From Balneolaceae bacterium (GTDB lineage Bacteria > Bacteroidota > Rhodothermia > Balneolales > Balneolaceae), in contig JAEPQE010000003.1 in the NCBI GenBank assembly GCA_017640665.1, positions 1 through 64,000 of the forward strand: 64,000 nt of DNA. The letters are read 5' to 3'. Below the pieces are notes generated by a model. It was not told where the DNA came from. It worked only from the letters and a program-made list of their open reading frames with translations, and made no database searches. Shown in pieces: positions 1-64,000 of this stretch (positions within the stretch are counted from its first letter, which is position 1; the number at the start of each line of letters is the position of its first letter). The translations under genes and the position numbers were made by a program.

Positions 1-1
1 T

Positions 2-280
2 GCAACCAATGAGGAGGCGCTGACCATGCTCTACTTACTGCGTCAGGAAATCTTCTTCGGGGAAGGTCGCAGAATGTTTGACTTAGGTATCAAATGGCCA
101 GTAGCAGAGCGCGAGGCTTTGATCAATCCAAACATCGTAGCTTCAGATCGTGAGGCTACTATTCCGGCTTATTTGCCTCCGATTGCTGAATTCGATGCTT
201 TCACAATCAATGGTACAGAAGTTACTATTCAGCACAATCTGAACAGAACGATTGCTACCGGAAGAGGGAATAGGTTCTAG
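2..280 (+). CDS. RagB/SusD-family nutrient-uptake lipoprotein, C-terminal fragment
   Basis: The reading frame is already open at the window edge, so only the last 92 or so residues are present. The stretch LRQEIFFGEGRRMFDLG matches the conserved near-C-terminal helix of SusD/RagB proteins (usual pattern ER..E..GEG.RWFDL). SusD proteins are surface lipoproteins that cap a TonB-dependent transporter and deliver glycans or other oligomers to it. The TonB-dependent partner normally lies just upstream and would be outside this window. Translation ends at TAG, followed by a candidate terminator. The substrate cannot be told from this fragment. Confidence 0.8.
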   Translation, partial: ATNEEALTMLYLLRQEIFFGEGRRMFDLGIKWPVAEREALINPNIVASDREATIPAYLPPIAEFDAFTINGTEVTIQHNLNRTIATGRGNRF

Positions 281-302
281 ATTATTCGTTGATCAAATAA
301 AG

Positions 303-380
303 CCTGGTGCCTAATAGAAACGTCGAACATACAGGGGTAGCTTCCTTAACATAGATGACCAAACGGGCATCAGGTTTTTT
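303..380 (+). terminator. Candidate rho-independent terminator after the SusD-like gene
   Basis: CCTGGTGCC (303-311) pairs with GGCATCAGG (366-374) over nine positions with one G-T wobble, and a run of six T follows at 375-380. The loop is long (54 bases) and could fold on its own, which makes this weaker than a classical terminator. Confidence 0.45.
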
Positions 381-842
381 AAACAATCTGTTATTTTGAA
401 TCTAGGTAGTATTTAATATATAAACCGGAACAGAAGTCTTTAGTGAAACTGATAGTTTAAAAAGGCTGTATTAGCGGTAGCTGGTCCGGCTTTTTTTTAT
501 GGCTAAGAATTATTTTCTCCAGATTCTCTTTCTTTAAAGAGACTTATTACGTTGGTTTCTCAGATGAAGAAAAAAATTAGATCAAAATTCTGAAAGTAAA
601 AAAATATATGAGATCGAGACCCGAGGAATGAGCTTCTAAGTTGAGTTTATGAGAAAGTAGTAAGCTAAACTAAGTAGAAATAAAAGTAAAAAACGGGAAG
701 AGTAAATAGATGATTTGATTTCATCTATTAATAAGATAAAACATAAACTAGGATCTAATGAATATCTGTCCTGGGCCTGATAGTCTGAAAACAAAAGAGG
801 TAAATCATTTACTTCAATTATTGAGTGATTCAAATCAATAAT

Positions 843-870
843 TAGACGTCCTAAAGTAAAAATAGACGTC
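843..870 (+). promoter_or_regulatory. Tandem TAGACGTC operator-like sites
   Basis: TAGACGTC occurs at 843-850 and again at 863-870, 20 bases apart, that is two helical turns on the same DNA face. Because GACGTC is itself a palindrome, the pair can also be read as an inverted repeat TTAGACGTC...GACGTCTAA (842-850 and 865-873). It sits 60 bases before the membrane-protein gene at 930. Paired direct repeats with about 12 bases between them are the usual architecture of LytTR-domain binding sites, and a LytTR regulator is encoded within 1.8 kb; the link is inference, and the repeat does not closely match the published LytTR consensus. Confidence 0.4.
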
Positions 871-929
871 TAAATAAAAGATGGATTATAATCTCTTTTA
901 AATCATGTTTGTAATCTAAAATCAGAATT

Positions 930-1340
930 ATGCGGGCATTTTTAGGATTTATCGGGGCTTTAGTTTTAATGTTTTCTCTTGGAGGAATTTGGAATGCAGT
1001 ATTAATGCAGGACTTTTATTTAGCATACTCACCAACTAATATTCTTCCACCTGAAGACTTTTCAATTACTTCTATAGCATTAGGCTATATAGTTCTAACA
1101 GCAATAATGACATTTATAGTTGTGCAGAACTTTAATGAAAATCCAAAATTCGTTGGTGGATTTATGTTTGGTGGTACATTCGGGCTGGCGGCCACTTTAC
1201 CGCTATATTTAATCCTCTATGGAAGGTGGGATATATCTCTTACTTATATACTAGTTGACTCAGCGTGGCATGTCTTTGAACAAGGATTAGGAGGCGCGTT
1301 ACTTTGCTGGTTATACTATCGGGGAACTAAGAATGATTAA
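930..1340 (+). CDS. Small integral membrane protein of unknown function
   Basis: A 136-residue very hydrophobic protein with about four predicted membrane helices (near residues 3-23, 47-67, 74-98 and 103-126) and a short charged tail, RGTKND. No catalytic motif is visible and I do not recognise the family. Its last 8 bases overlap the start of the exported YCII-domain protein, which indicates translational coupling and a shared role. Two TAGACGTC sites lie just upstream and may be its operator. The ATG start gives a typical first membrane helix with no competing upstream start. Confidence 0.65.
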   Translation: MRAFLGFIGALVLMFSLGGIWNAVLMQDFYLAYSPTNILPPEDFSITSIALGYIVLTAIMTFIVVQNFNENPKFVGGFMFGGTFGLAATLPLYLILYGRWDISLTYILVDSAWHVFEQGLGGALLCWLYYRGTKND

Positions 1341-1782
1341 ATACAAAAATGTAGCACTAATCATCGGATTTATTTTTTGTTTGCCGTTAATTATTACGAG
1401 CCAAACTTATGCACAATCAGAATCTGATGATCTAAATAAGTTCATTCCTGATAATAGCATTGAGAGAAATCTGCAATTCATGTATGTGAACAGACCGGTC
1501 CGGAAAGAGATGTTTGAAGAGCTTAATAAGAAAGAAAGAGAGGTGATTCCCAGACATTTTAATTATCTCAAAATGTTGAGAGAGAAAGGAATCTTAATTC
1601 TTGCCGGTCCAAATCTTGATAACACTTTTGGGGTTGTAATATTCTTTGCTTCGTCTGAGGAAGAGGCTAAAGATATTATGAATAATGATCCTGCTATCAG
1701 AGAAGAAATAATGGAAGCAGAATTACATCCGTTCAGAGTGTCGTTGATGTACGATTTTGAAACCTTTGGGCAAAAAAATTAA
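1333..1782 (+). CDS. Exported YCII-related domain protein
   Basis: A 149-residue protein with an N-terminal signal peptide (hydrophobic residues 8-24, cleavage probably after TYAQ) followed by a YCII-like ferredoxin fold. The second half, with ILAGP, GVVIFFASSEEEA and the ND-P-A...A-LHPFRV pattern, fits the YCII family, small alpha/beta proteins most of which are cytosolic and of unknown or proposed enzymatic function. Export is therefore unusual. The gene overlaps the upstream membrane-protein gene by 8 bases, and its stop overlaps the convergent stop of the LytTR regulator gene. Substrate and role are unknown. Confidence 0.7.
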   Translation: MIKYKNVALIIGFIFCLPLIITSQTYAQSESDDLNKFIPDNSIERNLQFMYVNRPVRKEMFEELNKKEREVIPRHFNYLKMLREKGILILAGPNLDNTFGVVIFFASSEEEAKDIMNNDPAIREEIMEAELHPFRVSLMYDFETFGQKN

Positions 1783-2561
1783 ATACCTAAGTTTTCCAAA
1801 ATATCAGCTTTGTAAGTTTTGCTAATTCTGAAAGTTCTACCGTCATTCATTTTAAGCTCATAATCCCCATACCCAACACTTATTAGTTCTTTTATAAAAT
1901 CCATATTTATTATGGTTGAGCGATGAATGCGCTTGAATTTATCTGAGGGAAGTTCTTTAATCAAATTTGTTAATGACTCCCTGACCAAGTGCTTTTGTTT
2001 ATCGATATAAATCTCTGCATAGTAACCAGAAGCAGATATATAATTGATTTCATAAACGTCTATAAAATACACCCGGTTCGATATTTTTATCGGAATTTTT
2101 TTTAAGTCTTCATTTTTTTTCAAACTTTCGATGTACTCAATAAGAGACTTTAATTGCAGAGAATTTAATTGAGTGGAATCTTCAACACGGGTAATTTCTT
2201 CCTCGATAATTCTCTTTATTACTTTTATAAAACGCTCGTCTTTGAAAGGTTTAAGCAGATAATCATAAGCTAAAGCTTCAAATGCTCTTACAGCATACTG
2301 ATCATACGCTGTAGTAAATATTATTCTTGTTGGCTTTGATAAATTGACCTTTTCAAGAAGATCAAAAGCATTCTTATCTTTAAGCTGGATATCAAGAAAT
2401 ACAATATCAAACTGATACTGACTTAACTTTGTAAAAGCATCTTCAAAGTTTGAAGCTTCTATAATACTATTGAAGATATCGAAATTCTTTTGAAGCAGGC
2501 CTTTGATTCTATTACGAGCCGGTAGCTCATCTTCAACGATAATTGCTTTCAAATCCTTCAT
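1779..2561 (-). CDS. LytTR-family response regulator
   Basis: A 260-residue cytoplasmic regulator. Residues 1-120 form a receiver domain with the acidic pair Glu10/Asp11, phospho-acceptor Asp57 in FLDIQL, and the conserved Lys104 in LLKPF. Residues 155-258 form a LytTR DNA-binding domain (YFIDVYEINYISA...HLVRESL...FKRIHRSTIIN). Such regulators bind paired direct repeats upstream of their targets. The start overlaps the kinase gene stop by 4 bases, so the pair is translationally coupled with the kinase first. The likely targets, by position, are the operon beginning at 3809 and perhaps the genes at 930-1782. Confidence 0.93.
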   Translation of the reverse strand: MKDLKAIIVEDELPARNRIKGLLQKNFDIFNSIIEASNFEDAFTKLSQYQFDIVFLDIQLKDKNAFDLLEKVNLSKPTRIIFTTAYDQYAVRAFEALAYDYLLKPFKDERFIKVIKRIIEEEITRVEDSTQLNSLQLKSLIEYIESLKKNEDLKKIPIKISNRVYFIDVYEINYISASGYYAEIYIDKQKHLVRESLTNLIKELPSDKFKRIHRSTIINMDFIKELISVGYGDYELKMNDGRTFRISKTYKADILENLGI

Positions 2562-3655
2562 ATTCTCCCTTTATTTCCATCAATTATTGGGATATGTATC
2601 TCAGTTTTAACTCCGGATTTCCCTGAGTCAATCTTGAAAATAAACTCATTTTCATAGATCGCTTTAAGTCTTGTTAAAACATTTGTTAATCCAATTCCAG
2701 GTTTAATACTATCCTTAGTTATGTTTGCTATGCCGTTATCAGCAATAATAATTTGGATCATAGTTGGGCTAAGTGAAGCGATTCTTACTTCAATATTAAA
2801 AATACCAGCCCTGCTTTTATTAAATCCATGGATCAGAGAATTCTCTACAATCGGCTGTAGAAGTAAGTTTGGTATTAATCTCTCTTTTAAATGCTGATCT
2901 ACTTCGATATTAATCATTAAAGAGTCTGAAAATCTTGTTTTTTCAATGTCCAGATATCTTTTTAAAAAAGAGAGTTCTTCCTCAATAGTCACAAATTTTT
3001 TGTTTGACGTTTCTAATAACCTTCGCAATAGATAGCTCAAGTCAACAACCATATCTTTAGCTTGTTTTGGGTTTGAGTCTATCAAAGAGACAACAGTGTT
3101 GAGTGAGTTGAATAATAAATGAGGATTAAGCTGGGATCGCAATCCTTCCAGCTTAGTTTCCAGATATTTAGACTGGAGCTCCAGATTTTCCAGTTTCTGA
3201 ACTCTTGTTTTGTCGTAAAAGTGAATCGAATATGCGGCAATAGACATTAAGAAATAAGAAGAAACAGACGCTTTTATAAAACCTAAATAACTTTGATTTA
3301 AAACATCATTTAAAACCAAGAAAAATTGGTTTAGCGTTCTTATCTGCTCAAATATTGCAAAGGTTAGAATTGCTACTGTAAATGTAAGTACAAAGAGTAA
3401 ACTGATATTAAGTACATGCAACGAAATCTGTAGAGGTAGGTCTCTGAAAGAGTACTTATATCTTTCAATGAGTTTTAATAGGATGTAGATAACTATTATT
3501 CCGGCAACGAATTGAAGAAAACCTGAAATTATGATCTGGGAAGGAGGTCTTAAATCTTCAACACCTCGTAGCCAGTAAAAATTCTCGATTACGCTAAAAA
3601 CTTTAGCCAGAAACCAAATAAAGAGTAAAGCACCAAATTTTTTATTGAATGACAT
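2558..3655 (-). CDS. LytS-type membrane sensor histidine kinase
   Basis: A 365-residue sensor kinase with about four membrane helices in residues 8-145, a short coiled linker (about 150-172), and a His_kinase domain whose phospho-acceptor is His179 in the box QLNPHLLFNSLN. The usual box has PHFLFN; here the Phe is Leu. An ATPase domain follows, with LLLQPIVENSLIHG and a DNG box (ADNGIA) binding ATP. There is no large external sensor domain, so the signal is probably sensed within the membrane. It forms an operon with the LytTR regulator (4-base overlap) and is transcribed away from the exported-protein operon starting 153 bases to its right. Confidence 0.93.
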   Translation of the reverse strand: MSFNKKFGALLFIWFLAKVFSVIENFYWLRGVEDLRPPSQIIISGFLQFVAGIIVIYILLKLIERYKYSFRDLPLQISLHVLNISLLFVLTFTVAILTFAIFEQIRTLNQFFLVLNDVLNQSYLGFIKASVSSYFLMSIAAYSIHFYDKTRVQKLENLELQSKYLETKLEGLRSQLNPHLLFNSLNTVVSLIDSNPKQAKDMVVDLSYLLRRLLETSNKKFVTIEEELSFLKRYLDIEKTRFSDSLMINIEVDQHLKERLIPNLLLQPIVENSLIHGFNKSRAGIFNIEVRIASLSPTMIQIIIADNGIANITKDSIKPGIGLTNVLTRLKAIYENEFIFKIDSGKSGVKTEIHIPIIDGNKGRI

Positions 3656-3808
3656 ATATAAATTTAAGCTTAAAATACTCTCTGAATTGATGTTTTAATT
3701 CAAATATTAAGCACTTCGATTCATTATAGAGCAATTTGAAAAACTAAGGATTTTATCAGCTTTTTTAAATTTCAAACTTATTCTATATCGATTAACAAAT
3801 AGCTTAGT

Positions 3809-5638
3809 TTGAAAATATTATTTACTACAACGTTTGCCATTTTTGTTTGCATCATCAATGTATCAGGTCAAAATGCATCAATAAGTTTTATAAAGTCATC
3901 AAATTTTATCGGTAATGGTGGAATTTCAGGAGGAGTAGCATGGGTCGATTTCGAAGAGGATAATTATCCTGAACTTATCTTTACAAACTGGGGACTACAA
4001 AAAAACCATTTCTACAGTAATGAAGATGGAGCACTGGTTTTCGGCTACCTGTCTCCGATAGAAGGTAATTATTCGGGAATCGCAATCGCTGATCTTGATG
4101 CCGATGGTATTGAGGATATTTTGACCGCTACACAACAAAATCAGAGTAATTATATATTTACTCTAAGTAAAGGGGAGTATGTATTAAGCAATAAGTTTTC
4201 GGAGTTAGATAATTCATTTGGGGATTCATATTCAGTTTCTGTATTTGATGCTGAAAATGATGGAGATTTAGAAATATTCTATGCCAATGGCCTATTTCAA
4301 CCGGATTTCTTTTTTAGAAAAACCTACAACGGTTTCATAAAAGGTAATGAAGGTATCCTGAATGGAACCAGCGCATCATTTGGGGTGTCTTCAGCAGACA
4401 TTAATTCTGATGGATATCAGGATATTTTTGTAGCCAAAAAGGGAGTCGCTCCAAATCAGATACTCATAAACAAAAAAAATGGAGACTTTGAATTACTTAC
4501 TGATAGAGCATTCTTAAAAGATATTGGAAACTCTAATGGTGGCACATGGTGTGATCTGGATAATGATAATGACTTAGATTTATTCGTTGCCAACGGTGGG
4601 TTCCAGGGAGGTGGTGAGATTGATTTTCTTTACGTAAATGAAGGGAATTTCAATCTAAAGCGTTTATTTGTTGAAGGCCTTACTGAACAAAACTATAATT
4701 CAATGTCAGCTACTTGTGCAGACTTTGATAATGATGGTTTTATGGATCTTTTTGTAAGCAGGTATAAAAGTACACCCATACTATATAGAAACATTGGGGG
4801 ATGGAATTTTAAAGTAGTTGATATTAATGCTTTTCGGGAAGATCCAACTTATGCTACAGGAAACGCCGTTGGTGATTATGACTTCGACGGTGATTTGGAC
4901 ATTGCCATAGCAAACTGGGAGAACTTGAATAATGAAGTTTTTGAAAATACTTCAGCTCCCAATAACTGGATCCGATTCAGACTGGAGGGTACTGAGTCTA
5001 ATGTGAATGGAATTGGTACTCAGCTAACTCTTTATACTCAAAAAGGTCATCAGTTTCGAGAGATAGTTAGTTCACATGGATTCAGAAGTCAGAGTGAGTA
5101 CTCAGCTCAGGGTCATTTCGGTCTTAGTGATTTGAATATAATAGACTCCGTAAAGATTAAGTGGCCATCCGGTGAAACCACACATCTGCAAAATCTTTCT
5201 GTAAATCTTGTTTATACGATTACTGAAGGGAGAGGAATTCAAAAAAAAACAGCTCCCTCAACGGTAGAACATTTTTCGACTGGTTTAATAATCGAAAAGC
5301 TGAGTACGGATGGAATAGAGTCACTAAGTGCAGAGATTTCATCGAAGCCGGAGTCCTTTGAACTACAAGCTCTTCTTGATGCAGGTATCACAATTGGGGG
5401 GGTGGGGAATGTTATGGAAGCGAAAGGAATATTCAACAAGGCTAGTGAACTTTATCCGAAATCTTCAGAAGCGATTTTTTGGATTGCCTTTATCGATTCC
5501 TTAATCGGGCAAAATCAACAGGCAAAAGAGGGATTCAAACTAAGCCTGAAGTTAGTAAAGAAAGACCCATACCCTACAAAATTAAAAAGAGAAGAAATTA
5601 TTAACACATCAAATTATGAGCTGTCGAAGATTAAATAA
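3809..5638 (+). CDS. Secreted FG-GAP/VCBS repeat protein with ASPIC/UnbV domain (CRTAC1-like)
   Basis: A 609-residue exported protein. The first 20 residues form a signal peptide ending VSGQ. A beta-propeller of FG-GAP/VCBS blades follows, marked by calcium-binding DxDxDG-type loops (for example DLDADGIED at 95-103, DINSDGYQD, DLDNDNDLD, DFDNDGFMD, DYDFDGDLD). Residues about 390-475 match the ASPIC/UnbV domain (NNWIRFRLEG to IKWPSG). The last 80 residues resemble one or two TPR helices. The family is extracellular; its biochemical role is largely unknown. The start is TTG, chosen because it begins the signal peptide directly. The next gene overlaps by 23 bases. Confidence 0.88.
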   Translation: MKILFTTTFAIFVCIINVSGQNASISFIKSSNFIGNGGISGGVAWVDFEEDNYPELIFTNWGLQKNHFYSNEDGALVFGYLSPIEGNYSGIAIADLDADGIEDILTATQQNQSNYIFTLSKGEYVLSNKFSELDNSFGDSYSVSVFDAENDGDLEIFYANGLFQPDFFFRKTYNGFIKGNEGILNGTSASFGVSSADINSDGYQDIFVAKKGVAPNQILINKKNGDFELLTDRAFLKDIGNSNGGTWCDLDNDNDLDLFVANGGFQGGGEIDFLYVNEGNFNLKRLFVEGLTEQNYNSMSATCADFDNDGFMDLFVSRYKSTPILYRNIGGWNFKVVDINAFREDPTYATGNAVGDYDFDGDLDIAIANWENLNNEVFENTSAPNNWIRFRLEGTESNVNGIGTQLTLYTQKGHQFREIVSSHGFRSQSEYSAQGHFGLSDLNIIDSVKIKWPSGETTHLQNLSVNLVYTITEGRGIQKKTAPSTVEHFSTGLIIEKLSTDGIESLSAEISSKPESFELQALLDAGITIGGVGNVMEAKGIFNKASELYPKSSEAIFWIAFIDSLIGQNQQAKEGFKLSLKLVKKDPYPTKLKREEIINTSNYELSKIK

Positions 5639-7145
5639 AACAGCCTGGGCACTTTTTATTCTATGTTTGCCAGGAAATTCAATTCAAACTAAATCCCAGG
5701 AAATATCCTTAAAAGGAGACTGGATTGGGCATTATGAATTATTGGGAACGAAATATTTCTCATTTTTATCGATTGATTTAGAAGGGAATGTTTCAATAAG
5801 AAGTCCTCATGATGTTGAAGAATTGAATGCAGAGCTGTTTTTGGAACAGGCTGTTCCCTTGATTGGAATAGCAAAAAGAGGAAAAACCCTTCTCCTAAGA
5901 CCCACAGATATTGATCAAAATAAAGTGAAGGGAAGAGTAATATCAAGCGAGGCAGAGGGAGAGTTTGTATTCTTTAAAAGAGCGGTACGGTTACCCTTAA
6001 ACAAGCAGCATCAGTACCTTGGGTATTACAAAACTAAAAATGGAATCTTCAAAGTATGGAACAGGTATGATACCTTCCGGGTTTATTCCTACTTAACCCA
6101 AACTATTTCGCCCCTTTATGCTATTTCTGATGGGCGGTTTTATACAGATGAAGGTGAGGTAATTGAGTTTGATTTAGAAGATAGTTCACTAACATGGAGC
6201 TACCCTAATCAAGCCAAAGTTAAGGCTGAAAGGTTTACACCCTATGAAATTGAGGAAATTAGTTTGAAGAGCGGAGTCGTTACTCTTGCCTGTTCATATT
6301 ACTCTTCAAAAGTAACTGAAGATGTATCAGCAGTGGTTTTATTACCTGGTGGAGGTAATCTTGATAGGGAAAATTACAGACTCGAAGCTGAAATTTTTGG
6401 AGCAAATGGAATCTCATCAATATTGTGCGATAAAAGAGGTACGGGAAAAAGTACGGGTAATAGTGTAAACGTGAAGTTTACTGAATTGGTAAATGATGCA
6501 ATTGCACAGTATGAGTATCTAAAAAAAAGAGTTGATATAAGTAATAGAAAAATTGGTTTCCGGGGGCCTAGTCAGGGCGGAAGGATTGCAATAATGGCAG
6601 GTGCGAATGTCGAGAATGAAGCATTCGTAATTGCTACTTCTGCTCCCATAATGACAATGAAAGAAGGACAGATATATGCAAATTTAGAATATGCCAGAAA
6701 TTTAGGAGTGCCGGAGACAATAGCAGTTGAGGTAGCTTATATCTGGAGCCAGTATTACGACCAGTTTCTTACAGGAGTTATAAAGGAAGAACTTGTTGAA
6801 AAAGTAAATGCTGTTAGAAATAGATATCCTTCTTTGCATTTACCACCCGGAACAACCCGGTTGCCAGCAGGAATAGAATCAGTAAATATTCTGGATGATA
6901 CATCAACGTACCTGAGCAAAGTAAATGCCCCAATTCTGTTTCAGTATGGTGCTAATGATGACCGAGTTTCTCCAAGAGGGAGCATAAGTAAGATCAACGA
7001 AGCGTTAAGTCAAACTGAATCTGACTTTCTCATTCTGGAATATAAGAATGCTAATCATTCCCTTATGCTTCCCGGCTTTAAAATAGCATCTGGAATATTT
7101 ATGGATCAGATTAAATGGATAAAACAAAAGGTAGACATAGAATGA
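5616..7145 (+). CDS. Exported alpha/beta hydrolase with N-terminal beta domain
   Basis: A 509-residue protein with a signal peptide (about residues 8-28). Residues 30-210 form a beta-rich domain (begins LKGDWIGHYELLG, then a GYY-type repeat) that I cannot name. From about 215 comes an alpha/beta hydrolase fold with nucleophile Ser319 in GPSQGG, probable acid Asp448 or Asp449 in GANDDR, and His481 in NANHS. The oxyanion stretch is LLPGGGNLDREN and RGTGKS lies after it, as in bacterial serine esterases and thioester hydrolases. It is coupled to both neighbours (23-base overlap upstream, ATGA overlap downstream). The substrate is unknown; esterase or peptidase activity is possible. Confidence 0.82.
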   Translation: MSCRRLNKTAWALFILCLPGNSIQTKSQEISLKGDWIGHYELLGTKYFSFLSIDLEGNVSIRSPHDVEELNAELFLEQAVPLIGIAKRGKTLLLRPTDIDQNKVKGRVISSEAEGEFVFFKRAVRLPLNKQHQYLGYYKTKNGIFKVWNRYDTFRVYSYLTQTISPLYAISDGRFYTDEGEVIEFDLEDSSLTWSYPNQAKVKAERFTPYEIEEISLKSGVVTLACSYYSSKVTEDVSAVVLLPGGGNLDRENYRLEAEIFGANGISSILCDKRGTGKSTGNSVNVKFTELVNDAIAQYEYLKKRVDISNRKIGFRGPSQGGRIAIMAGANVENEAFVIATSAPIMTMKEGQIYANLEYARNLGVPETIAVEVAYIWSQYYDQFLTGVIKEELVEKVNAVRNRYPSLHLPPGTTRLPAGIESVNILDDTSTYLSKVNAPILFQYGANDDRVSPRGSISKINEALSQTESDFLILEYKNANHSLMLPGFKIASGIFMDQIKWIKQKVDIE

Positions 7146-7774
7146 GATTAGAGAGTCATATTTTATTTCTTGTACTTTTTGTGGTGAACTTTTCAAGTTG
7201 CACACCAAAGGAGGATACAGCAGGAAAGCCAGCTACAACAGTAGATTACACCGATCGGCCCGGTTTTACAGAAATCCAAAGTCCAGGAGATGGTCATGAA
7301 ATTCTCAATAATTTGGAAGGTTCCTGGTACAAGTCGGGATCTGGTTATCTCCCAAGTGCAAGTGGCCCAACCCCAACGGCTGGAACCGCCAAAGGTCAAT
7401 GGATTTTAAAAGGCAATTTTTTTGAATGGAGGGAAGAATCCTGGCCAATTACTGATTCAACAAGGGTTTCAGAATCCATCTACCATTTCGGGTACGACAA
7501 TCTGAGACAAATGTATGTATTGTGGATTATGAGCACCGAATCAGTTATGACTCAATACTTGATCGGAAAATCTGAAGCCGAAAATCAGCTTACATTTCGC
7601 AGAACATCGATTATCAGCTATAAAAGGAAAGAGATAGCCTTCCATGTAAGGCTTGTGATTAATTTTTCAGATGAAAACTCATTAATAATGGAATACTTCG
7701 AGCAGTGGGATGCTCTGGAGGTCAACAATGGAAAAGAATTTCAACTGTGGAGAAATGAATTCACAAAAAATTGA
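7142..7774 (+). CDS. DUF1579-like lipoprotein
   Basis: The start is taken at 7142, where ATGA overlaps the stop of the hydrolase gene, because the resulting product begins with a clean lipoprotein signal ending FSSC (Cys20); an in-frame ATG at 7115 would add nine charged residues in front. The 210-residue product then shows the pattern of DUF1579: LEGSW, KGQWILKGNFFEW, YHFGYDN...YVLWIMST, and an FQLWRNEFTK-like end. The fold is a small lipocalin-like barrel of unknown function. The next gene starts 3 bases later, so this is an internal operon member, presumably held in the outer or inner membrane by its lipid. Confidence 0.75.
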   Translation: MRLESHILFLVLFVVNFSSCTPKEDTAGKPATTVDYTDRPGFTEIQSPGDGHEILNNLEGSWYKSGSGYLPSASGPTPTAGTAKGQWILKGNFFEWREESWPITDSTRVSESIYHFGYDNLRQMYVLWIMSTESVMTQYLIGKSEAENQLTFRRTSIISYKRKEIAFHVRLVINFSDENSLIMEYFEQWDALEVNNGKEFQLWRNEFTKN

Positions 7775-7777
7775 ATT

Positions 7778-9067
7778 ATGAATTTACTTAAGTATTTATT
7801 CCTGTGTGCATTATCGATCATTTCCACAGATCTATTCTCTCAAGTGGAAGTAGATATAGAATACGATCCATCTCTGGAAAAAAAAGCATATCTAAAAGGT
7901 AGTGGTCCAACTATTTGTATTGATAATGCTCATGGAAACTATCATACCCTGGAGGGTAGTTTTGCTCCTTTTGGAAGGCTTTTTGAAGCAGATGGATACA
8001 AGTTGGTTTCGTATTCTGAGAAGTTTACTCACGAAGCTTTAAATAAATGCCGAATTCTTGTCATTGCTAATCCCCTACATCCGTCTGACGCAGGAGAATG
8101 GGTAGTTCCTAACCCGTCCGCATTTGATCAAAGAGAAATTCAGAAGCTCAATAAATGGGTGGAACATGGTGGGAGGCTTCTTCTTATTGCAGATCACATG
8201 CCTTTTGCGGGTGCTGCTGCTGATCTGGCATCTTCTTTTGGATATGAATTTATTAACGGTTTCGAGCAGAAAGATGGAAATCACTGGCCTCCTGCTGAGT
8301 TCAAAACCGAAAACAATACGTTGAGGCAGAATGCAATAACAAAAGGTATCAACGATGAAGATACTATCTCAATGGTTGCTACTTTTACAGGTTCCGCATT
8401 TAAAGGATCTGAAGAATCGGAACCTTTATTAGTTTTTCCTTCGGAATATTATGCCTTAACACCTGATACAGCCTGGAGATTTAATGAAAGAACTCCAAGG
8501 CAAAGATTGGAAGGTTGGCTGCAGGGAGCCTATCAGAATTATGGAAGCGGGAAATTAGTGGTTTTAGGAGAGGCAGCCATGCTAACTGCACAAACAGTAA
8601 ATAACTTTAAAATGGGTATGAGTTCTCCAAGAGCTCCTGAAAATCAGCAATTCGCATTGAATGTCATTCATTGGCTGGATGGAGTAGATGAATACGTATC
8701 TGCAAAAGAAATAATAGTAGGATTAAATGAAGAATTAGTTGAAGTATTTAATTCAGGAGAATATGCAAGGCTTGCGGAGTTCTACACAGAAGATGCCAGA
8801 ATTATGGGACCAAATAATCAGGTGGTGGAAGGAAAAGATGCAATATTAAATTATTGGAAATCATTGGAAGGAAGAGGAGTAAGTTGGGAATTAAAAGTTT
8901 TAGATGTTGAGGAACGTGAAGATTTAATTATACAGATAGGCATTTCTAGATTAGGGGTTAGAAATAATGGATCCACTAATATCTTCAATACGAAGTTTTT
9001 ACTTCACTGGGAACTTGAAGATGGCAGCTATAAAATTTCTATGGATTTTTACCAACCATATCGTTGA
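7778..9067 (+). CDS. Exported DUF4350-like (GATase-like fold) protein fused to NTF2-like domain
   Basis: A 429-residue protein with a signal peptide ending DLFSQ. Residues about 40-290 look like a DUF4350/ThuA-like class I amidotransferase fold: ICIDNAHGNYHT, LVIANPLHPSD, a WVEHGGRLLLIADHMPF strand-turn and KLVVLGEAAML. The expected catalytic Cys of true amidotransferases is not evident, so it may be a binding domain. Residues about 310-429 form an NTF2/SnoaL/DUF4440-like domain (FNSGEYARLAEFYTEDA, VVEGKDAILNYWKSL). The fusion joins a possible sugar or ligand-binding unit to a small alpha/beta cone. It lies in the coupled operon, 3 bases after the lipoprotein and overlapping the next gene at TTGA. 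Confidence 0.7.
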   Translation: MNLLKYLFLCALSIISTDLFSQVEVDIEYDPSLEKKAYLKGSGPTICIDNAHGNYHTLEGSFAPFGRLFEADGYKLVSYSEKFTHEALNKCRILVIANPLHPSDAGEWVVPNPSAFDQREIQKLNKWVEHGGRLLLIADHMPFAGAAADLASSFGYEFINGFEQKDGNHWPPAEFKTENNTLRQNAITKGINDEDTISMVATFTGSAFKGSEESEPLLVFPSEYYALTPDTAWRFNERTPRQRLEGWLQGAYQNYGSGKLVVLGEAAMLTAQTVNNFKMGMSSPRAPENQQFALNVIHWLDGVDEYVSAKEIIVGLNEELVEVFNSGEYARLAEFYTEDARIMGPNNQVVEGKDAILNYWKSLEGRGVSWELKVLDVEEREDLIIQIGISRLGVRNNGSTNIFNTKFLLHWELEDGSYKISMDFYQPYR

Positions 9068-11307
9068 AATACATAAGGACAGCTAAATTGAAATTTGTTT
9101 TATGTCTGCTTTTCTGTTTTAGTTTACTAATCCCTTTCAGCGTAAAGGTGTCAGCTCAGAAACGCTCTCCAATAGAATTACAGAAGTTAGATTCCCCTCC
9201 TAATTTAGATGGCAAAGTTCAAGACTCAGAGTGGGAGAATATTATTCCACTGGATTTATCCATGTTGTTTCCGGAGTATAATGGCACCCCAACAGAAAAG
9301 ACTGAAATACGAATCGCATATACTAAGGATTATATCTGGGCTTCAATCAGAGCTTACGATAACTCGCCAGAACTGATCCGAATAAACTCACTCTATCGTG
9401 ATAGAGATAGCGGAGATGATACTTTTTCTGTAATTATTGATTCATTCAATAGTAATGAAACGGCAATGCAGTTTAAAGTAAACCCGGCTGGGGTCAGAAT
9501 GGATCAATTGATTCTCAATGATGCTGAGCCAGGAAGAGGAACCATAGTAAACAGAGATTGGAATGCTTTTTGGGATGCAGAAGCGAGTAGTAATGAAACA
9601 GGATGGTTTGCAGAGTTGAGAATTCCTTTTTCAACATTGCGTTTTAAAGCTGGGGAAGGCGAGCCAGTAATTATGGGCATCAGATCTTTTAGATGGATTC
9701 CAAGAAAAGGGGAGAATCAAATATTTCCCCTTACATCTCCGAATGAAGCCTCCATGCCCTGGCTTAAGCCATCACTAGATCAGGACTTTGTTCTTGAGGA
9801 TGTGGAATCAAGTACCCCGGTTTTTATTACACCATATATTACAACCGGCTTAGGCTATAATTATCAATTCAATATTGATAATAACGATTACGAAAGAGTC
9901 AGATCTGAGGAGTTTAAACTAGGTGGAGACATAAAGTATAGTGTCAGCTCCGGACTTACTGCTGATCTAACAGTAAATACAGATTTTGCTCAGGTTGAAG
10001 CTGATGATCAGCAACTTAATGTTGGCAGGTTTTCGTTATTCTTTCCTGAGAAAAGACCATTTTTTCAAGAGCGGTCAGATATCTTTGCGTTTAGTACGGG
10101 GGGGACAACAAGACTTTTTTATAGTAGAAGGATTGGTTTAGGTGCTGATGGACAGCCTATTAGGATTTATGGTGGCGCCAGAATTGCTGGTGATTTCTCA
10201 GGAAATGACCTTGGCATATTAACTATGCAAACAAAAGACGAAAGAGGTATCCCATCTGAAAATTTTGGAGTTTTCAGAGTTCGAAAACAGGTTATAAATC
10301 AAGGTTCCAATTTAGGTGGGATATACACACACAGAATTTCTTCAGACGGAGATTACAATATAGCCTACGGAATTGATGCAAATATAATGACGGGAGTAAG
10401 AAACCAATTAGCGATCAGATGGGCACAAACTTTCGATCATGAGTTATCAAATGGGTTAAAATCTGGTCGTTTATTAGCCAGATTCGAGAAAATCGGAAGG
10501 GAAGGATTCCTTTATAACACTGAATTCGTTTGGTCAGGGAAAGAATATTTTCCGGAGGTTGGTTTTACTGCAGCCAATGATTTTTACGGCGGGATTACTA
10601 ACTTTATATATGGATGGGTTCCTGATAATTCTTTTTATAGAATTGCTGGTTCCAGGGTTGGGTTCTTTACCAGAGTCAGAAATGTTACAAACGTTCTCGA
10701 ATATCTGAATATTCATAATGCATGGTATTATACAGCATCCAACAATTCACAAGGAGAGTTAAGGGTAAATTATATCTATGAAGACCTGCCAAGAGATTTA
10801 ACTATAGCAAGAGCTGTATCAGTCCCTGCCGGATCGTACGAATTCTCCAATATTTCAGCTCGTTACAGAAGCGCATCCGGTAAACATATAACGCTAAATA
10901 CTTCTGCTAATATCGGGAGTTTTTACGATGGGCATCGCGCGTTTGTATCCGGATCACCTATTTGGAATATGAATTCACATTTAGAGTTAGGCATAGAATA
11001 TTTGTATAACAGAATTCGGTTTCTAAAAAGAGATCAGTTACTTAACAGCCATATTTTAAGAGCAAGGATAAATCTCGCGTTGAACAAAAAATTATCGGTA
11101 GAAAGTTATTCTCAGTATAACAGTATCAATGAGAAGGCACTGGTAAACCTTCGTATTCGCCATAATTTCTCAGAGGGGCATGACCTGTATATTGTTTTAA
11201 ATGGCGATTTAAATATGGTATCAAATGATGGAATTAGTGGGTCAACATTACCTGCTTCCGAAAGAGGGATATTTCTTGTTAAATATAATCGCACATTCTT
11301 TCGCTAG
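9064..11307 (+). CDS. DUF5916 outer-membrane protein with CBM9-like N-terminal domain
   Basis: A 747-residue protein. Residues 1-32 form a signal peptide ending VSAQ. Residues about 35-240 match the carbohydrate-binding family 9-like/DOMON domain (SPPNLDGKVQDSEWENI, then WFAELRIPFSTLRF and MGIRSFRWIPR). From about 250 to the end there is a DUF5916 beta-barrel with alternating amphipathic strands, the FFPEKRPFFQERSDIF motif and a terminal aromatic strand ending FFR, as in outer-membrane barrels. The start is TTG within a TTGA overlap with the upstream stop; no ATG occurs for the next 85 residues. Some family neighbours include exported peptidases, but the function is unknown. Confidence 0.88.
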   Translation: MKYIRTAKLKFVLCLLFCFSLLIPFSVKVSAQKRSPIELQKLDSPPNLDGKVQDSEWENIIPLDLSMLFPEYNGTPTEKTEIRIAYTKDYIWASIRAYDNSPELIRINSLYRDRDSGDDTFSVIIDSFNSNETAMQFKVNPAGVRMDQLILNDAEPGRGTIVNRDWNAFWDAEASSNETGWFAELRIPFSTLRFKAGEGEPVIMGIRSFRWIPRKGENQIFPLTSPNEASMPWLKPSLDQDFVLEDVESSTPVFITPYITTGLGYNYQFNIDNNDYERVRSEEFKLGGDIKYSVSSGLTADLTVNTDFAQVEADDQQLNVGRFSLFFPEKRPFFQERSDIFAFSTGGTTRLFYSRRIGLGADGQPIRIYGGARIAGDFSGNDLGILTMQTKDERGIPSENFGVFRVRKQVINQGSNLGGIYTHRISSDGDYNIAYGIDANIMTGVRNQLAIRWAQTFDHELSNGLKSGRLLARFEKIGREGFLYNTEFVWSGKEYFPEVGFTAANDFYGGITNFIYGWVPDNSFYRIAGSRVGFFTRVRNVTNVLEYLNIHNAWYYTASNNSQGELRVNYIYEDLPRDLTIARAVSVPAGSYEFSNISARYRSASGKHITLNTSANIGSFYDGHRAFVSGSPIWNMNSHLELGIEYLYNRIRFLKRDQLLNSHILRARINLALNKKLSVESYSQYNSINEKALVNLRIRHNFSEGHDLYIVLNGDLNMVSNDGISGSTLPASERGIFLVKYNRTFFR

Positions 11308-11454
11308 TTATGTTTGAAAGCCCTGTCCCAATTAAGAATAGTTTCAATTAAATCATAAAATCAGCTATTCAAAGCAATTAGATTCATTAAGGCAGCGCCG
11401 GTTAGTATAGTCTGTGATATTGATAAGAACTAAAAAAACAGCCAACCTCATCTC

Positions 11455-11459
11455 AGGAG
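11455..11459 (+). promoter_or_regulatory. Shine-Dalgarno AGGAG that fixes the start of the serine hydrolase
   Basis: AGGAG lies 5 bases before the ATG at 11465. It decides between this ATG, which opens a signal peptide, and an in-frame GTG at 11414 that would put 17 mostly polar residues ahead of it. Confidence 0.6.
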
Positions 11460-11464
11460 CAACA

Positions 11465-13156
11465 ATGAAAAGTCTGAAAACTGTTACATCTGTAATACTG
11501 TTAATCTTTTTCATAAACAATCACTCTTTATTAGCTCTTGAACAGGGGGGAACAAATCCGATAGTAACTGGCAGCAAAGGGGAAGCACTAAATACGTTCT
11601 TCACCAAGCTAGATTTTTTTGGTTTTGGAGGACAGTTATTAATAAAAAATGAGGGAGAAATAATACTTCAAAAGGCTTATGGTTATGCCGATAGATCCGA
11701 GGGTACAAGAGCTGATTTAGCGACTGTTTATTCCATTGCTTCATTAGGAAAACAGTTTACGGCTACAGCAATCTTGAGACTTGAACAAGATGGGAAACTA
11801 AGTACAGATGACACAATTGATAAGTATTTCGATAATCTGGCCGAAGATAAGAAGACCATTACGATCTTAAATCTGCTTACTCATAGTTCAGGCTTGCCAT
11901 ATCATGTCGATTCTAATTTCACTGAAGAAGGAATAACACGTGAGGAACTTGAGCGAAGAATAGTAAATCTTAGCCTTTTATTTGAACCTGGAACGAGCAG
12001 TTCTTATTCCAATCCCGGATATAATCTTTTAGGTTTGATCGTTGAAAAACAATCAGGGAAATCATTTCAAGAGTATCTTATTGAGCAGCTTTTTAAGCCT
12101 GCCGGAATGGAAAACACTTATTTTAGTTCAACTTCTCTGAATGTTAAGGGGGCACATTCGTACAGCGATAATATTGATCATGGTGATGTATCAAAACAGC
12201 CATTTTTTTTAAAATCTCTTGGTGCAGGGGGGCAGCTAAGTACAGTTGAAGACCTTAATAAATGGGAAAAAGCTTTAAGCGAGAATTTGATTCTAAATGA
12301 AGATCAGAGTAGAAAACTAATCACACCGCACTTAAGAAATGAAGCTCTAGGTTGGAGGGTTTTTGAAACAGGCAGAGGCACAAAAGTTGTCTTGCATCCA
12401 GGAGACTTTCAGGGCTTTAACGTTGAATTCAGGAGATACGTAGATGAGTCAAGAACAATCATCTTACTAAGTAATACCCGTGAAAATGCTAATGGGTATA
12501 GAAGGGTGCTGATGAACTTAATCGGGCAATATCTAGAAGGAGAAATAGAACTACCTGAAATTCCTGATTTATATCAGGCAAAAGATTTAAATATTAATAT
12601 AGAAGACTATCAGATTCACTCATCAGATTATAAAATAATCCAGGAAAAGGACGCTTTATTTCTAACATCCGAAACACAGAAAGGTCTTGCAGTATTAAGC
12701 AGTATTCAGGATGAAGAGAGATTAAATCTTTTAAATGAACAGGCGAATGAGTTTTTAAAACTTTTAGAAGTTGAGAAGTTTAGTGAGACTTCGAAGTATC
12801 TGAATAGGAATCTTACGGTGCCTGCGGTAGAAAATACTTGGAGGACTTCTTTGAATTTATTCGAAGAAGAGTTTGGGAGAAAAAGAAATCAGAGACTTAT
12901 TGGTACTTATATCTCAGACGAAATGATGTCATTCAGTTATTTCAAGCTCGAATTCGAAAACGATTCAAAAACGGGGACATTGGTTTGGTTCAGGGATAAG
13001 TTAATTGCTTATCATTTTGGTATTGAATACCCTCTATATAAGAAGCTTGGATTTGACAGGTTTGGGAATCTTTTTAATTACTCAGTGTTCAATAATGATT
13101 TAATCAAAATTGATATTGAAGGTGATATTCAGGAAATAACGGTTTCAAAAAGGTAA
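11465..13156 (+). CDS. Exported serine hydrolase of the beta-lactamase/PBP-like family
   Basis: A 563-residue protein with a signal peptide (hydrophobic residues 8-24). The class C beta-lactamase fold shows the SxxK motif Ser93-Leu-Gly-Lys96, a LLTHSSGLP strand, a tyrosine motif YSNPGYNLLG and HPGDFQGF in place of the KTG-type strand. About 190 further residues after the catalytic domain form a tail (from about 370) of unknown fold. Members hydrolyse esters, D-amino-acid peptides or beta-lactams; the substrate is not visible. The gene follows the DUF5916 gene after a 157-base gap with its own Shine-Dalgarno site, so it may belong to the same transcript or have its own promoter. Confidence 0.87.
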   Translation: MKSLKTVTSVILLIFFINNHSLLALEQGGTNPIVTGSKGEALNTFFTKLDFFGFGGQLLIKNEGEIILQKAYGYADRSEGTRADLATVYSIASLGKQFTATAILRLEQDGKLSTDDTIDKYFDNLAEDKKTITILNLLTHSSGLPYHVDSNFTEEGITREELERRIVNLSLLFEPGTSSSYSNPGYNLLGLIVEKQSGKSFQEYLIEQLFKPAGMENTYFSSTSLNVKGAHSYSDNIDHGDVSKQPFFLKSLGAGGQLSTVEDLNKWEKALSENLILNEDQSRKLITPHLRNEALGWRVFETGRGTKVVLHPGDFQGFNVEFRRYVDESRTIILLSNTRENANGYRRVLMNLIGQYLEGEIELPEIPDLYQAKDLNINIEDYQIHSSDYKIIQEKDALFLTSETQKGLAVLSSIQDEERLNLLNEQANEFLKLLEVEKFSETSKYLNRNLTVPAVENTWRTSLNLFEEEFGRKRNQRLIGTYISDEMMSFSYFKLEFENDSKTGTLVWFRDKLIAYHFGIEYPLYKKLGFDRFGNLFNYSVFNNDLIKIDIEGDIQEITVSKR

Positions 13157-13285
13157 GCTTTCTTGAGCTACTAAAGCAGGGAGTACAGATACAGCGCTCT
13201 AATGGCTATCCTATTTATTGATACATAACAGTTTAAAGCCGTCCTGAAGAGAAAAGAAAGACAGGTCAGAATAAATTCCCAGCTC

Positions 13286-14650
13286 TTATAGGCTATAATT
13301 CTTTATAATCTCTTCTACAGACAAATTTTGAACGTTATCTATATGGATATCTGGAACTACTCCCTGTAACTTTTCCTCTCCACAGGGGAGATAGAATTTT
13401 TTAAATGAGATTGTGCCGGTTAGTTTAGTATTTGGCAACTCAAACCCAATATTATCTCCATAGAAAATTGTTAATCCACCGGTTTCTTCTCCAACGATGG
13501 TACCTATCTCATAACATTTTATAGTATTAGTCAAAATTGAAGCACTGGAGAAAGTAAAATTACTTGTAATAAAAATTGATTCTCCTTCGAAGCTATACTT
13601 TGGCTTCTCAAGATCAAATACTATTTCCGTCTCCTTACCTTCTTTAGCAAAAGTTGCCCTTCCAACTTTAGTGAAAAAGGCGAAAGGGTACACATACCAT
13701 GGTACATAGTTTTCACGAATGTATTTCTTTTGTTTCTTACTGGCCCTCACCAGCATTTTATCGACCTGTTTAAAGGGTTTATCGGAGAGGTAGTTAAGAA
13801 GACTAGTTCCTAATTCAGAATTACCACCGGAATTTTCTCTGAGATCAACAATCAGTTTCTTGATATTTCTTTCTTCCATTTCTTTGAAGGATAATTTTAG
13901 GAGTTGGTCAAACTCATCCTTTCTAACCATAGAGTTGAACTCCAGAATACCCGTATTTAATTCTTCAGATATTCTGAATGAGTGATTAGGAATAACTACA
14001 TCTTTATTTCTAATCTGGTTACCTGAATCTTTATCTGCCTTTTTAATGAGAAGAGTTTCAGAATCTCCTTTTAACTCAACTTCAAAGGATTCCACCTCCC
14101 CAAGTATAAACCAGATAAACTTAGCGAACCTTTTTTCGATAACGATATCTTGAAAGGAGGCAAGTTCGGCCGATGTATATGTCCTCATTTCCTTGAGAAG
14201 TTCATCTGTAGAAATCCCGTTTATAGAGAGTACTTTCTTTTCTTCTGCTTCATTTTGATCAGATACAAGTATTGAGATCTGGTTCTGATCAATTGATACC
14301 TGGTATGGAAATATGAATCCACTTTCCTTAAAAGAATTATACTCTTCAATCGGGGTATCGATTTCTGTATGTCCATCATTAAGTAGTGTAGAAAGCGGAA
14401 TTATTCTCTTAGCAAATTCAATCCGGTTCAGTTGATCAGGTAAATTACTCTTAACAGAATCCACTGCTTTCTCAAATCTTTCTTTCTCATAATAGGCGAA
14501 AGGATTCGGGTGGATTTGAATTAAAGATTCGGTGAAGTAGTCTAGGTCCTGAACAAGTTGCTCCCTCGAATAAGTAGCCCCTGTTTTTTGAGTAGATTCT
14601 TGTTGGAAACCAATCAAGGAAATCAGAGCCAGAAAGGTAAATTTATACAT
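13286..14650 (-). CDS. Exported S41-family serine peptidase
   Basis: A 454-residue protein with a short signal-like N-terminus (residues 1-16). The N-terminal half matches the S41 helical region (YFTESLIQIHPNPFAY, LNDGHTEI). The catalytic core carries LIVDLRENSGGNS (about 266-277) and FTFSSAS with the probable nucleophile Ser368 or Ser369, followed by VGEETGG, as in C-terminal processing and tricorn-type S41 peptidases. No clear PDZ domain is visible; a short loop region sits where it would be. The 81-base gap to the AraC-type regulator gene upstream on the same strand suggests the regulator may be cotranscribed. Confidence 0.88.
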   Translation of the reverse strand: MYKFTFLALISLIGFQQESTQKTGATYSREQLVQDLDYFTESLIQIHPNPFAYYEKERFEKAVDSVKSNLPDQLNRIEFAKRIIPLSTLLNDGHTEIDTPIEEYNSFKESGFIFPYQVSIDQNQISILVSDQNEAEEKKVLSINGISTDELLKEMRTYTSAELASFQDIVIEKRFAKFIWFILGEVESFEVELKGDSETLLIKKADKDSGNQIRNKDVVIPNHSFRISEELNTGILEFNSMVRKDEFDQLLKLSFKEMEERNIKKLIVDLRENSGGNSELGTSLLNYLSDKPFKQVDKMLVRASKKQKKYIRENYVPWYVYPFAFFTKVGRATFAKEGKETEIVFDLEKPKYSFEGESIFITSNFTFSSASILTNTIKCYEIGTIVGEETGGLTIFYGDNIGFELPNTKLTGTISFKKFYLPCGEEKLQGVVPDIHIDNVQNLSVEEIIKNYSL

Positions 14651-14731
14651 TGCAAGTATTCTATAATTAGAGGTTAGATCAGAGTTCGATGTTCTAATTA
14701 TATGTAAATAGTAACTGCTTGGAGCCCGAAC

Positions 14732-15793
14732 TTATATGGTCGTACTTTTTTTCTGACGATATTTTGACGGAGTTAACCCAGTCTCTTTTTTAAAAACAGC
14801 GTTAAAAGTAGATTTGGAATTAAATCCGGAGTCAAACATAATTTCCCCAATTCTGTCTCTCTGATTATTTGGATTAAGCAGCAGTTTTTTTGCATGTTGT
14901 ACCCTGTATGAATTTATAAATTCATAGAAATTCCGTCCCGCTTTTTCATTAATAACTCTTGAGATCTTATAGTTTTTTTCCCCTAACTCCTTAGAAAGGT
15001 CTTCAAGACTTAACTTTTCATTCAGAAATAGTTTTTTCTTATCAATAACTGATTTGAGTTTTTTATATAAAGAATCAATCTCCTTCTGAGATAAAGAGTT
15101 ACCGTCGTACTTTTCTTTTTTTGTGATCAGTAAAAAAGACTTATTAATAGATTTATAGTAGAGATAGCTGATTAGTACGAGAACAGATAAAAAAACAAAG
15201 GTACTTCTCATGTAATGATCCAAATTCTGTAGAGTAGATTCAAACAGCAAAAAAAACAGTACTACTAAAAAGATGGAGATCAAATTTTTAACCCAGTCTA
15301 ATCTGTAATTGTAAATGTTTGAGTAGTTATTCTTTAACTCACTGTGATATTGATTTATCTCCTTAAAGGATAAATACAGGTAAAAGCCTATATGAATAAT
15401 GATAGGAAGGAGGTAGGTCTCATAAATGGAATCATAGATAAACTTATGGAATGGAATGAGGGCTATGAGGATAATAAAAGAGGGAAGAAAGTGTATTTTA
15501 AGATTGTTAAGCTTGCTCTTTAACTCATACATCATTGATATAACAAATAAGTAAATAACAGGTCCATACACGAGTCCAAAAAAAACTCCAAGGTTCCATG
15601 CCTGACTTATCAGATTGTTTGTGATAAGTATGACATTTAAAAAATTGAGTCCAATTACTGCAGTTAAAACCGCTAATAGGATTTTATGGATTTTCTTACT
15701 TTTTGATGATAAAAGTATGGTGGTAAAGAAAAACGAAAGATAGACTATAATGGGAGGGGCAATCTCAAAGGTGTATTCAAAAAGCGATTGCAT
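14732..15793 (-). CDS. AraC-family regulator with N-terminal membrane domain
   Basis: A 353-residue protein. Residues about 10-215 contain six or seven hydrophobic helices, and residues about 245-350 form a two-HTH AraC DNA-binding domain (KLSLEDLSKELGEKNYKIS, IGEIMFDSGFNSKSTFNAVFKKETGLTPSKYR). This membrane-anchored architecture is common in Bacteroidota and lets the regulator respond to a signal in the membrane or periplasm without a partner kinase. It precedes the S41 peptidase gene on the same strand and is the obvious candidate to control it. The ligand is unknown. Confidence 0.9.
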   Translation of the reverse strand: MQSLFEYTFEIAPPIIVYLSFFFTTILLSSKSKKIHKILLAVLTAVIGLNFLNVILITNNLISQAWNLGVFFGLVYGPVIYLFVISMMYELKSKLNNLKIHFLPSFIILIALIPFHKFIYDSIYETYLLPIIIHIGFYLYLSFKEINQYHSELKNNYSNIYNYRLDWVKNLISIFLVVLFFLLFESTLQNLDHYMRSTFVFLSVLVLISYLYYKSINKSFLLITKKEKYDGNSLSQKEIDSLYKKLKSVIDKKKLFLNEKLSLEDLSKELGEKNYKISRVINEKAGRNFYEFINSYRVQHAKKLLLNPNNQRDRIGEIMFDSGFNSKSTFNAVFKKETGLTPSKYRQKKSTTI

Positions 15794-15968
15794 TGGTATT
15801 AATTCTATAAAATCTTTATTAGAATAACGTATCTATGAGGCTTCTTTTATAGATAAACTTTAGTATAAAAGATACATAGAATTTTAAACACTACGATGGT
15901 TAAACATAAGTACAAGATAGAGTAGTTCGCCAAATTTTCAACTTTTCAGAAAGTATGATAAATCAAAA

Positions 15969-16004
15969 AAGACCAATCAGTATCGTTGATCAGTCTCTTT
16001 TTTT
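15969..16004. terminator. Bidirectional terminator hairpin downstream of the SSS symporter gene
   Basis: AAGACCAATCA (15969-15979) pairs with TGATCAGTCTC (15987-15997) along 11 positions, including wobbles, around a 7-base loop. Runs of A (15965-15970) and T (15998-16004) flank it, so it can work for the reverse-strand symporter gene and also for forward transcripts. Confidence 0.6.
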
Positions 16005-16016
16005 AAGAATTACATT

Positions 16017-17648
16017 CTACCAGAAAACAGCATAAAGTGCAGCGGTTATAATCAGCACTATATAGGCTCCGATATTAAATCCGGGACCTGTCTTAAAAGT
16101 ATCTGCTGTTAAACGGATCGCTTTTGGATCGTCATCTTCCGGGTTGGTAGTCAGACTAACCCCGGCAATGATCACAATAGTGATGATTAGGGTATAGAAC
16201 ATCTGATCCAGGAATGGTAAGCCAATGGCTGGAAATTTTAGCAGTAAAGCTACTACAATGGATGAAAGAACTCCGATAATTGCAGCCTTTGTTGTCGTTT
16301 TTTTCCAGAATAATCCCATAATAAAAACTGCCAGAATTCCAGGACTAACCAGGCCTGTATATTCCTGAATAAACTGGAACACCTGTGGAACACTACTTAA
16401 TTGTGGAGCAATGAGCACGGCGATCACCAAGGCTACTCCAGCAGTAATTCGTCCAACATTCACTGTTCTTTTATCAGTGGCCCCTTTGTTGAAGTATGGC
16501 TTATAAATATCCATGGTAAAGATCGTGGCAATAGAATTAAGCATGGATGCCATGGAAGAAACAATAGCTGCTGCCAATGCCGCAACAACAAGTCCTTTGA
16601 AGCCAGGAGTCACAAACACACTGATTAACCAGGGGTAAGCATTATCGTTATCGGTGCCGCCACCTTCTTTGGTAAAGGCATCAACAACTCCACTGATTTC
16701 CGCTGTTCCCGAAGGTTGAGTGTACATTACATAAGCAATGATACCAGGGATGACAACAATTAAAGGGATGATTAGCTTTAAAAATGCGGCAAAAACAATT
16801 CCTTTTTGTGATTCTTTAAGAGATTTGGCTGCCAGAGTCCGCTGAATGATATATTGGTTAAATCCCCAGTAGTATAAATTGGCTACCCACATTCCTCCAA
16901 TTAGCACGGCTATTCCGGGTAAATTTTGAAACTCTGGATTGGAACGGTCCAGAATCATATCAAATTTATCGTTAGCCACATCATATATATGAACCAGTCC
17001 ATTTATCACCCCGCCGGTAGGTGTGACATTATCTAAAGCAATAATAGTAGTTACTAATCCCCCCAATACTAACAGTACTACCTGAACTACATCGGTCCAG
17101 GCTACCGCAGAAAGTCCACCATAAATGGAATAAGCAGCGGCTATTAAAGCAAGTCCAACTAAAGCAATCAGAAGCAGGCTTCCATCTCCGGTACCCCAAA
17201 TCGTATCCAGAGCTTTTGCCCCGAGGAACATGACGGTAGTCAGGTTTACAAAAACGAAAAGCGCAATCCAGAAAACAGCAAGGATAGTTTTAAGTGTTGT
17301 ATTGAATCGATGCTCAATAAACTCAGGGATTGTATAGAGCTTTTTCTCAATAAAAATTGGGAGTAAGAATTTACCTACAATCAAAAGGGTAATGGCTGCC
17401 ATCCATTCATAAGAAGCAATTGCTAAACCTACTGCGAAACCTGAGCCAGACATCCCAATAATTTGCTCAGCAGAGATATTCGCGGCAATTAATGAAGCTC
17501 CGATTGCCCACCAGGGTAAAGATTTTCCCGCAAGAAAATAGTCTTCCGCATTTTTTTGATGTCCTTTCTTGTCTCGTGATACCCACAGCCCAATACCCAC
17601 AATCATAAGTACGTACAGTGTGAACACCACAATATCAATTACTTCCAT
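16017..17648 (-). CDS. Sodium:solute symporter (SSS family), probable sugar/Na+ cotransporter
   Basis: A 543-residue inner-membrane protein with about 14 membrane helices and SSS signatures: the Na+-site helix region AIGASLIAANISAEQIIGMSGSGFA, and GGLSAVAWTDVVQVVLLVLGG. The length and the helix pattern are closest to SGLT-type sugar symporters. The gene is divergent from the GH1 glycosidase and lies beside a ROK regulator, a second SSS gene and a GH130 phosphorylase, so an oligosaccharide or sugar substrate is likely. The exact sugar cannot be told from sequence alone. Confidence 0.88.
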   Translation of the reverse strand: MEVIDIVVFTLYVLMIVGIGLWVSRDKKGHQKNAEDYFLAGKSLPWWAIGASLIAANISAEQIIGMSGSGFAVGLAIASYEWMAAITLLIVGKFLLPIFIEKKLYTIPEFIEHRFNTTLKTILAVFWIALFVFVNLTTVMFLGAKALDTIWGTGDGSLLLIALVGLALIAAAYSIYGGLSAVAWTDVVQVVLLVLGGLVTTIIALDNVTPTGGVINGLVHIYDVANDKFDMILDRSNPEFQNLPGIAVLIGGMWVANLYYWGFNQYIIQRTLAAKSLKESQKGIVFAAFLKLIIPLIVVIPGIIAYVMYTQPSGTAEISGVVDAFTKEGGGTDNDNAYPWLISVFVTPGFKGLVVAALAAAIVSSMASMLNSIATIFTMDIYKPYFNKGATDKRTVNVGRITAGVALVIAVLIAPQLSSVPQVFQFIQEYTGLVSPGILAVFIMGLFWKKTTTKAAIIGVLSSIVVALLLKFPAIGLPFLDQMFYTLIITIVIIAGVSLTTNPEDDDPKAIRLTADTFKTGPGFNIGAYIVLIITAALYAVFW

Positions 17649-17800
17649 GCCTTATTCCTTTGTTTTAAAAATTAGAGTAGAATGTAAAATCTTATCAGTA
17701 ACAATACTAAGAAATTAAGTCACTCTTTCACTACTTATTTAAATGTGTTCATTTTTTATTCTTGTATATAAAATTTAGCTTAACTCGCTTTTTGATAAAA

Positions 17801-19219
17801 ATGAACTTACCAGAAAAGGAATACAATATTTCAAAGATAAATATGGGAACATTTGGAAAAGATTTCGTTTGGGGAACCGCAACCTCAGCGTATCAAATTG
17901 AAGGGGGGTATAACGAAAATGGTAAAGGTCCTTCAATCTGGGATGCTTTCTGCACCATTCCTGGAAAAATTAAGAATGGGGATACAGGTAACATCGCATG
18001 CGATCATTTTAACAGGTTTAAAGATGATATCAAGTTGTTAAAAGACTTGGGAGTGAATTCGTATCGGCTTTCATTATCATGGTCGCGCATAATGCCCGAA
18101 GGGAAAAACAAGGTTAACGAGGATGGCATAAACTTTTATAACGATATTATTGATGAGCTCCTCAAAAATGATATTACCCCCTGGGTAACTTTGTACCACT
18201 GGGATTTACCTCTGGCATTGCAACTGGAAGATGACGGATGGTTAGGAGAATCTATCATTAATAATTTTGTAACATACGCAGATGTCTGTTTTAAACGATT
18301 TGGGGATCGGGTAAAAAACTGGATTACGCTCAATGAACCCTGGGTTGTGGCTATTTTGGGACATGGACATGGAGTTTTTGCGCCCGGCAGAGTTTCTGAA
18401 GTGGAACCCTATCGGGCAGCTCACAACCTTTTATTAGCTCATGCTCATACGGTGGATCATTATAGAAACAATTATTCATCTCAGAATGGGAATATCGGGA
18501 TAACCAATAATTGTGATTGGAGAGAACCGTTAACTGAATCTCAATCAGATATTGAAGCTTCCCAAAGGGCACTTGAGTTTTTTCTTGGTTGGTTTGCCGA
18601 TCCGGTTTATTTCGGAGATTATCCTCAGGTAATGAAAGACCGAATAGGAAACAAACTGCCCGATTTTACTCCGGAACAAAAGAAATTGCTAAAAGGGAGC
18701 TCCGACTTTTTTGGTTTGAATCATTACACAACAATGTATGCTGCTAATAAGAACGGCACTGAAGATAAGACAGATGTACACGGGAATGGAGGAATTTCAG
18801 AAGATCAGGATGTTTCTCTTTCTGTAGATGATAGATGGAAACTTACGAAGATGAATTGGGCGGTAGTGCCCTGGGGTTGTAAGAAATTGTTGCATTGGAT
18901 ATCTGATCGCTATGATAATCCGGATATTTACATCACTGAAAATGGATGTGCTTTTGATGATAAAGTAGTTGAGGGTCAGATTGATGACTCTGATCGGGTA
19001 GAATACTTCTCAACCTATTTAGCTGCCTGCGAGGAAGCCATTAAGGAAGGTGTGAATCTGAAAGGATACTTTGCATGGTCCTTTTTAGATAATTTTGAAT
19101 GGAACTCAGGATATAGCAAACGTTTTGGGATATACTACGTTGATTTTGAAACTCTGGAAAGGATTCCAAAGAGTTCAGCCAAATGGTTTAAGAAATTTCT
19201 TTCCGGTCAAATCAGTTAG
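17801..19219 (+). CDS. GH1 beta-glycosidase (beta-glucosidase type)
   Basis: A cytoplasmic family 1 glycoside hydrolase of about 470 residues. Visible hallmarks are FVWGTATSAYQIEG near the start, the acid/base Glu in ITLNEPWV, the nucleophile Glu in IYITENGCAF, and YFAWSFLDNFEW near the end. It hydrolyses beta-glucosides or related beta-glycosides such as cellobiose. Three starts are possible: 17762, 17801 and 17843; I use 17801, because family members usually begin only a short way before the FGKDFVWG segment. No signal peptide is present, which fits uptake by the neighbouring symporters. Its stop overlaps the convergent ROK gene by 8 bases. Confidence 0.93.
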   Translation: MNLPEKEYNISKINMGTFGKDFVWGTATSAYQIEGGYNENGKGPSIWDAFCTIPGKIKNGDTGNIACDHFNRFKDDIKLLKDLGVNSYRLSLSWSRIMPEGKNKVNEDGINFYNDIIDELLKNDITPWVTLYHWDLPLALQLEDDGWLGESIINNFVTYADVCFKRFGDRVKNWITLNEPWVVAILGHGHGVFAPGRVSEVEPYRAAHNLLLAHAHTVDHYRNNYSSQNGNIGITNNCDWREPLTESQSDIEASQRALEFFLGWFADPVYFGDYPQVMKDRIGNKLPDFTPEQKKLLKGSSDFFGLNHYTTMYAANKNGTEDKTDVHGNGGISEDQDVSLSVDDRWKLTKMNWAVVPWGCKKLLHWISDRYDNPDIYITENGCAFDDKVVEGQIDDSDRVEYFSTYLAACEEAIKEGVNLKGYFAWSFLDNFEWNSGYSKRFGIYYVDFETLERIPKSSAKWFKKFLSGQIS

Positions 19220-20417
19220 ATTCTTTTTTAAGCAGTACATCTTTACTAGCTGAAAATAGGTCGAACATTGGCAAAGTTGCTGCTCCTAATGCGGCAGCAT
19301 CTACTCCGGCAGTACCGCAAACAAAGGTAGCTCCGGAAGTTTTTATCTCACTTCTTAATTCTCCAATTAATCCCGGAACATCTTTGGCAATATCCTCGAT
19401 AACCACATGTGGCAAACGTCCACCTAGTATAATCACTTCAATATCGAATAGATACTCGGTAAACATAAATGCAGATGCAAGATATCCTTTGGCAAGTTCC
19501 AACCATTCCAAAAAGCGTTCATTTTTATCCAAAAAAAGACGTCCTAAATCTTCGGGGCGTGTAACAATGATGTCATCTTCTCTTAGCCATTTATAAAGCT
19601 TGGATAGATTAAAATGTTCACCTATATGAGGTTGTTTAGAGTCACTTAGTGGACTTTTCTCAGATAAAAAGGGGAAATATCCAAACTCTCCTGCATTCTG
19701 GTTGTGGCCTTCGTAAAGGTTTCCGTTTAATATAAGTCCTCCTCCCAAACCATCACCAAAAAAAGAATACACAAAATTCGAAATGTTTTTACCAGCTCCG
19801 TACCATCGTTCGCCAATGGTAGCAGCAGAAGCGTTATTTTCTATAAAAATAGGAGCATTTATATGTTTAGCCAGTAAATCTCCAACCGGAACATGCTTCC
19901 ACTCTGGGAAAGCTTTCGTATTAATTCCGTTATTAACTTCATTCCTTTTATTTACTTCTAATGGTCCGGGTAAACCTATCCCTACACCACAGAAGTAATT
20001 CCCTTTGATTTCATCAGAAGAAGTCAGTTGATTAATAGTAGATACCATCAATTCAATGCCTTTCTCAGGAGAAGGGGAGTCAATTTCATAATAGATTTTG
20101 GTTTTCACAGCACCGGACAGATCAACTAAAATTCCGGTTAAGTGATCCCTATTAAAATCGAGACCTACTGAATAAGCCCCTGAAGGATTTACAACTAACG
20201 TTGTTGAAGGAGCCCCTCGTTTCTTTTGTAGCTTTTTTCCTTCCTGCACAAATTGACTCTCCAGAAGCCTGGTAACAATATTCGAAACCGTTTGAGCAGT
20301 TAAATTTGTACGTCTCGCGATGTCTGCTCTGGAAATTGGTCCGTGTAGTCTGACTGTCTCAAATACAATTCTGAAGTTGTATGCTTTAGTATAAGTAAGG
20401 TTCGTACCCGTCAACAT
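19212..20417 (-). CDS. ROK-family transcriptional regulator lacking the zinc-site motif
   Basis: A 401-residue NagC/XylR-type regulator. Residues about 20-65 form a winged helix-turn-helix (GPISRADIARRTNLTAQTVSNIV), followed by the actin-like ROK domain (GVGIGLPGPLEV, FVYSFFGDGLGGGLIL). The usual zinc motif, GHxxxxxxxxxCxCGxxGCLE, is missing: the equivalent stretch reads AGEFGYFPF and has no cysteines. It is therefore probably a pure sensor without sugar-kinase activity, though this is inference. It is divergent from the second SSS gene, with a 236-base shared upstream region where its operator is expected. It most likely represses the SSS-GH130 unit and perhaps GH1. Confidence 0.88.
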   Translation of the reverse strand: MLTGTNLTYTKAYNFRIVFETVRLHGPISRADIARRTNLTAQTVSNIVTRLLESQFVQEGKKLQKKRGAPSTTLVVNPSGAYSVGLDFNRDHLTGILVDLSGAVKTKIYYEIDSPSPEKGIELMVSTINQLTSSDEIKGNYFCGVGIGLPGPLEVNKRNEVNNGINTKAFPEWKHVPVGDLLAKHINAPIFIENNASAATIGERWYGAGKNISNFVYSFFGDGLGGGLILNGNLYEGHNQNAGEFGYFPFLSEKSPLSDSKQPHIGEHFNLSKLYKWLREDDIIVTRPEDLGRLFLDKNERFLEWLELAKGYLASAFMFTEYLFDIEVIILGGRLPHVVIEDIAKDVPGLIGELRSEIKTSGATFVCGTAGVDAAALGAATLPMFDLFSASKDVLLKKESN

Positions 20418-20653
20418 AGAATAGAGCTCCGTATTATTTCTTCAAATGTAATGATTTTTTTCTCAGAAAATGTTACCACAACTGTCTAAATAGGTAATAG
20501 GCAATCTGTATAATACCATTCAAATACAGAATTCATATAAGATTTTATCAAAAGAAAATAAATATTCGTTTTATTCAAATGAGTTGAGTAATCTTTACGA
20601 AATTGAAAAAATACCTTATTGAAAAATTTTTCTAAGAACCCAATCCGTCGATA

Positions 20654-22480
20654 ATGAAGCTACATTTAGTTGATGCACTTATAGTTCTGGCTTATTTGCT
20701 TATTACCGTTGCTATCGGTTTTGCATTAAAGAAAAAGGCGCAGCAATCAAAAAACTCTTACATGCTTGGCGGTAATCAATTACCCTGGTATATGCTTGGG
20801 CTCTCAAATGCCTCAGGGATGTTTGATATATCAGGTACAGTTTGGTTGGTTACTATTTTATTCGTGTACGGGATTAAGAGTATTTGGCTGCCCTGGCTTT
20901 GGCCGGTTTTCAATCAGATTTTCTTAATGGTATTTCTTTCAATGTGGCTTCGTAGATCAAATGTTTCAACCGGAGCAGAATGGATTGGAACACGTTTTGG
21001 GTTTAATAAAGGGGCTCAGAAATCGCATATAATTGTAGTCGTATTTGCACTGATAATGGGGTTGGGTTATCTCACTTATGGTTTTATAGGCCTTGGGAAG
21101 TTTGTAGAGATATTTGTCCCATGGGAATTCCTGAGTGTATACGTACCCTTTGATATTCCTACAGAATACGTTGCTCATTTTTATGGAATAGTATTCACTT
21201 GCTTTGCCATCTTCTATTCACTACTTGGAGGCATGATGAGTATAGTGTGGGCAGATTTGGTGCAATTTATCATCATGGCGGTTTCAGGAATAGTAATTGG
21301 AATTATCGCAATGAACGCTTTGGCAAGCAGCACGCTAATAGTTCCGGACGGCTGGATGAGTCCATTTTTTGGATGGGAATTAAATATGGATTGGGCAGGC
21401 ATCATACCAGAAGTAAATCAAAAGATAAGAGATGATGGCTTTACGCTTTTCTCTGTGCTGTTTATGATGATGATTTTCAAAGGGGTTTTGGTGAGTTTAG
21501 CCGGTCCGGCTCCAAACTACGATATGCAGAAAATTTTGTCTACGCGCTCTGAACGTGAAGCTGCTTTGATGAGTGGGTCTGTATCGTTAATCCTGATGCC
21601 AATCCGGTACTTTATGATTGCTGGTTTTGCCGTACTTGGACTACTGTTTTATGAAGAACTCGATTTAATGGTTCCGGGTCGTGGGCTTGATTTCGAGCAG
21701 ATTCTTCCATCTGCAATCAACCAATTTGTACCAATGGGACTGTTAGGGCTTCTTCTGGCAGGATTACTGGCGGCTTTTATGTCCACCTTTGCTGGGACCT
21801 TGAATGCAGCTCAGGCTTATTTGGTGAATGATATCTATCTCAAGTATATCAACCCTAAAGCGGAAAATGCCAAGATTCAATCCATGAACTATGTGGCTGG
21901 TTTGGGAATGGTAGTATTAAGTATTGTACTGGGATTCTATGCCAAGGATGTAAACGATGTGCTTCAATGGATTGTTGGTGGACTTTATGGTAGTTATGTA
22001 GCTGCAAACGTGCTCAAATGGTACTGGTGGAGGTTTAATGGAAATGGATTCTTTTGGGGGATGGTCGGTGGATTGATCCCGGCTCTAACCTTTCGGTTTA
22101 TTTTTGAGGGAGTTCTGGACACCTACACCTTCCCTCTAATGTTATTGATATCAGTTATTGCCTGTTTAATAGGAACCTACTCATCACCTCCGGTTGATGA
22201 AGAAGTACTTAAAAAGTTCTACAAGTCAGTTCGTCCATGGGGATTTTGGAAACCTATTCACGACAAGGTAGTTGCTGAAGATCCTTCTTTTCAAAAGAAT
22301 ACCAGCTTCAAAAGTGACATGTTTAATGTAGCTATTGGGATTGTTTGGCAGACAGCACTGGTGGTTTTCCCGATTTACCTGGTGTTGATGGAAGGCGTAC
22401 CTCTGGCAATTAGTTTACTGATTGCAATCATCACAACCTATATCCTTAAAAATACCTGGTTCGATAAGTTACCGGCTTAA
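20654..22480 (+). CDS. Sodium:solute symporter (SSS family), partner of GH130 phosphorylase
   Basis: A 608-residue inner-membrane protein with about 14 helices and SSS hallmarks, including the YMLGGNQLPWYMLGLSNASG region, GGMMSIVWADLVQFIIM, and LAGLLAAFMSTFAGTLN. The C-terminal part is longer than the first symporter in this cluster. The GH130 gene follows 21 bases later on the same strand, so the two are probably one transcript and the transporter likely brings in beta-mannosyl-glucose or another short mannan-derived sugar, driven by Na+. The ROK gene runs divergently from it. Confidence 0.88.
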   Translation: MKLHLVDALIVLAYLLITVAIGFALKKKAQQSKNSYMLGGNQLPWYMLGLSNASGMFDISGTVWLVTILFVYGIKSIWLPWLWPVFNQIFLMVFLSMWLRRSNVSTGAEWIGTRFGFNKGAQKSHIIVVVFALIMGLGYLTYGFIGLGKFVEIFVPWEFLSVYVPFDIPTEYVAHFYGIVFTCFAIFYSLLGGMMSIVWADLVQFIIMAVSGIVIGIIAMNALASSTLIVPDGWMSPFFGWELNMDWAGIIPEVNQKIRDDGFTLFSVLFMMMIFKGVLVSLAGPAPNYDMQKILSTRSEREAALMSGSVSLILMPIRYFMIAGFAVLGLLFYEELDLMVPGRGLDFEQILPSAINQFVPMGLLGLLLAGLLAAFMSTFAGTLNAAQAYLVNDIYLKYINPKAENAKIQSMNYVAGLGMVVLSIVLGFYAKDVNDVLQWIVGGLYGSYVAANVLKWYWWRFNGNGFFWGMVGGLIPALTFRFIFEGVLDTYTFPLMLLISVIACLIGTYSSPPVDEEVLKKFYKSVRPWGFWKPIHDKVVAEDPSFQKNTSFKSDMFNVAIGIVWQTALVVFPIYLVLMEGVPLAISLLIAIITTYILKNTWFDKLPA

Positions 22481-22501
22481 CTAGAATATCGATTATTGAG
22501 A

Positions 22502-23686
22502 ATGTCAGATTTATTTAATCAAAGAAAGAAACTATTACAAGAACAACACTCGAAGTTAATAGCCAAAAAGAATACACCTGAAGAGTTGGGAAATGGGATC
22601 TACAAAAGGTTTCATAATCCTGTAGTTACTTCCGATCATATCCCATTGAACTGGCGGTATGATTTCAACCCCGAAACCAATCCTTTTTTGATGGAAAGGT
22701 TCGGAATAAACGCTGCCTTTAATGCAGGAGCTATCAAGGTTAAAGGGAAGTACCTGCTAGTGGTACGAGTAGAAGGAAATGATAGAAAATCATTTTTTGC
22801 ACTCGCAGAAAGTGATTCTCCTACCGAAGGGTTCGTTTTCAGGGATACCCCAATCACTATTCCTGAAACAGAAAATCCGGATACAAATGTGTATGATATG
22901 CGTCTTACAGAACATGAGGATGGCTGGATTTATGGAATCTTTTGCACCGAAAGAAAAGATACGAGGGTTCCTGCAAGTGACACAAGTAGTGCCATAGCTC
23001 AGGCTGGAATTCTTCGAACCAAAGATCTCGAAAACTGGGAACGACTCCCTGATTTGAAAACCAATTCCGAACAACAACGCAACGTAGTTTTACACCCGGA
23101 ATTTGTAGATACTAAATACGCCTTATATACACGCCCTCAAGATGGTTTTATTGACGCAGGATCGGGCGGAGGGATCGGATGGGCGTTAGTAGATTCTATG
23201 GAAAATGCAGTTGTAGATAATGAACTCGTTATTGATCAACGTGTTTATCATACTATCAAAGAAGTAAAAAACGGTCAGGGGCCAGCGCCATTAAAAACAG
23301 ATAGAGGCTGGTTGCATCTGGCTCATGGAGTAAGGAATACTGCAGCAGGTCTTCGCTATGTCTTATATATGTTTATGACTTCCCTGAAAGAACCATGGAA
23401 AGTTACTCATCGTCCAGGTGGGCATTTCATTGCTCCACATGGAAAAGAACGAGTTGGAGATGTTTCGAACGTAATTTTTGCCAATGGGTGGGTAAGAGAT
23501 GATGATGACAATGTGTACGTGTATTACGCTTCTTCAGATACCCGAATGCATGTAGCAGAAACAAGTATCGCCCAGCTTATTGATTATGTGGTTAATACAC
23601 CGGAGGATGGTCTCAGATCGCTAATAAGTGTGGAAACTATTAATCAGATTATTCATGCAAACGAAGTGTTCATAGAAAAGAACTAG
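22502..23686 (+). CDS. GH130 phosphorylase, probable 4-O-beta-D-mannosyl-D-glucose phosphorylase
   Basis: A 394-residue cytoplasmic enzyme resembling GH130 subfamily 1, whose members split beta-1,4-mannosyl-glucose with phosphate into mannose 1-phosphate and glucose. The N-terminal [35 protein letters not shown] and [11 protein letters not shown]-like segments are typical of the subfamily, and the catalytic Asp is expected in YDMRLT. The start is set at ATG 22502; a TTG two codons earlier is possible. The gene is 21 bases after the symporter. In mannan catabolism a mannobiose 2-epimerase supplies its substrate, but no epimerase is in this window. Confidence 0.88.
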
Positions 23687-23737
23687 ACTACCATTTAGGA
23701 TATCATCCAGATTCGCAAGCAAATTTTGGGATTCAAA

Positions 23738-23839
23738 ATGAAGATCGAAATATTATTCCTTTCGAGTCTTATTCTCATTACAGGGTGCGGTTCTATTCAG
23801 AACAACCCATCAAATAACAATGTAAATCTAAGTTTTTAA
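23738..23839 (+). CDS. Orphan 33-residue lipoprotein-like peptide
   Basis: A short ATG frame lies 51 bases after the GH130 gene and ends in TAA. Its product has a lysine-poor hydrophobic N-terminus and a lipobox ending LITGC (Cys17), then an asparagine-rich tail of 16 residues. This looks like the signal region and linker of a secreted glycosidase lipoprotein that lacks its body. It could be a genuine small lipoprotein or the stump of a decayed gene, for example a mannanase. No homologous sequence follows it; the next gene is convergent. Confidence 0.4.
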   Translation: MKIEILFLSSLILITGCGSIQNNPSNNNVNLSF

Positions 23840-23890
23840 TTATTATAAATGAATTAATCTGGCACTACAGCTGGAAAGAAGTACGTGTGA

Positions 23891-25033
23891 CTATTCAATA
23901 ATAGAAACCGAGTATATATTTCCATCATTAGAACCAAAGATGATACTTCCGTTGGAATAGGAAGGAGAAGAGAATATTCCTTTAGAAACCTCAAGAGTAT
24001 CAATTTCAGCCCCATCTTTTTTGCTAAGCAGGTATACGATTCCGGTATCGTTCGCATCGTATCCATTACCGGATGTATAAATGAGGTAAGAATCCAGTAA
24101 AAGAGGTTTTGTATAGATATTCTTACCACCATTTTGTGACCAAAGTAAACGTCCATCTCTGGTGCTGAATGCAAACATGGTAAGATTATCCGATCCTCCG
24201 ATAAATAATGTGTCACTTTCTATAATCGGGTCTCCAACAATCCAGCCACCGTTGGGGTCGGCATAAGTCCATTCTTTTTCTCCGGTGTCATCATAGAGAA
24301 CATTCAGCATGTGGTTTCTTGACCCGAAGTATAGCCGTTCTTTGTGTAGTAAAAATTGTGAAACGATTCCTCCAAAGGATGGGTATGGTCGTGCTCCTCG
24401 ATAGGTTCTTTTAATCCAGTCAAAGTCTTTAGTAGTAAAATTATATTTATAAATCCGGGCATCCCAATCTCCAAAATAAAGTTGACCTGATTGAATCATC
24501 GGGCTGGACCGAACCGGAGAAAGATTAATGGTGCTTAGTTTAAAAACGGTTTCTCCATTTTCTGCATTGAAACCAAAAATATATCCATTGCTGGTACCTA
24601 CATATATAACTCCGTTGTGTAGTGTTGCTTCTGAACGTTTATCATCCCAGGGATCAATTTTATAAAGTGGTTCATTGGCATTTGGGTCATACGAAAAAGG
24701 CTTGATTTCTAAATCTTTTTCCCAAATTAACTCACCGGTTTCAGCATTAAGTAAGTAGAAAACATTGGCTGATTCAAAGAATACATTCCCATCTATAGAA
24801 GCAGCCTTAGCCTGAATAATGCCTTCTGTTTCATATTTCCATTTCAGGTCGCTATTGACTGCATTAATCGCATAGAACGTACCATCCTCATCCCCAATGT
24901 AAATCGTTTCCTGGTAAATCAGGGGAGTGGCAAGTACTTTTGAGCCAGTTTCAAAAGTCCATTGAATATCAAGAGTTTGGGCTTTACTAAGAGTAGAACT
25001 AGTTAAAACTAAAAGAATTAGTAATCTGTACAT
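23891..25033 (-). CDS. Exported PQQ-like beta-propeller protein
   Basis: A 380-residue protein with a signal peptide (ending LSKAQ) followed by about seven repeats of the PQQ/BamB-like beta-propeller type: each carries a strand pattern such as W-F-E-TGSKVLATP, DG-FYAINA, NAETGELIWEKD, and a terminal DGNIYSVSI. BamB-like propellers act as scaffolds; some bind cofactors in dehydrogenases, but no dehydrogenase domain is present here. It is encoded 6 bases after the PD40 gene on the same strand, so the two are probably cotranscribed, with the PD40 gene first. The role is unknown. Confidence 0.85.
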   Translation of the reverse strand: MYRLLILLVLTSSTLSKAQTLDIQWTFETGSKVLATPLIYQETIYIGDEDGTFYAINAVNSDLKWKYETEGIIQAKAASIDGNVFFESANVFYLLNAETGELIWEKDLEIKPFSYDPNANEPLYKIDPWDDKRSEATLHNGVIYVGTSNGYIFGFNAENGETVFKLSTINLSPVRSSPMIQSGQLYFGDWDARIYKYNFTTKDFDWIKRTYRGARPYPSFGGIVSQFLLHKERLYFGSRNHMLNVLYDDTGEKEWTYADPNGGWIVGDPIIESDTLFIGGSDNLTMFAFSTRDGRLLWSQNGGKNIYTKPLLLDSYLIYTSGNGYDANDTGIVYLLSKKDGAEIDTLEVSKGIFSSPSYSNGSIIFGSNDGNIYSVSIIE

Positions 25034-25039
25034 GCCTAT

Positions 25040-25873
25040 TTAGTTTTGAATTAATGTTGCAGTAAGTGATTCTACCGGAGTTGAAATTATATCTGCATTC
25101 CGGTTAGAAATCCGCGTAAAGAAAAGAGTTGATCCATCGGGAGAAAGAGAAGGTGCATATTCCCATGCAGCAGTATTAACAGAACCTGTAGTATCTACGG
25201 ATTCGGGAGTACTCCATTCACCATTTAAAAAATGACTGACAAAAATGTCAGAGTTTCCAATAGCTCCGTGTCCTCCACTCATAAACAGCATCGAATTACC
25301 ATTGTTAAATAAATGAACTTCTCCGTCTACGGTTTCAGTACTCATCGATAGTTTCTTTGGAGTTTCAGATTCGGAAGAAGCCATATAGATATCTACAGAG
25401 TACATACCTGAACCAGAGCGGTCTGAGTGAAAATACACACGCTCACCAACTCCAAATCCCCCGCTGTCAATGCCTTTCATGCTGAAATTACCTCCCAGGT
25501 GGACGGGTTCTCCCCATGAGCCGTTATCATACTCCACATACCAAATATCATTGCTGTTTTGGGATTCATCCGTATTTGGTTTGGGACGAACTGATCCGAA
25601 ATAGAGCCGTGAAGTTGTGATATCAAAGCTTGGATATTCACTATCCCAATCTTTAGAAAAAGGGGCGACGACCGGCTCGGTCCAGGTATCGCCTTTTCTT
25701 TGGGTAAGCATCAATCTTTTTTCACCATACGATCTGGTAAAACAAATCAGGTCATTTGTAATAAATGCGATACCGTATTCATTTGCATCGGTATTAATGA
25801 CCTCAGACAGACTTTGAGCTTGCAATACACTACTACTCAGTAGCAATAAAAGTGTGATAAAAAGAAATTTCAT
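25040..25873 (-). CDS. Exported PD40/TolB-like beta-propeller protein
   Basis: A 277-residue protein with signal peptide (ending VLQAQ) and WD40-like PD40 repeats: AFITNDLICFTRS, YPSFDITTSRLYFGS, KGIDSGGFGVGERVYFHSDRSG, NSMLFMSGGHG and YAPSLSPDGSTLFFTR. The SPDGSTLFF-type motif is characteristic of TolB-like propellers, which act as periplasmic or outer-membrane adaptors. It is the first gene of a two-gene unit with the PQQ-like propeller. Neither gene has a visible catalytic site. Role unknown; a link to sugar uptake next door is only positional. Confidence 0.8.
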   Translation of the reverse strand: MKFLFITLLLLLSSSVLQAQSLSEVINTDANEYGIAFITNDLICFTRSYGEKRLMLTQRKGDTWTEPVVAPFSKDWDSEYPSFDITTSRLYFGSVRPKPNTDESQNSNDIWYVEYDNGSWGEPVHLGGNFSMKGIDSGGFGVGERVYFHSDRSGSGMYSVDIYMASSESETPKKLSMSTETVDGEVHLFNNGNSMLFMSGGHGAIGNSDIFVSHFLNGEWSTPESVDTTGSVNTAAWEYAPSLSPDGSTLFFTRISNRNADIISTPVESLTATLIQN

Positions 25874-26031
25874 TAAAGTTATTTTCGTGGAGTTTAAATT
25901 CTTTTACCAAGAACCATACCAAATAGTATATTCACCCACGATTTCTCTTTTAAATGGGCATTTAAGAAATAAAGTGTTCGGATAGATACACTTAGTGTTC
26001 ATTTTCGAACTTACATAGATTCAAAAAAAAT

Positions 26032-28872
26032 TTGATTAACACAGACTTACTTACCCGTCAATTATATTCTACTGATGCCTCTATTTACGAGGAGTTACCG
26101 GAAGGGGTAGCCCTCCCCAAATCAGTACAGGATATTCAGGAGGTGGTTAAGCAAGCTATTCAAAAAGAGGCAACAATAACGGCTAGAAGTGCGGGGACAA
26201 GTCTGGCAGGGCAGGCAACAGGAGGGGGTATAGTACTAGATGTCTCACGTTATATGACTGACATTCAGGAGATTGACACCGTTGAAAAATCAGTAAAAGT
26301 TCAACCTGGTGTAATTCGGGATTCTGTGAATCGTATGGCATCGGAGTTTGGGCTTATGTTTGGTCCTGATACATCTACAACCAACCGGTGTATGATTGGG
26401 GGAATGATTGGGAATAATTCTGCAGGTTCTTTCTCCATTAAGCACAAAACCACAAGAGAACATGTTAAGGAGATGGAGGTGGTGCTTAGTGATGGCTCTA
26501 TAGCGTATTTTGGACCTCTGAGTAGAGAACAGCTCAAAGAGAAAAAAAAGCTCCAGAATCTGGAAGGGCATATTTACCGGTCTATGATAGCCCTTCTGGA
26601 AGTACACAGAGAGAAAATTATTAATAATTACCCCCATCCGGAAATTATTAGAAGAAATACAGGATATGCCCTCGACCGTTTGCTCGAAACGGAGCCGTTT
26701 ACTGGGGGAGGCCGTCCATTTAATTTATGTGAGTTATTGTGCGGAAGTGAGGGGACGCTCGCAATAACTACATCCGCGACACTTAATCTGGTTCAAATAG
26801 CAAAGCATCAGGTGTTGGTTATTCCTCAGTTCAATACCTTGAAAGAAGCAATGCTGGCAACAAACGAGGCGGTAAAACTAAATCCCTCAGCGGTAGAATT
26901 AGTTGACCATATTATTCTGGATGCTACGAAAGGTAATTTTGAGCAAAGTAAAAACCGGTTTTTCCTCAAAGGTGAACCAAGGTACATACTCATCATTCAG
27001 TTTGAAGGAGATTCAGAAGAAGAGCTGCTTCAGAAAACAATAACCCTCACTTCTATACTTAAGAAAAAAGAACTTGGAAATGCTTACCCCGTAGTTTCAG
27101 AAAAAGAGCGAATGAATCGTGTATGGGAACTCAGAAAAGCTGGTCTGGGATTATTAATGGGACTAGGTAAGGAATCAAGAACGCCCGCTTTTTGTGAAGA
27201 TACATCTGTTCGGGTACAGGATTTACCGGAATACATAGAGGACTTTGAACAGATTTTAAAAAAGCACGGAACGGAATGTGTTTTTTATGCGCATGCTTCG
27301 GTTGGGGAGCTGCACCTTCGCCCTGTAATCGATACGACAACTGAATCCGGAATTGATACTATGAAGCAGATGGCGGTGGAGATCGCTTCACTTGTTAGGA
27401 AGTATCGCGGCTCTCTTTCCGGAGAACATGGAGATGGTCGGGCAAGAGCACCTTACATTGCCAACGTTCTGGGAGAAGAAATGATCCCGGTTCTTCAGCA
27501 GGTTAAAGAAATATGGGATCCAAATTACTTGTTGAATCCAGGGAAAATTGTTCTTCCCAAACCCATCGAAACCGACCTGAGATTCTCACCTTCCTATATA
27601 AAGCCTGAAGCAGAAACAGTTTTTAAATTCAGGAAGGAGGAAAGCTTTGGTGATGCCACCGAATTGTGCAATGGAGCAGGGGTGTGTCGGAAGTTAGCTG
27701 AAAGCGGCGGTACAATGTGCCCTTCCTATATGGCTACCAAAGAGGAGAAAGATTCCACCAGGGGAAGAGCAAATGTATTCAGACAGGTTTTTTCTGGAGC
27801 GAATCCGAAGGCATTTGAGTCGGAAGAACTTAAGGAAGCTCTGGATTTGTGTCTGAGCTGTAAAGCTTGTAAAAGTGAATGTCCTGCCAATGTTGATATG
27901 GCCAAAATGAAGGCTGAATTTATGCACGGTTGGCATCAGCGGAAGGGAACCTCAGGAAGCGAACGTTTTTTTGCGGGAGCAGCTTCGGGCTATAAATTGG
28001 CATCAAAATTTCCAACTCTTTCAAATGCAGTTATGGAATCCAAACCGGTAAAAAGGTTATTGGAATCCTGGGCAGGAGTTGATTCCAGAAGAGAACTTCC
28101 ATCATTCACTAAGCAAACCTTCAAAGCCTGGTTTAGTAATCACTCGTCTAAAAATGATGGAGACCAGGTAATTCTCTTTGTAGATGTGTTTACGAACTAC
28201 TTTGAACCAGATCTCGGTAAATCTGCTGTTCTGGTTTTGGAGAATATAGGCTTTCAGGTTAAGGTGGCGGAGAATATGGAATCTGGTCGCCCCCAGCTTT
28301 CTAAAGGATTTCTGGATGAGGCCAAGCGTATTGCAGAAGATGTAATTAGGGAATTGAGTGCTTATGCAGAACAAGGAATTCCAATCATCGGACTCGAGCC
28401 TTCTGAGATACTAACACTCAGGGATGAGTTTCTGGATTTGTGTGATGAGGATCAGCTTCCTCAAGCGAAAATTCTGGCTGAAAACTCATTTACTTTTGAA
28501 GAATTCGTAGTAAACCATTCTGATCGACTTCCATCATCTGATACAAAAAAAGAAGTTGTGCTTCACGGACACTGTCATACCAAAGCATTAACAGGAAATA
28601 GAGCAACTGAAAAAGCCCTAAAAGCAGCAGGATATTCCGTTAAAACATTGAATACGGGGTGCTGCGGAATGGCTGGTAGTTTTGGATATGAGAAAGATCA
28701 TTACAGGGTTTCAATGGAAATAGGAGAGTTGGTTTTGTTTCCATCACTCAGAGGCAAAAAAGAAGAGGTATTGGTGTGCGCTCCCGGATTTTCTTGTCGG
28801 CATCAAATTAAGGATGGAGTAAATCAGAGGGCTTGGCATCCTGCAGAGTTAATTGCAAAGACTTTTGATTAA
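26032..28872 (+). CDS. FAD-linked dehydrogenase with Fe-S and CCG domains (GlcD/GlcF-type fusion)
   Basis: A 946-residue cytoplasmic or membrane-associated oxidoreductase. Order: FAD-binding (PCMH) domain at about 25-250 with TARSAGTSLAGQATGGGIVLD-like motif and GGMIGNNSAGS; FAD-oxidase C domain to about 500 with GEHGDGRARAP; Fe-S segment with CNGAGVC, MCPSY and CLSCKACKSECP (about 545-625); then a CCG domain with HGHCHTKAL and NTGCCGMAGSFGYE (about 845-885). The architecture matches proteins that oxidise D-2-hydroxyacids such as D-lactate or 2-hydroxyglutarate. TTG is the only sensible start, since the next Met is at about residue 73. The substrate is uncertain. Confidence 0.9.
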   Translation: MINTDLLTRQLYSTDASIYEELPEGVALPKSVQDIQEVVKQAIQKEATITARSAGTSLAGQATGGGIVLDVSRYMTDIQEIDTVEKSVKVQPGVIRDSVNRMASEFGLMFGPDTSTTNRCMIGGMIGNNSAGSFSIKHKTTREHVKEMEVVLSDGSIAYFGPLSREQLKEKKKLQNLEGHIYRSMIALLEVHREKIINNYPHPEIIRRNTGYALDRLLETEPFTGGGRPFNLCELLCGSEGTLAITTSATLNLVQIAKHQVLVIPQFNTLKEAMLATNEAVKLNPSAVELVDHIILDATKGNFEQSKNRFFLKGEPRYILIIQFEGDSEEELLQKTITLTSILKKKELGNAYPVVSEKERMNRVWELRKAGLGLLMGLGKESRTPAFCEDTSVRVQDLPEYIEDFEQILKKHGTECVFYAHASVGELHLRPVIDTTTESGIDTMKQMAVEIASLVRKYRGSLSGEHGDGRARAPYIANVLGEEMIPVLQQVKEIWDPNYLLNPGKIVLPKPIETDLRFSPSYIKPEAETVFKFRKEESFGDATELCNGAGVCRKLAESGGTMCPSYMATKEEKDSTRGRANVFRQVFSGANPKAFESEELKEALDLCLSCKACKSECPANVDMAKMKAEFMHGWHQRKGTSGSERFFAGAASGYKLASKFPTLSNAVMESKPVKRLLESWAGVDSRRELPSFTKQTFKAWFSNHSSKNDGDQVILFVDVFTNYFEPDLGKSAVLVLENIGFQVKVAENMESGRPQLSKGFLDEAKRIAEDVIRELSAYAEQGIPIIGLEPSEILTLRDEFLDLCDEDQLPQAKILAENSFTFEEFVVNHSDRLPSSDTKKEVVLHGHCHTKALTGNRATEKALKAAGYSVKTLNTGCCGMAGSFGYEKDHYRVSMEIGELVLFPSLRGKKEEVLVCAPGFSCRHQIKDGVNQRAWHPAELIAKTFD

Positions 28873-28882
28873 AATTATACCC

Positions 28883-29809
28883 CTACCAAAATTTTGCACC
28901 AGTATTCACCGGGTCTTCAAATTCACGGGGCTCAAGTTTTATTTGATTTATAATCATATCCAGAGCTAAATCCGCCTCCGGGATAGGTAGAAACATCCAA
29001 TTATGAACCATGCCTTTGAACTCACGGTAATTAAAAACCATTGGTTCTGATTCTGCCCTAACTTTTAATTTTCGACAATCAGGAAGGAAGATTTCTTCGG
29101 AGCCTACAAAAACGGTGATTGCAGGTAGGCGTTTAATCTGGCCATAAATCGGGCTGACCAGAAAATGAGTATTCTCAAGCGTTCCGGTATACCTTGTTCC
29201 GAGTGCCTGGAGTACTTTCCGGTCAATAATAAGATCAAGCTTTTCAAATTTATCAATTTGTGGGTTTGATAATGTAATATCTAACCAGGGGGAAAGCAGT
29301 AGGATTTGACTTGGTAATTCGATCTTCTTTTCAACAAGTAATTCAGCCAGAGCGAGACTCATTCCGCCTCCTGCAGAATCTCCGATCAAAACGATCTGCT
29401 CAGCATCGTATTTCTCTAACAATTTTTGATATACAGGGACTAAAAAATTAAAAACTTCTTCCGCAGAGCTTGTAAAAGAAAGAGGGTAATCCGGAGCCCA
29501 AACCTCAAAGCCTGTGCGGTCAACTAATTTTGAGATAAACTTCCAATGACGATTCTGAAATCCTTTCGAATAACCACCCCCATGAAGATATAGAATCACT
29601 TTTTCAGGAGAAACGGACTTTGGCTTGATCCTCCAAACCTGATTTGAGTTTTCTTCAAAAGATAGAATCTCAAAAAATTCATGCATCTTTTCAGGTGGAT
29701 GGGGGACCTTAGAAGTGTTTGTCCACCAATTAATAGTCAATTTATTCTTATAGCCGGTCACTTTAAGATATAGGAGTAACAATTTGCTTAACACACTCGG
29801 GGAATTCAT
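28883..29809 (-). CDS. Alpha/beta hydrolase fold-3 esterase (HSL family)
   Basis: A 308-residue enzyme of the hormone-sensitive-lipase family. The oxyanion-hole motif HGGG is at 76-79, the nucleophile Ser145 in GDSAGGG, and the acid/base region has FVGSEEIFLPD and GMVHNWM supplying the histidine. No signal peptide is evident. It hydrolyses carboxylesters of small to medium acids. It is convergent with the FAD-linked dehydrogenase (10-base gap) and divergent from the M61 peptidase, so it is probably a single-gene unit. Confidence 0.88.
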   Translation of the reverse strand: MNSPSVLSKLLLLYLKVTGYKNKLTINWWTNTSKVPHPPEKMHEFFEILSFEENSNQVWRIKPKSVSPEKVILYLHGGGYSKGFQNRHWKFISKLVDRTGFEVWAPDYPLSFTSSAEEVFNFLVPVYQKLLEKYDAEQIVLIGDSAGGGMSLALAELLVEKKIELPSQILLLSPWLDITLSNPQIDKFEKLDLIIDRKVLQALGTRYTGTLENTHFLVSPIYGQIKRLPAITVFVGSEEIFLPDCRKLKVRAESEPMVFNYREFKGMVHNWMFLPIPEADLALDMIINQIKLEPREFEDPVNTGAKFW

Positions 29810-29997
29810 TAGATAAGTTTATGATAGTTTTTTGATCACCATCAGAAATGGTTAATAATAGTTAAGAATTCCTTTTTAAATGTAATTACTGGTTAACTAG
29901 GCTTTATTAATGTCTGATTGTACATATCTTTAGCGCAGAATACATATCTAACGTTCAAACTTTGAACTGGTTTGAACAAATTTTAAAAATAATACAT

Positions 29998-31887
29998 ATG
30001 AAAAAACTACTAGCAGGGCTTTTGATAATAAATTTTTTCTACGCCTGTTCTCCAAAGTCTGGAGATGCATTAACCGAAAATGAATCACCTGCTCATCTCA
30101 CTCCGATAGTTTCTAGTCTTAATCTTGCCGAAGTTACTAACGACCGTATTTGGGTTGAAGTAGACCCAGGGATGTTTACTGAGGATACTGTTACGTATCG
30201 TCTTCCCCGGGTAGTTCAGGGAACTTATGATGTGAGCGATTTTGGAAGCTTCACAGAAGGATTTATTGCCTACGATTATACCGGAAATACCATAGAAGTT
30301 GTCAGAGCAGATACTAATACATGGCTAATTCCACGTGCAGGTACCTTAGATAAAATCGGATACTATGTAAACGATACCTTCGATATTGAACGAACCGACA
30401 AGCCTACTCCATTCTCTCCCTCTGGAACAAATATCGAAGCCGAAAACTTTGTACTGAACCTACATGGATTCATCGGCTATTTTGAAGAACTGAATGACAG
30501 CGAGTATTCTATTAAAGTTACCGCGCCAGCCGATTTCAAAAAATCATCCGCGCTTCCTGTAACCAGTACAACAACAAGTGAAGACGGGTCCACAATTACA
30601 GATACCTATTTTGCTGAACGCTACTTTGAAGTAACCGATAACCCCATGATGTACGGTGAACTCGAGATTGAGGAATTTCAGGTAGGAGATATCAAAATTG
30701 TATTGAGTGTTTATTCGCCGACAATGGCACATTCCGCAGCAGAAATCAAGGAAACTGTGTTTACTATGATGGAAGCTCAGAAAGAATATTTAGGTGACCT
30801 GAACAGCACAAAACGTTACGATATCTTCTTGTATATGCCTACTAATAATGAAGGTGAGGCAACAGGTTTTGGAGCACTTGAGCATCATACTTCAACCGTG
30901 GTGGTACTTCCTGAATGGCTTGATAAACAAAGACTGGATGAAGCTATGATTGATGTGGTTTCCCATGAATTCTTTCATATTGTAACACCACTTTCTGTTC
31001 ATTCCGAAGATGTGCATTACTTCGATTATAATGACCCAACCTTTTCAAAACATCTGTGGATGTATGAAGGAGTAACAGAATATTTCGCGAGTCACTTTCA
31101 GGTGTATGAAGATCTTCAGGATCGATCAACCTTTTATGAAAAGATTACCGATAAGATCGAAACGGCTGCTGGTCTTGATGACGAAATGAGCTTTACGGTA
31201 ATGAGTGAATACATTCTTGAAGAGCCATATGCGAGCAATTATTATAACGTATATATGAAAGGAGCACTCATAGGAATGTGCATTGATATTCTGATGAGGG
31301 AAGAAAGTAACGGCGAGCGCAGTATGCTTTCATTAATGAAAGAGCTTTCGGAGAAATATGGTATAGACCAACCGTTCGAAGATGACTCTATTATCGAAGA
31401 AATCACAGCAATGACATATCCCTCAGTAGGAGAATTTTTAAACACGCATGTGGTAGGAGACACACCAATTGATTATTCAATGTTCTTTGATAAAGTAGGC
31501 TTGAAAATAGAGGAAGAAGCTGTTCCAACCAGTTTCTTTTTTATAGATCAGCAAACACCTTATATCGATGCTCATTCAACCGGAGAACTGTATTTCAGGA
31601 ATGTAACCCTGAATTCTTCTCATATAGAACTGGGAATTCAACCGGGTGATGAAATTAAATCTGTAAATGGTATTGAGTACACGCTTGAAAATGCTCAACC
31701 GTTAATTGGCGGTTCATTTTCCTGGACTCCTGATACCGAATTAATAATGGTTCTGGTAAGAGATGGCGAAGAGATAGAAGTATCAGGAGTAGCAGGTAAT
31801 CCTACAGTAATTTCAAAAAACCTGATCGAGAAAGAGGAAGCGACAGAGGAACAAATTCAACTCAGAAATTACTGGTTGGAAAAGTAG
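29998..31887 (+). CDS. M61-family aminopeptidase-like lipoprotein with PDZ domain
   Basis: A 629-residue lipoprotein metallopeptidase. The ATG at 29998 opens a lipobox signal, INFFYAC (Cys17); an upstream TTG at 29962 would hide it. Residues 60-240 form an N-terminal beta domain. The M61 core shows FGALEHHTS and the zinc motif His323-Glu324-x-x-His327 in HEFFHIVTPL, with a third ligand probably in MYEGVTEYF. Residues about 540-600 form a PDZ-like domain (LGIQPGDEIKSVNG). M61 peptidases of this kind (glycyl aminopeptidases) act in the periplasm. A terminator hairpin follows. Confidence 0.9.
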   Translation: MKKLLAGLLIINFFYACSPKSGDALTENESPAHLTPIVSSLNLAEVTNDRIWVEVDPGMFTEDTVTYRLPRVVQGTYDVSDFGSFTEGFIAYDYTGNTIEVVRADTNTWLIPRAGTLDKIGYYVNDTFDIERTDKPTPFSPSGTNIEAENFVLNLHGFIGYFEELNDSEYSIKVTAPADFKKSSALPVTSTTTSEDGSTITDTYFAERYFEVTDNPMMYGELEIEEFQVGDIKIVLSVYSPTMAHSAAEIKETVFTMMEAQKEYLGDLNSTKRYDIFLYMPTNNEGEATGFGALEHHTSTVVVLPEWLDKQRLDEAMIDVVSHEFFHIVTPLSVHSEDVHYFDYNDPTFSKHLWMYEGVTEYFASHFQVYEDLQDRSTFYEKITDKIETAAGLDDEMSFTVMSEYILEEPYASNYYNVYMKGALIGMCIDILMREESNGERSMLSLMKELSEKYGIDQPFEDDSIIEEITAMTYPSVGEFLNTHVVGDTPIDYSMFFDKVGLKIEEEAVPTSFFFIDQQTPYIDAHSTGELYFRNVTLNSSHIELGIQPGDEIKSVNGIEYTLENAQPLIGGSFSWTPDTELIMVLVRDGEEIEVSGVAGNPTVISKNLIEKEEATEEQIQLRNYWLEK

Positions 31888-31915
31888 AATCAGCCAATTT
31901 TAAGAGTGATTTTCA

Positions 31916-31949
31916 AAAGCCCGTGCATTAAGCATGGTCTTTTTTGTTT
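31916..31949 (+). terminator. Rho-independent terminator after the M61 gene
   Basis: CCGTGC pairs with GCATGG (one wobble) around the loop ATTAA, with an outer G-C pair beyond a mismatch, and the sequence continues into TCTTTTTTG. It fits a terminator for the forward-strand peptidase gene. Confidence 0.6.
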
Positions 31950-32011
31950 ACAAATTGTTGCAACAAAGAAGTAAAGGCTTTTCTTAATTCAGGAAACTAA
32001 ATTACATCACA

Positions 32012-32470
32012 ATGAAGAAAATTATTTTAAGTTTATTCCTCTTAATAATAACAGTAGTACAAATCAATGCTCAAGTACCTGAGCGGGAAGTTCAGGCAAT
32101 AATCGAAACCTTATTTGATGGAATGAGAGCAGGAGATAGCGCTATGGTAGCTTCCGCATTTACCAGAGATGCCGTTATGCAAACAGTGGCTCAAAATCAG
32201 TCTGGAGAGGTTGTAGTTCGCAAAGGCGATCTGAATCAGTTTTTAACAGCTGTTGGTACACCGCATGAACAAATCTGGGACGAGAAGATAGGAGGCTACG
32301 AGATTAAGATTGATGGCGAGCTTGCTACTGCCTGGACACCATACCAGTTCTATCTTGGCGATAACTTCTCGCACTGTGGAGTTAATTCATTTCAATTGGC
32401 AAAGCTGGGTGGTGAGTGGAAGATTATTTATATCGTTGATACTAGAAGAAGAACCAATTGTATTGAATAA
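32012..32470 (+). CDS. Exported NTF2-like (lumazine-binding/SnoaL-like) protein
   Basis: A 152-residue protein with a signal peptide ending QINAQ. The remainder matches the NTF2/SnoaL fold of Lumazine_bd_2 or DUF4440 type: AIIETLFDGMRAGDSAMVASAFTRDAV at the start, then GELATAWTPYQFYLGDNFSHCGVNSFQLAKLGGEWKI at the end. The family contains small-molecule-binding and catalytic cone-shaped proteins and no catalytic residue is obvious. It stands alone between two terminators. Confidence 0.8.
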   Translation: MKKIILSLFLLIITVVQINAQVPEREVQAIIETLFDGMRAGDSAMVASAFTRDAVMQTVAQNQSGEVVVRKGDLNQFLTAVGTPHEQIWDEKIGGYEIKIDGELATAWTPYQFYLGDNFSHCGVNSFQLAKLGGEWKIIYIVDTRRRTNCIE

Positions 32471-32486
32471 GTTAACAGAAGGGCAT

Positions 32487-32525
32487 AAAAAAAGGCCTCA
32501 ACTTTTAAATTGAAGCCTTTTCAAA
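32487..32525. terminator. Bidirectional terminator between the NTF2-like and histone H1-like genes
   Basis: AAAAGGCCTCAA pairs with TTGAAGCCTTTT apart from one mismatch around an AT-rich loop. The A and T runs at both ends allow it to terminate the forward NTF2-like gene and the reverse histone H1-like gene. Confidence 0.75.
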
Positions 32526-32539
32526 AACATTACAAGGAA

Positions 32540-32716
32540 TTAACCTGCGTTCTTTTGTGCTTGAATTTCAAGACGAATTTCCTGAGCTAATTTTTTAAGA
32601 TCCTGTAGCCCTTTTCGTGCTCTTGTACCTGCAGCTTTGTTTCCTTTATCGTAAAATTTTTCCATTTCACCTGATACGCTTTCTACTAGTGATTGTAGTT
32701 CGCTTACTCTACTCAT
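32540..32716 (-). CDS. Small histone H1-like nucleoid protein
   Basis: A 58-residue protein translated MSRVSELQSLVESVSGEMEK and onward, containing FYDKGNKAAGTRARKGLQDL and KKLAQEIRLEIQ. This matches the short histone H1-like (Hc1-related) proteins of Bacteroidota and relatives, in which a helical acidic start leads to the KGNKAAGTRARKG basic patch. It likely binds DNA non-specifically and helps compact the nucleoid, but this is known from the family only. The gene is monocistronic with the shared hairpin downstream. Its ATG lies 208 bases downstream of the cytidine deaminase gene end on the same strand. Confidence 0.85.
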   Translation of the reverse strand: MSRVSELQSLVESVSGEMEKFYDKGNKAAGTRARKGLQDLKKLAQEIRLEIQAQKNAG

Positions 32717-32924
32717 TATATAACTCCGTTATGTTTTTGTTTAAGTAAATTTCTTATTTAGAAACTGCGTTGAAGCTATCGAATCGCAGCATTTGAGTCA
32801 AATTAAAAAGTGCTTTTTTAGCTAAATAATTGAAGTTTTCTTCGCTTTTCATCCCTTTTTTCAGTTATTAAAGCAATTACTACCAACTTTCCCCATCGAA
32901 AAAGAGGAGATATCCCTTAATAAG

Positions 32925-33623
32925 TTATTTTTTTAAAGCTTTGGAGGTGAAGCTTAAGGGGAGCAAATCAACGGAGTTATGTTCAGAGAAAGTATCATCA
33001 GCATGATATAATCGGATTTTATTAAATGGTAAGTGCTCGAATATAACCTGGCGACAAGCCCCACATGGGCTACTCACATCGCCATATTTTGTATGCACAG
33101 CAAGTTCAGTAAAGGTAGAAACCCCTGATGCAATTGCTTTGGCAAGCGCAACACGTTCCGCACATAATCCAAAACTCCAGTCACTCACTTCAACATTAAC
33201 CCCTTCAAAGTATGCTGATTCGCAGTATAAAAGACAAGAAACCGGGAAGTTTGAATGAATAGTAGTTGCTTTATCAAGAAGCTTCTTTAATACCTTTTTT
33301 TCATCAGGTTTACTTTCAATCAAGAGCGTTGATACTTCGATGTCAGAAATGTCGGATATTATTTCGATTGTAAGACTAAACTCAGCTTGCCAATACGCAA
33401 GCTGAACAAATTCCTCATCCTGTATATATAGAACTTCAGGGTTTTCCCCCTCACTTAAACAGATGCAACATGCAGCCTGTATTGCTGAGATTGTTAAGGG
33501 AAAGGATATATTTTCGATTCTTACACCAGCATAAAAGCCACCTTCAGAGCCTTTAATAATACAGGCTCTGGGCAAAGTAGAATAAGGCACATAGGCGTGG
33601 CTATTTAATTCGATCCAGTTCAT
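32925..33623 (-). CDS. Cytidine deaminase with inactive N-terminal and active C-terminal domain
   Basis: A 232-residue protein. Residues 120-230 match the cytidine deaminase fold: the catalytic Cys154-Ala155-Glu156 in LCAERVAL and zinc ligands Cys187 and Cys190 in SPCGACRQV. Residues 5-65 look like a second, degenerate copy: YVPYSTLPRACII, RIENISFPLT, and SAIQAA where CAE is expected, so the Cys and Glu are lost. Cytidine deaminase converts cytidine or deoxycytidine to uridine. E. coli CDA also has two domains but its intact one is N-terminal. The gene overlaps the GH3 fusion stop by one base, so it follows it as an operon partner. Confidence 0.85.
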   Translation of the reverse strand: MNWIELNSHAYVPYSTLPRACIIKGSEGGFYAGVRIENISFPLTISAIQAACCICLSEGENPEVLYIQDEEFVQLAYWQAEFSLTIEIISDISDIEVSTLLIESKPDEKKVLKKLLDKATTIHSNFPVSCLLYCESAYFEGVNVEVSDWSFGLCAERVALAKAIASGVSTFTELAVHTKYGDVSSPCGACRQVIFEHLPFNKIRLYHADDTFSEHNSVDLLPLSFTSKALKK

Positions 33624-36487
33624 CAGGGCTTAATAAACGCAGAAAACGCAGCATCGGCAACAGCGGCTCGTATTCTGCTGATGCGTCTGCCATAAGAGCG
33701 ATTGGGATAGGTGCGGTTGGTGAGAAGGATTACAGCCATATTCTTTTCACGATCTATCCATATACTGGTTCCGGTAAATCCGAGGTGACCAAATGTATCG
33801 GTACTCGAAAGTTGTCCGGCTGTGGTAAAGCCTTCCGGAGATTTCCGGTCAAAGCCTAATCCACGACCACTTAAATCAGACTGTTGAGTGGTGAATTCTT
33901 TGATGATTTCAGAAGACAAGTATCTCTTTCCGGCATAAACCCCATCATTAAGTAACATCGTACTATATTTAGCTAAATCATCCGTCGTAGCAAAAAGTCC
34001 GGCATGACCCGCAACACCATCAAGAAAATAGGCACGTTCATCATGTACATTGGCCTGGACTAAGCCTCGCATATAAACTGTGTCAATTTCTGTAGGAGGG
34101 ATACGGTTCACATACCAGCGACTTACTTTTCTTGGATTAAAATAAGCGCCATACATCCCCATTGGGTAATAAAATTCTTTTCTCATGTATCCATCAATTC
34201 CCTGATCGGCTACCAAAGAAACTATTTCAGCAAGAAGGATCATCCCTAAATCACTATATACATAATCAGTTCCTGTTTCGTATGTAAGCGGTTCATTTTT
34301 TACGGCTCTGATTATACTTGCCCGGTCTTTCAGTGAATCAACATACACCCGGAAAGGAGGTAATCCTGATTGATGAAGGAGCATATCCCGTATTGTGATG
34401 TGTCGTTTTTCGTTGGTATCGAATTCCGGAATAAACTTCCGGACTTCGTCGTCCAACGCCAGTTTATTTTCATCAACTAATTTCATTACTGCCGTAGTTG
34501 TAGATACTACTTTGGTGATGGAAGCCAGATCATATACATCTGAATCTTTCACTTGTTTTAGCTTGTCATAGTCGTGGTATCCAACTTCTTTACGATAAAC
34601 CATCACACCATCTTTTACTACAGCGGCTACAGCCCCTGGAAATACAGAATCCCGTACTGCATCTCTAAGGATGTCATCAATCTTGTATAATTGCTTTGAA
34701 ACTAAGCCAACTTCCTCAGGCTTCCCATATCGAAGTGAGGTATGCCTGATCTCAATACCGTCTCCAATCTCATACATTCCGGGTATCCGGATGGGAAGTT
34801 TACCGGTAATGGCACTGGCACCAAACAGAGCTGGACCTGCGTTTTCCATCTGTAATGTGGTATTTGCCCACGCCATAATGTGCACATCGGTATCGGTCAG
34901 CTCGGTTACCAGATATGGATTACCAAACATTACTAAAACAGTTGGCTTATTAACTTGCGTTAACTTTCTAAGAAATGCTGATTGTTGCCTTGATAGTTGA
35001 ATTGATTCTCTGAAACTCAGACTTATATAAGATCCAATTATAACTAAATCAGCTTCACGGGCTTTTTTCAGGATTTCATTTTCATCCCTGGTATCTGATC
35101 GGGTATCGTGAACCTCAAAGGTCACATCCGGATGGTAATCGCGAATTGATCGTGCAAATCTTCCGCCCGTATTTCCGTAATCATCATCAGAAATAGAGAC
35201 TAGTAGCACTTTTTTATGAACAGTGGGATCGATAGGAAGAATGTCACCATCATTCTTTAGTAGTGTGATGGATTCACGGGCGATATTATTAGCTACCGAT
35301 TGATGGAAATTCGTATTTATTCGGGTATCAAGATGAGTAATGTCAACCTGATTTGATTTATCGAAAAGCCCGTTTTCTTCTTTCCATTGTATGATTTTCC
35401 GGTATGATTCATTAATCCTTTCTTCGGTGATTTCGCCTCTCTCTACTGCTGCCACAACTTCGTTTATAGCAGTATAAATATCCGGGCTGATTAGCATAAT
35501 ATCAGCTCCTGCATGTAATGCACGAACTACAACCCTCCCGGGTGAAAATTTAGATGCAATACCTTCCATTTCAAGACCGTCGGTAACTACTACTCCATCA
35601 AAATTAAGGGAGTCTTTTAGAATGCCACTCAATATGGATTCATCTAATGTTCCGGGTAATTCCGGGTGATCACTAATTTGTGGAAAAGAAATATGTGCGC
35701 TCATAACACTTTGCATTCCACCTTCTATTGCAGCTTTAAAAGGGATTAGTTCAACCGAATCCAAACGGGAATAATCATGATCCAAAATAGGGAGCTCGTT
35801 ATGGGAATCTGTGTCAGTATCTCCGTGTCCGGGAAAATGTTTTGCAGTAGATACAACTCCTTCGCTATGTACTCCCTGCATAAAAGCGACACCATATTCA
35901 GAAACCATTTTTGGGTCTCCGGAAAAGGCGCGAACGTTGATAACCGGATTGTCAGGATTATTGTTTACATCTAAAACAGGAGCAAAAACCTGGTGTACCC
36001 CCAACGCTTTAGCCTCGATGGCAGTGATTTTCCCCATCATAAATGCATTTCGTTTATTACCGGAAGCAGCAACTCCCATAGCGGGAGTAAATCGTGTACT
36101 TCCTGAAATCCTCATAGCTGCACCATATTCCATATCCTGAGTAATCCAAAGTGGAATCCTGCTTAGCTTTTGAAGCTTATTTGTTAGTACCGCCTGACCA
36201 TAAATATCGCCTCGCATAAAAATAATGCCACCAATATGATCCTGGGTGATGAGATCTGAGATTTCCTTAAAACGATGGCTATCCTGATTCAGGTAGCTTC
36301 CTTCAACAGGAACAAAGAAAAGTTGTCCGATTTTTTCACGAAGGGTGGCATTTGCTACCAGAGAATCAATGAATGATTCGTTCGGTGGAGAAACAAGTTC
36401 CGAAGTAAATTTTTCGGGGAGATTTTCAGAACCCGAGAAACTAATCAAAGCAAATAAGAGGAAACCAAGTATCTGTAGTTTTTTCAT
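33623..36487 (-). CDS. GH3 family glycosidase fused to serine hydrolase (NagZ-AmpC-like)
   Basis: A 954-residue protein with a signal peptide (residues 3-20). Residues 45-375 form a GH3 catalytic domain with KHFPGHGDTDTDSH (216-229), the general acid/base Asp227/His229 pair typical of NagZ, and nucleophile Asp303 in VTDGLEM. Residues 400-575 are a GH3 C-terminal domain. Residues 600-950 are a beta-lactamase-fold serine hydrolase with SITK (Ser656, Lys659), and a YVYSDLG-type tyrosine motif. The pair would cut beta-N-acetylhexosamine links and a peptide or ester in peptidoglycan. Fusions like this are known in Bacteroidota. The cytidine deaminase gene follows with a one-base overlap. Confidence 0.92.
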   Translation of the reverse strand: MKKLQILGFLLFALISFSGSENLPEKFTSELVSPPNESFIDSLVANATLREKIGQLFFVPVEGSYLNQDSHRFKEISDLITQDHIGGIIFMRGDIYGQAVLTNKLQKLSRIPLWITQDMEYGAAMRISGSTRFTPAMGVAASGNKRNAFMMGKITAIEAKALGVHQVFAPVLDVNNNPDNPVINVRAFSGDPKMVSEYGVAFMQGVHSEGVVSTAKHFPGHGDTDTDSHNELPILDHDYSRLDSVELIPFKAAIEGGMQSVMSAHISFPQISDHPELPGTLDESILSGILKDSLNFDGVVVTDGLEMEGIASKFSPGRVVVRALHAGADIMLISPDIYTAINEVVAAVERGEITEERINESYRKIIQWKEENGLFDKSNQVDITHLDTRINTNFHQSVANNIARESITLLKNDGDILPIDPTVHKKVLLVSISDDDYGNTGGRFARSIRDYHPDVTFEVHDTRSDTRDENEILKKAREADLVIIGSYISLSFRESIQLSRQQSAFLRKLTQVNKPTVLVMFGNPYLVTELTDTDVHIMAWANTTLQMENAGPALFGASAITGKLPIRIPGMYEIGDGIEIRHTSLRYGKPEEVGLVSKQLYKIDDILRDAVRDSVFPGAVAAVVKDGVMVYRKEVGYHDYDKLKQVKDSDVYDLASITKVVSTTTAVMKLVDENKLALDDEVRKFIPEFDTNEKRHITIRDMLLHQSGLPPFRVYVDSLKDRASIIRAVKNEPLTYETGTDYVYSDLGMILLAEIVSLVADQGIDGYMRKEFYYPMGMYGAYFNPRKVSRWYVNRIPPTEIDTVYMRGLVQANVHDERAYFLDGVAGHAGLFATTDDLAKYSTMLLNDGVYAGKRYLSSEIIKEFTTQQSDLSGRGLGFDRKSPEGFTTAGQLSSTDTFGHLGFTGTSIWIDREKNMAVILLTNRTYPNRSYGRRISRIRAAVADAAFSAFIKP

Positions 36488-36678
36488 AAAAGAGCAATCG
36501 TCTGTCCGATGAAGGAATTAAGCTGATGGAATGTACATCTACAAACCTAATCTACCAATCAATATTGGATAAAATTTGAAATATTTAATAGCAAGGTTGG
36601 AGGTTTGAGATTAGATACTGGATTTCATGAGGTTGCTGTAGAATTATATTTTTTCACGAAAAATTTAGCGCAGTTAGA

Positions 36679-37038
36679 ATGATAAAGAGTTACAAAGATT
36701 TAGAGGTTTATTGCCTTTCCTTCGAATTAGCAATGGAAATTTTTGAGCTGACCAGAAACTTTCCGAAAGAAGAAGTCTATTCTTTAACATCTCAAATCGT
36801 TCGTTCATCAAGATCAGTGAGCGCAAATATAACTGAGGGATGGGCTAAGAGAAGGTGCGAAAACGAGTTTAAAAGACATTTGATTTATGCTTTAGGATCA
36901 ACAGCAGAAACGGAGAGATGGATCAAAATTAGTTTAGAGTGTGGTTATATCTCAAAAGAAAAATCAAAATCACTTACAGAAAAAGTAAATGTCGTTGGTA
37001 AGATGTTGACTAAACTGGATCAAAACTGGAGGACTTAA
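36679..37038 (+). CDS. Four-helix-bundle protein (23S rRNA intervening-sequence family)
   Basis: A 119-residue helical protein: MIKSYKDLEVYCLSFELAM at the start and then REVYSLTSQIVRSSRSVSANITEGWA-like and KRHLIYALGSTAETERWI segments, which match the PF05635 family first seen in the intervening sequence of 23S rRNA genes and widespread as stand-alone genes. The function is unknown; a link to reverse transcriptase systems exists for some members. Here there is no rRNA or reverse transcriptase nearby. The gene is convergent with the penicillin acylase gene and is flanked by AT-rich sequence, so it may be a small horizontally moving cassette. Confidence 0.85.
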   Translation: MIKSYKDLEVYCLSFELAMEIFELTRNFPKEEVYSLTSQIVRSSRSVSANITEGWAKRRCENEFKRHLIYALGSTAETERWIKISLECGYISKEKSKSLTEKVNVVGKMLTKLDQNWRT

Positions 37039-37075
37039 TTTCCAGCCCCCAACTTCCAGCCTCAGACTCTATCTT

Positions 37076-39529
37076 TCAATCAAAAGGTACTAACTTCATA
37101 CTCCTGATTTCCGCCTGTTCAAATAAAGAACTATCCTGATAAAATGTGCGGTATTGACTGTTCAGCCAGAGTTCAGTCTGATCTCCAAAATGAGAGGAAA
37201 GAGGGTTCCCCGATTGTCCGGTTGGGAGGACTGAACGTGTTTTGCTTAGATCCGATAAATCAACAATACGACGAACAGAGGGGCCTAGCGTCATTTCGAA
37301 AGGTTTATCCCAGCTATACTGTCCATTGTTGATACTCATTCCATGTCCTTTCACAGGATAAGGTCCTTTGCTAAGTACATTATCAACAATGAGCTTTAGT
37401 GCGGCAGGAGAAGAAGGATCTTCAGCAGCTTGACTAAATAGTGGTGGTTTAAATGAAATGGTATGTAGTTGCTCCCAGCGCCATTCGAAGGGCTCGCTTC
37501 CGAGAGAATCACTTAAAAAGAAAATCGCATCCTGCATGCTTTTAAGTATGATATCTTCGCGCTTCTCAATTTCACCGGTTGTGATATCATCAAAAAAGGT
37601 GCTGCTATCACGGACCAGTTCAGACATGGTTCGAACCGGAATGAGCTCATGAATCACAAAGTTTTCATAAGCGGCGTCTCCAAATTCATCTTTCAGTGTG
37701 TTTTTTGTAAAGTTGAGGAAAAAAGCATCAAAAATAGAAGCCGCCGTGGAATTCTCATCGTAATTGAAATCCCAGTTTTCGAGGTAGGAAACAGGTAGTG
37801 AAAAGTCATATACGTTCTGGTTTTGAATAACATCCAGAATAATTGGGGTCATTGTTGCAGCAAAAGAGGAATAAGAATCTGTTTGAATGGCTCCGAAATC
37901 CTCATGATTTAATGTCTGTTTTGCATTCAAACGTTCAATAATTCGTTCAATACGCGAAGGTGGCTCCCAAAAAGTAGCGATGTAATGAGAATAATTTTCT
38001 GTGGTTAGCTTGTTGTTTGCATTTGCAATCCATCCTTTTTCAGGATTGATAATATGCGGCATTTCTTCTCTGGGAATAAAGCCCTGCCAGTCATCTTCAG
38101 GAACCCAGCCTCTTCTCATCGACACTTTATTGCCGGTTCTGATTGGGAGTTGTGCAGTTGAATACATTGCAATATTACCTTCGGTATCACCGTACATGAA
38201 ATTCATTCCGGGAACACCGTAGTGGGTCAGAGCATCTTTAAAATCCTGGAAATCGTTCGCCCAATTCATCTGGTACATAGTCCGGAATTCATTCGAAAGT
38301 TCATGCCCTGTCCATTTCATACTAATAACATGCCCATCAATCAATTCCTGATTTGGATAGATATCCGAAATCACAGGACCATGTTTGGTGTATCTAATTT
38401 CTATGGCTTGCTCATCTCCATCTTTTACTTTGATGATTTCTTTCACCTTACCAAAAGATTCAAAAGCAACCTCTCCTGCGAAGGTGGAGTCGGTCACATA
38501 TCTTCCACGATCTTCAGGGTCAACTTTTTCGAGGAAGAAATCAGTGTCATCAGCCATGATACTAGTAAATGACCAAGCCATGTGTTCATTCTGACCTAGT
38601 ACGATTCCGGGAATACCCGCAAGTGTTACCCCTGATACATTTTTACCATTTAAGTTGAGGTGAACTTCATACCATTTTCCGGGCATATCCAGACCCAGAT
38701 GGGGATCTCCGGCAAGCATCGGGTATCCGGTATTCGTTTTTGATGCGTCCACTACCCAGGCGTTACTCCCTACATGAGTACCCTCTATTTCTAAGAGTTT
38801 CCTTCGTTCAACTTCCTGCTGAAGCATCGGCATTAGTGCTGTAGTTGTAAGCCCTATAGATTCCAGATCATCCAAAGAGGTAGGAAGGTCATCACCCCAG
38901 GTAAGCTGTAATTCTTCAAATTGATCAGCAGGCAAAGATGATTTCAGATAGTTGTACATCACTTCACTCCACCAGCTCATGTTCATCTCCCAGGCCATTA
39001 GTCGGGTGATTGCCAGCGTTCGGGTTGGATTCCATACGATGGGTTCGATTCCTGTTAGAGCAAATTGAACCGGAAGGCGATTACTGTTTTTCTCGATATA
39101 GGCATTTACTCCATTAGAATAAGCCTGTAACACTGCTTTTTCTTGCTCACTCAGAACTTCACTTTCAAGGCGCTTTGCCATTCTCCAGAATCCAAGCGTA
39201 CGCTGATACTCATCAAATGGAATGAGATCCTCACCAAAAAACTCTGCGAACCGTCCTTCAGCAGCAATTTGACTGAGTGTCATCTGCCATAGGCGATCCT
39301 GAGCGTGGACATATCCAAAAGCGTAATACAAATCTTGTTCATTGGTAGCATAAATATGAGGAACACCGAACTCATCCCAGTGGATATCTACTTCTTGCTG
39401 AAGTCCCGGAAGTTCATGTTTTGCTTCATAATTGGGCAGAGGCTTATAAAAAGTCCAGTAAAAAGCGAGTCCGGCAAAACCGAGCGCGAGGATGATGAAG
39501 AAAATAAGGAGTTTTATAAATGTGTTCAT
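37076..39529 (-). CDS. Penicillin acylase family (Ntn hydrolase) protein
   Basis: An 817-residue protein with an N-terminal membrane anchor or signal (residues 5-27). The order is alpha subunit, spacer, beta subunit. FGVPHIYATN and YAFGYVHAQDRLWQM identify the alpha region; Ser255 in HVGSNAWVV is the nucleophile released by autocatalytic cleavage, and LAGDPHLG and GIPGIVLGQNEHMAWSFTS follow, as in family members. Such enzymes cleave amides such as acyl-homoserine lactones or beta-lactam side chains. The substrate is unknown; quorum-signal degradation is a possibility. It is a single-gene unit on this strand. Confidence 0.92.
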   Translation of the reverse strand: MNTFIKLLIFFIILALGFAGLAFYWTFYKPLPNYEAKHELPGLQQEVDIHWDEFGVPHIYATNEQDLYYAFGYVHAQDRLWQMTLSQIAAEGRFAEFFGEDLIPFDEYQRTLGFWRMAKRLESEVLSEQEKAVLQAYSNGVNAYIEKNSNRLPVQFALTGIEPIVWNPTRTLAITRLMAWEMNMSWWSEVMYNYLKSSLPADQFEELQLTWGDDLPTSLDDLESIGLTTTALMPMLQQEVERRKLLEIEGTHVGSNAWVVDASKTNTGYPMLAGDPHLGLDMPGKWYEVHLNLNGKNVSGVTLAGIPGIVLGQNEHMAWSFTSIMADDTDFFLEKVDPEDRGRYVTDSTFAGEVAFESFGKVKEIIKVKDGDEQAIEIRYTKHGPVISDIYPNQELIDGHVISMKWTGHELSNEFRTMYQMNWANDFQDFKDALTHYGVPGMNFMYGDTEGNIAMYSTAQLPIRTGNKVSMRRGWVPEDDWQGFIPREEMPHIINPEKGWIANANNKLTTENYSHYIATFWEPPSRIERIIERLNAKQTLNHEDFGAIQTDSYSSFAATMTPIILDVIQNQNVYDFSLPVSYLENWDFNYDENSTAASIFDAFFLNFTKNTLKDEFGDAAYENFVIHELIPVRTMSELVRDSSTFFDDITTGEIEKREDIILKSMQDAIFFLSDSLGSEPFEWRWEQLHTISFKPPLFSQAAEDPSSPAALKLIVDNVLSKGPYPVKGHGMSINNGQYSWDKPFEMTLGPSVRRIVDLSDLSKTRSVLPTGQSGNPLSSHFGDQTELWLNSQYRTFYQDSSLFEQAEIRSMKLVPFD

Positions 39530-39575
39530 TGAGCAAAGCTAAATGATTAATTAGCGAATTGGAAGTTAATTTGGG

Positions 39576-39651
39576 GAATTATGAACTAGAGATTATGAAT
39601 TTTGGGTTGGTTAGTTAGAATCCAAAATTCATAATTCAAAATCTATAATTT
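39576..39651. repeat. Imperfect inverted repeat, AT-rich
   Basis: Arms at 39576-39605 and 39622-39651 are imperfect reverse complements, with TTATGAATTTTGG matched perfectly by CCAAAATTCATAA next to a 16-base loop. It lies between the divergent penicillin acylase and 3-hydroxyacyl-CoA dehydrogenase genes and could be a hairpin or a mobile-element remnant. Confidence 0.5.
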
Positions 39652-39656
39652 GATAA

Positions 39657-39688
39657 TTGAAAAGCGCTTCCAAAAACTGGTATCTTTG
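39657..39688 (+). promoter_or_regulatory. Bacteroidota-type promoter for the dehydrogenase gene
   Basis: TTG at 39657-39659 and TATCTTTG at 39681-39688 are separated by 21 bases, close to the TTTG/TAnnTTTG consensus. The gene start is 36 bases downstream. Confidence 0.55.
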
Positions 39689-39723
39689 TAAGGAATAGAA
39701 ACCAAAAAACATCAGGAAGAAGA

Positions 39724-40578
39724 ATGGAAATCAAAAAAGTTGCGGTAATCGGCGGCGGAACAATGGGGAATGGAATTGCACATGTTTTTGCAATGAATGG
39801 GATTCCGGTAAATCTGATTGAAACTAAGCAGGAATTTGCAGACCGGGCTATGGCAACAATCGAGAAGAATCTGGATCGTATGGTAGCAAAGGAAAAGATT
39901 GTTTCGGAAGCTAAGGTTGCTACGCTGGAAAGTATTTCTGTATTTCTGAATATTAAAGAGGGAGTTAAAGGAGTAGACCTGGTGATAGAAGCTGTTCCGG
40001 AAAATTTGAAAATCAAAACTTCAGTCTGGAAAGCGGTGGATGAAGCTGCTGCTGATCATACAATTTTTGCAAGTAATACCTCATCAATCTCTATAACCAA
40101 GCTAGCCGGACTGACCAATCGCGCTGACAAATTTATTGGTATGCATTTCTTTAATCCGGTACCGGTAATGAAACTGGTTGAAATTGTAAAAGGACTGGAT
40201 ACTTCCGAAGAAACCTATCAGGTGGTAGAAGAAACTTCAAAGTTACTGGCAAAAGTCCCTGTTCCGGTAAACGATATGCCCGGCTTTGTTAGTAATCGTG
40301 TACTCATGCCGATGATTAATGAGGCAGTCTTTGCAGTGTACGAAGGTGTTGCAACTCCGGAACATGTGGATGATGTGATGAAGCTTGGAATGGCACATCC
40401 AATGGGTCCACTCCGCCTGGCAGATTTTATTGGACTTGATGTATGTCTGGACATACTTAATGTACTTTATGAAGGCTTCAAAGATCCAAAATATCGTCCA
40501 TGTCCACTACTTGTAAAAATGGTAGATGCGGGGAAGCTTGGCAATAAAACCGGGGAAGGCTTCTTTTCTTATCATTAA
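39724..40578 (+). CDS. 3-hydroxyacyl-CoA dehydrogenase (3-hydroxybutyryl-CoA dehydrogenase type)
   Basis: A 284-residue cytoplasmic enzyme, the usual length of monofunctional members. The NAD-binding motif GGGTMGNGIA lies at residues 10-19, an LVIEAVPENLKIK segment follows, the catalytic His is in GMHFFNPVPVMKLVE, and DMPGFVSNRVLMPMINEAV and HPMGPLRLADFIGLD complete the signature. It interconverts (S)-3-hydroxyacyl-CoA and 3-ketoacyl-CoA in fatty-acid oxidation or butyrate-type metabolism. It has its own promoter-like sequence and no obvious operon partner. Confidence 0.93.
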   Translation: MEIKKVAVIGGGTMGNGIAHVFAMNGIPVNLIETKQEFADRAMATIEKNLDRMVAKEKIVSEAKVATLESISVFLNIKEGVKGVDLVIEAVPENLKIKTSVWKAVDEAAADHTIFASNTSSISITKLAGLTNRADKFIGMHFFNPVPVMKLVEIVKGLDTSEETYQVVEETSKLLAKVPVPVNDMPGFVSNRVLMPMINEAVFAVYEGVATPEHVDDVMKLGMAHPMGPLRLADFIGLDVCLDILNVLYEGFKDPKYRPCPLLVKMVDAGKLGNKTGEGFFSYH

Positions 40579-40722
40579 GAAATCAGAAAGAAATTGTCTT
40601 TTAGTTGATTTTAAAAGCTGATAAGTCTTTCTTCCTAGTATTAAAAAAGTGTGTTCTAGTAAGGGTATCAATGTAGCACTAAACACACCTTGTCTAATAA
40701 GCGATCAACTTAAGAAACAATT

Positions 40723-42795
40723 ATGAAAAGACTATTACTATCAATTGGGGCATGCTTTTTGTTTGTAGGCACCAGTTTTGGGCAAAGTGCGGGAGATATT
40801 GCATTTATTGCAATTAACGCTGATGATGATGATGACTTTGCAATCGTAGCATTAAATAGTTTGCCCGATACGACGTTTTATTTTTCTGAACAAGTTTGGG
40901 ATGGAACAAATTTAACAGGTACAGGTTGGTTTACTTGGAATACAGGTCAGGTAATTTCTCAAGGTACTGTGGTTATCTTTAATGATACTGATGCAGGAGG
41001 TTCACGTAGCGTTTCTATTGGTACACTTCCTTCATCTAGTGGAACTATTAATTTGAACGTAACAGGAGATGCATTCTGGGTTTATACTACTGATAGTTCC
41101 ACGGATACAACCTTTATTACAGCCATAGCTACTGTTTCTTCTGAGTTTGACAACATTGCGACTACAGGTCTAACTGAAGGAACTAATGCAATTGACATTT
41201 CTGGTGGTTCAGGAAGTCCTGATGGTGGATTCTATGTTGGTACTCGTCTCTCCTTAAATTTCAGTAATTTTTCTAGCCTAGTAAACGATGAAAATAACTG
41301 GACGACAACCACTGGAGATGGGAATGATTTTCTTCCTTATAATTCTACTGCCTTTGCAACGAGTAGTACCATATCCATAAGTGGCGATGCCGGCTGGCGA
41401 ATGCTTTCCCTTCCTATTACGGGTGGTGATGTAGAAGATATATCTGATGACACAGCCGTTCAGGGAATTGACGGGGGAAGTAACACTGGAGAAACTGCAA
41501 ATTTCTTTATTAATACTGCCTCTGATGGTACAGGTACTGATGGCTGGGCAGAACCTACTAATGTTACCACGGCATGGGGTGATGGCTTGGGTTTTATCAC
41601 GTTCTTTTATGATAATACAACTGCTGGAAGCTCAGAACTCCCAATTTCGTTAGATGTTAGTGGTACCGAGCCCGGTTCTGATGTGGATGTTACATTGTCA
41701 AATACTTATACACTTGTGGGGAATCCTTTTAGCAGCAATATTGAATTAGATGATATTACGGGAAATGATTCCGGTCAGGGTGTGAATGATGGATTGGTTA
41801 GCCCGATTTCAGTTTGGGATGATGGAGCAGGAACTGACGGATCCGGTAGTTGGGTAACATTCAATTTTGGAGAAGGGAATGAAATTTCTTCGTGGCAAGG
41901 ATTCTTTCTACAAAGAAATAGTAGTTCTACCACAAGCCTTACAATTCCGGTACTTGCTAAAACCGACACCGCCGCAGACGCTGCAGTTTTTTCAAAAGCA
42001 TTATCAGCGAATTGGAGAAGGATAAATCTGGAATTGGAAACGGAAAGTTTTAAGGATGTATCCAACAAGCTGTATTTCTCAGGTATTTCGGGCATAGAAA
42101 GAGACGCTTTTGATGGCTCAAAACTTAATCCTTTTAATAACAGTCCTTATGTTTCATTTGTAAAGGATTTTGGAAATGGAAACGAATATTTATCTCAAGA
42201 TGCTCGGGCATTCGATCCTACTGACATTCAGGAATATCGGCTTGATTTCAACGATATGGGAGTAAGCGGAGAGTACACCTTGAGCTGGCCGGAATGGAAG
42301 AATATTCCTTCAGGATGGGCTTTTACATTAAAGGATGAACTCACAGGAACGGAAGTTGATATGAGGGAAACGGATGGTTACACCTTTACGGTTCAGAGTA
42401 AACAAAAGCGTCCGGTTTCCACTATGCTTAGTGCCCCTGAGATTAAAGCTAAAAGTTCAGGAGGTAATCCACGTTTCAGCATTACACTTGTAGCAGGTAC
42501 CTCGGTAAGTAATGAAGAGAGAAGCCAACCTAAACGTTTTGCCCTTGAACAGAACTACCCAAACCCATTCAACCCAAGTACAACAATAAAATACAGTCTG
42601 GAAGAAACTGGGTTAGTAAGCCTGTCTGTTTATAATATAGTTGGGCAAAAGGTGGGGGAGTTAGTCAACGAAGTAAAGACAGCTGGTTCGCATAACATAA
42701 GCTGGAATGCATCTGATATGTCTAGCGGGATATACTATTATCGCTTAGTATCCGGCAGTCAGGTCTTAACAAGAAAGATGACCCTCATCAAGTAA
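40723..42795 (+). CDS. T9SS-secreted cargo protein with lamin-tail-like N-terminal domain
   Basis: A 690-residue protein. Residues 1-20 form the signal peptide (VGTSFGQ). Residues 22-215 resemble a lamin-tail-like domain (GDIAFIAINADDDDDFAIVAL). Module A follows (about 215-410, begins GDAGWRMLSLP), then module B (about 425-595, NKLYFSGISG, GSKLNPF, LSWPEWKNIPSGWAFTL). Residues 605-690 are the T9SS type A sorting tail (FALEQNYPNPFNPST, GQKVGEL, GIYYYRL). It is secreted across the outer membrane and anchored or released. Modules A and B recur in the second cargo gene at 43057. The PID-CTERM-like small gene is 17 bases downstream, so all three are probably one transcript. Confidence 0.82.
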   Translation: MKRLLLSIGACFLFVGTSFGQSAGDIAFIAINADDDDDFAIVALNSLPDTTFYFSEQVWDGTNLTGTGWFTWNTGQVISQGTVVIFNDTDAGGSRSVSIGTLPSSSGTINLNVTGDAFWVYTTDSSTDTTFITAIATVSSEFDNIATTGLTEGTNAIDISGGSGSPDGGFYVGTRLSLNFSNFSSLVNDENNWTTTTGDGNDFLPYNSTAFATSSTISISGDAGWRMLSLPITGGDVEDISDDTAVQGIDGGSNTGETANFFINTASDGTGTDGWAEPTNVTTAWGDGLGFITFFYDNTTAGSSELPISLDVSGTEPGSDVDVTLSNTYTLVGNPFSSNIELDDITGNDSGQGVNDGLVSPISVWDDGAGTDGSGSWVTFNFGEGNEISSWQGFFLQRNSSSTTSLTIPVLAKTDTAADAAVFSKALSANWRRINLELETESFKDVSNKLYFSGISGIERDAFDGSKLNPFNNSPYVSFVKDFGNGNEYLSQDARAFDPTDIQEYRLDFNDMGVSGEYTLSWPEWKNIPSGWAFTLKDELTGTEVDMRETDGYTFTVQSKQKRPVSTMLSAPEIKAKSSGGNPRFSITLVAGTSVSNEERSQPKRFALEQNYPNPFNPSTTIKYSLEETGLVSLSVYNIVGQKVGELVNEVKTAGSHNISWNASDMSSGIYYYRLVSGSQVLTRKMTLIK

Positions 42796-42812
42796 TACCT
42801 AATTCAGAAATT

Positions 42813-43016
42813 ATGAAATACAGAATCTTATTCACTCTTACCCTCATTATTAGCTTTCTTACTGAACTAGTTATGGCACAACCTGCGTTGCCTGCTTCCC
42901 CAAGTCAGGCTCCTATTGATGGCGGTCTGGGATTACTGGCTGCAGCAGGGGGAGCTTATGCAATCAAGAAACTTCGTGATAAAAAGAAAAAGCAAGACGA
43001 AGGACTCGATCTTTAA
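42813..43016 (+). CDS. PID-CTERM-like small membrane protein
   Basis: A 67-residue protein: a signal peptide (MKYRILF to AQ, about residue 22), a 15-residue proline-rich middle, then PIDGGLGLLAAAGGAYAIKK, a hydrophobic segment followed by a run of Lys/Arg. That arrangement matches the short PID-CTERM-type sorting tail annotated in Bacteroidota, and is thought to be recognised in a sorting step, though the machinery is unclear. There is almost no mature domain other than the tail. It is encoded between two T9SS cargo genes with 17 and 40 bases to each, so it is probably part of the same unit. No exosortase-like gene is in the window. Confidence 0.65.
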   Translation: MKYRILFTLTLIISFLTELVMAQPALPASPSQAPIDGGLGLLAAAGGAYAIKKLRDKKKKQDEGLDL

Positions 43017-43056
43017 CTCCACTAATTAACGGTTTTCAACCTAGGGGCTAATTAAG

Positions 43057-44985
43057 ATGATATTGCCAAAACTGAAAACCGTACTTTTTATAGGGTTCTT
43101 TTTTCTAGTAGGCTTCGGGATAGAAGAAACCAAAGCGTTTCAGACTTTTCGTTCTATTTCTCTTTCATTAAGCTCACCCGATGGCTCTAATGATAATTCG
43201 AATAAGTTTTATTTTACGGGTATTTCAAGCGAGGGTCAGGATGGATTTGATGGTAGTAAGTTAAACTCACTGGGAGGCTCCCCAACCATAGCCTTTGTGC
43301 AGGATTTTGGAGGCGAGAAGGTACTTCTCACTCAAGATGCCAGAGCTCTGTATCCTGACACAATTCAAACTTATGAGCTGGAACTAAAAGACAAAAATGT
43401 AACGGGAAGCTACTCTTTAAGCTGGAACAACTTTGTGAGCATTCCTTCTTTGTGGGAGATTAGTCTAACGGATGTTGGAGTAGATTCTACGATTGATATG
43501 AGGGTTGAAAGTTCCTATTCCTTTTCACTTCCTGCTGCAGTAGATACTGTACGATTCCAAATTAAAATAAATCCTGTCAACTCTAACCGCGAGATTTCGG
43601 GTAATGCAGGATGGCGACTACTTTCTATTCCTAAAACAGGTGCAAAAGGTACTGATATTTCAGATGATGGAATTGGAGCTCAATTTACTTCAAATACAGA
43701 TAACGCTACAATCTATACCTATGATGATTCAGGTGTTTATGAAACAGTCTCTTCGGATGGAACAGTATTAACCGATGGCTATGGACTTGCAGTATATTTC
43801 TTCGATAACACAACGAATGGAAGTTCAGAGCTACCTGTTATGTTAGATGTAGCAGGAGATGAGGCCACATCAGATGTTACAATTAACTTGAATAAGTCGA
43901 TAATAAGCGGAGGCTTGAGTCATTATTTTACACTTGCCGGGAACCCATTTGCAAGTAACTATAATTTGAATTCTCTTTCTACTGATGCGGGTTCTTTACA
44001 GGATAACGTTCATTTTTGGAACAACGATACCGGCACGTACGAAATAGGAGACAGAACTTCAGATTTTATTGTTTCTCCATGGCAGGGTTTATGGTTAGAA
44101 GTAGAAAATGCTGGAACAGCTACAACAGCTACATTTCCTATTTCAGGAAAAACCAGTTCTGATACAACGGCCACTTATTTTTCAAAAGAATCAAAAAATA
44201 GGGGTGATCTTACTTTTACTCTATCTTCGGAAACTACAATTGATAAAGCGATCAGATTATCATTCAGAGAATACGCTTTATTAGGTATAGATAGGGCTGA
44301 GGCTTCAAAACTAATTCCTCTATCATCAACCTATGCTACTATGGCGTTCAAATCCAATAACAGGCTTAAATCCGTTGAATCACTTCCATATAATCTTACT
44401 GAAGAAGTGAAGCTTGATCTCGAAGAGCAACTTGTAGGTGTAAGCGGGGAATTTACTTTAGACTGGAAGGGATTTGAAACGATTCCCTCTGAATGGAAAA
44501 TAACTTTCCATGATTATGAAACCGGGGCTAATGTAGATATGCGTTTACAGGATAAATACGTATTTACTGCTTCAGCACTGGTTACAGAAAAAGTGAATCC
44601 GCTTTCTATATTAAACGGGCCGGCAGCAATCGCGCAAAAATCAAAATCTGCAGCGGCTCGTTTTGGAATTGTTATTACTCCGAACACTACTTCTGTGAGG
44701 AATGAAACTGATGAGGAACCTGCTAAATTTGCGCTGGAGCAAAACTATCCAAATCCATTCAATCCGAGCACAACAATAAATTATAGCATTGAAAACTCAG
44801 GCCAGGTTCAGATTACGGTCTATAACCTGATGGGACAAAAAGTAGCTGAACTGGTGAATGAAACGAAATCAGCGGGCAGCCATAATGTAACCTGGAATGC
44901 ATCCAGTGCGGCCAGTGGAATGTACTACTACCGTCTGGAATCAAATGGACAAACATTGACTCAAAAAATGAGTCTCATAAAATGA
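43057..44985 (+). CDS. T9SS-secreted cargo protein, paralog with rearranged modules
   Basis: A 642-residue protein with a signal peptide (hydrophobic residues 8-28) and a C-terminal T9SS type A tail at about 560-642 (FALEQNYPNPFNPST, GQKVAEL, GMYYYRL). Between them are module B (about 34-175, NKFYFTGISS, GFDGSKLNS), module A (about 180-385, GNAGWRLLSIP) and a second, more divergent module B (about 390-555, FTLDWKGFETIPSEW). The same A and B modules occur in the other order, A then B, in the first cargo protein at 40723. There is no lamin-tail-like domain. It is encoded 40 bases after the PID-CTERM-like gene. Ligand unknown. Confidence 0.85.
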   Translation: MILPKLKTVLFIGFFFLVGFGIEETKAFQTFRSISLSLSSPDGSNDNSNKFYFTGISSEGQDGFDGSKLNSLGGSPTIAFVQDFGGEKVLLTQDARALYPDTIQTYELELKDKNVTGSYSLSWNNFVSIPSLWEISLTDVGVDSTIDMRVESSYSFSLPAAVDTVRFQIKINPVNSNREISGNAGWRLLSIPKTGAKGTDISDDGIGAQFTSNTDNATIYTYDDSGVYETVSSDGTVLTDGYGLAVYFFDNTTNGSSELPVMLDVAGDEATSDVTINLNKSIISGGLSHYFTLAGNPFASNYNLNSLSTDAGSLQDNVHFWNNDTGTYEIGDRTSDFIVSPWQGLWLEVENAGTATTATFPISGKTSSDTTATYFSKESKNRGDLTFTLSSETTIDKAIRLSFREYALLGIDRAEASKLIPLSSTYATMAFKSNNRLKSVESLPYNLTEEVKLDLEEQLVGVSGEFTLDWKGFETIPSEWKITFHDYETGANVDMRLQDKYVFTASALVTEKVNPLSILNGPAAIAQKSKSAAARFGIVITPNTTSVRNETDEEPAKFALEQNYPNPFNPSTTINYSIENSGQVQITVYNLMGQKVAELVNETKSAGSHNVTWNASSAASGMYYYRLESNGQTLTQKMSLIK

Positions 44986-45328
44986 TTTAGCTTTCTACGG
45001 AAAGAACTTTTTGAGCTAGTGTTTTCCTGAAGCTAATAGCTAAATATTTTATATCCTGAGTCCTTTCTATTACTTTCTTTTGTGATTCCCCTTGAACATA
45101 TATACAAATCATACTCCGGTAAAAAGGTTTAAATGAACCCCAGTGATTATTTTGGTAGCCGATTTAACAGGAATCAGTCTGGATGATACCTCTCTAATTT
45201 AGAAGGAGCCATTCCCTCCGTATTACTTGCCTTGTTAGTTCAGGGAGTATTCGATTTAATTGAACACGGTACGTCAAATATTAAGTCAAACCCGAAAATC
45301 CGATACTAAAAATTAGTATCATCCACGC
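44986..45328. other. Intergenic region, 343 bases
   Basis: No gene is recognised. It is AT-rich on the right and ends in the perfect palindrome GATACTAA-AAA-TTAGTATC (45302-45320) just before the hydrolase start. No clear terminator follows the T9SS cargo gene on its left. Confidence 0.6.
45302..45320. promoter_or_regulatory. Perfect palindrome upstream of the alpha/beta hydrolase
   Basis: GATACTAA, loop AAA, TTAGTATC: eight perfect pairs, 8 bases before the ATG at 45329. It is a candidate operator or a start-site hairpin controlling the hydrolase, or a short hairpin in the leader RNA. Confidence 0.4.
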
Positions 45329-46138
45329 ATGAGCAAAACCCAAAAAACCATTGTTTCTACTACTGCCACATTAGCTGTTTTATATGTATTGGTTTGCATC
45401 TATTTCTATAGCATTCAGAATGCAATTCTGTTCAATCCAACAAAGCTGGATGAAGGTCATGCGTTCAATTATACATTCGATTTTGAGGAGCGATGGTTTG
45501 ATATTGAAGAAGGAGTACGTATTCACTCTATTCATGCTAAAGCTGATTCTTCTAAAGGATTGGTGATTTATTATCACGGAAATGGTGGAAGTGCAGATAC
45601 CAGTCCACAGAAGTTTGAGCTATTTCTGGAAAGCGGATATGATGTGCTTTATCCGGATTACCGTGAATATGGACTAAGTACGGGTGACCTTCGGAATGAA
45701 GATGATTTGGTGGGCGATATGAAGGTGGTTTATCAGCAGATGCTGGAAGAGTATGATGAAAAAAATATTATTGTATTGGGATATTCGCTGGGCTCGGGAG
45801 TAGCTGCATTAGTCGCGGCAGAAAATAACCCCAGGGAGTTGATTATCTGGACACCTTACTATAGCATGGTGGATATGAAAAATGCTGAATATTGGTTTCT
45901 GCCTACCTTTCTTGTTCGCTATCCGCTTCGTACCGATCTGGCTTTACCTAAGATTGATGAACCTATCACTATTTTTTATGCAGAAGAAGATACTCGTCTT
46001 CCTGTAGAGCGTGGGATTAAACTCAATCAGTTTCTGGATGGAAACGATGAATATATTATGCTTGAAGGTCAGGGGCATAACGGGGTTTTTCATAATCCAA
46101 AGCTTCAGGAGAAAATGAAAGAAATTTTAGCGAGGTGA
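45329..46138 (+). CDS. Membrane-anchored alpha/beta hydrolase (BEM46-like)
   Basis: A 269-residue protein with one N-terminal membrane segment (about residues 8-30). The fold contains YYHGNGGSAD, DYREYGLSTG, nucleophile Ser153 in GYSLGSGVA, an acidic motif in FYAEEDTRLP, and the histidine in GQGHNGVFHN. This matches the BEM46/ABHD13-like group of serine hydrolases, whose substrates are mostly unknown. It is followed 7 bases later by the Tat-exported oxidoreductase gene, and RmuC comes next, so the three may be cotranscribed. Confidence 0.85.
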   Translation: MSKTQKTIVSTTATLAVLYVLVCIYFYSIQNAILFNPTKLDEGHAFNYTFDFEERWFDIEEGVRIHSIHAKADSSKGLVIYYHGNGGSADTSPQKFELFLESGYDVLYPDYREYGLSTGDLRNEDDLVGDMKVVYQQMLEEYDEKNIIVLGYSLGSGVAALVAAENNPRELIIWTPYYSMVDMKNAEYWFLPTFLVRYPLRTDLALPKIDEPITIFYAEEDTRLPVERGIKLNQFLDGNDEYIMLEGQGHNGVFHNPKLQEKMKEILAR

Positions 46139-46145
46139 TGACATT

Positions 46146-47273
46146 ATGAATAAAAAGACAATGCCTTTACCACTTACCAGAAGAAACTTCCTTGGAAAAA
46201 CAACGAAAGGGTTATGCGCTGCAGTTACGCTGCCGTTTCTTTCGCCTTCTGATTTATTCGGTGGTTTAAATAAGGAAGAGAAACTTGGCATTGCTCTCGT
46301 TGGACTTGGAAGCTATGCGATGGGGCAATTGGCACCGGCACTTAAAGAAACCAAGAACTGCGAACTGACAGCTTTAGTTACAGGAACTCCGGCAAAAGCA
46401 GAGCGCTATGGAAAGGAATATAATATCCCGGATTCACATATCTATAATTACGAGAATTTTGATGGTATCGCGAATAATCCTGATGTGGATATTGTGTATG
46501 TAGTGCTTCCTAACTCCATGCATGCTGAATATACTATCCGTGCTGCTAATGCCGGAAAGCATGTGATTTGTGAAAAGCCCATGGCGGTAAGTGTAGAAGA
46601 ATGTGAGCAGATGATTACTGCCTGCAAAGCAAATAATGTGACTTTGAATATTGGATATCGCCTCCATTTTGAACCTTGTAATCAAGCGATAGTAGCGCAT
46701 ACCAAAAGTGGAAAAAATGGAAAGCCTAAGTATATAAATGCGGAGTTTGGTTTTACGATTGGAGATCCAAATCAGTGGCGGCTTAAACATGCATTAGCAG
46801 GTGGTGGAGCGATGATGGATGTGGGTATTTATTGCATTCAGGCAGCCAGATATTCCACCCAGGAAGAACCCGTTGCTGTAATAGCACAAGAGTATAAAAC
46901 CGATCCGGTTAAATTTGCTGATGTTGATGAAACCATCATCTGGCAGATGGAATTCCCAAGTGGTGCGGTAGCAAACTGTACGACTACCTATAATTTCAGG
47001 ACGGAACGATTACAGGTGAGTTATGAACAGGGGAGTCTTAGGGCCAACCTTTCCCCGGCTTATGGTTATGGAGGAATCAGAGGAAACCTGGGCAGAGAAG
47101 CCCTGAACTTCGGTAATCCAAACCAGCAAGCACTTCAAATGGATGCAATGGCCGCATCCATTGTGGCTGGAACAACGCTTACTACAAGTGGAGAAGAAGG
47201 CCTTCGGGATGCAAAAATAATTGAAGCGATTTATAAATCAATCGCACAGAATTCAGCTCGGATTGAGCTTTGA
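46146..47273 (+). CDS. Tat-exported Gfo/Idh/MocA family oxidoreductase
   Basis: A 375-residue protein. The N-terminus carries a twin-arginine signal, TRRNFLGK, followed by a hydrophobic stretch (about 21-38). The Rossmann fold shows ALVGLGSYAMGQLAPAL and the conserved EKPMAVSVEEC, with a C-terminal alpha/beta domain containing GGGAMMDVGIYCIQAARY. Members such as glucose-fructose oxidoreductase carry bound NADP and work in the periplasm on sugars. The substrate is unknown. It follows the hydrolase gene by 7 bases and precedes rmuC by 12 bases. Confidence 0.9.
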   Translation: MNKKTMPLPLTRRNFLGKTTKGLCAAVTLPFLSPSDLFGGLNKEEKLGIALVGLGSYAMGQLAPALKETKNCELTALVTGTPAKAERYGKEYNIPDSHIYNYENFDGIANNPDVDIVYVVLPNSMHAEYTIRAANAGKHVICEKPMAVSVEECEQMITACKANNVTLNIGYRLHFEPCNQAIVAHTKSGKNGKPKYINAEFGFTIGDPNQWRLKHALAGGGAMMDVGIYCIQAARYSTQEEPVAVIAQEYKTDPVKFADVDETIIWQMEFPSGAVANCTTTYNFRTERLQVSYEQGSLRANLSPAYGYGGIRGNLGREALNFGNPNQQALQMDAMAASIVAGTTLTTSGEEGLRDAKIIEAIYKSIAQNSARIEL

Positions 47274-47285
47274 AATAGGAAAAGA

Positions 47286-48593
47286 ATGGATACTACTACA
47301 GCAATAATTGCACTTATTATTGGCGGAATAGCCGGTTTTCTAATAGCTCACTTTAAGTCGAAGTCAGAGACTTCAAGGCTGGAAGAGCGAAATGCCAATT
47401 TGGAGAAACAGGCAGAAGAAACAGAATCGAAGCTGGATCAAATCACCAAAGAAAAAGAAGAAGAACTAAAAACAGAGAGGGAAGAGAAGGCTAATCTTGA
47501 CAGACAGCTTGCCGGTCTAAAAGCGGAATATTCTTCGTTGCAGGAAAAACTCTCAGATCAGAAAGAAGAGCTTGCCGGGATGCAGGAACAATTAAAGGTG
47601 CAGTTCGAAAATCTTGCGAATAAAATTCTGGACGAAAAGGCAGAGAAATTCACCAAGCAAAACCGCGAGAATCTGGATCAGTTATTGAATCCATTAGGAT
47701 TGAAACTGGAAGAGTTTAAGAAGAAGGTGGAGGAGACGTACAACGATGAAAATCGACAACGCGCTACCTTAAAAGAGCAAATCAAACAGATGGCCGAACT
47801 CAACCAGAAGATGAGTGACGATGCAAAGAGTCTTACCAAAGCTTTGAAAGGAGATTCAAAGGCGCAAGGGAATTGGGGGGAAGTGATCCTCGAAAGAATC
47901 CTGGAGCGTTCTGGTTTAAGTAAGGGTCGGGAGTATGAAGTTCAACAAAGTGCGACTACTGAAGAGGGCAGAAGGCTGCAACCCGATGTAGTAGTTCACC
48001 TTCCCGATGAGAAATACCTGATTATTGATTCAAAGGTATCACTTACTGCCTATGAACGGTTCGCATCCAGTGACGATAACGCAGAGGCTGAATCTGCTAT
48101 CAAGCAACATGTGGCATCATTGAGAGCGCATGTGAAGGGGTTGAGTGCGAAGAATTATCAACAGATTCATGGAGACCGAAGTCCGGATTTCGTGCTCTTG
48201 TTCGTTCCGATCGAACCTGCATTCGGAATCGCATTACAGTCTGACCCGAATCTCTATTATGAAGCTTTCGATCGAAATATCGTGATTGTAAGTCCTTCTA
48301 CTTTGCTTGCTACTCTTGCTACTATTGATAGTGTCTGGAAGCAGGAATATCAGAACAAAAACGCACTCGAAATTGCCCAACGAGGCGGAGCTTTATATGA
48401 TAAGTTTGTGCTCTTTGTAGAAAGTATGGAGCAGATCGGAGATCGTATCCAGCAGACCCAAAGAAGCTATGAAGAAGCTAAAACCCGTCTTTCTGAAGGA
48501 TCGGGGAATTTAGTCCGCCAGGCAGAGATGCTAAAAGAATTGGGAGCGAAGGCATCGAAGAAACTACCGGATTCGTTTACAGGAAACGAGTAA
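47286..48593 (+). CDS. rmuC: DNA recombination protein RmuC
   Basis: A 435-residue protein with an N-terminal membrane helix (about 3-22), a coiled coil of about 90 residues (25-115), and the RmuC nuclease-like domain (130-400) marked by QGNWGEVILERILERSGL, PDVVVHLPDEKYLIIDSKVSL and SPDFVLLFVPIEPAF. RmuC limits inversions and slippage at inverted repeats in E. coli. The gene is last in the forward unit with the hydrolase and oxidoreductase, and palindromic repeats lie just downstream. Confidence 0.93.
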   Translation: MDTTTAIIALIIGGIAGFLIAHFKSKSETSRLEERNANLEKQAEETESKLDQITKEKEEELKTEREEKANLDRQLAGLKAEYSSLQEKLSDQKEELAGMQEQLKVQFENLANKILDEKAEKFTKQNRENLDQLLNPLGLKLEEFKKKVEETYNDENRQRATLKEQIKQMAELNQKMSDDAKSLTKALKGDSKAQGNWGEVILERILERSGLSKGREYEVQQSATTEEGRRLQPDVVVHLPDEKYLIIDSKVSLTAYERFASSDDNAEAESAIKQHVASLRAHVKGLSAKNYQQIHGDRSPDFVLLFVPIEPAFGIALQSDPNLYYEAFDRNIVIVSPSTLLATLATIDSVWKQEYQNKNALEIAQRGGALYDKFVLFVESMEQIGDRIQQTQRSYEEAKTRLSEGSGNLVRQAEMLKELGAKASKKLPDSFTGNE

Positions 48594-48605
48594 ACTAAAT
48601 TCGTG

Positions 48606-48626
48606 ATCCTGAACTGGTTTCAGGAT
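48606..48626. repeat. Dispersed palindrome ATCCTGAA-N5-TTCAGGAT, copy 1
   Basis: Arms at 48606-48613 and 48619-48626 are perfect, loop CTGGT. The same arms recur at 55326-55346 and 58861-58881. Confidence 0.7.
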
Positions 48627-48685
48627 ATTAAGATAAACCTTTGTTCTTCACCGTCGATAAAACCAGTATTCCTTTCTCTATGAAG

Positions 48686-48706
48686 ATCCCGGATCAAGTC
48701 CGGGAT
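48686..48706. repeat. Dispersed palindrome, GC-rich variant
   Basis: ATCCCGGA at 48686-48693, loop TCAAG, and TCCGGGAT at 48699-48706 pair perfectly. The loop is the reverse complement of the CTTGA loop of the copy at 58861-58881, so it can be read as a member of the same family in the opposite direction. Confidence 0.6.
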
Positions 48707-48776
48707 GACGTCTTTAATTTAGATTCTTCGCTTTTACTCAGAATGCTCAGTAATTCGATTAATGAACAATAAGTCA

Positions 48777-51404
48777 TTAACCATCACTTCTTAAACTTTG
48801 TACCGGATCAGCTAATGCACTTTTGATAGATTGCCAGCTTACAGTGAAAATGGTAATTAGTAATGCAATCCCGCCCGCAATTAAAAAGAGGGAAAAATCC
48901 GGCGAAATCCTATATGCAAATTGTTCCAGCCAGTTTTCTACGGCCCACCAGGCGATCGGGAATGATAGCCCGATTGCGACTAGTACCAGAATCATGAAAT
49001 CTTTCGAAACAGTAAGAGTGAGCGAAGAAACAGAAGCACCGAGAACTTTTCGTATCCCAATCTCTTTAGTTTTTTGCTGAGCTGCAAAAGTTGCAAGTCC
49101 GTATAAGCCAAGGCAGGCAATAAATATGGCTAAAAAACTAAAGATAAGAAGGATATTTCCAGTCCGTTCGAAGTTAGCATATTGAGCATTGAACGATTCA
49201 TCGAGGAAAAAATAATCAAAGGCTTTATCAGGAAATAAGTTTCCCCAGGAAGCCTGAACCTGATTCAATGCAGTCGGGATATCTCCTGAATTTAACCGAA
49301 TAGTAATGGTTGAAAGTGCCTGATCGATGATGTTGAGAACTAATGGCTCGGTTTCCTGATCAGCAGATTGAAAATTAAAATCCTTAAACACACCAATAAT
49401 CTCAGCAGTAAAACCCCCGGCTCCGGATTGTAATACATTTCCAATAGCCTCGTCTGGGGTTGACCAGCCAAAAGATTTCACAGCTGCTTCATTGATAATA
49501 AAGGTTCCGTAAAGATCGCTCCCCCGGTCGGCAGAAAAGTCGCGTCCTGCTATAATTTCAAGACCGTAAGTTTCATCAAAATCATAGTCAACAAACAGAT
49601 GATACATAGATTGCGTCATATCATTCTCTTCCCGGTCAATACGGATGGCAAAGTTGGAAACTCCCTGTCCCGGAACAGAAGAAGAGAGGGTAACGTGTTC
49701 AACAGCAGCAAGCGAGCCGAACTCGTTCTTTATTTGGTCGTGCATTTCTTCAAGTTCAAATCCACCCCGGATTGGTAGTACCAGCATTTGTTCCGTTTCA
49801 AAACCCAACTCCTTATTCATCATGTGCTGTAACTGTTTGAACACGGTTAGAGTGCCAATTATGAGTACTACCGAAATTGAGAATTGTCCAACCACCATCG
49901 CCTTTCTAAGTACAACACCTCTGCTATTTTTTCCACCACTTTTAAACATACCCATTGGGTTGAAGGAGGAAAGTACAAGTGCAGGGTAAAATCCTGCTAA
50001 CAATCCTACGAATAGCGAAAAACTTACAATGCCCAAAATTATTTGAGGACTGAGCAGAATAAACGGACTGAAATTTACTCCCACTAGCTGGTTATACCAG
50101 GGTAGGGTAATTACAAATATGATAAGAGCAATAAGAGAAGAAATAGTACTGAGAAGTAAGGCCTCACCCATATGTTGTTGAATTAGTGAAAGGCGATTAG
50201 CTCCCATCACTTTTCTCATACCTACTTCTTTAGCTCTTTTTTCTGCCCGAGCAGTAGATAAATTCACAAAGTTGAGAATAGCAATAATCAGAATCATCAA
50301 GCCGATAATGCTAAATATATATACGGTAGTTAAGCTTCCGTTTGGTTTAGCTTCATAGCCATAATCAGAATGCAAATGTATTTCGCTGATGGGCTGTAGA
50401 TTATATTTATAGTCCTGTTTTTGTGCTTCCAGATCCATAGGTACATACTCATAGGCCAAACCCGCAATCCCTTTAGCAAAGGCTTCTGTGTCTGCATCAG
50501 CATGAAGTTTAACATAAGTCGGAAACATAGTCGAATGCCAGTTATCAATTGCCCCCCAATCCCCTAACGAGGTCCACGAAAGCAACATATTGAAGTCATG
50601 ATGCGTATTTCCGGGTACGTCTTCCATAACTCCTGTAACTTCATATTCTGAATCATTAATAGACAAAATCTGTCCTGTTGCAGGAGTATCACCAAAATAT
50701 TTGGAAGCTGTTTTGGAAGAAAGAACTACTGTATTGGGATTAACAAGTGCAGATGAAGCATCGCCATCAAGCATATCTACTGTAAAAAACTCAAAAAAGG
50801 AACCTTCAGCATTGTATACATTTTCTTCGTAGAAGTTTTGATTGTTGGGAGTTTTCACAAGCCGTGTAGATCGCTGCCAAAGTCTCAACGTATTTTCTAC
50901 AGCTGGAAAATCCTTCTCAAGTGTGGGAGCAATAGTACCTGCTACACTGCTGAACTTCCGGGTATTTCCCTCACTGCTGATTTCCATAGGAATACGATAG
51001 ATTTGCTCGTAGTTGTCCTGCCAGGTGTCGAAGCTAAGTTCATACTGAACAAAAAGAGCTATCATGAGGAAGGAGACCAGACCGATTGCAAGCCCCCCAA
51101 TATTTAAAAAGCTGGTAGAAGCCTGACGTTTAAGATTTCGGAATGCAACTTTTAAATAGTGATTAAACATAACAAAATGGGCTTGTTGGTGAGAATTTTC
51201 AGGTGATTTTCGGTTTAAGGCATATAGTCGGATAGAGGTAATGGCTTCCCAGGTCAGTTTGATACCTGCTTTGGTTTTTCCCTCTGCATACAATCTGCTT
51301 TGATATATTTCTTCCAAATCTCCGCTTACTTCTTCATACAGAAAATCGGGGCAGGTATAGTTAAGCAGCCAGAATCCGAATTTCTTAAGTGTATCTTCTT
51401 TCAT
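48777..51404 (-). CDS. ABC transporter permease (FtsX/MacB type) with prefix domain
   Basis: An 875-residue inner-membrane protein. The first 80 residues form a soluble prefix segment (ending YALNRKS) before the MacB-type permease, with its first membrane helix near residue 100 (FLNIGGLAIGLVSFLMIALF), a large periplasmic domain, then membrane helices, a second FtsX-like half and LASFNPMGMFKSG- and KTKEIGIRKVLGAS-type coupling motifs. This layout is the permease-prefix-domain transporter family. It may export lipids, peptides or signals. No ATPase is next to it. The PadR regulator is upstream by 7 bases and likely senses its cargo. Confidence 0.88.
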   Translation of the reverse strand: MKEDTLKKFGFWLLNYTCPDFLYEEVSGDLEEIYQSRLYAEGKTKAGIKLTWEAITSIRLYALNRKSPENSHQQAHFVMFNHYLKVAFRNLKRQASTSFLNIGGLAIGLVSFLMIALFVQYELSFDTWQDNYEQIYRIPMEISSEGNTRKFSSVAGTIAPTLEKDFPAVENTLRLWQRSTRLVKTPNNQNFYEENVYNAEGSFFEFFTVDMLDGDASSALVNPNTVVLSSKTASKYFGDTPATGQILSINDSEYEVTGVMEDVPGNTHHDFNMLLSWTSLGDWGAIDNWHSTMFPTYVKLHADADTEAFAKGIAGLAYEYVPMDLEAQKQDYKYNLQPISEIHLHSDYGYEAKPNGSLTTVYIFSIIGLMILIIAILNFVNLSTARAEKRAKEVGMRKVMGANRLSLIQQHMGEALLLSTISSLIALIIFVITLPWYNQLVGVNFSPFILLSPQIILGIVSFSLFVGLLAGFYPALVLSSFNPMGMFKSGGKNSRGVVLRKAMVVGQFSISVVLIIGTLTVFKQLQHMMNKELGFETEQMLVLPIRGGFELEEMHDQIKNEFGSLAAVEHVTLSSSVPGQGVSNFAIRIDREENDMTQSMYHLFVDYDFDETYGLEIIAGRDFSADRGSDLYGTFIINEAAVKSFGWSTPDEAIGNVLQSGAGGFTAEIIGVFKDFNFQSADQETEPLVLNIIDQALSTITIRLNSGDIPTALNQVQASWGNLFPDKAFDYFFLDESFNAQYANFERTGNILLIFSFLAIFIACLGLYGLATFAAQQKTKEIGIRKVLGASVSSLTLTVSKDFMILVLVAIGLSFPIAWWAVENWLEQFAYRISPDFSLFLIAGGIALLITIFTVSWQSIKSALADPVQSLRSDG

Positions 51405-51411
51405 GACGAAG

Positions 51412-51750
51412 CTAGTTTTGGAATTGAGGAATTAGATTCCAGAAATGAGTGCGTAGTTGTCTGGCCTCACGCAATGCATCAAAACCGAGGTTTGTAGGCT
51501 TGAAGTACCGCTTTCGACGACCACCACGCTCGGCTGTTGCTCCACCCATTTCAGACTTCAGAAATCCCTTTTCTTCCAGGCGGTGGAGGGTAGTATGGAT
51601 GGAACTAATATTAAGTGACCTACCCGATTGAGTTTCAATTTCATCTTTAATGATTACCGCATAGGCTTCATCTGAAATAGAGGCCGTAGCCAGTAATACC
51701 AATTCTTCCAATGCTCCAAGATCAGTTCCTTTCATAACCAGATATTTCAT
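51412..51750 (-). CDS. PadR-family transcriptional regulator
   Basis: A 112-residue winged helix regulator: LEELVLLATASISDEAYAV, SLNISSIHTTLHRLEEKGFLKSE, and RGGRRKRYFKPTNLGFDAL are typical of PadR. It precedes the ABC permease gene by 7 bases on the same strand, and this pairing is common in Bacteroidota; it probably represses the unit. The operator is not identified. Confidence 0.9.
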   Translation of the reverse strand: MKYLVMKGTDLGALEELVLLATASISDEAYAVIIKDEIETQSGRSLNISSIHTTLHRLEEKGFLKSEMGGATAERGGRRKRYFKPTNLGFDALREARQLRTHFWNLIPQFQN

Positions 51751-51827
51751 TCATAATTGTAAAACTAATTATAAACGGAATACTCAGATAAATCAAAAAG
51801 GTTACAAGAGGTAGAAAAAAATAAAGA

Positions 51828-52709
51828 TTAGCGATTAATCATCAACGAATTCAGTATATAAAACCCCTTCAGTACCGGCTGATTCATTCCTATTGACGGT
51901 ACTAAGTCTTTCTCCATCTCTGAATAAGAAATCTCTTTATCGACAGAAAAACTGAATTCCTTCAGCAATTCAATAAATGCAGCCCGGTTCAGTGGAAGCT
52001 TTAATGATTCTCCAACTAAGCTCACCCCGCTGGTAAAAGAGAAGCGATGAAACCAATTCAGTTCATCTAAAGAGAAGAAGGTGGTAAGAAGTTGATTCTG
52101 ATAATTCAGTGATCGGATGTTTTTTAGGATTTCTTTACTTGTTTCGAGCGGGAGATAATCGAAGAAGCCTTCGCCGATAAAGAGCGTTTTTTTAGTAGAA
52201 TCGAAGGTTTCTATTTCGTTGAGGCTTTCAGCTAGAGTTTTCTTCTCGAAACCCACTGATTTGAAATGGAGTTGATCACTTTCATATCCACTAGCGTTAA
52301 TGAATTTCTGCTTTTCATGGATCATGAATTCCACATCCAGTTCAAAGGATGAAATCCCTTTTGAGGAAGCATAAGCTCCAAGGTGATCGAAACCGGCACC
52401 CATACTTACGACTTGCTCGATTCCATCTTTCAGAGCCTCATCAACAAGCTTAGTCATATAATATTTACGACAGATAATGTGCATCAAGTCGCCGGGTAAT
52501 AACAACTCTTCCGACCAGATAAAGAATTTTCGAAGAAGGTGAGAGTTAAGTGAGTTTTGATACCAACTCAAATGACTGGGAAGAAAACCGATCATATTCT
52601 TGTAGAAATCGAGTACAAAAGGGTCGAATTTTTTTGCGATTTCAGGAAACTTTGTGAGCCCATAAAATTTCACTACGATATACGCTGCGGTGTGTGAGAT
52701 TTTAGGCAT
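51828..52709 (-). CDS. SAM-dependent methyltransferase, leucine carboxyl methyltransferase-like
   Basis: A 293-residue protein of the PPM1/LCMT fold. QVVSMGAGFDHLGAYASS provides the SAM-binding loop, SFELDVEF and LFIGEGFFDYLP the following motifs, and a family-typical pattern of strands follows. The family modifies carboxyl groups, but many bacterial members act on small molecules. No neighbours on the same strand are close enough to define a pathway (118 bases to the PadR gene). Confidence 0.8.
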   Translation of the reverse strand: MPKISHTAAYIVVKFYGLTKFPEIAKKFDPFVLDFYKNMIGFLPSHLSWYQNSLNSHLLRKFFIWSEELLLPGDLMHIICRKYYMTKLVDEALKDGIEQVVSMGAGFDHLGAYASSKGISSFELDVEFMIHEKQKFINASGYESDQLHFKSVGFEKKTLAESLNEIETFDSTKKTLFIGEGFFDYLPLETSKEILKNIRSLNYQNQLLTTFFSLDELNWFHRFSFTSGVSLVGESLKLPLNRAAFIELLKEFSFSVDKEISYSEMEKDLVPSIGMNQPVLKGFYILNSLMINR

Positions 52710-52785
52710 TTTGACTCACACCTTTGTTTCTTCTCTTCGGGAGAGGAAGATTTTTTAAATAATTTTGAAACTTAATCAAGGAGCT

Positions 52786-52804
52786 TCCCCTCCACCAGAG
52801 GGGA
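52786..52804. repeat. Dispersed palindrome TCCCCTC-N5-GAGGGGA, copy 1
   Basis: Perfect seven-base arms with loop CACCA, in an intergenic gap. The same arms recur at 58915-58932. Confidence 0.6.
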
Positions 52805-52863
52805 TTGAGGGGTGGGTTAAATTGTGTTTCTAAAAACCTCATACTCAAACCTCAATCCTATTC

Positions 52864-53562
52864 TCAATAATCAAACAAATCCCAGGGTTGTTGTTTTGGA
52901 GGTTTTACTTCGAATTGCATAGTTTTATCAAGTGTAGGGTGTTTAAAACTTAGTTTCATAGCTCGAAGCGCCATATTTTTTCCCGGACCAGTGTTCTCTT
53001 CAGCATATTTATAATCTCCGAAAATAGGATGACCAATTTTTTCTAACTGAACCCTGATTTGATGCGGCCGCCCGGTTTCCAGGTTGACTTCAACGATACT
53101 ATAATCCCGGCTTTGTTTTACGGTTTTAAAGCTTAATCGGGCTTCTTTGGCTTTTCCTTTTTTAGATTTATAGGCTTTTACGGAATTTGATCGTCGATCT
53201 TTTTCAAGAAAGTGTTTCAGGTCTGCCTCCATTGGAGTCATGCCATAAACCAAAGCCCAATAGGTTTTATCCATCTTATTTTTACGTATTTCCTCAGACA
53301 GACGGGACGCCGCTTTTGAAGTCTTAGCCAAAACCATCAAGCCAGAAACCGGTCGGTCTAAACGATGAACAAGTCCAAGCCATACATCACCGGGTTTGTT
53401 GTACTTCTTTTTGATGTATTGCTTACAAAGTCTGAGCACATCCGGGTCGCCGGTATGATCCTCTTGTGATAGGACTCCGGCGGGCTTATCAATCACCAAT
53501 AAGTGATTGTCTTCATAAATAATGGGGATGTCAGGCTTTGTTCGGGTTGATTTCTTTTTCAT
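52864..53562 (-). CDS. RluA-family pseudouridine synthase
   Basis: A 232-residue RNA-modifying enzyme. The catalytic segment GLVHRLDRPVSGLM holds the active Asp (Asp69 from this start), RPHQIRVQL binds the RNA and HPIFGDYKY ends the core. It converts uridine to pseudouridine in rRNA or tRNA. An in-frame upstream ATG at 53649 would add 29 lysine-rich residues and leave only 11 bases to the divergent PPK2 start; the ATG at 53562 gives a core-only protein and is preferred, but the longer form cannot be excluded. Confidence 0.9.
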   Translation of the reverse strand: MKKKSTRTKPDIPIIYEDNHLLVIDKPAGVLSQEDHTGDPDVLRLCKQYIKKKYNKPGDVWLGLVHRLDRPVSGLMVLAKTSKAASRLSEEIRKNKMDKTYWALVYGMTPMEADLKHFLEKDRRSNSVKAYKSKKGKAKEARLSFKTVKQSRDYSIVEVNLETGRPHQIRVQLEKIGHPIFGDYKYAEENTGPGKNMALRAMKLSFKHPTLDKTMQFEVKPPKQQPWDLFDY

Positions 53563-53660
53563 AAACCGAAGATACCGACTTATAAACTGCTTAGATAGTT
53601 TAAGTTTCTTTTCTTGCTTTTGATCCCTTTTCAAAGTTCCTTCTTTCAAACAAAAAAAAT

Positions 53661-54497
53661 ATGATGAATGACCCTGCTAATTTCGAAAATGGTAAACTAA
53701 AAACGGAAGTATATGAAGAAGAGCTGCAAAGGCTTCAGGCAGAACTGTTAAAACTTCAGTACTGGATTAAAGAAAAGAGGCTAAAAGTCTGTGTGCTATT
53801 TGAAGGTCGGGATGCAGCCGGGAAAGGAGGCGTAATTAAAAGAATTATTGAACCTCTGAATCCAAGGACGGTTAGAATAATTGCATTGCCTAAACCGACA
53901 GAGAAAGAGCGAAATCAGTGGTATTTCCAGCGATATGTTGAACAGTTACCCGCTGCAGGAGAAATGGTGTTGTTTGATCGTAGCTGGTATAACCGTGCAG
54001 GAGTAGAAAAAGTAATGGGTTTCTGTACAGAGGAAGAATACAAAGAGTTTTTGAGAACATGTCCGCAGTTTGAGGAAATGATCCAGCGTTCGGGGATCAT
54101 TCTTATTAAGTACTGGTTTTCGATTTCGGATAAAGAACAGAAGAAACGCTTTTTGGCAAGAAACGAAGATCCTATGAAACGTTGGAAGCTAAGTCCGATG
54201 GATATTGAATCCCGAACCCGTTGGGTGGACTATTCCAAAGCTAAAGATGAGATGTTCAGGCATACCGATACCGAAAATTCTCCTTGGTATGTAGTAAATG
54301 CCGACATCAAAAAACACGCGCGATTGAATTGTATCAGTCATTTGCTGGAACAGATTGAATACGAAGACTTAACTCCTGATCCCATCGAGTTCCCTAAAAT
54401 CAACAAACATCCGGACTACCAACGTCCACCTATTGATTCAATGAACTGGGTTCCGGCGATTTACGGAGAAAACCCCGTAGATGATGAAAGAAGCTGA
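53661..54497 (+). CDS. ppk2: Polyphosphate kinase 2 (PPK2)
   Basis: A 278-residue enzyme of the PPK2 family. The Walker A FEGRDAAGKGG (48-57), Walker B VLFDRSWYNRAGVE and a lid region around KRWKLSPMDIESRT are all present. It transfers phosphate between polyphosphate and nucleotides (class I enzymes phosphorylate nucleoside diphosphates). The gene is divergent from the pseudouridine synthase. ATG occurs twice in a row, so the exact start (53661 or 53664) is uncertain by one codon. Confidence 0.92.
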   Translation: MMNDPANFENGKLKTEVYEEELQRLQAELLKLQYWIKEKRLKVCVLFEGRDAAGKGGVIKRIIEPLNPRTVRIIALPKPTEKERNQWYFQRYVEQLPAAGEMVLFDRSWYNRAGVEKVMGFCTEEEYKEFLRTCPQFEEMIQRSGIILIKYWFSISDKEQKKRFLARNEDPMKRWKLSPMDIESRTRWVDYSKAKDEMFRHTDTENSPWYVVNADIKKHARLNCISHLLEQIEYEDLTPDPIEFPKINKHPDYQRPPIDSMNWVPAIYGENPVDDERS

Positions 54498-54618
54498 TTC
54501 AATGATCAATTATGAATGATTCAATTAAGAATTAACGAACACGCTCAAAGTCATCCTGAGGGTACCTCCGAAAGATCTACACAAATAGATTTATGGTTAC
54601 AATTCTAATACCGACTAA

Positions 54619-55284
54619 TTGCTGAAAAAAGATAAAACTAAAAAACCTTGGCCCACCAAAGCGGTGATGGAACAGATTTACGAGAAGAATCTATGGGGTG
54701 GAAATAACGACGAATTTTATTCAGGATTTGGATCTCACCAATCGGAATTAGTAAAACCCTATCTGGATGTTGTTTCCACATTTCTGATTTCTTTCGAAGA
54801 ACCATTAATTGTTTGTGATTTGGGTTGCGGAGACTTCAATATTGGAAAGGAACTGGTTCAGTATTCTAAGAAGTATATCGCCGTTGATATTGCAGAGAAT
54901 CTGATCCAGAGAAATAAAGAAACATTCAAAAGCGAAAAAATAGAATTTCATTGCAGGGATATCGCCAAAGAAGAGTTACCAAAGGGCGATTGCGCTATTC
55001 TTAGAAATGTGCTTCAACATTTATCTAATAAAGAAGTTAAGAGCATCATAGAGAAGCTTGGAGGTTATAAATATGTGATTCTAACGGAGCACCTTCCAAG
55101 GGTAGCATTTATTCCGAACAAGGATATTATATCAGGACAGGGAATCAGGCTAAAAAAACAAAGTGGAATAGATCTGCTAGCTCCACCTTTTAATTTTGAG
55201 GTAAAAGAAACAAAAGAGTTGCTGTCAATATCATTGGAAGATGATAAGGGAGTAATAGTGACCAAGCTTTATATAGTTTACTAA
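54619..55284 (+). CDS. SAM-dependent methyltransferase, class I
   Basis: A 221-residue protein. The N-terminal KPWPTKAVMEQIYEKNLWGG and FYSGFGSHQSELVKPYL are recognisable in small Bacteroidota methyltransferases, and VCDLGCGDFNIGKELV supplies the SAM-binding motif, followed by ILRNVLQHLSNKEV. The start is taken as TTG because it is followed directly by KKDKTKKPWPTK, present in relatives; ATG at 54667 would drop this segment. The substrate is unknown. Confidence 0.8.
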   Translation: MLKKDKTKKPWPTKAVMEQIYEKNLWGGNNDEFYSGFGSHQSELVKPYLDVVSTFLISFEEPLIVCDLGCGDFNIGKELVQYSKKYIAVDIAENLIQRNKETFKSEKIEFHCRDIAKEELPKGDCAILRNVLQHLSNKEVKSIIEKLGGYKYVILTEHLPRVAFIPNKDIISGQGIRLKKQSGIDLLAPPFNFEVKETKELLSISLEDDKGVIVTKLYIVY

Positions 55285-55325
55285 TCTATTTCAAGTTTAG
55301 GACATCAAAAAATCTTTACTAGGTC

Positions 55326-55346
55326 ATCCTGAACTCGATTCAGGAT
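55326..55346. repeat. Dispersed palindrome ATCCTGAA-N5-TTCAGGAT, copy 2
   Basis: Perfect arms with loop CTCGA, downstream of the methyltransferase gene. Confidence 0.7.
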
Positions 55347-55376
55347 CTTAAGGTGAGTTTATAAACTTCGTACTAT

Positions 55377-55410
55377 TTTGTGTTCTTTTGTGCCGACAAA
55401 AGAACACAAA
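55377..55410. repeat. Perfect 15-base-pair hairpin
   Basis: The 15-base arm at 55377-55391 (TTTGTGTTCTTTTGT) is the exact reverse complement of 55396-55410, separated only by GCCG. It lies at the left end of a set of nested inverted repeats (55425-55433 with 55556-55564; 55454-55463 with 55507-55516). Confidence 0.75.
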
Positions 55411-55617
55411 CTCTCGGCTACGAGTTATTGGCGGGTTCATGATGATCTCGCTAAATAATTCCAATGGTCTTCGTTCTTTAAGGAATTTTAGCAACCCGAG
55501 CCTGTATGGAATTATTCATCCTGCGGATTCGCTTTAATCATTTGCTCACTATTTTCGCCAATAATCCTAAGGTCGATTTCTAAAGAGTCTTTATTAATAA
55601 TCCTGAAATGATCAAAC

Positions 55618-55650
55618 TAAAATAACCCCGAGCGTTACCCCGGGGCTTAA
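55618..55650 (-). terminator. Candidate terminator for the reverse-strand beta-propeller gene
   Basis: Read on the reverse strand, CCCCG and CGGGG pair around a 10-base loop and are followed by TTATTTTAG. The stem is short, so it is only a candidate. Confidence 0.4.
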
Positions 55651-55660
55651 AAAGTGTTAA

Positions 55661-56668
55661 TTACTTATTTAGCTTTTTTCCATCCAGAAGATAATTCTGA
55701 TTGCTGGCAACAAGGATATTATTTGATTTACCCTCATAACTGGTAATATCATTAACCGTAACGAACGGAGGTTTAACTACCGGGAATTGAGGGGGCGTAA
55801 TGTCTGTCCAGACAGCGTAAGAATACACTTTTACAAAAGCTGAAGTCGTAACTTCACTTGTATATCCATAACCTGCGAAATATAAAGTATTGTCTATATA
55901 TGTTAAGAAAAAATCATATACGCCATCACCATAGGAAGGAACACTGCCTTTTAAATCAGTAAAACTATTACTGGTAGGATTATATACATAGATAGTAGAA
56001 GTGGTATTGAAATAGAGGTTTCCATAACCATCACAAGTAATTACATCTACTTCGCCATAGCTTGACAGATCAATAGCATTCCAGGCTGTACCAGGAGTAC
56101 TCTGGGTATCATAATAACTTACGCTGTATTTTCCTTCTAAGGTGGAGCTGAGTACGAACAGAGTATTATTTGAAGAGATACACATATCTGAGATTTGATC
56201 TGTAAAGCTTTTCCCGGTTAGCGCAACCCATGTGTTAAAGGCAAGAGTAAATCTTTGGATATTCTCTCCTCCGCCAGCTACAAATACATTACCATAAGCG
56301 TCACAACATATGTTGCTGAGCGGGGTCTTAAAATTATTACCTGTTTCTGTCCATGAGCTGGATGACGAATTATAAATCTTGACTACATAGTCACCACCGG
56401 TTCCGCTTCTGTCACCTACAAGATAAACGTTCCCCTTATTGTCTGTACACATTTGATTGATTGGGTTCTTGAAATCTCCCCCAAGATTCAGCCATTTATT
56501 GGTTGAAGGCGACCATCTGCCAAGATACCCGGTTTGGGAAACCGGATTCCAAATAGCGGCGAATTGATGGATTCCATTCGCTACAGTTATTGCAGTTGAA
56601 TATTCGCCTGCATTATCAAATGCATCTTGTTCCCATGTATATTGAATTTGAGTGTCTGTTGTTTGCAT
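55661..56668 (-). CDS. Leaderless beta-propeller protein of unknown function
   Basis: A 335-residue protein with no signal peptide. At least five repeats of about 45 residues show a W-x-x-L/T strand, then GDFKNPINQMCTDNKGNVYLVGD, GNNFKTPLSNICCDAYGNVFVAGG, GKSFTDQISDMCISSNNTLFVLS and similar strands. This resembles kelch or NHL/tectonin-type propellers and probably makes a five- to seven-bladed propeller. I do not recognise a specific family and there is no enzyme motif. It is a single-gene unit beside a palindrome-rich stretch; codon use looks similar to its neighbours. Confidence 0.6.
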   Translation of the reverse strand: MQTTDTQIQYTWEQDAFDNAGEYSTAITVANGIHQFAAIWNPVSQTGYLGRWSPSTNKWLNLGGDFKNPINQMCTDNKGNVYLVGDRSGTGGDYVVKIYNSSSSSWTETGNNFKTPLSNICCDAYGNVFVAGGGENIQRFTLAFNTWVALTGKSFTDQISDMCISSNNTLFVLSSTLEGKYSVSYYDTQSTPGTAWNAIDLSSYGEVDVITCDGYGNLYFNTTSTIYVYNPTSNSFTDLKGSVPSYGDGVYDFFLTYIDNTLYFAGYGYTSEVTTSAFVKVYSYAVWTDITPPQFPVVKPPFVTVNDITSYEGKSNNILVASNQNYLLDGKKLNK

Positions 56669-57058
56669 TGTTTTATACCCGATGTTGTTATTAGAATTTC
56701 CAAGGTTCTTTCGAACGCTTTCTTATGATAACATTCATCAATTAAACAGACTGTTACCTACCCTTAAATCGTATTTATTTCTAGCTAAAAAGAGGTATTC
56801 ATTTAGGAGTTATTCCAGAAAATGTAAGTTTCGACAGGCTTAAATTTTACTAGCCCCGGACTTCAGTCCGGGGTAAAGAATAGAAAAAAGAAACCCGAGG
56901 CAATTAGGATTTGAAGAGCGGAATAATTCGAAGGGTTGAAAAAGAGGATATAAAAAAGAGGAATGAGATTAAGGGAGATTAAATTGAGTAATTTTAAACA
57001 TCAATAACTTTTTCAATTCTTAGTTTTTTCATGCTTTTAAGCTTATAGATTCAATTTA
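56669..57058. other. Intergenic region, 390 bases
   Basis: It holds the perfect palindrome CCCCGGAC-TTCA-GTCCGGGG (56854-56873). The rest is AT-rich; the 63-codon forward frame at 56652-56843 has no recognisable product. Confidence 0.6.
56854..56873. repeat. Palindrome CCCCGGAC-TTCA-GTCCGGGG
   Basis: Perfect eight-base arms with a 4-base loop in a non-coding gap. Its inner arms resemble the GC-rich palindrome at 48686. Confidence 0.6.
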
Positions 57059-58537
57059 TTATAAATTGTTATACCTCTTAATCCTCTCTACTTCCTCAGC
57101 CTTCGTCCTCAAACTCACCCCGGCCAATAGTACAACATTCACTATCAATCCATAAATACCTTCATGCATAGGTACTGGTTTAAATTCAGGGTTGTAGAGG
57201 AAGAAGAGGGTAACCAGAATTCCTCCGATTAGCCCGGCTAAAGCACCTTTGCCTGTTGCTCTTGGCCAGTAGAACATAGCGAACACAAGAGGGAACATCT
57301 GCGCTATTCCGCCATACGCTCCAAGAAGGAGGGAAACGATGTCGGTTTCAGAAAACACAGCGAAGTAATAGGCAATCAAACTAATAATGACTACCGAAAT
57401 ACGAATTAAGAGTCGTTCATGATCTCCGGATTTCAGCCAGCTATTTACAGCTGGAATTTTCGTCAGACCATCGCGGACTCCAACCGATGCTGCTGCATGC
57501 ACGATAGCATCACCCGAACTCATAGATGCGGCTAAGGTTCCGGCACAAACCAGTCCGATAAGTACTACTGGAAGATCCATCTGAAGCAGCACATGAGGAA
57601 GAATGGAATCCGCTGGGGTAACCCCTGGAAAAGCCAGTACCGCCGAAAATCCAATAATCAAAATGGGAACCAGGAATACCTGGAAGGTTGGATATAGTAC
57701 CACGGTGAGTTTGATCGTTCGATCGCTTTTGGCAGCAAAAGCCTTCATAAAGAAATGCGGCCACATTGAAAACCCAATAGCTGAAACGATTACAGCCGAA
57801 CTGAATCCCCACCAATCCCAGGGTTCGCCACCGGAAGTCAGTCCGGGCGCAGTCAACGCTTGTTTAAACTCTGAATTAATGAGCTGTTCGAACATTGGAC
57901 CAATTCCCCCATACATCTTTTCAGGGAGGTAAATCCCGAGAAACCATGCAATCACCAACATAAATATACCTTGAAAGGTATTCGTCCATCCAACGCCCAT
58001 CACACCACTATAAAACACGTAGATCAGTACTACAAAGTATGCAATCCCGGCTCCCATCCAGGTTGGAATAGCTCCCTCACTAATGGTATTCAAAACCAAT
58101 CCAGCGCCTTTCATCTGAAGAGTGAGGTAAGGAATTAAAACAACAACAGTAAGAATGGCCAGGAGACCAGATAACAGTTTAGAGTTATACCGGTCTTCCA
58201 GTAACTCTGCTTGTGTAACAAAGCCATATTTTTCTCCGAGCGCTCTGGCTTTTGGACCAAAAAAGTAGAAAGGAACCATTCCTATTGCGCCATAGGCAAT
58301 GATGTACAAAGCTGCAGCTCCACGGGAGTACGCCCATCCAGGGCCACCCAAAAAAGCAAAAGAAGAGAAAATAGATGCTCCCAATACGAAATAAAGAATC
58401 AGCACATTCATAGAGCGGTCACCCGCTACATAGCCGGTAGTACTGTGGCTTACTTTAAGTCCGGGCACAATCCCCATTACTAGTGTAATAAGGAGATATA
58501 TTCCACATATTCCAAGAATAATGACCCAGCTTTCCAA
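57059..58537 (-). CDS. Sodium:solute symporter (SSS family), MctP-like
   Basis: A 492-residue inner-membrane protein with about 13 helices. SSS features include YVAGDRSMNVLILYFVLGASIFSSFAFLGGPG and a VMGVGWTNTFQGIFMLVIAW helix. It starts at TTG (no suitable ATG nearby), one base after the stop of the DUF3311 gene. The pair DUF3311 + SSS matches monocarboxylate transporter systems of the MctP kind, so organic acids such as acetate, pyruvate or lactate are the likely substrates. A specific substrate is inference. Confidence 0.85.
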   Translation of the reverse strand: MESWVIILGICGIYLLITLVMGIVPGLKVSHSTTGYVAGDRSMNVLILYFVLGASIFSSFAFLGGPGWAYSRGAAALYIIAYGAIGMVPFYFFGPKARALGEKYGFVTQAELLEDRYNSKLLSGLLAILTVVVLIPYLTLQMKGAGLVLNTISEGAIPTWMGAGIAYFVVLIYVFYSGVMGVGWTNTFQGIFMLVIAWFLGIYLPEKMYGGIGPMFEQLINSEFKQALTAPGLTSGGEPWDWWGFSSAVIVSAIGFSMWPHFFMKAFAAKSDRTIKLTVVLYPTFQVFLVPILIIGFSAVLAFPGVTPADSILPHVLLQMDLPVVLIGLVCAGTLAASMSSGDAIVHAAASVGVRDGLTKIPAVNSWLKSGDHERLLIRISVVIISLIAYYFAVFSETDIVSLLLGAYGGIAQMFPLVFAMFYWPRATGKGALAGLIGGILVTLFFLYNPEFKPVPMHEGIYGLIVNVVLLAGVSLRTKAEEVERIKRYNNL

Positions 58538-58538
58538 A

Positions 58539-58793
58539 TCAGGAATCCTCCGTAGTATCTTTTCTAAAGAAAATGAGGAGCGAGGTAAAAGAACAAAGCA
58601 GGATGAAAATCACCCACACAAAAGAAAGTGGAAATCCAAGGATTTGAGGGGTTGGTGAAGAGAATATTGGGTATACCGGCCAGATCAGGCAAACCTGCAA
58701 GACAAACAAAACCGCAACAAGTGCTAACGCTCTTTTTTTTCTTTTTGGGGATGTAGCCGAGAAGACTAATCTTTTAGGGATATTTTTTTCCAT
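58539..58793 (-). CDS. DUF3311-type small membrane protein
   Basis: An 84-residue protein with two membrane helices; QVCLIWPVYPIFSSPTPQI then LGFPLSFVWVIFILLCSF match the DUF3311 pattern, a usual partner of MctP-like symporters. The start is set at 58793 because an upstream ATG at 58823 adds only a poorly structured segment. It is translationally coupled to the symporter gene. Confidence 0.8.
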   Translation of the reverse strand: MEKNIPKRLVFSATSPKRKKRALALVAVLFVLQVCLIWPVYPIFSSPTPQILGFPLSFVWVIFILLCSFTSLLIFFRKDTTEDS

Positions 58794-58860
58794 CGAAATT
58801 TTATTTCGAAGAATGTAAAGCAAGGATGGTTTATATCAAATTCTGATTCCAAAAGTTATC

Positions 58861-58881
58861 ATCCTGAACTTGATTCAGGAT
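58861..58881. repeat. Dispersed palindrome ATCCTGAA-N5-TTCAGGAT, copy 3
   Basis: Perfect arms with loop CTTGA, upstream of uvrC. Confidence 0.7.
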
Positions 58882-58914
58882 CTGTGAACTTCATTTATAA
58901 AACACACCCTTAAA

Positions 58915-58940
58915 TCCCCTCTCAAGAGGGGACTTTTTTC
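58915..58940 (+). terminator. TCCCCTC-TCAA-GAGGGGA hairpin with T-run
   Basis: Seven-base perfect arms (58915-58921 and 58926-58932) around TCAA, followed by CTTTTTTCTT. It has the form of a terminator pointing to the forward strand yet it sits upstream of uvrC, so it could also be an attenuator. It shares its arms with the palindrome at 52786. Confidence 0.5.
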
Positions 58941-58953
58941 TTATCTTTAAAGC

Positions 58954-60795
58954 ATGAGTGAAGAGAACCAAGGAATCGATCTTTCGGAAAAAGTAGCCAA
59001 TCTACCGTTATCGCCTGGAGTGTATATCTACAGAGATAAATCCGGGAGTGTATTATATGTGGGAAAAGCTAAAAAACTGAGAAATCGTGTCCGTTCTTAT
59101 TTTCAGGATTCCCGGCCAACCGATGGTCGAATCAAAACCATGGTTTCTAAAATTGATGACCTGGAAGTAGTGGTTACAGATTCCGAAGCTGAAGCGTTGA
59201 TTCTGGAGAATAATTTCATCAAGCAGTATCAGCCACGATATAACATCATGTATCGGGATGATAAGTCGTATCCCTACATCTGTGTGACTCAGGATTCAAA
59301 ACCCAGAGTATATCCAACTCGTACGATTATCAAAGACGGAAGTAAATATTATGGTCCGTATGATAGCGTAACAAATATGAAGCGGATGCTCGAAACAATC
59401 CGTAAAGCATTTGATTTATGTACGTGTGCAGTGAGCATCAAAAATATTGATAAGACCCGGGGAGTCCCAAAATGGCATTCTTGTTTTGATGATTATCTGG
59501 AGAATTGTTCGGGCGATTGGGATGATGAGCGTTATCTGGAAATCATCAAAAAAGTAGAGCGTTTATTAAATGGACATTCTGATGCGTTAGTGCGAGATAT
59601 AAAAGACGAAATGCAAATTGCTTCTGATGCCCTCGCCTTTGAAGAAGCGGCAAAATTGCGTGATAGTCTGGTTGCCGTAGAGCGATACAGCCAGAAGATG
59701 AAGATGGTTGACGAGAAAAAAGTCGACCGTGATGTCTTTGGGATGAGTATCGCAGAGGATATTAGTGAAGCTTGCGGAGTATTGTTTAAGGTTCGTGAAG
59801 GAAAACTGATTGGAAAGTTCCATCGGTTTTTAAAGAATATTGAAGGACTTGAAGTGGGAGATTTACTGCAATCGTTTGTTGAGGACTATTATACTGGCCA
59901 ATACACCGCTGCTATTCCAGATGAGGTATACTTGAGTCACGCTATTACTGATGATGAACCACTGGTTGATTATCTGTATCAGGAAAGAGGAAAGAAAGTG
60001 CCGGTACATGTTCCTCAGATAGGGGAAAAGGCACAACTGATCAAAATGACGAATGCGAATGCAAGGCTGCATTTGAATGAACGTCGACTTGAAAAAGAAA
60101 AAGCCGAGCGTGATCGCATCCCTCATGCAGTTAAAGAATTAAAAGAACATCTCAAACTTCAAAGACTCCCAAGAAGAATCGAATGCTTTGATAATTCTAA
60201 TTTACAAGGTACCGACCCGGTAGCATCCATGGTTTGTTTTGTAGATGCAAAACCTCGGAAAAGTGAATACAAACGGTTTCATATTAAAACAGTAGAAGGG
60301 CCTGATGATTTTGCTTCTATGAAAGAAATCCTCACCCGAAGATATTCTGCGGTAATGAAAGACGGTCTCCAGATACCGGACCTAATTGTAGTAGATGGAG
60401 GTAAGGGGCAACTCAGCTCAGCAGTAGAGGCTTTAAAAGAGATTGGATTCTATGGTGAGTGTGAGATTATAGGGTTAGCAAAACGACTGGAAGAGGTTTT
60501 TGTGCCCAATCGATCGGAGGCTTATATGATCCCCAAAAAGTCTACTGCACTAAAGTTATTACAGCAGGCTAGGGATGAGGCTCACCGCTTCGCAATTACC
60601 TTCCATCGTAAGAAAAGAGCCAAACGAACATTTGTTACCGAACTCACCGAAATAGATGGAGTAGGAGCTAAAACATCAAAAAAGTTACTAAAGGAACTTG
60701 GTTCGGTAAAAGAAATCAAGAAAGCCAGTAAAGAGAGATTGGTTGAATTAGCAGGGGAAAAGCTGGGCGAAAAAATCTACAACTACTTTAGGTGA
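58954..60795 (+). CDS. uvrC: UvrABC system protein C (excinuclease subunit)
   Basis: A 613-residue nuclease that makes both cuts in nucleotide excision repair. GIY-YIG domain at about 20-95 (GVYIYRDKSG, LYVGKAKKLRNRVRSYF), UVR motif near 215-235, RNase H-like domain with CFDNSNLQGTDPVASMV and IVVDGGKGQLSSA, and HhH repeats at about 560-613. Cys156, 158, 177 and 185 fall in the region of the family's iron-sulfur ligands, but the position four residues after Cys185 is Trp189 rather than Cys. The start ATG follows a TATCTTTA box 6 bases upstream. Confidence 0.95.
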   Translation: MSEENQGIDLSEKVANLPLSPGVYIYRDKSGSVLYVGKAKKLRNRVRSYFQDSRPTDGRIKTMVSKIDDLEVVVTDSEAEALILENNFIKQYQPRYNIMYRDDKSYPYICVTQDSKPRVYPTRTIIKDGSKYYGPYDSVTNMKRMLETIRKAFDLCTCAVSIKNIDKTRGVPKWHSCFDDYLENCSGDWDDERYLEIIKKVERLLNGHSDALVRDIKDEMQIASDALAFEEAAKLRDSLVAVERYSQKMKMVDEKKVDRDVFGMSIAEDISEACGVLFKVREGKLIGKFHRFLKNIEGLEVGDLLQSFVEDYYTGQYTAAIPDEVYLSHAITDDEPLVDYLYQERGKKVPVHVPQIGEKAQLIKMTNANARLHLNERRLEKEKAERDRIPHAVKELKEHLKLQRLPRRIECFDNSNLQGTDPVASMVCFVDAKPRKSEYKRFHIKTVEGPDDFASMKEILTRRYSAVMKDGLQIPDLIVVDGGKGQLSSAVEALKEIGFYGECEIIGLAKRLEEVFVPNRSEAYMIPKKSTALKLLQQARDEAHRFAITFHRKKRAKRTFVTELTEIDGVGAKTSKKLLKELGSVKEIKKASKERLVELAGEKLGEKIYNYFR

Positions 60796-61032
60796 TTGTT
60801 CGTCTTCAAGTGTAATAGAATGTGAGTGCCTCACATCAACATGTGATTTGTACCCTGAGCATGGCATTGTAAAATAGACCCAAGCCAAAAAGCTTTGCTC
60901 TTCGTACTAACTACCAAAGCAAAAGATTTGAGGTGTAACTGTTCTTTGTTAAAGATTGTTTAGTTGAATTCATTGATGAGTCGATTCAGTTATCTTGAAC
61001 AAAGAGCCTAACCCAAATAAAGGGTGATTATT

Positions 61033-61677
61033 ATGCAATTATATAAAAGACATACAGGCAAAAAATCATACTCTGATCTTAAAGACAGAGAATTAGTAAA
61101 ACTTTTTAGAAAAAAGGCAGATGAGGGCGCTTTTAATGAGCTCATGAATCGTCACCAGGCTAAGATTTACTCATATATATATAGTATGGTGAACAACCCT
61201 GAAACAGCCAATGATATTTTTCAGACTACGTTCACAAAAGTGATCACGAAGATGGATGACACGTATAATGAACAAGGTAAATGGATTGCATGGGTAATGC
61301 GAATTGCTCATAATGCAACAATTGATCATATTAGAAAACAAAAACGATTTACTGACGTTAACTCGTGGTACAGCGACGAAGACTCCAAAACGGATTATTT
61401 CGACCGACTCGAAGACGAAAGTGTTGTTGATGCTGATGATCAAATGGTTGACAAAGAAATGAAGTCCAGTTTGATGAATCACATCTCGAAATTACCTGAG
61501 GAACAGAGATCCGTTGTACTTTTAAGGCATTATTACGAAATGCCCTTTAAAGAAATCGCAGAATTAACTAACGTATCAATCAACACGGCTCTTGGCCGAA
61601 TGAGATATGCGTTAATCAATCTTCGAAAGTATTTTGAAGAAGAAAGACAACTAGAGTTAAAGCATGCAAAAAAGTGA
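61033..61677 (+). CDS. ECF-type RNA polymerase sigma factor
   Basis: A 214-residue sigma-70 family protein. Region 2 spans about 30-95 (AFNELMNRHQAKIYSYIYSM, WIAWVMRIAHNATIDHIRK) and region 4 about 145-200 (LPEEQRSVVLLRHYYEMPFKEIAELTNVSINTALGRMRYA). ATG 61033 is preferred because GGGTGA lies about 7 bases upstream; a GTG at 61024 is in frame. It overlaps the next gene by 14 bases, which is a typical sigma/anti-sigma arrangement. Its regulon is unknown. Confidence 0.92.
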   Translation: MQLYKRHTGKKSYSDLKDRELVKLFRKKADEGAFNELMNRHQAKIYSYIYSMVNNPETANDIFQTTFTKVITKMDDTYNEQGKWIAWVMRIAHNATIDHIRKQKRFTDVNSWYSDEDSKTDYFDRLEDESVVDADDQMVDKEMKSSLMNHISKLPEEQRSVVLLRHYYEMPFKEIAELTNVSINTALGRMRYALINLRKYFEEERQLELKHAKK

Positions 61678-62230
61678 AGATGTTTGTATTCGGTATTTGA
61701 TGAAGGAAATGGATCCTTCTGAAGAAATTGAATTTGAACGTGAAATGATGACCGACGAAAATCTTTTGATTGAAGTCGAGAGTCTTAGAAAAACATATCA
61801 AAAACTCGGGAAGCTCCCGCACTGGGAGCCACCTCCCGATCTTTCTGCTAAGATTGCTACCGATGCGGTACAGGCGCAGCAAGAACAAATTAAGCGCTCT
61901 AACCGCTGGACATTCGTAATGTCTCGATCGGTAGCCGCAGCAGCAGTTGCAATCTTAATCATCTCAACCACCATTTATTTTTCTAACGGAGAAGCTTATA
62001 CACAAACTGATACAATCCCGAACACAACAAACTTAACAACTGAAACCGTAGCCCCATGGGTAGATCGTAGTAATACGATTCATTTTGCAGGAACATCACT
62101 TCAGCAAAACAATCCTCAGCCGCTTCAGTTGGAAAGGGATCAAAGTTTCTCCAGGCTCAAGCTCATAAACGCAGAGACTGGATTCGCTCCTCCAACAAGA
62201 AAGATAGTGTTGACAAGTTCATCCCGATAA
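61664..62230 (+). CDS. Putative anti-sigma factor, single-pass membrane protein
   Basis: A 188-residue protein with an acidic helical N-terminus (CIRYLMKEMDPSEEIEFERE), which in this position resembles anti-sigma domains, a membrane segment at about residues 89-108, and a periplasmic tail rich in Thr/Asn. No zinc HxxxCxxC motif is visible, so it would be a non-zinc type. Its start overlaps the sigma gene end by 14 bases. Assignment is from context and topology. Confidence 0.75.
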   Translation: MQKSEDVCIRYLMKEMDPSEEIEFEREMMTDENLLIEVESLRKTYQKLGKLPHWEPPPDLSAKIATDAVQAQQEQIKRSNRWTFVMSRSVAAAAVAILIISTTIYFSNGEAYTQTDTIPNTTNLTTETVAPWVDRSNTIHFAGTSLQQNNPQPLQLERDQSFSRLKLINAETGFAPPTRKIVLTSSSR

Positions 62231-62233
62231 ATT

Positions 62234-62262
62234 AAAGGCAACCAATAGGTTGCCTTTTTTAT
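62234..62262 (+). terminator. Rho-independent terminator after the sigma/anti-sigma genes
   Basis: AAAGGCAACC pairs perfectly with GGTTGCCTTT around AATA, and a T-run continues. Confidence 0.85.
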
Positions 62263-62297
62263 GTGGATAACTTTAAGCAAATGTGTTAATAAGTTTT

Positions 62298-62328
62298 TTT
62301 GTAACCGAGATAGGCTCGCTTTATATTG
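62298..62328 (+). promoter_or_regulatory. Bacteroidota-type promoter for parA
   Basis: TTTG at 62298-62301 and TATATTG at 62322-62328, 20 bases apart, match the TTTG/TAnnTTTG pattern. The parA start is 47 bases downstream, and a terminator precedes it. Confidence 0.5.
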
Positions 62329-62374
62329 AAATTTAGTCGAAAAACGTTCATTTCATAAAGCAGGATATTATTTA

Positions 62375-63169
62375 ATGGGTAAAGTTATTGCCATTGCCAA
62401 TCAGAAGGGTGGAGTCGGAAAAACAACCACGGCAATTAACCTGGCAGCCAGCCTTGCAGCCATCGAACACCCAACTCTGGTTATCGATATTGATCCCCAA
62501 AGTAATACTACAAGTGGTTTAGGAATCGATTCTAAAACGGTAACGAATTCTATTTATGAAGTGATGATAGGAAGCACGGATGTAAACGATGCCATCCGAC
62601 AGACCGAGCTCGACTTTCTGGACTTAGTTCCGGCGCATATCAATCTTGTGGGGGCTGAAATCGAAATGATTGATCGTGAGGAGCGAGAGAGAATTTTGAA
62701 GAAAGCTATTGCTGATCTGCGCGAACGGTATGATTTTATTGTGATTGATTGCCCCCCTTCTTTGGGACTTTTGACTATTAATGCGCTTACGGCATCGGAT
62801 TCTATTGTGATACCTGTTCAGTGTGAATATTTTGCGCTGGAAGGATTAGGGCAGCTTTTAAATACCATTAAGATTGTGAGGCAGCATTTAAATCCGGAGC
62901 TTGATATTGAAGGGGTTCTTCTAACAATGTACGATACACGAACAAGGCTTTCTAATCAGGTAGCAGAAGAGGTTAAACGTTATTTCGATGATCGGGTATT
63001 TAAATCGGTAATTGCACGAAATGTTCGTCTTGCTGAGGCGCCCAGTTTTGGAAAACCTGCATTGCTCTATGATTCAACCAGTGTGGGTTCGAAAAATTAT
63101 CTGGCGTTGGCAAGAGAAATCATAAAAAAGAACAGAAAGCTGTTTAAGAACAGCCCGGTACTTTCTTAA
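62375..63169 (+). CDS. parA: ParA/Soj-family chromosome-partitioning ATPase
   Basis: A 264-residue protein. The deviant Walker A KGGVGKTT (11-18), the [13 protein letters not shown] motif, [11 protein letters not shown] and a [10 protein letters not shown] segment identify Soj/ParA. It binds DNA as an ATP dimer and, with ParB, moves the origin region. No N-terminal extension or helix-turn-helix is present, which is typical of chromosomal rather than plasmid ParA. The parB gene begins 10 bases after its stop. The pair probably lies in the origin half of the chromosome. Confidence 0.95.
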
Positions 63170-63179
63170 GTAAAGAATT

Positions 63180-64000
63180 ATGGCGACTAAAAAAGTACTT
63201 GGAAGAGGTTTAGGGGCGTTTTTCCCGGAATATGAATCGGAAGTAGCTTCTTCATCTGAAGAAAAAAAGAAATCAGAGAAAAGAGAGGGAATTGAAAAAA
63301 ATATCATTGCCCCGGAAGAACGCGTAAATGTAGTTCTGAATGTCCCGGTCGAGCATATTCGTGCAAACCCTCATCAACCCAGAAAAGAGTTTGATGAGGA
63401 ACGCTTAGAAGAACTCGCTGATTCTCTAAAAAAGCATGGACTTATCCAGCCGATTACAGTTCGCTACATCGGGGAAAAGAGATTCGAGCTTATAAGTGGA
63501 GAACGGCGTTTGAGAGCTGCTAAGTTGGGGGGGATGGATGAAATTCCTGCTTACATTCGTGAAGCTGACGATGAACAAAGTATGGCTTTTGCGCTGATTG
63601 AGAATATTCAGAGAGAGGAACTAAACCCCCTTGAAGTTGCCATGGGGTACAAGCGGTTACTGGAGGAATTTGACTATACTCAAGCTGAAGTAGCGAGCCG
63701 GGTAGGCAAGAACAGAACTACAGTCACGAATATGCTTCGTTTGTTAAACCTCCCTGATTTTATTCAGGCAGCTTTAGTTTCTGGTAAGATTACGACTGGT
63801 CACGCAAGATCTTTAATCACTATCGAAGACCAGACAGTTCAGCAAAAACTGTTGAACAAAATCATCAAGTTAGGCTGGTCAGTTAGACAGGTTGAGGATG
63901 TGGTACGTGAGTTAGGAAATTCAACTTCGAAAAAGAAACCATCTAAAACTACATCGAAGGATCCATTTTATGATGAAATTTCTACCCGTTTAAGACGTAC
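63180..64000 (+). CDS. parB: ParB/Spo0J-family partition protein, 3-prime end outside window
   Basis: The frame opens at ATG 63180, 10 bases after parA, and stays open to the window edge (273 codons seen). The N-terminus has KVLGRGLGAFFP, the usual ParA-stimulating start, then a lysine-rich linker. The CTP-binding ParB/Srx fold shows NPHQPRKEFDEERLEEL, GERRLRAAK (GERRxRA box) and ENIQREELNPLEVA, followed by helix-turn-helix YTQAEVASRVGKNRTTVTNMLRLL. It loads at parS as a CTP clamp; no parS-like site was seen here. Confidence 0.95.
   Translation, partial: MATKKVLGRGLGAFFPEYESEVASSSEEKKKSEKREGIEKNIIAPEERVNVVLNVPVEHIRANPHQPRKEFDEERLEELADSLKKHGLIQPITVRYIGEKRFELISGERRLRAAKLGGMDEIPAYIREADDEQSMAFALIENIQREELNPLEVAMGYKRLLEEFDYTQAEVASRVGKNRTTVTNMLRLLNLPDFIQAALVSGKITTGHARSLITIEDQTVQQKLLNKIIKLGWSVRQVEDVVRELGNSTSKKKPSKTTSKDPFYDEISTRLRR

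Follow-up and report, generated by a model that had tools for sequence, protein, structure and literature searches.

The closest described counterparts of the locus analyzed here are the LytTR/PF06580 two-component systems (TCSs) of Bacteroidota-type genomes, polysaccharide utilization loci, the CRTAC1 / ASPIC-UnbV FG-GAP propellers, and the proteins that carry a GIFT domain (IFT52, GldG). This domain takes its name from GldG and IFT (Beatson and Ponting 2004, as cited in PMC7226087), and sugar binding has been proposed for it (PMC7226087). We compare with these systems a locus near the start of a 64,000-nucleotide stretch of Balneolaceae DNA, the whole of which is referred to below as the window. 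Its H-box PF06580 kinase adjoins a receiver + LytTR regulator and the pair is thus a LytTR TCS, which shares with those of Bacteroidota-type genomes the kinase-regulator overlap (here 4 nt), the H-box, and the receiver and LytTR domains, whereas its regulator sits on a long branch and its kinase has no close orthologue in 59 relatives, the best matches there reaching 28–36% identity. The five-gene operon facing it resembles polysaccharide utilization loci in bringing together an exported hydrolase, envelope proteins, and a local regulator, but it contains no recognised CAZyme and no SusC/SusD pair, Pfam finding neither SusC nor SusD among the operon genes. The observation itself is real, the families are ordinary, and their combination is species-specific.

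The layout of the locus is given in Table 1. The sequence-only reading had described a kinase gene divergent from an FG-GAP/ASPIC gene at a distance of 153 bases, followed by five overlapping or touching forward genes whose products all carry export signals, and this description holds: all ORFs lie at the coordinates it gave, the starts of the kinase gene and of the propeller gene, the latter a TTG, lie at 3655 and 3809, and the junctions read from the sequence are an overlap of 23 nt between the FG-GAP/ASPIC gene end and the gene at 5616, an ATGA at 7142–7145, a spacing of 3 nt (7775–7777), and a TTGA at 9064–9067. The ATGA presupposes the inner start of the DUF1579 lipoprotein gene, at 7142, which is probably the true one, the longest ORF running from 7115. 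N-terminal signals are visible by eye in 5/5 products, that of the hydrolase being the weakest, and Pfam agrees with the families proposed, with the DUF4350 match falling below the Pfam cut-off and the barrel resting on family membership. Where the earlier span began at the kinase, the regulator gene belongs with it. The best reading of the five genes is a translationally coupled envelope operon; the S12-family gene lies 106 nt further downstream, with no terminator detected between it and the DUF5916 gene.

Table 1. Features of the LytTR locus and its surroundings (window coordinates)
Feature	Coordinates	Strand	Remarks
LytTR response regulator	1779..2561	-	receiver + LytTR DNA-binding domain; Pfam Response_reg + LytTR
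PF06580 sensor kinase	2558..3655	-	Pfam His_kinase
Intergenic region between the divergent genes, candidate control region for both	3656..3808	.	153 nt
Exported FG-GAP/ASPIC beta-propeller, CRTAC1-like	3809..5638	+	TTG start
Exported alpha/beta hydrolase, S33/S9-like	5616..7145	+	Pfam Hydrolase_4/S9
DUF1579 probable lipoprotein	7142..7774	+	Pfam DUF1579
Exported DUF4350-like GIFT + DUF4440/SnoaL NTF2-like fusion	7778..9067	+	Pfam DUF4350 (below cut-off) + DUF4440
DUF5916 outer-membrane barrel-type protein	9064..11307	+	TTG start; Pfam DUF5916; barrel by family only
Exported serine beta-lactamase-family (S12) protein, possible further operon member	11414..13156	+	
AraC regulator	14732-15793		

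The comparative evidence bears most directly on the proposal that these genes form one regulated envelope system. With the exception of the regulator, each of the seven proteins was used as a query against the 59 nearest genomes, two congeners included; the DUF4350 protein and the hydrolase were also run against 394 phylum genomes, and the genes around the best matches were retrieved for comparison. The sequence-only reading had named a lack of synteny beyond close relatives as one half of an outcome that would refute it, and this half is what was found: the gene order occurs in no other genome examined, the full cluster being absent from all 59 relatives, both congeners among them, and not seen in the 394 phylum genomes, where it was traced via the hydrolase and the DUF4350 protein. 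Conservation of the full operon is therefore rejected. What recurs is the hydrolase-DUF4350 pair, found in a single genome (G019) with a 17-nt overlap and identities of 34% and 45%, so that these two genes of the operon form a pair seen more than once. The earlier gene calls and families hold, as do the coupling and the divergence; the earlier proposal of one system is not backed by comparative evidence, and because the cluster is found in no other species examined the idea is unproven; on the anatomy of the locus it is plausible.

The same data suit a view in which separately acquired exported proteins were assembled stepwise onto one transcript and share no joint function, the hydrolase and the DUF4350 protein alone being functionally linked. 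Each family occurs by itself in other contexts, no pair other than this one recurs, and the 59 relatives yield no match to the DUF1579 protein; that four junctions in a row overlap tightly and that all five products carry export signals argues against such piecemeal assembly, which we regard as rather unlikely and which is compatible with either view of regulation.

The genomic setting marks the cluster as accessory, since both congeners have other genes in place of 1–17.6 kb of the window, a segment that adjoins a synteny breakpoint and the contig end, and since the GC content is 0.31–0.39 in 1–16 kb as against 0.37–0.43 to the right. The sugar cluster on that side is partly kept in the congeners, at 74–95% identity: a GH130, a symporter, and a ROK gene in both, and a GH1 in the congener G002. 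Such a species-specific, low-GC stretch beside a breakpoint also favors the possibility that the TCS and the five-gene operon are chance neighbours in a gene-acquisition region, the TCS controlling itself or distant genes and the operon being constitutive or otherwise controlled, for example by the AraC regulator. AraC-type regulators are found close to some DUF4350 homologues (L111, L204, L210), of which one belongs to the same genome; this points the same way, while the shared region between the two units, at 153 nt, is short, which does not.

Counts of LytTR pairs fall on both sides of this question. The genome holds 22 LytTR domains, and among its kinase-regulator pairs 9/14 are divergent from their neighbour, compared with 30% of control genes, and 7/14 face an exported protein, compared with 12% of control genes, as judged by a crude signal-peptide heuristic; the enrichment of divergence from an exported gene is significant and weighs against chance neighbours. 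Among the relatives, 5 of 19 LytTR pairs are divergent as against 37% of controls, and this lack of any excess favors chance. Divergence from an exported gene was accordingly rejected as a general LytTR signature, the enrichment not having been replicated in relatives, and because divergence is common in the genome itself and not enriched outside it, we treat adjacency as weak evidence. Particular loci supply further comparisons. In the RR tree the nearest relative of the window regulator within its own genome (96/81, with long branches and an unsure placement) faces an operon whose first gene encodes an exported alpha/beta hydrolase and which contains a polysaccharide deacetylase, and this speaks for control of the operon by the TCS; the second LytTR pair with such a partner is that at 8792–13986 of L148 (G000:C1). 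At 1639–8199 of L135 (G000:C4) lies the second LytTR pair of the genome that faces an FG-GAP/ASPIC operon. The related FG-GAP operon of G023 (L151) opens with a PF00756 esterase and lacks a TCS opposite it, which speaks against such control. Taken as a whole, we would put the odds that the window TCS controls the facing operon at about even, and we hold the chance-neighbour account to be possible, though doubtful.

The motifs of both signaling proteins are intact: the kinase, with a hydrophobic N-terminal membrane part, keeps its NPHLLFN H-box and GIGL, and the regulator keeps its FLDIQ phospho-acceptor motif. Between 3656 and 3808 no LytTR-type direct repeats were found, and no binding site or promoter stands out: TANNTTTG has a match at 3773–3780 (-), the motif being no more frequent in the window than chance, and the Bacteroidota-type promoter motif occurs 71 times in the window, where 68 matches would be expected. 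A different target for the TCS might be sought at the other end of the locus, were it of the SusC/SusD-linked HK-RR kind and its transporter locus lost past the contig edge. Its RR and HK are ~28–38% identical to those of SusC/D-adjacent triads and the partial ORF 2–280, with which the contig opens, resembles SusD on visual inspection, but the 92-aa fragment of that ORF has no Pfam match and runs convergent with the TCS, where the triads examined run same-strand into SusC/D, and we consider this origin very improbable.

Our preferred reading, to which we assign a probability of about 0.5, sees here an accessory, species-specific envelope operon controlled by a LytTR two-component switch of its own. 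On this reading the membrane-embedded kinase would sense a membrane or small-molecule cue and phosphorylate the LytTR regulator, which would bind 3656–3808 and drive one transcript, the products of which would act in the periplasm and at the outer membrane. There the Ca-loop propeller and the GIFT/NTF2 protein may bind an ester- or glycan-type substrate (the nature of which is a guess), the alpha/beta hydrolase may cleave it, and the DUF5916 barrel-type protein may pass or hold it. If this is true, the locus offers a test case for what the numerous LytTR pairs of this genome control, as well as a function for DUF5916, a widespread family.

The individual proteins can be placed with varying precision. 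The FG-GAP/ASPIC protein has Pfam matches to FG-GAP_3 (6 stretches) and UnbV_ASPIC and a PDB match to cartilage acidic protein 1 (9etn, E 7e-15); with FG-GAP repeats, Ca loops, and an ASPIC domain it belongs to the CRTAC1-like FG-GAP/ASPIC class, and it differs from the CRTAC1 / ASPIC-UnbV propellers in being bacterial and in its extra C-terminal region. Its seven DxDxDGxxD-type (Ca-type) loops fit a predicted seven-bladed propeller. The hydrolase has an N-terminal extension and a GPSQG nucleophile elbow at residues 317–321.

A new point concerns the fusion protein, the DUF4350-like domain of which matches the GIFT (IFT52-type) domain at the level of sequence profiles. Its N-terminal 300 residues define an exported family in which D49, H52, N54, D139, and H140 are invariant (17 sequences), and the profile of this family matches the IFT52 N-terminal domain in the PDB (5fmr, E 3e-4; 8bd7, E 0.0018). 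Foldseek likewise ranks 5fmr first (E 1.8e-7), the query being a poor, low-confidence AlphaFold model (mean pLDDT 52) built from two sequences. Unlike IFT52 and GldG, the window protein is exported, fused to an NTF2-like part, and equipped with its own D..H.N / DH motif set. Recognition of DUF4350-like proteins as GIFT-type gives an exported family that lacks annotation a structural point of reference. A bolder and improbable proposal is that the fusion is a new periplasmic sugar-binding or enzymatic protein with a conserved D..H.N.H / DH.P site, which together with the coupled hydrolase and the DUF5916 protein would provide SusCD-independent, LytTR-switched substrate capture. The C-terminal DUF4440/NTF2 part is missing from the aligned homologues bar one, in G116, a genome of another family, where the full fusion recurs once (38% across 435 aa) and follows an AraC regulator. 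In a scan of genome contigs a single distant locus was found, on an Eisenbacteria contig (L130, 6588–9507), in which a DUF1579 protein lies two genes from a DUF4350-like GIFT protein, these being the families adjacent in the window.

A second new point is a conserved arrangement outside the window. In eight genomes (L117–L124; for example G000:C1, about 1180900–1185600) a different LytTR kinase-regulator pair is divergent from a DUF5916 gene beside dnaX-ybaB-recR; in L121 and L124 the contig ends before the dnaX block. As in the window, a TCS faces a DUF5916 gene, but the DUF5916 proteins are only about 25% identical, and the gene comes first there and fifth in the window operon. The dnaX-linked regulators form one 100/100 clade in the RR tree with the window regulator outside it, and on this tree the idea that the window TCS arose by duplication of the dnaX-linked one is rejected. 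The conserved arrangement counts for the preferred reading of the window locus, and the place of the window regulator outside the clade counts against it. This arrangement is the better candidate for a conserved LytTR-DUF5916 system.

The DUF5916 protein of the window matches PF19313 with 65.2 bits against a cut-off of 22.6, and homologues occur in 46 of the 59 relatives, at up to 41% identity and in unrelated contexts; no paper on DUF5916 was found in the literature searched. Its N-terminal part is possibly CBM9-like, its profile matching a CBM9 structure weakly (E 0.0099); Pfam CBM9_1 is present in the L117 paralogue and was not found in the window protein. In five genomes (L165, L166, L167, L169, L170) genes of the window subfamily have an M14 zinc carboxypeptidase gene as a direct or near neighbour, the M14 homologue of L165 being split over two ORFs.
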